Origin: a virus
Direction: 5' to 3' (one strand)
Virus record (IMG/VR): IMGVR_UViG_3300034418_000621
Location: 1-24,265 of that record
Length of the DNA: 24,265 bases
Part shown: piece after piece, positions 1 through 24,265 of the stretch
Layout: the number at the start of each line of letters is the position of its first letter
Position numbering within the stretch: the stretch's first letter is position 1
Made by a program: the position numbers and the translations under genes
Notes under the pieces: generated by a model
Database searches by the model: none
What the model was told of the DNA's origin: nothing
The model's input: the letters and a program-made list of their open reading frames with translations, nothing else

Positions 1-3000
1 AGTGAATCTTGAAACCTCTAAATCTGAACGAAGATTTTTCCTGAAGTTTATATACTCGTCTTGTAAATCTATAGGGACTTTTTTATAAGCATCGCCTGCG
101 GGCATGAAGAGTTTGTCGGTAATCTGCACATCGGCTTCATCGAAGATTACATAATTGTAGTCCAATTTATCTAATTGTTCTTGTAGATATTTTTCGGCTT
201 CTGCTTTAGTATCAAAGTGTTTTCCTTTAGAATTATAGTCATCTCCTTTGACCATGTATTTACCTGAAACTGTTTGGGATGGTGGAGTAATCTTAAAGGT
301 AGCTTGATTTCGGGATGAACCATCTAAATATTTGATGCCTGGTATGCCGGCTTCTTTTAATCGCCTAGAGATTTCAGGCTCGGGTACATTCTCTAGAGCG
401 TTGTCAGTAATATCCCGATAATCCAGGTCTTTACGATATTCCCACAGGTCTTCACCTTCTAATTCGGTTAGTACCTTTCTGAGCTTATCTTGTATGTCCT
501 TTGTCTGTTCGCCTAATGTCTTATCATATAGCAGATACTCGTTCTCCTTCGGGGCGAGTTCGACTTTGTAGAGGGAGCCTTTGTTTAATGATTTGGAAAG
601 TAGCTCCTCGTTTAATTTATCCAACTGCTTTTGAGCTTTATCAACTTCTGACTCAAGTTTTTTGATTACAGCTTCAGGAGGAAACTCTGTTCTTATTGTA
701 AGTTCTCCAGTATTCTCATCAGTTATAAAATTACTAGCGGCTTCATCATATGCCTCTTGTGCTTTTATAACATCGTCCTGAGCTTTATCTAATAGCGGTG
801 AATATTTTTCGTAAACCCCATCAGGATATTTTACGCCATGTTGCCTAGTAAGCATATCCCTATAATGCTCCGCCACTTCCTTCTTCCCCGCAAAGTAAAG
901 CCCATGCCCATAGGCCTGCGCGCCCTCGCCCGTACCGATTGCCGATGTCCTGAACTTGCCGAAGGGCGCGCCAGGCTCGGGGGCAAAGGTGTGCGGTGTG
1001 CCGTGGTAGGCGGGGATGAATAGCTTGTCGGCTTCACTCCTTCCAGGCATAAGGTTACGCCTGATACGATCAATAACGATGTTTCGGGTGTTGCCGGTAG
1101 GATTAAGTGTTCCTATCCGATCCAATCTGCGAGAGCGGTATGTCCCTAATGTGTTTGCCCGTCTCTCACCGAGATTCGATAGGGTTGGATTGTCTGCGAT
1201 CTGACTTTTACTTACGGGACCAAAGGCGGCATTTAAGAAGTTTTTCTGCCCTTCGGTAATTCCACTTTCAGGAGTACCATTAACTATGCCTTTGGCATGA
1301 TTATCGAGGTACTTCTCGAACATGGATTCGAAGTTTTTTCGAATTACTGCTGGGTCTGATCCGCCAAACGCCTGTCCGATTTCATTTCCTCTTCGCTTCA
1401 GCAGGTAGTCGATATTCTTCTGTAGCTTGTCGAGGGATACAGTATCTAAGATAACATTTCCGTCTTTGGTAATCGTAATGCCATAAACCAAGCTATCGCG
1501 ATATCCGCCTTTTAGCGTCTTGTATTTCCTGCCTCCCTTGCCGGTAGCCGCATAGTAGAATAGTAGCATCTGATTACCGATGCCATCCCTACCCGCTTTG
1601 CTGGCTTCCCGTAGAAAGTTTATCTGCGATGGGTTGTAACGACCTGTCCTGGATAGTTCATCGATAATTGAATCATCTATGAACTTGCCGGAGCCTGTAA
1701 GTTTTCCGTCCTCAGTTTCGGACAGAGTGACATGACCTTCAGGGAGATCGTTTTCTCGAGCCTTTATGGATTCGGTCAAATCTCTGGCGAGTGCCTGGTT
1801 TGCTCTTCTTGTCTCTGATGGAGAATAGACTTCGGGCTTTTTGGTGATTGGGTTGACAATGATGTTGCCATCTTTGTCGGTCTTAAAGTGTCCACCATTG
1901 TTAAATACCTGCAAGCTCTCAATCGGATCACTGGGTGAAACTATTACTGTATCTAATTCATCGTCTTTAGTGACTGGGCGTTGTTCGCGAATCTCCGATT
2001 CCGATAAGCCGATTGTCTCATCTTCATACCGCTTGACCAGGTTATCCAATTGTTTGGATGTCTTAAATGGTTTACCGAGTATGCCGGTTCCCTGAACAAG
2101 AGATCCATCCGCCTTGGTGGCCATACCTAGTGAATGCATAGCTTTACGCATAAAGCCTCCACTGGTGATGCGATCACCCAGGCTTTCGATTAGCTTATAA
2201 GTGGATGACTGCCCTGCCCGTTTCGATGTTTTGCCGGATAACATTCTTTCGGCCACAGTCTCAGCAAATAGTTCCCGTGCAAACTGCTCGGGTGTTTCAT
2301 ATGCCTGCTTTGCTTTTTCCGAAACATTGGAGTTGGCAAGTTTATCGACATAAGCCTTTTGAAGTTCCCTAAATTCATCGGTGAGTTCGTAATGTTTCAT
2401 ACCATTCTCATCGGTAGTAATCTTGGGCTTACCTGTGGATTTATCTATCTCGGTAAATATTCCGACTTTTCCCTTCTCGGGATTACCAAGCATCTCCTCA
2501 AGGATGTTAGGCAGTAGTCCATGCCTTTCAATATGGTGGCCGATTTCATGTGAAAGGATAGTGCCGTAAGATAAATTGGTATCGGTATTTATTTCGATTA
2601 CACTATCAGAACCATCTACATAATGTGCTCCATTCGGTCCATCCTTCCCCATCGATTTCATTCTAATCTCAACATCGGGGAAGAATTGAGAGAAGGTAGA
2701 TATTGCTACCTGTTGATCCTTGTCCAGCTTTTCAAAATTTGCCCGCTCTGTTTCGGTAAGCGATTGCTTGTGGTATTCTAAATCTCCCAACTGTTTGGCA
2801 AGCAGATCGGATTTATTATTGAACCTCAAAAGAGATCCATAACCTAATCCGGCGGCTATAAATGGAGCCGATGCTCCGATTGCAGATGCCGCACCCTCTT
2901 CGCCTCCAGCCATGTATCCAAATGCACCAGGCAATGCCGCCCCTCCTGCCGCCGCTTTGGCGACATTGGCGGTTTCTGTGCCTAGTCTGCCTAGTCCTGA

Positions 3001-4434
3001 TCTATCGATAAACCTGGCGACTCCTCTTACAGTGGATGGAAGGTCACGGGTTTGAGTGAGTATAGGTTTTAACTGTGAAGCGGCATCTCCGAGTACCAGG
3101 TTATCAGTCCTATCGACTAATACCTCGGCAAGTTTTGGATCGTCTGCCGGTAATGCCCCTACCCTTTTAAAGAATGGCATGGTGGTCTCGGCCATAGTTA
3201 ACTGTTTGCCGAGGATCGCTGTGCTTCGTCCCATGCTGGCGATTGCCCGTGGACCCATGTAGGCGGCCAATGCTCCAAAGCCTGTGCCGGTTAAACTAGC
3301 TTCCCCATCTGTGAGGTCAGCGGCTCCACCGATTGATGTATAAATAACCCCCTTGGCTACCTGTTCACTAAGCCCGGCTCGCATTAATAAGGTAGTCGCT
3401 TCCTCCACGCCTGCCCTGCGAATAAACTCAGTAAGATTACCAAAGTGCTCACCCGCTTTACCGACTGCCTGCATACCCTTGCCGACCATTTGATTGGTAA
3501 ACCCAGCCTTTGCCTTCTGCTCAGTAAATGGAGTAATCTTTGCGAGTATTTCATCCGATTCCTTTGTCGCCTTTTCGAGTGCATCGGTGGCAGTCTTTAC
3601 GAGTTTGTCAGATGCATTGGCTGGTAATCGATTGAGTTGCTTTTCAAGTAAAAATTTCTTGCTGTTTGCTTCCTTGAATTGCTCGGCTAACTTCTTTGCG
3701 GTTCCCCGGCGTAGCATATTAGTGGTGGATCGAATACTTCCAGTGGTTACAGCGGCCACAGGATTTTCCAGCTGTACGAATAAAGATGCCGCTAGTGCCT
3801 GTTTCTTATCAGGCTCAACTCTACCGGCTTTAAGATCTCTATACATATCGAAATCTCCAAACTGCTCGGCCATGATTGCCGCCCCATCATCTATAAACGA
3901 CTGAGTCTTCATCATGTCGCCAATAAACTGAATGGAGGCATCTATATCCTCATCCCCTTCACCTACTATTTTGGAGAATGCAAGTTTACCGGCATCTCCG
4001 ATAGTTTTATATCCTGCGAAGACTTCGGCCATTGTTTGGTAGCCTGTTGCCTTTCTTTTGCGTCTTCTTTTCTGCTGTTCTGCTCGAGCACCCTCGACTA
4101 GCTTTTGACTGCCAGGGACTCCGTAAGTCATAGCACCTGAAGCGGTAAAATCTAAACTGACCTCTTTCGATATATCACCGAGTCCCTCCATGACTTCACC
4201 GGCGGCCTGTTTAAATGCATCGTATAAACCAGTGTCAGATTCCTGGTCGAAGTAACCATTCTTATAGGCGGCTCGAGCTAGTTCCCTATTACCATCTTCG
4301 AATGCTTTGATCATCCGATCAGGTGGAACTACCTGTTTAAGAATCTGAAAAGTGGATTCTGCGTTTGGAGCCTCCGGCCCCTCGACCATAAAATCTACTC
4401 CGAGGGGTTCGCTGAATATTCTATACTGTCCCAT
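1..4434 (-). CDS. Giant polyvalent virion protein, zinc metalloprotease plus ADP-ribosyltransferase (3' end outside window)
   Basis: An uninterrupted frame of 1478 codons runs from ATG at 4434 to the window edge, so the C-terminus is missing. The start overlaps the upstream stop (TAATG). Residues 1-600 are mostly helical, with a Gly/Ala-rich hydrophobic stretch near 490-535 that could insert in a membrane. HEIGHH at 629-634 is a zincin HExxH site (H629, E630, H633). A later ELFAE segment (E721, E725) could give the third zinc ligand. From about 1143 comes an ADP-ribosyltransferase domain of the polyvalent-protein type: YHGTPH (1143-1148), IGTGEGAQAYGHGLYFA (Y1180), LYKVELAP, GIPGIKYLDGSSR (1363-1375) and YNYVIFDE (E1433). 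Such proteins are known as multi-domain phage proteins that enter the host with DNA. As the last gene of the structural block it is probably an ejected internal protein. The domain calls are firm; activity and targets are unknown. Confidence 0.85.
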   Translation of the reverse strand, partial: MGQYRIFSEPLGVDFMVEGPEAPNAESTFQILKQVVPPDRMIKAFEDGNRELARAAYKNGYFDQESDTGLYDAFKQAAGEVMEGLGDISKEVSLDFTASGAMTYGVPGSQKLVEGARAEQQKRRRKRKATGYQTMAEVFAGYKTIGDAGKLAFSKIVGEGDEDIDASIQFIGDMMKTQSFIDDGAAIMAEQFGDFDMYRDLKAGRVEPDKKQALAASLFVQLENPVAAVTTGSIRSTTNMLRRGTAKKLAEQFKEANSKKFLLEKQLNRLPANASDKLVKTATDALEKATKESDEILAKITPFTEQKAKAGFTNQMVGKGMQAVGKAGEHFGNLTEFIRRAGVEEATTLLMRAGLSEQVAKGVIYTSIGGAADLTDGEASLTGTGFGALAAYMGPRAIASMGRSTAILGKQLTMAETTMPFFKRVGALPADDPKLAEVLVDRTDNLVLGDAASQLKPILTQTRDLPSTVRGVARFIDRSGLGRLGTETANVAKAAAGGAALPGAFGYMAGGEEGAASAIGASAPFIAAGLGYGSLLRFNNKSDLLAKQLGDLEYHKQSLTETERANFEKLDKDQQVAISTFSQFFPDVEIRMKSMGKDGPNGAHYVDGSDSVIEINTDTNLSYGTILSHEIGHHIERHGLLPNILEEMLGNPEKGKVGIFTEIDKSTGKPKITTDENGMKHYELTDEFRELQKAYVDKLANSNVSEKAKQAYETPEQFARELFAETVAERMLSGKTSKRAGQSSTYKLIESLGDRITSGGFMRKAMHSLGMATKADGSLVQGTGILGKPFKTSKQLDNLVKRYEDETIGLSESEIREQRPVTKDDELDTVIVSPSDPIESLQVFNNGGHFKTDKDGNIIVNPITKKPEVYSPSETRRANQALARDLTESIKARENDLPEGHVTLSETEDGKLTGSGKFIDDSIIDELSRTGRYNPSQINFLREASKAGRDGIGNQMLLFYYAATGKGGRKYKTLKGGYRDSLVYGITITKDGNVILDTVSLDKLQKNIDYLLKRRGNEIGQAFGGSDPAVIRKNFESMFEKYLDNHAKGIVNGTPESGITEGQKNFLNAAFGPVSKSQIADNPTLSNLGERRANTLGTYRSRRLDRIGTLNPTGNTRNIVIDRIRRNLMPGRSEADKLFIPAYHGTPHTFAPEPGAPFGKFRTSAIGTGEGAQAYGHGLYFAGKKEVAEHYRDMLTRQHGVKYPDGVYEKYSPLLDKAQDDVIKAQEAYDEAASNFITDENTGELTIRTEFPPEAVIKKLESEVDKAQKQLDKLNEELLSKSLNKGSLYKVELAPKENEYLLYDKTLGEQTKDIQDKLRKVLTELEGEDLWEYRKDLDYRDITDNALENVPEPEISRRLKEAGIPGIKYLDGSSRNQATFKITPPSQTVSGKYMVKGDDYNSKGKHFDTKAEAEKYLQEQLDKLDYNYVIFDEADVQITDKLFMPAGDAYKKVPIDLQDEYINFRKNLRSDLEVSRFT
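880..1020. other. GC-rich island inside the ADP-ribosyltransferase coding region
   Basis: Bases 901-1010 contain 76 G or C out of 110 (69%), while the flanking coding sequence is clearly AT-richer. The island covers the first conserved block of the ADP-ribosyltransferase domain, from just before YHGTPH to GHGLYFA. The reading frame is intact through it. Confidence 0.8.
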
Positions 4435-5630
4435 TACTGAGCCTCTACCGATAATCCTGGTATACTGTAAGTTCCCTGCTTGGTATCTATCCCTGGTCCT
4501 TGAGGCTGTGACGGGCTTAATTCTTCTTCAATTTGCAAATAGTTTGATGGAATAATTTGATCCACCCTCAAACCACTATTTGCCGCTAGACCTTTATACT
4601 GATCAAGAGCCTCTCTTGCTCCTTTAAATTCAGCTGATGCGGCATTTTTTGATTGGTTAAGAAAATCTTGTCTCTGATCGGGCGAAAGTCTCGTACCATC
4701 TATGATCTGATTATAAAGGTTTCTGATTTTAGTATCTATGCCACCAGCATTTTGTGCATTAGCAAACTCTCCCTCCCTGACAACACTGCCAGGATCAAGT
4801 ATCTTCATGTAATTAAAAATCAAACTCAAATCGCCTGCTGGAGAAGGGTTTGCACCGGCTTGTTTGACCTTTTCGTATGCAGTACGAACTTTGTTGAAAT
4901 CCTTAACAACTGGCAAAGCGTTAAACTCTTTCCGTAAATCTCCTTCGGCTTTTCGAAGAGTTTCAAAATCTTCCATGCCAGCAGTTGCTTGTTCTGCCAA
5001 CCTCTTTTGTTCAGCCTGCATAAATGCCAAAGCTCTTTCTTGAACAGCAGGAGATTCGTTTGCAAATTGAGCCATAAACCGATTGCCGGACATTCCCATA
5101 ACAGGCTCAGTCTGTTGGAGATTAGGATCTTGAAGTAATTCGTCTCTAAACTTTTCCTGTGCTTCAGGACCAGGTGCTAAGAATAGTGAACCTCTTTCTA
5201 ATTCATCTTGCCCAGCCTCGTTTAATTTACCAGTAGGAGCTTGAGAAGTAAGCATGGTAATAAACCTATCTCTGCCAGCCTTCTGCTCATCGAGCATAGC
5301 TTGCTGACGATCAAATGCCTGCTTACGCATGAGGAACTCCTGTGCTCTAAAATCGCTTAAATCCTTATTTCTTTTAGCCTCAATAAGAGTAGGATTTTTC
5401 GACATCGAGTTAATCAAATCAGGGGGAGCATCAGGATAAATTCTTTCGAGACCCTGCCTCAAATTTTCAACCTCTTTCTGTTTCGCTTTTTTATCGAAAT
5501 AACTTTTTGCCACTGAGCCAATCGCATCACCGAATGCCTGGTTAGCCCTTGCCTGTGCCTCGCCTGCTCTTTGAAATGCTGAGAAGTCCATCCTCCCCAA
5601 GCCTGCCTGTACTGTGTCGCCTATTGCCAT
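4434..5630 (-). CDS. Helical, Gln-rich protein; probable internal or ejection protein
   Basis: 398 residues, no family recognised. The first 130 residues are charged and helix-prone, rich in Lys, Gln and Ala (for example AFDRQQAMLDEQKAG), and most of the rest also looks helical. There is no signal peptide or clear membrane segment. It lies between another helical protein and the giant polyvalent protein, where short-tailed phages encode inner-core or ejected proteins, so that role is inferred from position and composition. The ATG at 5630 has no nearby Shine-Dalgarno: the only good one (AGGAGG, 5652-5657) is 21 bases upstream. ATG at 5591 (residue 14), directly preceded by GGGGAGG, is an alternative start. 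The stop overlaps the next start (TAATG). Confidence 0.7.
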   Translation of the reverse strand: MAIGDTVQAGLGRMDFSAFQRAGEAQARANQAFGDAIGSVAKSYFDKKAKQKEVENLRQGLERIYPDAPPDLINSMSKNPTLIEAKRNKDLSDFRAQEFLMRKQAFDRQQAMLDEQKAGRDRFITMLTSQAPTGKLNEAGQDELERGSLFLAPGPEAQEKFRDELLQDPNLQQTEPVMGMSGNRFMAQFANESPAVQERALAFMQAEQKRLAEQATAGMEDFETLRKAEGDLRKEFNALPVVKDFNKVRTAYEKVKQAGANPSPAGDLSLIFNYMKILDPGSVVREGEFANAQNAGGIDTKIRNLYNQIIDGTRLSPDQRQDFLNQSKNAASAEFKGAREALDQYKGLAANSGLRVDQIIPSNYLQIEEELSPSQPQGPGIDTKQGTYSIPGLSVEAQ

Positions 5631-5635
5631 AGTTA

Positions 5636-5740
5636 TTAAAATAGTTTGTAGCCTCCTGAAATCATAGTGTTACCACCACCACCTCGATATGTGCTAATTC
5701 CTTGTCCAAAGTTTTGATTCTGTTTAAGTCCTTGTCCCAG
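5636..5740 (-). other. In-frame open extension after an amber stop (34 codons then TAA TAA)
   Basis: Directly after the TAG that ends the 5741-6784 gene, the same frame stays open for 34 codons and closes with tandem TAA stops (5636-5638, 5633-5635). The encoded peptide begins LGQGLKQNQNFGQG and ends GGYKLF. Its Gly/Gln/Asn-rich character suits a structural protein tail better than random intergenic DNA. It could be a readthrough product or the true C-terminus lost to a CAG-to-TAG change. No separate gene is visible in this 110-base gap. Confidence 0.55.
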
Positions 5741-6784
5741 CTAACCTGCGGCCATAATATTTGCCGCACCAATTGTACCGATTGCCCCCAACAATCCACC
5801 TACCATTCCACCTGCGGCCTGTTCGCGAGCCGCATAGGTGTTTGCCAGGTAGTTCGCACGATTCGCTGTGTCCTGTAATCCGATATTTACTCCGGCATCA
5901 GGATTGATCCTGGTTGACTGCTCCTGTGGTAATCCAAACAAGGCCGCTCTTGCTCCGTATCCCTGTTGAGTATAATCAGCACCACCACGAAGCATCATTA
6001 ATGGGTCTGCTGATGTCGCGCGATTCATTGCACTTGCCATGCCTCCTAAACCTTGTGCCTGTTGTAAAGCTTCATTACGAAGTTCTCTAAGATAATCCTC
6101 ACGACTCATTGCTTCAGCAACAAGTCCAATATTGTCGAAATCTCTACCGCGAGCGACAAGACCTTCCCTTGCCGATTGAGTCGCCCGTCTTCTCATCTCA
6201 GGTGACAAGTCCTGAATCTGAGACTCTCTGAATGCCTGATCGGCCAACTGATTAGCCTGCTCCACGCGAGCCTGCATAAGCGGATCGGACGAACGAACTG
6301 CCTCCGTCATACCGGGGCCAAATCTTTCTATTAAAGATATATCACTACCCGCCTGACGACCCGCCATCTGACCACCAAACTCCTGTGCCCTCATTGCCTG
6401 TTCTTCGGCAAGCTGTGCCATCGGATCAGCGGCTCGTTGGGCGAGGCTCATCTGTAAGTCTTGATACTGAGGATCGTAGGTCTGACGAGTCTGTAGTAAC
6501 TGCTCTTGCAAGCGAGGGTCTGCCATTGCAGATACATAATCGCGAGCCGATTTACCAACATCTAGTTTAGGCAAGGGAGGTGGTTTCTTTCCTCCACCAA
6601 AAAGCTTCTGTAAGAAATAAGATGGAACGCCTGAACTGTTTACAGGCTCACCTGCTCCACCGGCATCTTTAAGCATCTTTGCTTCTGCTGAATTGATGTA
6701 GGCGAGTGACTCACCTTCGGGAGCATTCTCATTTAAAAGCCTAGCGGCCTGTGCCAATGGATCTTTTGTTTTGTTTTTCATCAT
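5741..6784 (-). CDS. Helical virion-type protein with hydrophobic Gly/Ala-rich C-terminus
   Basis: 347 residues, no named family recognised. The N-terminal 75 residues are polar with a Pro/Lys-rich linker (GGGKKPPPLPKLD). The middle is helical and rich in Gln, Arg, Met and Ala, and the last 23 residues form a Gly/Ala/Ile-rich hydrophobic segment (MVGGLLGAIGTIGAANIMAAG). A helical protein with a membrane-active tail, encoded after the nozzle and tail fibre, fits an internal core or ejection protein; this is inferred from position. There are two consecutive ATG starts (6784 and 6781). The TAG stop is followed by 34 open codons in the same frame, so the functional product may be about 382 residues. 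Confidence 0.7.
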   Translation of the reverse strand: MMKNKTKDPLAQAARLLNENAPEGESLAYINSAEAKMLKDAGGAGEPVNSSGVPSYFLQKLFGGGKKPPPLPKLDVGKSARDYVSAMADPRLQEQLLQTRQTYDPQYQDLQMSLAQRAADPMAQLAEEQAMRAQEFGGQMAGRQAGSDISLIERFGPGMTEAVRSSDPLMQARVEQANQLADQAFRESQIQDLSPEMRRRATQSAREGLVARGRDFDNIGLVAEAMSREDYLRELRNEALQQAQGLGGMASAMNRATSADPLMMLRGGADYTQQGYGARAALFGLPQEQSTRINPDAGVNIGLQDTANRANYLANTYAAREQAAGGMVGGLLGAIGTIGAANIMAAG

Positions 6785-6789
6785 GGCGA

Positions 6790-7557
6790 TTAAGTCTTAA
6801 TTATATAATTTAAAATGATGGTTGGCTGAACATTGTTGTGTGGTTGATCGCCACCTGTACTACCCGAATTAACATTTTGACGAGCTACAGCAGTAGTGCT
6901 ATCCCCTACTCCTCTAGCTGCTGGCCCTGAAGATGATTCACTGTAAGTGTGCGTATGTGAAGGCATTTCGGATGTTGTGAGGGTATGTGTCTCAGCCCCA
7001 CCTGTAGCTCCAAGGTTATCACCATTGACCCCACCTGATTGACCTGTCAATCGGTCAGCAGAAGTACCTCCCATGTCATCCTGACCTGCAATAACTCGTC
7101 CGCGAAGGTCGGGGATATTAAATGTGGTTGAACCATCTCCTGCGCCATAGGTTTCGTCAATTATATCAAATAAATCCGAGTATGTGCTTCTTGATATTGC
7201 GTCACCATCACAGAATAAATATCCTGTTGGTGCGTTAATGCCTGCAAAAGGTAAAACTGTACCTGTGGGCATTAACGCAGATATTGCATCGGAATTTAAT
7301 TTTGCAGATGTTACTGCTCCATCGACTATTTTAGTAGCGGTGACCGAGTCGGAGGCGAGTTCGTTGGAGGTGATACCTCCTGATGGTACTTTTAGTTTAC
7401 CATCGCCACCGCTGATTCCATAGGTTTGACTATTTACGATGATAGTAGAACCATCTGCGGGGTCATCGAATGTCGCGAGGTCTGCGATATCCATTAATTT
7501 CTGTGAGGTGACTTGGTCACCTGATGAAAAGATTTGTCCTGTATTTAATATTGGCAT
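6790..7557 (-). CDS. Short tail fibre with phage tail collar domain
   Basis: 255 residues. Residues 60-95 carry short fibre-type repeats (ITSNELASDSVTATKIVDG, then AVTSAKL). Residues 96-155 are a classic phage tail collar domain: PTGTVLPFAG, then GYLFCDGDAISRSTYSDLF, then FNIPDLRGRVIAG. The end has the usual ETHTLTTSEMPSHTH and QPHNNVQPTIILNYIIK motifs of collar and microcystin-dependent-like proteins. Such proteins form trimeric distal fibre parts that contact the host. The Shine-Dalgarno AGGAG overlaps the TAG stop of the nozzle gene. Unusually, this gene is in the same frame as that upstream gene. Confidence 0.9.
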   Translation of the reverse strand: MPILNTGQIFSSGDQVTSQKLMDIADLATFDDPADGSTIIVNSQTYGISGGDGKLKVPSGGITSNELASDSVTATKIVDGAVTSAKLNSDAISALMPTGTVLPFAGINAPTGYLFCDGDAISRSTYSDLFDIIDETYGAGDGSTTFNIPDLRGRVIAGQDDMGGTSADRLTGQSGGVNGDNLGATGGAETHTLTTSEMPSHTHTYSESSSGPAARGVGDSTTAVARQNVNSGSTGGDQPHNNVQPTIILNYIIKT

Positions 7558-7569
7558 TTTTTCTATCTC

Positions 7570-10350
7570 CTATTGAAAGACTGAAGTGGTTGATCGATCC
7601 GATATTCTAGCATCTACCTTGGTTGCCCTGACATAAGGTCTACCGACAAATGGTTTAATATCTGCCTGTATGCCAAACCCTCTTCTGTTAACTCGTAAGC
7701 GAACCGAGGCATCCTCCGCAGTTTCAAGCTCACTACCTAGTAGCGTAGATATGCTTGAAATCTCGGAAGTAGAGTCAGGATCTTCCGTGATAAATTGTAC
7801 AGTAGCATCAGATGGGTTGACTTCGCTTGATTTAAGTTGCAATTCTGCACGACTGAATGTTTTTCGATCCATCGTGTCGGCATCGTATTGTCTAGTGATT
7901 AATTGACTGACCACAGGGATACCGGGGTCTACTTCAGGTGATTGTCCTGCTTTCCGTAAGACCTTATCATCTCCATCCATGGAATCTACCTTATGTACGC
8001 CACCTTCTTCTGTTGTGAGGTAAAGTGCATTCTGCGATCCCTCGCGAGCTACTAATAATTCTCGGATCGCAAAGTCTGTAGAGTTTACGGTATCGATGCT
8101 CTCAAAGCCTTGGTTGATGAAATTATAAACGATGATCGTATTTAGTTTATTACCATCCCCTTTTCCCACGCTAGAGTCCAATGGTAGTGCTAACCAATAG
8201 CGGTTATTAAAATAAACTCCGCATGATAGGTGGGCAAAGTCCTGATTTATGCGATCAATGAATGGCTGAATAGTTTCTGATATTGGTGTACCTGTACCAC
8301 GCAAGTTATACTCATCTATAAATTGTACACTGTATATCCCTTGGTCAGATAGAAATAAAATCTGATTAGCCACCTGAATAATAGACTTTCTCGCAGATGC
8401 TCCGACCTCGTCTGTAACCATAGTTGTTTTAACATCTGCCAAAGATCCACTCGCACCTGTAATCAGATGAATAGATTTACGATTGAATACCACCACCGAA
8501 TCCTGTGTAAAACCTTTAATTCCTACTACAAAATCGCTTTTACCTGATGAAATGCGAAACTGATTTCCAATCTCATCAAATGTGTCAGAGTCTAGAATGT
8601 CTGATGCCAAAATTTCATCACGAATACCTCTATCGACAGGTGGTGATGCAGATGAGTATTGATAGGGTAACCATAGTCTACGCTGATGAAATTCACCGAA
8701 TGGAGCCGCAGGTTGGTGGATGAATCCTTTACCAAGTGCTAGTGGTTTACTGACTGTTAAGGAGTGATTGGCATCATCTTTGACTCCAAGATTAAAAGTA
8801 AATTGGTTGACTGTAGGAACGCTTGTGACCACCACTTCCGACCCAATAAAATTATCATATATCGTAGATTGTGAAGTATGTATGGTAAGTCTGTCACCTA
8901 CCGCTAATCCATGTGAAGTTACATCCATAGTAACCACACCACTTACTGACGCTGTACTAGAATCTGTCAAGTAAGCAGGTGCAGTGTATGCCCCACTATC
9001 CACCCTCTCAAAATCCTCAAAATATTCTATCTGTGCGCCACTAACATTAAATGTCTTTGTCTGTGACTCAGTCATAGTGACTGTTAACTGTGTGGATGAT
9101 GGAATACTTGCTACTTGATAACAGTCATTCGGATCATACTCCCAATTACCTAGTCGTGTTAATGTCACAAAGTCGCCCACTGAACGATTATGATTAGATA
9201 CTGTGTCTATCGTGATCGTCTGCCCTGACTGAGAGCCTGAAGTAATAGCTACACGATTAAGAACAGGACTTGCGGATAATGTAGTCTTGTTAGTTCTAAA
9301 GATATACATATTATCGAACCCCTGAGTCATTCCGCATGGTGCATCCACAGTTTCACCACCTTGCTCGTATCTACACTTATAGAGCTTTGAGTCTTTAAGT
9401 CTTACGATTGAACAAAGGTTATTTGTGGCTGAGAAAATGAAGTCATCGTTCTCACTTGTTGCATCAGAAAATACCGCACTCCCATAAACTCCATTTACTG
9501 CATCGTCTTCCAAAGTAAAATTCTCAGTAGTCGATGCCACTGATGTCTGACCGACATTGGGACTATTAACTGTAAAAGTAGTATCTGCCCCTGTATCGGC
9601 AAAGCTTACTGTTTTGGCAGATGTGTTAATTGCTGTGATTGTATGACTGCCATTTATCGATGCATCGATATCATCGACATGGACTGTACCACTTACTGCA
9701 AACTCTGAGGCCGGAGTGTCTTCAAGCGTTAGAGTTACCACATTACTCGCTCTCGATGCCTCAGTGACCACATAATTAAGAGTAGTAGGAATCGCATTAC
9801 CCATTGAGGCAACAGATGTTCTTCCTTCGATATTATACTCAGTCCATTTTTTTGTCAGGTTCGAGTAAGTTGTTCTAATCGTTGACCAAGTCTGTGATGA
9901 CCCAACTACTGTAAAAACTTCATTCGTGCCTGAGTCGGCATAAGTAATTGTGCGAGTATTAAAGTTTACACTAGCTAGAGGAAATGTTCCGTTTGGATCG
10001 TCACCTGTAAACTTTAAACCATTGATCGTTACATTATCTCCAACGATAAAAGCTAAACTTGGAGTTTCATCCAATACGACAGTTACCACATTACTTGATC
10101 GTGATGCGGATAGAATTACATATGGTAAAGTAATCGCATCATCTCCTGTTGTGATAGTGCCAAATAGAGTAGACATCCCTTTGCGTGGTTGCCAAGTTCC
10201 ATCGTCATTCATCCGACCATTCTTCGACAGTGCAACCTCACCGGGTTTTAACTGATTAGGTCGCAATCGGGCATTCATCCGCAGAAAGAAGGTGTCACCC
10301 TCTACCACGAATGGATCGTCTAGTTTGCCGTATGATCGATATCTGCTCAC
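7570..10350 (-). CDS. Tail nozzle / DNA-stabilisation-like protein with four inserted beta repeats
   Basis: 926 residues starting at GTG (10350), supported by AGGAG eight bases upstream and a GTGA overlap with the preceding stop. The N-terminus (LKPGEVALSKNGRMNDDGTW then RKG) and the core around 550-760 (FHQRRLWLP, DSVVVFNRKSIHLITG, QILFLSDQGIYSV, NNRYWLALP) resemble beta-propeller nozzle or stabilisation proteins that close the short tail (P22 gp10 or T7 gp12 role). Four related beta modules sit at about 83-148, 198-262, 368-437 and 464-530; the first two are clearly homologous (SRSSNVVTVVLDETP versus SRASNVVTLTLEDTP). Family assignment is by resemblance. The length exceeds P22 gp10 (472 residues), and the extra modules explain much of this. 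It ends in TAG. Confidence 0.72.
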   Translation of the reverse strand: MSRYRSYGKLDDPFVVEGDTFFLRMNARLRPNQLKPGEVALSKNGRMNDDGTWQPRKGMSTLFGTITTGDDAITLPYVILSASRSSNVVTVVLDETPSLAFIVGDNVTINGLKFTGDDPNGTFPLASVNFNTRTITYADSGTNEVFTVVGSSQTWSTIRTTYSNLTKKWTEYNIEGRTSVASMGNAIPTTLNYVVTEASRASNVVTLTLEDTPASEFAVSGTVHVDDIDASINGSHTITAINTSAKTVSFADTGADTTFTVNSPNVGQTSVASTTENFTLEDDAVNGVYGSAVFSDATSENDDFIFSATNNLCSIVRLKDSKLYKCRYEQGGETVDAPCGMTQGFDNMYIFRTNKTTLSASPVLNRVAITSGSQSGQTITIDTVSNHNRSVGDFVTLTRLGNWEYDPNDCYQVASIPSSTQLTVTMTESQTKTFNVSGAQIEYFEDFERVDSGAYTAPAYLTDSSTASVSGVVTMDVTSHGLAVGDRLTIHTSQSTIYDNFIGSEVVVTSVPTVNQFTFNLGVKDDANHSLTVSKPLALGKGFIHQPAAPFGEFHQRRLWLPYQYSSASPPVDRGIRDEILASDILDSDTFDEIGNQFRISSGKSDFVVGIKGFTQDSVVVFNRKSIHLITGASGSLADVKTTMVTDEVGASARKSIIQVANQILFLSDQGIYSVQFIDEYNLRGTGTPISETIQPFIDRINQDFAHLSCGVYFNNRYWLALPLDSSVGKGDGNKLNTIIVYNFINQGFESIDTVNSTDFAIRELLVAREGSQNALYLTTEEGGVHKVDSMDGDDKVLRKAGQSPEVDPGIPVVSQLITRQYDADTMDRKTFSRAELQLKSSEVNPSDATVQFITEDPDSTSEISSISTLLGSELETAEDASVRLRVNRRGFGIQADIKPFVGRPYVRATKVDARISDRSTTSVFQ

Positions 10351-10493
10351 TTCTTTAACTCCTGATAGAGTTTTAACGACATATAGACTAAGGTCACTAA
10401 GCCCACTGCAATTCCGATCACCGAGTCAAATGCAGACAGTCCAAAGGTGGCCGCTGTGCCTGACATTCCTAGGACTGAGACCCGATCAATCAT
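10347..10493 (-). CDS. 48-residue holin-like membrane protein
   Basis: A short frame, MIDRVSVLGMSGTAATFGLS and so on, ending LKLYQELKK. It starts at ATG 10493 overlapping the upstream stop (TAATG) and ends in TGA overlapping the GTG of the next gene. Both couplings and the absence of any other gene in this interval make it credible despite its size. A weakly hydrophobic stretch (7-22) is followed by a strong membrane segment (24-40, VIGIAVGLVTLVYMSL) and a charged Lys/Glu tail. This layout matches small phage holins, which make holes in the inner membrane at lysis. Holin function is inferred; another small virion membrane protein remains possible. Confidence 0.7.
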   Translation of the reverse strand: MIDRVSVLGMSGTAATFGLSAFDSVIGIAVGLVTLVYMSLKLYQELKK

Positions 10494-10957
10494 TATCTAC
10501 GCCCTCCCGGTGTAAAGTAGAACCCCACGATCATCGGCAACACGACTGATGTTTGGAAGAGGCAGAGGTGTCCTGTTGTGACGACCAAATTGGTTTGCTC
10601 TGCCGGAAAACTGAGGAGTCCGAAAAGTATTTCTGTTTTCCCTTCCCCTGTAATGTTTGTTGTACTGAGGAGTGGGACTGATGGGAAAATTGCTGTGATG
10701 CATGTGACGAATGAGATTGTACCCATCCCAATGAGCGCGAGCATCCTACGAGTTGCGCGAGTAAAAGCACCGCCATCACCGCTGTTGAGGCTTTCTTGGA
10801 ACTTAATCGCGAACTCATTGTTTCGCGCCTCTCTTGCCATTTCGATCTCATACTTCTGTTGCCTCGAATCTGTGAGGATTCCGAACACACCCTTGAGTAT
10901 GCTCCCCATTGCGGCTGATCCTCCACCCGTCAAAAATAGTGTAAGTAGCTCGAACAT
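10493..10957 (-). CDS. Membrane protein with about three hydrophobic segments, holin-like
   Basis: 154 residues. A Gly-rich hydrophobic N-terminus (2-28) is followed by a charged amphipathic helix (RQQKYEIEMAREARNNEF), then hydrophobic segments around 71-96 (MLALIGMGTISFVTCITAIF) and 128-147 (LCLFQTSVVLPMIVGFYF). This resembles the three-segment holins of gene-transfer agents and related phages, but no diagnostic motif confirms it. Start and stop both overlap neighbours as TAATG, placing it within the small membrane-protein operon. It could be the main holin, with the 48-residue protein as partner or antiholin, or a structural membrane protein. Confidence 0.65.
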   Translation of the reverse strand: MFELLTLFLTGGGSAAMGSILKGVFGILTDSRQQKYEIEMAREARNNEFAIKFQESLNSGDGGAFTRATRRMLALIGMGTISFVTCITAIFPSVPLLSTTNITGEGKTEILFGLLSFPAEQTNLVVTTGHLCLFQTSVVLPMIVGFYFTPGGRR

Positions 10958-11181
10958 TATTTTGCATCTAGTTTTTCAAATAGTTTCTGTATATCGCGCC
11001 TGCGGTCTTCTGAGAGTTTGGTCAGATGCTCCACATCCTTGGATTGTCCGGCATCGCTAATCTCGATTTGGCGGAGTCTCTCCTTCATATCATCTATCTC
11101 CCACTTGTTACGTTTGATGAAGAATGCGAGGATTGATATGGCAACGCCAACTCCTGCAAACATATAGTGTGAAATCTCCAT
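10957..11181 (-). CDS. Small membrane-anchored coiled-coil protein
   Basis: 74 residues. One hydrophobic helix at 6-22 (YMFAGVGVAISILAFFI) is followed by a Lys/Arg stop-transfer patch and a heptad-like coiled coil to the end. This is an N-anchored protein with a soluble helical tail, a shape seen in phage lysis accessory proteins and inner-membrane spanins. No family is recognised. It starts one base after the upstream stop and ends in a TAATG overlap, so it is co-translated with the putative holin genes. Confidence 0.65.
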   Translation of the reverse strand: MEISHYMFAGVGVAISILAFFIKRNKWEIDDMKERLRQIEISDAGQSKDVEHLTKLSEDRRRDIQKLFEKLDAK

Positions 11182-11182
11182 C

Positions 11183-11527
11183 TCACTCCTCCACCTTATC
11201 TCGGAGTCTGTCTAACTCCTTTTCTAAATAATTAAGTCGCTCAAACTGTTGATAGTCGGAGGTAATCGGAGCGTCTTGCATCTCTACCAAATGATCGAGA
11301 TCCGCTTTTGCTTGCTCTGCGAATTTTTCCAAGTGCATCATCCTAGCAGATAAATCCCCAAGCAGAGTGCCTTCGTGTTGGACTCTCCCCAAGCCATTGT
11401 CAAGTTCGTTAATTTTGTTCCAAATGACGGAGTAGCCCCAAACACAAGTGCCAACGATGGCGATGACCTTAGCCATGAATGCCAAGTTAGCTTTGACCTG
11501 TACATTATCTCCGACTTCCGTTGCCAT
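11183..11527 (-). CDS. Membrane-anchored coiled-coil protein
   Basis: 114 residues. A single hydrophobic segment at about 13-35 (LAFMAKVIAIVGTCVWGYSVIW) is followed by long charged helices with heptad spacing (MHLEKFAEQAKADLDHLVEM, then YLEKELDRLRDKVEE). It shares its architecture, though no obvious sequence, with the next gene, giving a pair of N-anchored coiled-coil proteins. A lysis accessory or envelope role is a guess from position. No strong Shine-Dalgarno is visible, so translation probably couples to the tail fibre gene, whose TAA lies three bases upstream. Confidence 0.62.
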   Translation of the reverse strand: MATEVGDNVQVKANLAFMAKVIAIVGTCVWGYSVIWNKINELDNGLGRVQHEGTLLGDLSARMMHLEKFAEQAKADLDHLVEMQDAPITSDYQQFERLNYLEKELDRLRDKVEE

Positions 11528-11530
11528 GAA

Positions 11531-12889
11531 TTAAGGTAACCAATCGGGTTTAGGTTTTTTAACATAAGATTGCAAAGGCTCAGGAGCTTCTTCTTCTTCA
11601 TTGTCCCAAGCATCTATCTCAGCTTGTCTTGCTACTACCTTTTCTTCTTGAGCGTTAAACATAGCTTGTTGATTTGCATCCCAATCTTCTACTTGTAAGT
11701 CAGCACCTGTGCGAGCGTTGTACTCAGCAAATGTTTCCGTTACTGTAAATGTACGATCTTCAGGTAACTCCTCACCGTTTAATTGTTTCTGCATAAGTGC
11801 GTTACGACGGTCAACATTTGTGAAAGTAATAGTACCTAAGTAATGGTTGGCTACACGATGCATTTCATCTACACCTTTACCGTTATCATATAAACTATCA
11901 GGAGCATCTTTAGCGTGAGGTGATAGAGTAGTGACATTACCAGCTTCATCTCTTACTCTTAACTCGGACGAAGCACTTACATCTTCAGCATACAACTGCA
12001 CCATGTCGGCAGGGCTAGATGTAGGAGCAGTGGCGTTTGCTATACCTATGACACCACTAGCATCTGTACCGAAGCTCGTAGTGCCAATACCGACATTGCC
12101 GTCATCGTCAATACGCATACATTCAACAGGCCCACCATCGATTGGTTTTGTGAAAAATCTTAAACGACCACCTGCGTTTCCGTCGGGGTTCGAATTGACT
12201 GTGTTTGATACAGTTTGGCCATAAATGCCTGCAATAAATATGGAATTCCCATCCTGTGCTGTTGAATTCCCACTATTCGAGTAATTCATGAAAGCCAATC
12301 CGCCAGTTCCTGTAATAAAATTACCGTAAGCCACAGCATTAAAACCTAACTCAATCTCTGCCGGTTTTGTTCCACCAATTGAGAGTGTAGTGGAATTACC
12401 AAACTGCGCCGTCCATCTATCAGGATTCGTATTACCAATACCTACATTGCCTGAAGAGTCGATGCGCATTGCTTCAGTCGAATTTGTGCGGATCGCAAGC
12501 TCGTTGGTGTCAGGTGCGTGAATTGCTACCGCAGAACTGCTTGAGCCTATTTGATCCAATGCATACTCATCTGCAACTACATTTCCGCTTACATCAATTG
12601 AGCCGGCCCCTACTGCCCCACCCGTAGAAACAGAACCTGCTGTTACCGCTCCGCTAGTGGTTAAGGTTGTTGCTTCAATACCTCCACTTACATCTAACTC
12701 TGCCTGTGGAGAGGTTTTACCTACACCTACACGAGTGGTAGAAAGTGCTAGTGCTGTGTTGACTCCCGCTCCATCGGTAACCTGAAGTGCATTAGCTCCC
12801 GTATTATTAGTGATACCATCAGTATAATCTCCAACCTGTAGTAATCCCTTGTATGTATCTGCGGGTGTTTGATTTTGTAAGTCGCTCAT
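11531..12889 (-). CDS. Tail fibre with repeated GNVGIG motifs
   Basis: 452 residues of low-complexity Gly/Ser/Thr/Asn-rich sequence typical of beta-helical or triple-beta fibres. Three copies of a fibre motif occur: RVGVGKTSPQAELDVSG (53-69), AMRIDSSGNVGIGNTNP (140-156) and CMRIDDDGNVGIGTTSF (257-273). A segment at 299-325 (LYAEDVSASSELRVRDEAGN) resembles modules common in marine phage fibres. The last 110 residues are charged and helical, with EEEEAPEP followed by a PKPDW end, possibly a trimerisation or attachment region. It most likely recognises the host surface. The receptor is unknown, and whether it attaches to tail or head cannot be read from sequence. Confidence 0.8.
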   Translation of the reverse strand: MSDLQNQTPADTYKGLLQVGDYTDGITNNTGANALQVTDGAGVNTALALSTTRVGVGKTSPQAELDVSGGIEATTLTTSGAVTAGSVSTGGAVGAGSIDVSGNVVADEYALDQIGSSSSAVAIHAPDTNELAIRTNSTEAMRIDSSGNVGIGNTNPDRWTAQFGNSTTLSIGGTKPAEIELGFNAVAYGNFITGTGGLAFMNYSNSGNSTAQDGNSIFIAGIYGQTVSNTVNSNPDGNAGGRLRFFTKPIDGGPVECMRIDDDGNVGIGTTSFGTDASGVIGIANATAPTSSPADMVQLYAEDVSASSELRVRDEAGNVTTLSPHAKDAPDSLYDNGKGVDEMHRVANHYLGTITFTNVDRRNALMQKQLNGEELPEDRTFTVTETFAEYNARTGADLQVEDWDANQQAMFNAQEEKVVARQAEIDAWDNEEEEAPEPLQSYVKKPKPDWLP

Positions 12890-12893
12890 AATT

Positions 12894-13127
12894 TTAAGGA
12901 TTCGCGTCAGGGTCTGTCCACTCCTCGCCTGCTAGAATCTCAAGCATCTCGGAATGAGTGTTGGCGGTTTTACCCTCTAAGAACGAAGGCGTATCTCCCT
13001 CGAACTTTACGAAGGTCTTAGTACCCGCGACATTGTATCGCAAAGTATCTGCCGAGGTTTCAAGTACTTCGTCAAAGTTAACGGTACTTACTTCGTCAGC
13101 GTTTAGAATTACATATTGTCTGCTCAT
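12894..13127 (-). CDS. Small acidic protein in the adhesin block
   Basis: 77 residues, MSRQYVILNADEVSTVNFDE onward. There is no membrane segment or recognised domain. The N-terminal 45 residues look beta-rich and the rest helical and acidic. It lies between the lectin-type protein and the tail fibre, five bases downstream of the former's stop and four before the latter's start, so it may be a fibre connector or assembly factor. That role is inferred from position only. Confidence 0.6.
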   Translation of the reverse strand: MSRQYVILNADEVSTVNFDEVLETSADTLRYNVAGTKTFVKFEGDTPSFLEGKTANTHSEMLEILAGEEWTDPDANP

Positions 13128-13132
13128 AGTTA

Positions 13133-13867
13133 TTAAGAGGGTACTGTGGTTGAAAAGGTTGGACCGTTAGTAAGAGTACCGTCGTTACCTCCGCTTCCTT
13201 GATCGGTAATAGTCGTACCTGTACCGCCATCATTGTCGCCCATACGCCACCAAGCAACAGGCGAGTACGAAGATAAGTCAGCAGGTACACCACTGTTGTA
13301 GATAGATGTTATATCAGATGCGGATAAAACAGAATTAAATACAGCTACCTCATCAATCAGACCGTTTAAATAGTTATTATTTCCTCCGTCCGATCCGATT
13401 TTAATGTCTAGAGTACTGGTAGAGGGCGTACCCGTCCGAGTATGTGTTCCAGCCGAACTTCCGTTAACATAAAAAGTAATACCTCTAGAGGCAGAACGAG
13501 TAACAGCTAGATGATACCAAGTTCCCGTGCTTAATGTTGTCGAGGAGAATGAAGGTGCACCCCCGGTTCCTGTGTCAAAAAAAGCAACCTTATTTGAACT
13601 TGAATAAAACTGATGTCCGCTAGTGCCATTATATCCGTCAAAATAATTTCCGATAGCATAAATCATAGGAAAGCCGCTTAAAGAATCAAACTTTACCCAA
13701 GATGTTATCGACAAAGCACCTGTAATATCTAAAGAGCTATCGTAAGAGATGGCTACATTGTCATTAGTTCCATCAAAGTCTACGCTGTAGGTGTTACTAA
13801 AACCTGCACCACCGCCTGATGGGGGTAGAGTATGGCCGAGTTGAACCCCTAATCCTAGAAAAGGCAT
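13133..13867 (-). CDS. LamG-type concanavalin A-like lectin, putative adhesin
   Basis: 244 residues. Residues about 27-190 form a LamG / concanavalin A-like fold: YSVDFDGTNDNVAISYDSSL, then ALSITSWVKF, TWYHLAVTRS, ITFYVNG and LNGLIDEVAVFNSVLSASDI. The C-terminal part (SPVAWWRMGDNDG, then GNDGTLTNGPTFS) is often found attached to this domain in environmental phage proteins. The N-terminal 24 residues are Gly/Pro-rich and probably link to the virion. LamG domains bind glycans, so a host-surface or particle-binding adhesin is the best guess. Nothing in the sequence suggests hydrolase activity. Confidence 0.85.
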   Translation of the reverse strand: MPFLGLGVQLGHTLPPSGGGAGFSNTYSVDFDGTNDNVAISYDSSLDITGALSITSWVKFDSLSGFPMIYAIGNYFDGYNGTSGHQFYSSSNKVAFFDTGTGGAPSFSSTTLSTGTWYHLAVTRSASRGITFYVNGSSAGTHTRTGTPSTSTLDIKIGSDGGNNNYLNGLIDEVAVFNSVLSASDITSIYNSGVPADLSSYSPVAWWRMGDNDGGTGTTITDQGSGGNDGTLTNGPTFSTTVPS

Positions 13868-13873
13868 AACCTT

Positions 13874-14134
13874 TTATGCTTTATACAGAATGGCCGCACC
13901 GCTATTTAGCGTTATGCTAGTAAACGGTAAGGTCAAAGTGTCACCTTTTCCAAATGTTGTACCGTCAGATATTAAATCTGCCGAATTTTCCATCTGTCCC
14001 GTGATTGCTCCAACCACTGAATCCTCAGTAAATTGTACTGCGATAAAGTCGCCTGTGTTTGCTCCTGTGCCATTAACATAGACGCAACCATTTGCTCCCA
14101 TGCTGTTCTGAATATTGAATGATGATATGCCCAT
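13874..14134 (-). CDS. Small beta-rich structural protein
   Basis: 86 residues, MGISSFNIQNSMGANGCVYV onward, rich in Gly, Thr and Ser, with a hydrophobic end (LNSGAAILYKA). The alternating pattern suggests a small beta-sandwich. It starts one base after the stop of the adaptor-like gene and precedes the lectin gene. A minor virion component, such as a decoration, neck or fibre-base protein, is plausible from context, but no family is recognised. Confidence 0.6.
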   Translation of the reverse strand: MGISSFNIQNSMGANGCVYVNGTGANTGDFIAVQFTEDSVVGAITGQMENSADLISDGTTFGKGDTLTLPFTSITLNSGAAILYKA

Positions 14135-14135
14135 T

Positions 14136-14771
14136 TTATGATGTGGTTAAAACTGAAATGCCGAACGAATAGCTCGGATAGGTGTTAAAGGTTATTTTGT
14201 TTTGCGATTGAAGGCGTTCTGCCCGATCAATTTCCAGTGCGAGATATTCTTCCGCCCTGTTCTCCTCCTGCATGGCCGCCTCTGTCTGTCCGTCTCCACG
14301 AAGAAAGTCGCTGAGTCCACCGGCCACCAGGTAGTTGGCTAAAAAGTCAGGAACATTCGATTCCTCGCCTGCATCCTTTCCATAGGTTGGCCGAACTGCG
14401 GTCCCTACAATAAAGACAGATGATACCGAACTGTTTGCTGGTAAAATTAAATATCCGTCCAGTAACTTAAAATCTAACAATACCGCCGTGCTGTCAGTAA
14501 ATGGATTCTTCGTATAAACCTGGTGGATCTCCATGATGTTTAAATCATTGTCGATCTGCACTGCTTTATCTGCTGTTGGGTTAGTGGTCGATCCAACTGA
14601 CTTCTCTACCAGTTTAAGCAGTTCAGGCCACTTGCATCGATGCCACGCAGTCTGTGCCCTGCTGTTTAAAGATTCCTTGAAGAAAAACTCATCGACCTGC
14701 GTCAAGGTTGGCAGACCAGCCGCCATCTTGAAGCGTTTCTCGAGTGATTCAAATGTTACTGTTCTTGCCAT
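14136..14771 (-). CDS. Adaptor-like (tail tubular A-like) protein, copy 2
   Basis: 211 residues, paralogous along its length to the upstream gene. It shares NVPDFLANYLVAGGLSDFLR then GDGQTE (156-164 FLRGDGQTE) and the following EEnrAEeyLAlEID helix. The N-terminus, SLEKRFKMAAGLPTLTQVDEFF, aligns with SQLKSRFRALAGLDALQATD of copy 1. Helical proteins of about 200 residues just after the capsid gene, with this C-terminal helix pair, resemble the head-to-tail adaptor (T7 gp11-like). It starts at ATG 14771 in a TAATG overlap with copy 1. Adaptor function is an inference, and the two copies could have separate roles. Confidence 0.68.
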   Translation of the reverse strand: MARTVTFESLEKRFKMAAGLPTLTQVDEFFFKESLNSRAQTAWHRCKWPELLKLVEKSVGSTTNPTADKAVQIDNDLNIMEIHQVYTKNPFTDSTAVLLDFKLLDGYLILPANSSVSSVFIVGTAVRPTYGKDAGEESNVPDFLANYLVAGGLSDFLRGDGQTEAAMQEENRAEEYLALEIDRAERLQSQNKITFNTYPSYSFGISVLTTS

Positions 14772-15511
14772 TACTGAACATTAGCTATGCCTGGACTTAC
14801 AGGCTTGCCACCGGCTTGAATGTTATGCCGGTTAAATTGTGATGGGGAACGATACTGCAAAATATCATTTCGATATTGTCGTGACTGTTCCCTGACTAAA
14901 TCGATTTCCTGTGCGAGCATTGCTTCAGCGTTTTGTTCCTCTGCAAATGCTTTTTCAGTTTGCCCATCCCCACGCAAAAAACCGGCATAGGCAGAATGTG
15001 CGAGATAGTCGAAAAAGAAGTTAGGGATATTTTGTTCATCTCCCGAATCATCACCATAGTAACCACTTGTCGCACCTCCTGAGTTTATCTCAGACCGCAA
15101 ATCCTTACGATAGGTGACAAAAACATTTACTCCGTCCAATGTGGTAGGCTCAATGATTTTGACTGATGGATAACCTCCCGAATCTAACTCGGTTAGAAAT
15201 GTGTATTCGTCAGGGTAACGGGCAGAAGTTGGATCTTCTTTATGAATACGAAAAACAACATTGGCATCGTTTGCCAACTTGTTGCTCGTTCCGTAAACCC
15301 GAAGTCTATTGGCATCAGATGTCACTATAGCCACACTTTCTCCGATTACGGTGAACTGTGGCCAAGGGTATCTCTCATGGGCTATACGAGCCGCACGGTT
15401 TACAAGATCGCGAAGGAAACTAGCATCTGTTGCCTGTAAAGCATCAAGTCCGGCCAATGCTCGGAATCTTGACTTTAATTGCGAATAGGTGGCGGTAGCG
15501 TAGTTTGCCAT
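14771..15511 (-). CDS. Adaptor-like (tail tubular A-like) protein, copy 1
   Basis: 246 residues. The N-terminal helices (ATYSQLKSRFRALAGLDALQ) lead into an aromatic patch (HERYPWPQF), a beta-rich middle, and the signature NIPNFFFDYLAHSAYAGFLR then GDGQTE (178-186 FLRGDGQTE), followed by EEQNAEAMLAQEID. Position between capsid and tail genes and size fit a gp11-type adaptor bridging portal and nozzle. It differs from copy 2 by an extra Asn/Tyr-rich C-terminal tail of about 35 residues. The nozzle gene that normally follows is about 3.8 kb further on. Confidence 0.68.
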   Translation of the reverse strand: MANYATATYSQLKSRFRALAGLDALQATDASFLRDLVNRAARIAHERYPWPQFTVIGESVAIVTSDANRLRVYGTSNKLANDANVVFRIHKEDPTSARYPDEYTFLTELDSGGYPSVKIIEPTTLDGVNVFVTYRKDLRSEINSGGATSGYYGDDSGDEQNIPNFFFDYLAHSAYAGFLRGDGQTEKAFAEEQNAEAMLAQEIDLVREQSRQYRNDILQYRSPSQFNRHNIQAGGKPVSPGIANVQ

Positions 15512-15522
15512 GATATAAAAAA

Positions 15523-15831
15523 TTAGTGTTTAACTTTGCACTCGGGGTTCGATTTCTCGAAGTCCTTACGAAATCCTTTGTCTGCCCAGCATCCAGGTCT
15601 TTCCTGTTCGTGGCGGACATATGTGGTTAAGTCTGTTACCCGAGCAAGTCGAAAGTCGCCTTTGCCTCCTTCAAACGCTTTGGCGGCCTTGCGGGCCTGC
15701 TTTTGGCGTTGTGCATATCCAGCCTTTTCGCGGACTGCGGCTCGCTCGTTTTCCTTACGAAGGTAATAAGCGATTTCGTCCTGTGACGATCTGCTTTTCT
15801 TACCCCCCCTTACGATGATATTTAGACTCAT
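15523..15831 (-). CDS. Small basic protein after the capsid terminator
   Basis: 102 residues rich in Lys and Arg, with a long charged helix (YLRKENERAAVREKAGYAQR) and two Cys residues (GCWADKG and ECKVKH). No family is recognised. Its ATG lies only eight bases beyond the T-run of the capsid terminator, with no Shine-Dalgarno, so it is probably made only from read-through transcripts. It is followed 11 bases later by the first adaptor copy. Completion or nucleic-acid-binding roles are possible but not shown. Confidence 0.55.
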   Translation of the reverse strand: MSLNIIVRGGKKSRSSQDEIAYYLRKENERAAVREKAGYAQRQKQARKAAKAFEGGKGDFRLARVTDLTTYVRHEQERPGCWADKGFRKDFEKSNPECKVKH

Positions 15832-15839
15832 TTAAATGG

Positions 15840-15876
15840 AAAAAGGGGAGCCGGTCTAACCCTAAACCGGCTCCCC
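15840..15876 (-). terminator. Rho-independent terminator after the major capsid gene
   Basis: A perfect 11-bp inverted repeat (GGGGAGCCGGT, 15845-15855, and ACCGGCTCCCC, 15866-15876) with a 10-base loop is followed on the minus strand by five T (15844-15840). It is directional: the plus strand has no T-run. It lies 34 bases after the capsid stop, where it would set capsid and scaffold mRNA above that of downstream tail genes. Confidence 0.92.
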
Positions 15877-15910
15877 AATAACAACATGAACAATAATAAA
15901 CCCGAAGTGT

Positions 15911-16939
15911 TTAAACGATTGATCCCAAGGCTCTAGGATTACCTACACGAAGCGTAAGCATTGCCTCAGTGAAAGCTCTTTTGCCGGCTCCATTGTCAGG
16001 AAGATCCACTACGGAAATGCCTTCAAGAAACTTGAGGGAAACAGTGTCATCGTCAGGAATCAAGTAAGCACGATCTGTGTTTACTGTTCCTTCTGCTGTG
16101 TCAGGACTGGAAGCCGATCCATTCACACGACCCAAGAAAAGGTCAGGAATGATATCGATAGAGCCAAAATCGCTGACATAATGAAGAACTGAATTAACCA
16201 AGGTTTTTCCGCTTACATCTTGAGTGAAGCTGTAAACAGGATTGTTGGTAACTGCGGCACGGGTGTAGTCAGTAATGGCGTTCATTACTGCTGGACCAGC
16301 GTACAATTTGTAAGAACCTTTAGCACCACTTGCAGTATAAACAGCTTGCAGTAATCCACGAAAAGCAGACTCAGTCAATGAACCAAGAGATACGCGAGAT
16401 CCGCTTACAGCACGAAATGCTTGTTTAGCACTTGTATCGAAAGTATTTCCGGTCGCACTCGGATTTGACCAAGTCCCTAACCCGCAGAGGGTAGCTCCAG
16501 CGGAAGAAGTTCCGGCGGCTTGATCGTTTCCTGAAGCGATAGCAGTTTCGATTGAGCGTTTAAGCTGAATTAAACTTTTTGCTTTGGAAGCGTTGAATAA
16601 TCCACCTTGTCCACCAGGAGCGACATCAATCATCTCAGCCTGACGCGAGACGGAGAATATATCTCTGATGGTTTGGACTCGGTTACCAAGTCTTGCTCTT
16701 GAGTCGATCAAGTTAGCGGCATCGGAGATCGTGAGATCAACACCGTCAATTACTCCTCCAATCTCGGGGTCTAAAAGTGAGTCTACCAACCACTCATTGA
16801 GAGTAGCCTTTGGAGCCTCGGATTGTGAGAGAGTAGAATACAGAGGTGTTTCAGTAGGCTCTACGGTTTTCAGAAGTGATTCTAAATTTTCGCGAGCACC
16901 CTTAGCACTTGTTACATTGTATGAAGTAGCAATAGCCAT
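15911..16939 (-). CDS. Major capsid protein, SU10/DUF5309-like
   Basis: 342 residues. The N-terminal block (ARENLESLLKTVEPTETPLY, then STLSQSEAPKATLNEWLVDSL) is the typical start of SU10-type major capsid proteins (DUF5309), an HK97-fold family in short- and long-tailed phages. Later parts (RSIETAIASGNDQAAGTSSA, LQAVYTASGAKGSYKLYAGP, and YLIPDDDTVSLKFLEGISVV) fit the same fold. Flanking scaffold and strong terminator support the call. The start has AAGGA about ten bases upstream. The C-terminus is intact, with no frameshift extension seen. Confidence 0.9.
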   Translation of the reverse strand: MAIATSYNVTSAKGARENLESLLKTVEPTETPLYSTLSQSEAPKATLNEWLVDSLLDPEIGGVIDGVDLTISDAANLIDSRARLGNRVQTIRDIFSVSRQAEMIDVAPGGQGGLFNASKAKSLIQLKRSIETAIASGNDQAAGTSSAGATLCGLGTWSNPSATGNTFDTSAKQAFRAVSGSRVSLGSLTESAFRGLLQAVYTASGAKGSYKLYAGPAVMNAITDYTRAAVTNNPVYSFTQDVSGKTLVNSVLHYVSDFGSIDIIPDLFLGRVNGSASSPDTAEGTVNTDRAYLIPDDDTVSLKFLEGISVVDLPDNGAGKRAFTEAMLTLRVGNPRALGSIV

Positions 16940-16972
16940 TTTAAGTATTTCCTTATTTTAAGATTTTAAATT

Positions 16973-18010
16973 TTAGTCCGCTAGAAATGCGGCAAGATCG
17001 TTAGCCGAGAGTGGTCCTTTCCGATCCAGGATTTTTGCTTTTTCTTTCTGCTTCCGAGTGGCTGAGTTTTCGATTGGCGGGGATGCATCTCCTCCATCGG
17101 TTGGAGGTGGAGCCTTACGCTTTTTGACTACCTTCTTGGGAGCCTTTGCGGTTTGCTCGCTTTTCAATGCTTCTATGCCTCTGACAAGGGTGGCGGCGAT
17201 AAAGTCACCATTGGGGAGGTTATCCAGTACATTGCCGTATTGGCCTCGTAGCTGTTTATAGGTTTCTCTACGGGATTCGGATATGTCATCATCTTGCGAT
17301 GAATCCATCCACGGATGGGTGTTGATTGTATCCCTACTCCACTGGCTTTTTTCCCTTAGATACTCACTCCTCTGAGGAATCTTTTCGGTAAGGTATTCGT
17401 CAGCCTGGGTCAGGATATTGCGAATATCATCATCGCTATATTCCTTGCCATCGACCTCTACGAAATCCTTGCCTATGTGTTGAAGTGCAAATTTCTTGGC
17501 CGCCTGTGCTTCCCGTTTCAAATTTTCCAAGTCTTCAAAAGACTGGATATTTTCTAGCTCGGGTTGAGCAGACTGTTGGCTACCACCTGATTGATTTGTC
17601 TTTAGATTATTAATCTCAGCTTTTAAGGCCTCGACGGTTTCTTCCGCACTTTTCGCTCGGGCAGTCAGACGATTGATTTGTTTCAATGTCTTCTTCATCC
17701 CTTTCGAAGTGACTTCCGCCTCTTCTTCAACCTCTTCCTCTTCGGTATCCTCCTCCGTTTCCTCTTCTTCAGATTCTTCGGTTACAGACTGTGAAAGAAC
17801 ATCTTCATCCTGGTCGGCAGATGCTTCTGCTTCTTCGGGAGTCTCGGTGACTTCCGCTTTAGCCTCATCCGCCTGTTGAGCCTCCTGATCCGTTTCGACC
17901 TGTTCGACAAAACTTGCCGCCAAATCTTCCACCGATAGTGGGCCTCGTACTTGATTGTTTTCTGCTCCCGATTGTTCAGCCGGAGCCTCGCTTATAACTG
18001 TTTCTGCCAT
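16973..18010 (-). CDS. Scaffolding protein
   Basis: 345 residues from ATG at 18010 (MAETVISEAP). A longer frame opens at TTG 18085 but that lies in the promoter. The protein is very acidic, with a Glu-rich run (78-100), then a coiled coil (about 105-145, ending EALKAEINNLKTN), a helical middle, and a Lys-rich C-terminal region (KAPKKVVKKRKAPPP) that could bind the capsid shell. An acidic, coiled, Lys-tailed protein just before the capsid gene is typical of podovirus scaffolds. Oddly, nearly the same motif occurs at both ends: GPLSVEDLAASF (24-35) and GPLSANDLAAFL (332-343). Confidence 0.85.
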   Translation of the reverse strand: MAETVISEAPAEQSGAENNQVRGPLSVEDLAASFVEQVETDQEAQQADEAKAEVTETPEEAEASADQDEDVLSQSVTEESEEEETEEDTEEEEVEEEAEVTSKGMKKTLKQINRLTARAKSAEETVEALKAEINNLKTNQSGGSQQSAQPELENIQSFEDLENLKREAQAAKKFALQHIGKDFVEVDGKEYSDDDIRNILTQADEYLTEKIPQRSEYLREKSQWSRDTINTHPWMDSSQDDDISESRRETYKQLRGQYGNVLDNLPNGDFIAATLVRGIEALKSEQTAKAPKKVVKKRKAPPPTDGGDASPPIENSATRKQKEKAKILDRKGPLSANDLAAFLAD

Positions 18011-18029
18011 GATTTCTGCGTTTGTTAGT

Positions 18030-18068
18030 AGAGTTCGCACTCTCTTGCTTGTATCTGCGGAGCAGATA
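18030..18068 (-). promoter_or_regulatory. Two stacked hairpins in the scaffold mRNA leader
   Basis: The first is a perfect 7-bp stem TATCTGC/GCAGATA with a 3-base loop (18052-18058, 18062-18068). The second is AGAGT/ACTCT with a GCGA loop of the GNRA type (18030-18034, 18039-18043). They lie between the promoter and the scaffold ATG, which has no clear Shine-Dalgarno. mRNA stabilisation or translational control is possible. Confidence 0.55.
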
Positions 18069-18084
18069 TGCCCCGCCAGTGACA

Positions 18085-18115
18085 ATTATAGCAGTTTTAA
18101 AAGCAGTTTTGTCAG
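18085..18115 (-). promoter_or_regulatory. Sigma70-type promoter for scaffold and capsid genes
   Basis: On the minus strand, a perfect TATAAT (18090-18085) is preceded by CTGACA (18115-18110), a five-of-six -35 box, with a 19-base spacer, which is longer than the optimal 17. A direct repeat AAAACTGCT occurs twice in this stretch, the second copy running into the -10 box. The -35 overlaps the end of the nuclease gene. Expected transcript start is near 18078, giving a leader of about 68 bases. Confidence 0.7.
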
Positions 18116-18531
18116 GTAGCCCGAAAAATTTTCCAGTTGTCCTTAAATTGTTCGTGCTTGGCTTTAGATTCAGGGTTGTGAGGATATAATCCGATCCTTT
18201 TTGCCCCGTCTAATTCCATGCATGGGATGTTATAAAAAATGTCTTCATCTTCGACATATGCCACCAATATGTCCACTTTTGTACAGTCTATCGACTCTTT
18301 GCCGGTCGATCCGCTGGAAGTCGTTACCATATACCGGCCTAATCCACCCCGAGCCTTATCCTTCGACTTACTCTCAGTTCCTTTTATCTGAATCTTAAAT
18401 ATCTTGCCCGCCGTATTCATCACCAGGCAATCCTGTGGCAGGTAATCGCCAAGAGGCACAAAGACTTCTAGTCCATGTTCAAGTGCCTCCGAAAAAAACT
18501 TCTGCTCGTAGAGGCTACCCTTCCTCTTCAT
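18112..18531 (-). CDS. PD-(D/E)XK-type nuclease
   Basis: 139 residues from ATG 18531 (MKRKGSLYEQ); the longer frame upstream is not protein-like. The layout is that of small PD-(D/E)XK endonucleases and resolvases: a helix with E9 (KGSLYEQKF), the strand pair GLEVFVPLGDYLPQDCLV with D34, then KIFKIQIKGT with Q48-x-K50. Q replaces the usual E of the ExK half, a variation known in this superfamily. Later strands contain VDILVAYV and IFYNIP. It may resolve branched DNA before packaging or cut host or phage DNA; the target is unknown. The start lies 17 bases inside the preceding gene's poly-acid tail. Confidence 0.72.
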   Translation of the reverse strand: MKRKGSLYEQKFFSEALEHGLEVFVPLGDYLPQDCLVMNTAGKIFKIQIKGTESKSKDKARGGLGRYMVTTSSGSTGKESIDCTKVDILVAYVEDEDIFYNIPCMELDGAKRIGLYPHNPESKAKHEQFKDNWKIFRAT

Positions 18532-18718
18532 CATCGTCATCATCATCGAGCACCATATCGCACTCGAAATCGACAACATCCTCATCCAACCACTCCTCGA
18601 GATCCTCCATAGCGATTTTAGCGATCTCAGTATCCTCAATGTCAGACTCTTCGATCCAACGATTGATCAATGCCCTGTGGGCGTTTTTAAATTGCTGATG
18701 GGGTGTCAGTTTCGGCAT
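18515..18718 (-). CDS. Small acidic protein with Asp/Glu tail
   Basis: 67 residues (MPKLTPHQQFKNAHRALINR onward). The start is ATG 18718, with GGAGG nine bases upstream; it overlaps the preceding gene by 32 bases. The N-terminal 20 residues are basic and helical, the middle is helical and acidic (EDTEIAKIAMEDLEEWLDED), and the end is a run of six Asp, three Glu and Gly. No family is recognised. The charge pattern could mimic DNA or bind the basic proteins encoded just upstream, which is speculation. It ends in TAG. Confidence 0.65.
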   Translation of the reverse strand: MPKLTPHQQFKNAHRALINRWIEESDIEDTEIAKIAMEDLEEWLDEDVVDFECDMVLDDDDDDEEEG

Positions 18719-18911
18719 TATCCAACGCCTCCAATATTCGGGTAAGTCCTGCAATCTCTCCCGATAGACGGGCAAGCTTCTGCGGATTGTCCACATGAGT
18801 ATAGTCCTGAAAATCGACCAGGCACATATCCCTCTGTTCTTTAATAAAATCCTTAATCACTACCCACTCGGTCTGCTCACCGAGTCCGGCAACTGCATCT
18901 GATAATGTCAT
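18687..18911 (-). CDS. Small conserved-looking phage protein of unknown function
   Basis: 74 residues (MTLSDAVAGLGEQTEWVVIK onward). It has two predicted helices: one around DFIKEQRDMCLVDF and one at LARLSGEIAGLTRILEAL. A similar layout, with a short N-terminal helix, one Cys and a heptad-rich C-terminal helix, is common in small proteins near phage portal genes, but the function is unknown. The start overlaps the preceding stop (ATGA) with AAGGA five bases upstream. Its end overlaps the next gene by 32 bases. Confidence 0.62.
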   Translation of the reverse strand: MTLSDAVAGLGEQTEWVVIKDFIKEQRDMCLVDFQDYTHVDNPQKLARLSGEIAGLTRILEALDNAETDTPSAI

Positions 18912-19258
18912 TTTTTCCTTCTTACGGGTTTTACTCTTCTGCCCATTCCCACCTTCGATTTCTCAGCCTTTTTCCGTTTCAGTTGGCTTTTACTCATCTC
19001 CGATTTGGTCTTGGGTGTTTTACTCGAAACTCTTTTGGTTGGCCGGCAGTATTCATTAGACTTACCCTGACCGCATGGTTTGCCGGTCCGTGTATCCTGC
19101 CATTTCTCTGATCCCCATCTTTTCAACGATGTACCCTTGGCGGTCTTGCGAACCTGTCCTTTGGACTTCCGGCACTTGGCGATTTGTTGCGATGCCCGAG
19201 CACTCGGGAATACCTTCACCCGAGCCTTTACCTTCTTGTAACAAGCGTCTTTTGGCAT
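18908..19258 (-). CDS. Very basic small protein with Cys motifs
   Basis: 116 residues with very many Lys and Arg. The N-terminus, CYKKVKARVKVFPSARASQQ then IAKCRKSKG, is a pattern I recall from small proteins of marine phages and large DNA viruses. The middle (WGSEKWQDTRTGKPCGQGKS then NEYCRPTKRVSSKTP) resembles the DUF5872 type. Four Cys residues could bind metal. The C-terminus is a run of basic residues. It probably binds nucleic acid or an acidic partner such as the scaffold; this is inferred from charge. It follows another basic gene by one base. Confidence 0.7.
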   Translation of the reverse strand: MPKDACYKKVKARVKVFPSARASQQIAKCRKSKGQVRKTAKGTSLKRWGSEKWQDTRTGKPCGQGKSNEYCRPTKRVSSKTPKTKSEMSKSQLKRKKAEKSKVGMGRRVKPVRRKK

Positions 19259-19259
19259 C

Positions 19260-19538
19260 TTACCACTTCACCTTATTTGCCCAGTAAGCCGCCGAAGTTT
19301 TACCTTTGGCTATATTCTTACCATGACGAGATTTGAACGATGCTCGCTTTTTCTTCATCGCCTGACTCTCACCTGTTTTTGGTTTACCGGCAGTCTTTGC
19401 ACCCTGTTGTCCGAATCTAATCATCCGATCCTTGCCTCCGTCTTTTATTAAAACGACATGAGATTTTTTCGGATGATTAGGTGTTCGCTTGGGCTTATTA
19501 TAGCCGTCAAACGAAATGCCTCGATAAGTTTTACTCAC
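19260..19538 (-). CDS. Basic small protein
   Basis: 92 residues starting at GTG 19538, which overlaps the preceding TGA (GTGA). It has KSHVVLIKDGGKDRMIRFGQ and then KKKRASFKSRHGKNIAKGKT and SAAYWANKVKW. The last block, a basic helix closed by an aromatic YWANKVKW end, recurs in small phage and giant-virus proteins as I recall. The function is not established; charge and clustering suggest DNA binding or condensation. Only weak purine-rich sequence precedes the GTG, so coupled translation is likely. Confidence 0.68.
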   Translation of the reverse strand: MSKTYRGISFDGYNKPKRTPNHPKKSHVVLIKDGGKDRMIRFGQQGAKTAGKPKTGESQAMKKKRASFKSRHGKNIAKGKTSAAYWANKVKW

Positions 19539-19660
19539 TTTTTCTTTTTCTTCTTCAGCAATTTCTTAACAGTCGGACTCATTTTTTTCCGTCCCATTGC
19601 TTTAGCTTTGTTGGAAGGCCGTCCAACCTTCGATCCGTAAGTTCCTTTTCCGTATGGCAT
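19535..19660 (-). CDS. 41-residue Lys-rich peptide
   Basis: The product starts MPYGKGTYGSKVGRPSNKAK and ends in seven Lys after LL. AAGGA nine bases before the ATG gives it a better ribosome binding site than its neighbours, and its TGA overlaps the next GTG, so it is very likely expressed. The Gly/Tyr-rich N-terminus with a GRP motif recalls AT-hook-like minor-groove binders, and the Lys tail should bind DNA or RNA. It is the first of three consecutive basic genes after the portal. Confidence 0.68.
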   Translation of the reverse strand: MPYGKGTYGSKVGRPSNKAKAMGRKKMSPTVKKLLKKKKKK

Positions 19661-19677
19661 GATATTATTCCTTTCGA

Positions 19678-21750
19678 TTAAGCGGCCATCGATGTACCTG
19701 GTACATTGCCGGGGGCTGTCCCTAGTTGGCCAATCCTAGCGTTCATTTGTTGCTGTTGCTGAAATTCTAACTGACCAGCATATGTCTGAAGTCTCTTCGC
19801 AAAGTTTTCATCGGATTGCAGGCGTTCCTGCACATCGGTCGCCGGTATCGCTTCACTTCCTTGGATGTACGATTGTAACACTTGAAGCCTAAGTTGTGGA
19901 TTTGCTCCATTTTCAGGGGCGTTAACAACCTGTCCTGATGCGATTTTGGCAATATCGTTAGATGTTTCAATTATCTCCTTTGTGGTAGCCTCCTGAGTCG
20001 GCATGATTAATTCGTTAGCCAAGTTTGGATCGATTGCCTCAATTACTTTTCTAAGATAAATGTCGAACCTGCTTACGCCCTGCCTGTCATACTGCGACAT
20101 TAACTTACCAACCGTATCGAGCTTTTCGATCACCTTGGATTCATCCTGGTTCATCGAGTTCCAGCTAATATTAAAATCATACAACTCAGCAGTTTCGTCC
20201 AAAATTAACTGTGCTCCCTGCTCATTATTTGTAACCCGAAACCAAATCATCGGTCCGCTGTAAGTCCGATCCAAGCACCATACCCGCTTCAAAACTTCCT
20301 TCCATCCACTGAGCCAGCAGTTGACCAAATGCTGTTTTATCACATTTGCCTCCACCGCATCGTCAGGTCCAGTCGCCCGTCCTGTGATGCGATTACATAG
20401 CTGGCGGATTTGCATCTCCACTTCCATGCTTGCTTGCGAATAACGGGGGATTTCCATGAATCCCACCTCTCCCCTACGGCGTACCCCAAGCTGTGCTCCT
20501 GGTCCCAAACGCTCGGGTCGTCTACCGATCTGATATTCCACCGGTGGCATGGTGCTCATCGATGCTCGGTCTCGGCGACTATCCAATTCTGTCTTTACCG
20601 CCAACTCATAACTCTTCAGTAACTCTGGGTATCCGCGAGAGTCCAGTAAACGATGGTTTAAATGCTCTCGCGTGATACACACGAATGGATACCTGCCCTC
20701 GTCATATCCAACCGGCTCATGGAATCCTGCTTCATCCATTTCATCCGTCCAGCAGGTCTTGGTAACAACAGGAACATCATCTTCATCCAACTCCTTGCGA
20801 TAGGTAGTAACTACCCGAATCAAGCCCTCGTAATGCTGATTACCATAGCTTGTGCCATAATCATAATGCATGGCCGAGTCGCTGTATCTCTCCTCGTAAA
20901 AGTCTTTCGCCTTCTCAATCGCTTCATCAATCCAGGCTTCATCCCATCCCTCGTTTACCTTCTGCTTCAATGCTTCAGGAGAATAATAATGAATGCAGTG
21001 AATGCTCCTGGCGGATTCCAAATCGATAACATTGCTGTCCACGATCAGTTCCCTGCCTAACTCATATGCCTTAACCGCCGGACGATTTACGACCACTTTT
21101 TCGGTCGGAATTTCGGTCTCACCATTCTTCCGTAACTCATTAAGCATCTTCTTGACCCTACGCTTTTTGAGCTTTGGAAAGAGGGGATAAAACATTTCCT
21201 CCACTCCCTCCTTCATTTCGGGATCTTCTATCGCCATTGCCAGTTCAGGCGACTGCTGGGCAATCTGCTCGAGGCTGATCGGCTCAAACTTTCTCGCCTT
21301 CTCCTGCTTCCAGTAAGTACCAAAAAAGGTCACCCCGTTCTGTAATAAATAATTCGCTCCTATCGATGACTCCCTCATCAGTTCATCCATCGTACCCATC
21401 CGCCAGCGAAGAAACTCCGTCACCAACTTTGCCGATGCCACATCTCCACTCTCCACGGGAGCCGCCACCAGGTTAGCCTTGGTCAAAGCCTGTGTCAGGG
21501 TGGCAACATCGCCATCGATCAAAGGATTAATGACATTCGGATCAAGGTCACTTGCCCCTGACCAGGGAAATGCTTCAGGTCCACTCTTTTTACCATCACC
21601 CGTCTTGCCTGCCCACTCGTTGAATCGAACCTCCCGAGCATCTTCTGCTTTATCCATCCATGTAGATAAATTTGCTTTTGCCCGCTCAAACTCAAACTTG
21701 AGTTCATCCACATCAGGCTTGTCTTCAAAAATCTGTACTTCGTTCTCCAT
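19678..21750 (-). CDS. Portal protein
   Basis: 690 residues, a usual size for podovirus portals. The N-terminal helical part leads into FPWSGASDLDPNVINPLIDG (61-80), typical of portals, followed by a clip and stem region with WFRVTNNEQG and NISWNSMNQDE and a helical C-terminus with a Gln-rich stretch (EFQQQQQMNAR) that may form the barrel or contact DNA. It assembles as a dodecamer at the capsid vertex and works with the terminase. Order (terminase, two small regulators, portal, then scaffold and capsid) supports the call. Twin ribosome binding sites precede it. Confidence 0.85.
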   Translation of the reverse strand: MENEVQIFEDKPDVDELKFEFERAKANLSTWMDKAEDAREVRFNEWAGKTGDGKKSGPEAFPWSGASDLDPNVINPLIDGDVATLTQALTKANLVAAPVESGDVASAKLVTEFLRWRMGTMDELMRESSIGANYLLQNGVTFFGTYWKQEKARKFEPISLEQIAQQSPELAMAIEDPEMKEGVEEMFYPLFPKLKKRRVKKMLNELRKNGETEIPTEKVVVNRPAVKAYELGRELIVDSNVIDLESARSIHCIHYYSPEALKQKVNEGWDEAWIDEAIEKAKDFYEERYSDSAMHYDYGTSYGNQHYEGLIRVVTTYRKELDEDDVPVVTKTCWTDEMDEAGFHEPVGYDEGRYPFVCITREHLNHRLLDSRGYPELLKSYELAVKTELDSRRDRASMSTMPPVEYQIGRRPERLGPGAQLGVRRRGEVGFMEIPRYSQASMEVEMQIRQLCNRITGRATGPDDAVEANVIKQHLVNCWLSGWKEVLKRVWCLDRTYSGPMIWFRVTNNEQGAQLILDETAELYDFNISWNSMNQDESKVIEKLDTVGKLMSQYDRQGVSRFDIYLRKVIEAIDPNLANELIMPTQEATTKEIIETSNDIAKIASGQVVNAPENGANPQLRLQVLQSYIQGSEAIPATDVQERLQSDENFAKRLQTYAGQLEFQQQQQMNARIGQLGTAPGNVPGTSMAA

Positions 21751-21768
21751 AATTTCTCCAATTTCTCC
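21751..21768 (-). promoter_or_regulatory. Tandem ribosome binding sites before the portal gene
   Basis: The nine-base unit GGAGAAATT occurs twice in direct tandem immediately before the portal ATG. The inner copy puts GGAG five bases from the start, the outer one fourteen. The inner is the functional spacing; the duplication may raise initiation or act as a standby site. Confidence 0.7.
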
Positions 21769-21769
21769 T

Positions 21770-22000
21770 TTAGGATTCTACCATTTTATTTCGTAAATTT
21801 GTCAGGGCTTTGGCCTCTATTCGGGCAACTGTCTTGAACGACACACCGATGAAATCCGCTATCTCCTCGAGCGTGAAACTGCCAGGCTCCCGCTCCTCCT
21901 TCATCGCCTCCAATGCCTCCTCCACAACCATCTCCCGAAGCATCAGATCGATCCTCCTCTGCATCTGTGCATCCGTCTCATGCTTTGCGATACAGATCAT
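21770..22000 (-). CDS. Small sigma-region-4-like helix-turn-helix protein
   Basis: 76 residues from ATG 22000 (MICIAKHETD), chosen because GAGGGGGAGG immediately precedes it and a longer start would overlap the previous gene by over 100 bases. The C-terminal half, SFTLEEIADFIGVSFKTVAR then IEAKALTNLRNKM (40-73), closely matches sigma70 region 4 (the TLEEIAe.lGvs..rVrQIEakAL.kLR pattern), which contacts -35 DNA. Regions 2 and 3 are absent, so it is no complete sigma factor. It could be a late-gene regulator, a sigma decoy or a packaging DNA-binding protein. It sits between the terminase and portal genes. Confidence 0.75.
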   Translation of the reverse strand: MICIAKHETDAQMQRRIDLMLREMVVEEALEAMKEEREPGSFTLEEIADFIGVSFKTVARIEAKALTNLRNKMVES

Positions 22001-22340
22001 CCTCCCCCTCGACTTTTCTAACCAGCACCATGCTCTTGGGTGGATGGTTATCATTTGGCCTCTTAATGCATCTTCCGATCCCCTCCTTATGCTCAAAGTA
22101 TATCAGCATCATCCGAACATTCGGGACCATCTTCAATACCCTCGCCTCCTCAATCTCCACTGTCTTCTTTACCTCCTCGAGCGGGACCACCGGCTTGCTC
22201 TCCTCCTTGTAAATCCGCTGGACAGTTGATCTCGCACATCCTGCCAACTCCGCCACCTTCGGCCAACTCATGCCCGAGTTCCTCGCCAAAACAATCTGCT
22301 GGCGAACGGCTATAGGTATTACCTTATTCTTCTTGCCCAT
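21978..22340 (-). CDS. Helix-turn-helix protein, possible small terminase
   Basis: 120 residues from ATG 22340, which overlaps the large terminase stop (TGATG) and has AGGAGGAGGGAG upstream. The N-terminus is a clear helix-turn-helix (AVRQQIVLARNSGMSWPKVA, then ELAGCARSTVQRIYKEE, residues 11-47), similar to those of small terminases and resolvase-like regulators. The rest contains an acidic helix (PLEEVKKTVEIEEARVLKM) and a beta-rich tail. A DNA-binding protein beside the large terminase is the usual place for the small subunit, although it normally precedes it. A transcription regulator is the alternative. Confidence 0.65.
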   Translation of the reverse strand: MGKKNKVIPIAVRQQIVLARNSGMSWPKVAELAGCARSTVQRIYKEESKPVVPLEEVKKTVEIEEARVLKMVPNVRMMLIYFEHKEGIGRCIKRPNDNHPPKSMVLVRKVEGEDDLYRKA

Positions 22341-23944
22341 CAATAACTCCCTCCTCCTGTTGCGATTAATTCCTCCTCATCGAAGTATTCAAAATTGCCC
22401 ACTGCGAAGTACCTGGCATTATCCACAAAGTCCTTACTCGGACATTTCAACCCGGCACTCGGCTGATATGCCTGCATACAACTAATCAGATTCTGACACT
22501 CATCGCTAAACATCAGCCTGGGCTTATTATCTAAATCCATCGGCTCACTCCGATCCCATGCCAATAAATTATTGATCGCCTGCAATCCCGTCTCGATGTC
22601 CAACGCTTCCGCCGGCTGAACGATAATATCTTCATCCGATAAATCATCTATTATGTTGGAACTTCCCTCCGACTTCTGATAGCTCGCCGATCCCAACCTC
22701 GGGTCGATTATCCGTGTGACCATATTATCCCCGCAGATCGATTCCATCCGCCGGATCTCCTCCGCATAATCCTTTAACCCATACCCATTCGGTTGGGCCG
22801 CCTCGCCGGCACTCAGCTTATCCTTGGTCAGGTCAATCCATCCTCCCCATGTGTCGAAATCAGGAAACTCCTTGACCGCCCATGCTACCCCATGTGCATC
22901 GATTGCAAATAATACCATCGTCCAGGGCTTTGCCCCCGCCGGGTCAATCGATAATACCCAGTTCGCATCCGTAAAATCAGGGAGTTTTTCCGATTGCACA
23001 AAATTCTTGTCCGTCAGATTAGGGAAAATAGCCCTAGACTGCCTCACAGGCACTCCATACGCCCGACAAAGGATCGTTTCCCTCTTTTCCCCCTCCAATT
23101 GATTCTTCATCGCCGCCCATCCGCCAAAGGGGTTGGCCGCTGTATGAAAATACACCACGGAAGACGCTTTGCGGATGGGCTGTTGGACCAGGGGAACCTC
23201 TTCCCCATCCAAAAGATCCGCTTTTGCCGATTCCACTGTCTTCGCTCCCGTAAGCATACTCTTTACCACCGAGTTCCACCCGTCCACGGCCGTGAAACTG
23301 ATAATTCCCTTGGAATTGCGGGTCACGGTGCGAAAACGAAGTGTATTTACCCATGACATCGGAACCAATTCATCTGCCCAGTAGCCGATATTATGGGTTC
23401 CGTTGACTGGCTCCTGCGGTGAGCCGATTTCCCCTCCTTCGATTGTGCTGATGTCCTGTTGCCAAAATCTAAAAATACACTCGGATCGATTAGGGAGTGT
23501 AAATTTAGAGGCAGTGAAGCCATTCCTGAGCGAATACATGACATACCCAATCTTTCCTCTTCCCAAGGATTTAAATTCTTTAGGCAAATACTTAAATATT
23601 AACTTCTGCTGGAATTGAATCGAATTGGCCGAGGTCTCTGTTAAGCACCATATGATCGTGCCGGGGTTTTCAACGAGGGACTGAACTACCCTTTTTGCCG
23701 CCCATTCCGATTTGCCTGCCCTATTCCCTCCCATTACCAAGATTTCCGAGTGAGTCTTTAGCTGTTCGTCTGCCCGCTTCCAGGTATCTAATTCAAAGCC
23801 AAATCTGTAAGGATCACTTTTTTCATCTTTGATCGCTTCCTCACGCCTCTCCCAGTATGCCAAAATATTCTCGGGAGTCATTCCCAGCATCTCCGATTTG
23901 CTGAGGGGCGGAATGGCGGGGTGCGGAGTCCAGTCAAGAGGCAT
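22340..23944 (-). CDS. Terminase large subunit
   Basis: 534 residues. The ATPase half has Walker A GGNRAGKS (72-79) and Walker B IGYWADE (186-192, with D191 and E192). The nuclease half has the conserved acids D334 (LSIDPAG), D414 (IIDPRLG) and a late DFVDNARYFA (D505, D508), the RNase H-like set that cuts packaged DNA. Length fits the family. The protein docks on the portal and drives DNA into the capsid. The ATG at 23944 lacks a Shine-Dalgarno and lies just past a 16-base inverted repeat. ATG at 23881 (residue 22, MTPEN) with GGAG nine bases upstream is an alternative start. Confidence 0.93.
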   Translation of the reverse strand: MPLDWTPHPAIPPLSKSEMLGMTPENILAYWERREEAIKDEKSDPYRFGFELDTWKRADEQLKTHSEILVMGGNRAGKSEWAAKRVVQSLVENPGTIIWCLTETSANSIQFQQKLIFKYLPKEFKSLGRGKIGYVMYSLRNGFTASKFTLPNRSECIFRFWQQDISTIEGGEIGSPQEPVNGTHNIGYWADELVPMSWVNTLRFRTVTRNSKGIISFTAVDGWNSVVKSMLTGAKTVESAKADLLDGEEVPLVQQPIRKASSVVYFHTAANPFGGWAAMKNQLEGEKRETILCRAYGVPVRQSRAIFPNLTDKNFVQSEKLPDFTDANWVLSIDPAGAKPWTMVLFAIDAHGVAWAVKEFPDFDTWGGWIDLTKDKLSAGEAAQPNGYGLKDYAEEIRRMESICGDNMVTRIIDPRLGSASYQKSEGSSNIIDDLSDEDIIVQPAEALDIETGLQAINNLLAWDRSEPMDLDNKPRLMFSDECQNLISCMQAYQPSAGLKCPSKDFVDNARYFAVGNFEYFDEEELIATGGGSY

Positions 23945-23951
23945 GGGTTAA

Positions 23952-23967
23952 TGATAACAGATTATCA
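23952..23967. repeat. 16-base inverted repeat just before the terminase start
   Basis: TGATAA and TTATCA surround a 4-base centre. The repeat ends eight bases before the terminase ATG, where a ribosome binding site would be. It may be an operator or a weak RNA hairpin. Confidence 0.75.
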
Positions 23968-24026
23968 ATAGTAGGTCACCTCGGGATCGGTAATTTATTT
24001 AAATTAGTGAAATTTTGTTCGGACAT

Positions 24027-24039
24027 CCTGATAATCAGG
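24027..24039. repeat. 13-base palindrome CCTGATaATCAGG
   Basis: A perfect palindrome with a single central base, about 60 bases from the inverted repeat at 23952. Both contain TGATAATC, suggesting a shared operator half-site. Confidence 0.75.
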
Positions 24040-24052
24040 GATTTAACATCTA

Positions 24053-24092
24053 ATCCTAACATATCCTAACATATCCTAACATATTCCAGCAT
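24053..24092. repeat. 10-bp direct repeats, family A (ATCCTAACAT)
   Basis: Three perfect head-to-tail copies of ATCCTAACAT (24053-24062, 24063-24072, 24073-24082) are followed by a degenerate fourth (ATTCCAGCAT, 24083-24092). The period of 10 bases is close to one helical turn, so proteins bound to successive copies would lie on one face of the DNA. Confidence 0.93.
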
Positions 24093-24100
24093 TTGGGTAT

Positions 24101-24142
24101 GTGGAGCAATGTGGAGCAATGCGTGGAGCGATGTGGAGCAAT
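24101..24142. repeat. 10-bp direct repeats, family B (GTGGAGCAAT)
   Basis: Four copies of GTGGAGCAAT occur at 24101-24110, 24111-24120, 24123-24132 (one change, GTGGAGCGAT) and 24133-24142, with two extra bases between the second and third. A partial copy (GTGGA, 24145-24149) follows. The array begins eight bases after family A ends and is unrelated to it in sequence. Confidence 0.93.
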
Positions 24143-24265
24143 TAGTGGAAATTTTTTTATGGGACACAATCGGTCGCGGTGGCCGCCGACCAGGTTGACC
24201 GGACCCCCTCCCCCCCTGTCTGAGGCAAAAATTTGTATGTGATTTCTGACAAAAGATAGAATATA

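Follow-up and report, generated by a model that had tools for sequence, protein, structure and literature searches.

The window, by which we mean the whole stretch of DNA analysed, is the complete IMG/VR record IMGVR_UViG_3300034418_000621, a linear fragment of 24,265 bases from an uncultivated tailed phage. From the terminase through to a giant gene at the left end, all genes lie on the minus strand; those that locate the giant gene are the following.

22340-23944, minus strand: terminase.
19678-21750, minus strand: portal-sized gene.
15911-16939, minus strand: SU10-type major capsid protein (Pfam E=3e-37).
7570-10350, minus strand: 926-aa gene.
6790-7557, minus strand: tail collar or short fibre protein (Pfam Collar E=1.3e-21).
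5741-6784, minus strand: 347-aa gene, flanked by the collar gene and the 398-aa gene.
4434-5630, minus strand: 398-aa gene upstream of the giant; matches phrog_13634 (unknown function).
4434 to 1, minus strand: giant polyvalent protein gene; 1478 codons visible from an ATG at 4434, without stops.

The 398-aa gene and the giant overlap by a single base, the former ending on the A of the latter's ATG. The giant frame runs off base 1, where the record ends; it is 3'-truncated and its full length exceeds 1478 codons. Two smaller minus-strand genes of the window also gave matches. The 92-aa protein at 19260-19538 matched phrog_7595 (E=2e-37) and, weakly, part of phrog_220, a minor head protein and DNA pilot (E=5e-4). 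The 244-aa protein at 13133-13867, between the major capsid protein and the tail genes, matched the virion structural protein family phrog_8510 (E=2e-15), and its sequence resembles a LamG/concanavalin-type domain.

An earlier note on this DNA had proposed the giant as an ejected virion protein. Gene order supports the ejection-protein position, both in the window and in two other phages whose annotated tail or internal-virion genes are followed by a similar giant; it is from this position that we infer residence in the virion and ejection. Phage C75C1, the nearest by terminase (32%), was set aside as a counterpart: it has large proteins in the same area, none of which could be aligned to the giant, and HExxH, ADP-ribosyltransferase (ART) and LFMPA are all absent from them.

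The giant frame was divided into the following parts, from N to C terminus.

2956-4434, minus strand: N-terminal backbone, residues 1-493; no known family, conserved in relatives.
2026-2955, minus strand: zincin-like metallopeptidase region, residues 494-803 (alignment, M48 profile match, AF2 model).
2536-2550, minus strand: HEIGH, residues 629-633, by sequence the zinc-binding and catalytic helix; H, E and H invariant (n=23).
2272-2274, minus strand: Glu721, first E of ELFAE, presumed third zinc ligand; invariant in the zincin alignment.
1024-2025, minus strand: post-zincin backbone, residues 804-1137, ending in RRNLMPGRSEADK; common to relatives without the ART up to about residue 1142.
1028-1035, minus strand: 8-base repeat GAAGCCGA, copy 1; putative point of ART-cassette loss in relatives.
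1009-1023, minus strand: seam peptide 1, LFIPA, residues 1138-1142.
112-1008, minus strand: ART cassette, residues 1143-1441, with H1144, Y1180 and D1432.
131-138, minus strand: 8-base repeat GAAGCCGA, copy 2.
97-111, minus strand: seam peptide 2, LFMPA, residues 1442-1446.
1-96, minus strand: start of the next module (GDAYKK...), which is complete in the relative L005.

The zincin-like region includes a conserved Gly/Ala-rich hydrophobic stretch ahead of the zincin. On the minus strand, ELFAE starts at residue 721 (2274-2260), YHGTPH at 1143 (1008-991), GHGLYF at 1176 (909-892) and NYVIFDE at 1427 (156-136). A check of frame and positions confirmed the earlier claim of a single frame of at least 1478 codons with HEIGH, ELFAE and the series from YHGTPH to NYVIFDE, all at the residues given for them; neither the minus-strand location of the gene nor the bracketing of the ART by the pair LFIPA/LFMPA was part of that account. 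Nor are the motifs chance matches, the key residues being invariant in alignments of the zincin (n=23) and of the ART (n=15). Scans of the giant with Pfam, PHROGs and NCBIfam returned almost nothing; matches to Ribosomal_S30AE, DUF2188 and HTH_10 were weak, below the cut-off, and were set aside. Zincin and ART in one frame make this a polyvalent protein, that is, one polypeptide with at least two unrelated enzymatic domains. The pairing of the two, to which the earlier note drew attention, is present here but is not new, having been described for polyvalent proteins of phages and conjugative elements (Iyer et al. 2017, PMC5512222); what is new is the repeated seam peptide with its swappable modules.

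In an alignment of 23 related zincin regions (310 residues, identity as low as 24%), H629, E630, H633, Y695 and E721 were invariant, and the HExxH helix was intact in 44 of 44 further relatives. Compared with solved structures, the profile of this alignment matched an M48 peptidase over the HExxH helix (E=0.0029). The Pfam families M48, M78 and MPTase-PolyVal gave no match in the window at their curated cut-offs; the relative L007 reached E=0.031 with M78 and E=0.044 with M48, both below the Pfam cut-off. An AF2 model has its elements in the expected order, from a helix and three strands through the HExxH helix to hairpin-like strands and, around Glu721, a later helix; its pLDDT is about 70-89 in the core, with a mean of only 60.8. 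Structure matches of the model were weak (Foldseek E >0.05, Z <6), the best PDB matches including Ste24p, IrrE, the lethal factor family and MATCAP. The predicted fold is supportive, short of decisive; it is by sequence, through the invariant HExxH and Glu ligand and the M48 match, that the assignment of this domain as a zincin, as proposed earlier, is well supported.

The ART module from YHGTPH to NYVIFDE is common to many viruses, and H1144, Y1180 and D1432 are invariant in 15 related modules. Pfam PF18760 (ART-PolyVal) did not match the window's ART at the gathering cut-off; 3 of the 15 relatives matched it weakly (best E=2e-5), and others gave weak matches to RES and PARP, families that we take to be ART-like. 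In a profile comparison with clear ART-PolyVal modules the first motifs aligned with E=7e-4, at a probability of only 26%. The residues correspond to those of the Tox-ART-HYD2 type, where H would stand in the first strand, Y in the second and D in the fifth, and an H-Y-D set is what Iyer et al. (PMC5512222) give for ARTs of polyvalent proteins. The ART assignment of the earlier note is supported by this triad and by the Pfam matches of the relatives, whereas the fold prediction failed (the AF2 model of the ART with its flanks has low confidence, pLDDT 50 and pTM 0.29). The window's copy contains an insert of ~45 residues before the last motif (about 300-160, minus strand; TFKITPPSQTVSGKYMVKGDDYNSKGKHFDTKAEAEKYLQ...) that is absent from the other 14 copies; the weak DUF2188 and S30AE matches mentioned above fall within it. 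The ART itself has moved: the window and L030 share ~25% identity over the zincin and 67% over the ART. Plasmid matches to the giant are confined to the ART. One Pseudomonas aeruginosa plasmid (L098) has a frame of 4572 residues in which YHGT-type ART starts number 11 and HEIQH occurs once; it is annotated as an LPD23 domain protein and is without LFMPA.

Thirteen relatives of the giant were found by protein similarity. The complete ones track the window's protein to about residue 1142, with 94-95% identity in L005 and L007 and 79% in L008 and L009, and beyond this point they diverge into variable modules (ART, ART-PolyVal, GNAT, unknown). Complete lengths are 2166 aa in L005 (L006 has the same length and the same ends), 1675 aa in L007 and 1991 aa in L008 and L009. 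L005 carries on from the backbone into the GDAYKK module, whose start is what the window shows at its left edge, then into a GNAT and another ART (ART-PolyVal E=9e-28), and closes with a C-terminal domain; the second ART of L004, L005 and L007 clears the PF18760 cut-off. In L003, L004 and L005 the window's ART is missing and its last residues, EADVQITDKLFMPA, are retained. The DNA of both cassette borders carries GAAGCCGA, and the cassette looks as if it had been deleted between the two repeats. Scars of the form EADVQITDKLFMPA or EADVTVTDKLFMPA, joined at GAAGCCGA, occur in L003, L004, L005, L035 and L055, and with a variant in L046; L035, L055 and L046 have them despite backbones that are only distantly related. 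Some modules appear to be of other kinds: a HicB/RelB-like antitoxin domain lies at residues 1001-1047 of the L087 ORF, directly behind an LYMPA seam, and at residues 590-616 of the L047 ORF, with scores below cut-off (Pfam HicB E=0.003, NCBIfam RelB/ParD E=0.0004).

The seams between modules are marked by LFMPA or near variants, in the form (D/N)K-LFMPA both before and after modules. Motifs of this type occur 83 times in 45 giant ORFs, against a mean of 0.4 (maximum 3) in shuffled sequences. None was found in the 18,833 residues before HExxH, compared with 60 in the 34,507 residues after it. The motifs lie outside recognised domains, in several proteins ~43 residues before and ~7 after the ART-PolyVal match. 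A DNA-pattern scan of viral contigs for DKLFMPA only, with no requirement for homology, retrieved mostly giant ORFs with an upstream HExxH, often with an ART downstream. Bias from choosing sequences by the motif was removed with four single-sequence scans that used zincin regions only: 32 of 33 ORFs chosen in this way and having at least 600 aa after HExxH contained the motif, the sole exception (L220) having AFIPK at that seam, and the other ORFs of these loci had none in 106,333 residues. A literature search for LFMPA and for phage polyprotein cleavage motifs, its scope excluding subscription papers and preprints, returned nothing relevant.

Across its 77 distinct contexts the motif is preceded by 30 unrelated 10-mers and followed by 29 unrelated ones, and its synonymous codons vary (Pro 1.80 of 1.99 bits, Ala 1.43 of 1.95, Leu 1.66 of 2.52). 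With contexts so unrelated and codons so varied, the peptide is under stronger selection than the DNA that encodes it. It could be supposed instead that LFMPA has no function of its own and is a remnant that travels with modules, kept as a recombination point. Cassettes do come and go, leaving the scars at GAAGCCGA described above, and some codon bias (CTC, GCC) is left at the motif; but the Pro and Phe codons are nearly as free as background, the neighbours on both sides are unrelated, and backbones with no more than 24-37% identity still retain the peptide. We consider this explanation distinctly improbable. The peptide might also serve as a short docking motif, for head loading, a chaperone or tail threading, with nothing being cut. 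Conservation of a hydrophobic peptide outside recognised domains would agree with docking, as would the hydrophobic-aromatic-x-Pro pattern retained by the variants. One copy per seam and none before the zincin, however, is more than the loading of a single chain needs, and other families have different seam peptides; docking is unlikely in our judgement.

The explanation that we prefer, tentatively and at somewhat less than even confidence, is that the giant is an ejected effector polyprotein in which LFMPA is a processing site, the protein's own zincin is the likeliest protease, and the modules are freed. What the sequence itself shows is the domains, the seam peptides and their statistics, and that cassettes have been gained and lost. 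The backbone (residues 1 to ~1137), which carries the zincin, would probably have its role in packaging and in entry into the cell. It would be followed by an array of interchangeable effector modules, of which the first here is the H-Y-D ART. The (D/N)K-LFMPA peptides before and after modules would be sites of proteolytic processing, cut most likely by the zincin of the same chain during or after ejection, and the modules would be released as separate enzymes that act on host targets. A hydrophobic site such as LF/FM would match what gluzincins generally prefer to cut. Release of the transferase by the protease had been raised earlier as an alternative, and it is the one that the seam evidence favours. 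The first proposal of that note was instead an ordinary polyvalent protein, in which zincin and ART are independent host-directed effectors on one chain; although many polyvalent proteins have been described so (PMC5512222), it leaves the repeated seam peptide unaccounted for, and we give it very little credence. Processing of polyvalent proteins by such metallopeptidases, whether ahead of packaging or once injected, has been proposed (Iyer et al., PMC5512222), and phage P1 DdrB is processed before packaging (PMC5512222). The N4 virion RNA polymerase, which also has an MPTase, is packaged uncut (PMC5512222), which counts against reading LFMPA as a site of self-processing.

The main counter-evidence comes from one lineage (L023, L029, L094), in which EELGHH replaces HELGHH and the first zinc-binding His is lost, yet the LFMPA/LYMPA copies are kept; this weakens the case for cleavage in cis. 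Possible reasons are that Glu can take over as ligand, that the His was lost only recently, or that the cutting falls to a different protease. On the last of these, the seams would be cut by a host cytoplasmic protease or another phage protein, and the zincin would itself be an effector against host proteins. Some unrelated polyvalent proteins point the same way, L136, L160 and L163 having repeated seam peptides of their own and no HExxH in the stretch seen. Against this, motif and zincin occur together in 32 of the 33 zincin-chosen ORFs, with the motif only behind the zincin, and family scans of the genes in the window, which is part of a genome, named no second protease. We regard a separate protease as unlikely.

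Several known systems resemble the polyprotein proposed here. Bacterial polymorphic toxins also have a conserved front and exchangeable C-terminal enzyme modules; they usually carry one toxin tip at a time and use a secreted delivery system, unlike the giant family, in which a virion-type backbone is followed by several modules in succession. Phage T4 Alt differs in being a single-enzyme protein that is cut by a separate serine prohead protease, and we know of no array with repeated seams in P1 DdrB. Alt nevertheless shares the ART, and is packaged and injected with DNA (PMC5512222). DdrB is, like the giant, a polyvalent protein with an MPTase, but a single processed product has been reported for it (PMC5512222). 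The polyvalent proteins as a class also resemble it: they combine many unrelated enzyme domains per chain, are encoded with late or virion genes, include zincin and Tox-ART-HYD2 domains, and have been suggested to undergo autoprocessing (Iyer et al. 2017, PMC5512222). In the text of that paper, as searched, no repeated seam peptide was found and no processing site is named; 'linker' is absent from it, and 'cleavage site' appears only in a reference on another protein. The virion RNA polymerases of Roseovarius Plymouth podovirus 1 (RPP1) and N4-like phages are likewise giant late proteins with HExxH, and with an ART in RPP1; the giant differs from them in its module array and in being without a recognised RNA polymerase, and no LFMP-type motif was found in those checked.

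LFMPA was also absent from zincin plus ART polyvalent proteins of other lineages (L015, L017, L096, L098), some families having repeated peptides of their own in varied contexts. An ILFQ-type peptide occurs four times in a Rhodobacteraceae phage (L017), [ED]x[YF][NH]Q is repeated some ten times in Synergistaceae elements (L116, L122, L130), and RFSRP occurs six times in L160, with RFSV in L136 and NTA[LF]S in L163. The idea that every ART-PolyVal protein repeats its own tail was rejected: the count was 31 against 10.8 expected, with 467 against 383 in a random 3-mer control, a modest excess driven by few proteins. A de novo repeat statistic at a threshold of 7 was passed by 23 of 90 ART giants, 2 of 90 shuffles and 1 of 49 controls; it is noisy, some of the passing repeats being ART motifs (YHGT, GIPG) rather than seams. 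Repeated seam peptides outside the LFMPA lineage are a partial generalisation, a lead and not a law. It is possible, if doubtful at present, that phages more widely carry self-cleaving effector polyproteins in which an injected zincin cuts a lineage-specific seam (LFMPA; ILFQ, [ED]x[YF][NH]Q, RFSRP or RFSV), any module bearing that seam can be inserted, and the protease co-evolves with its seam.

The autoprocessing proposal of 2017 had no known site, and LFMPA supplies an exact and testable candidate. The peptide also provides a simple rule for dividing giant phage proteins into effector modules, many of which have no match among known families, and the seams suggest how phages may swap injected effectors quickly.
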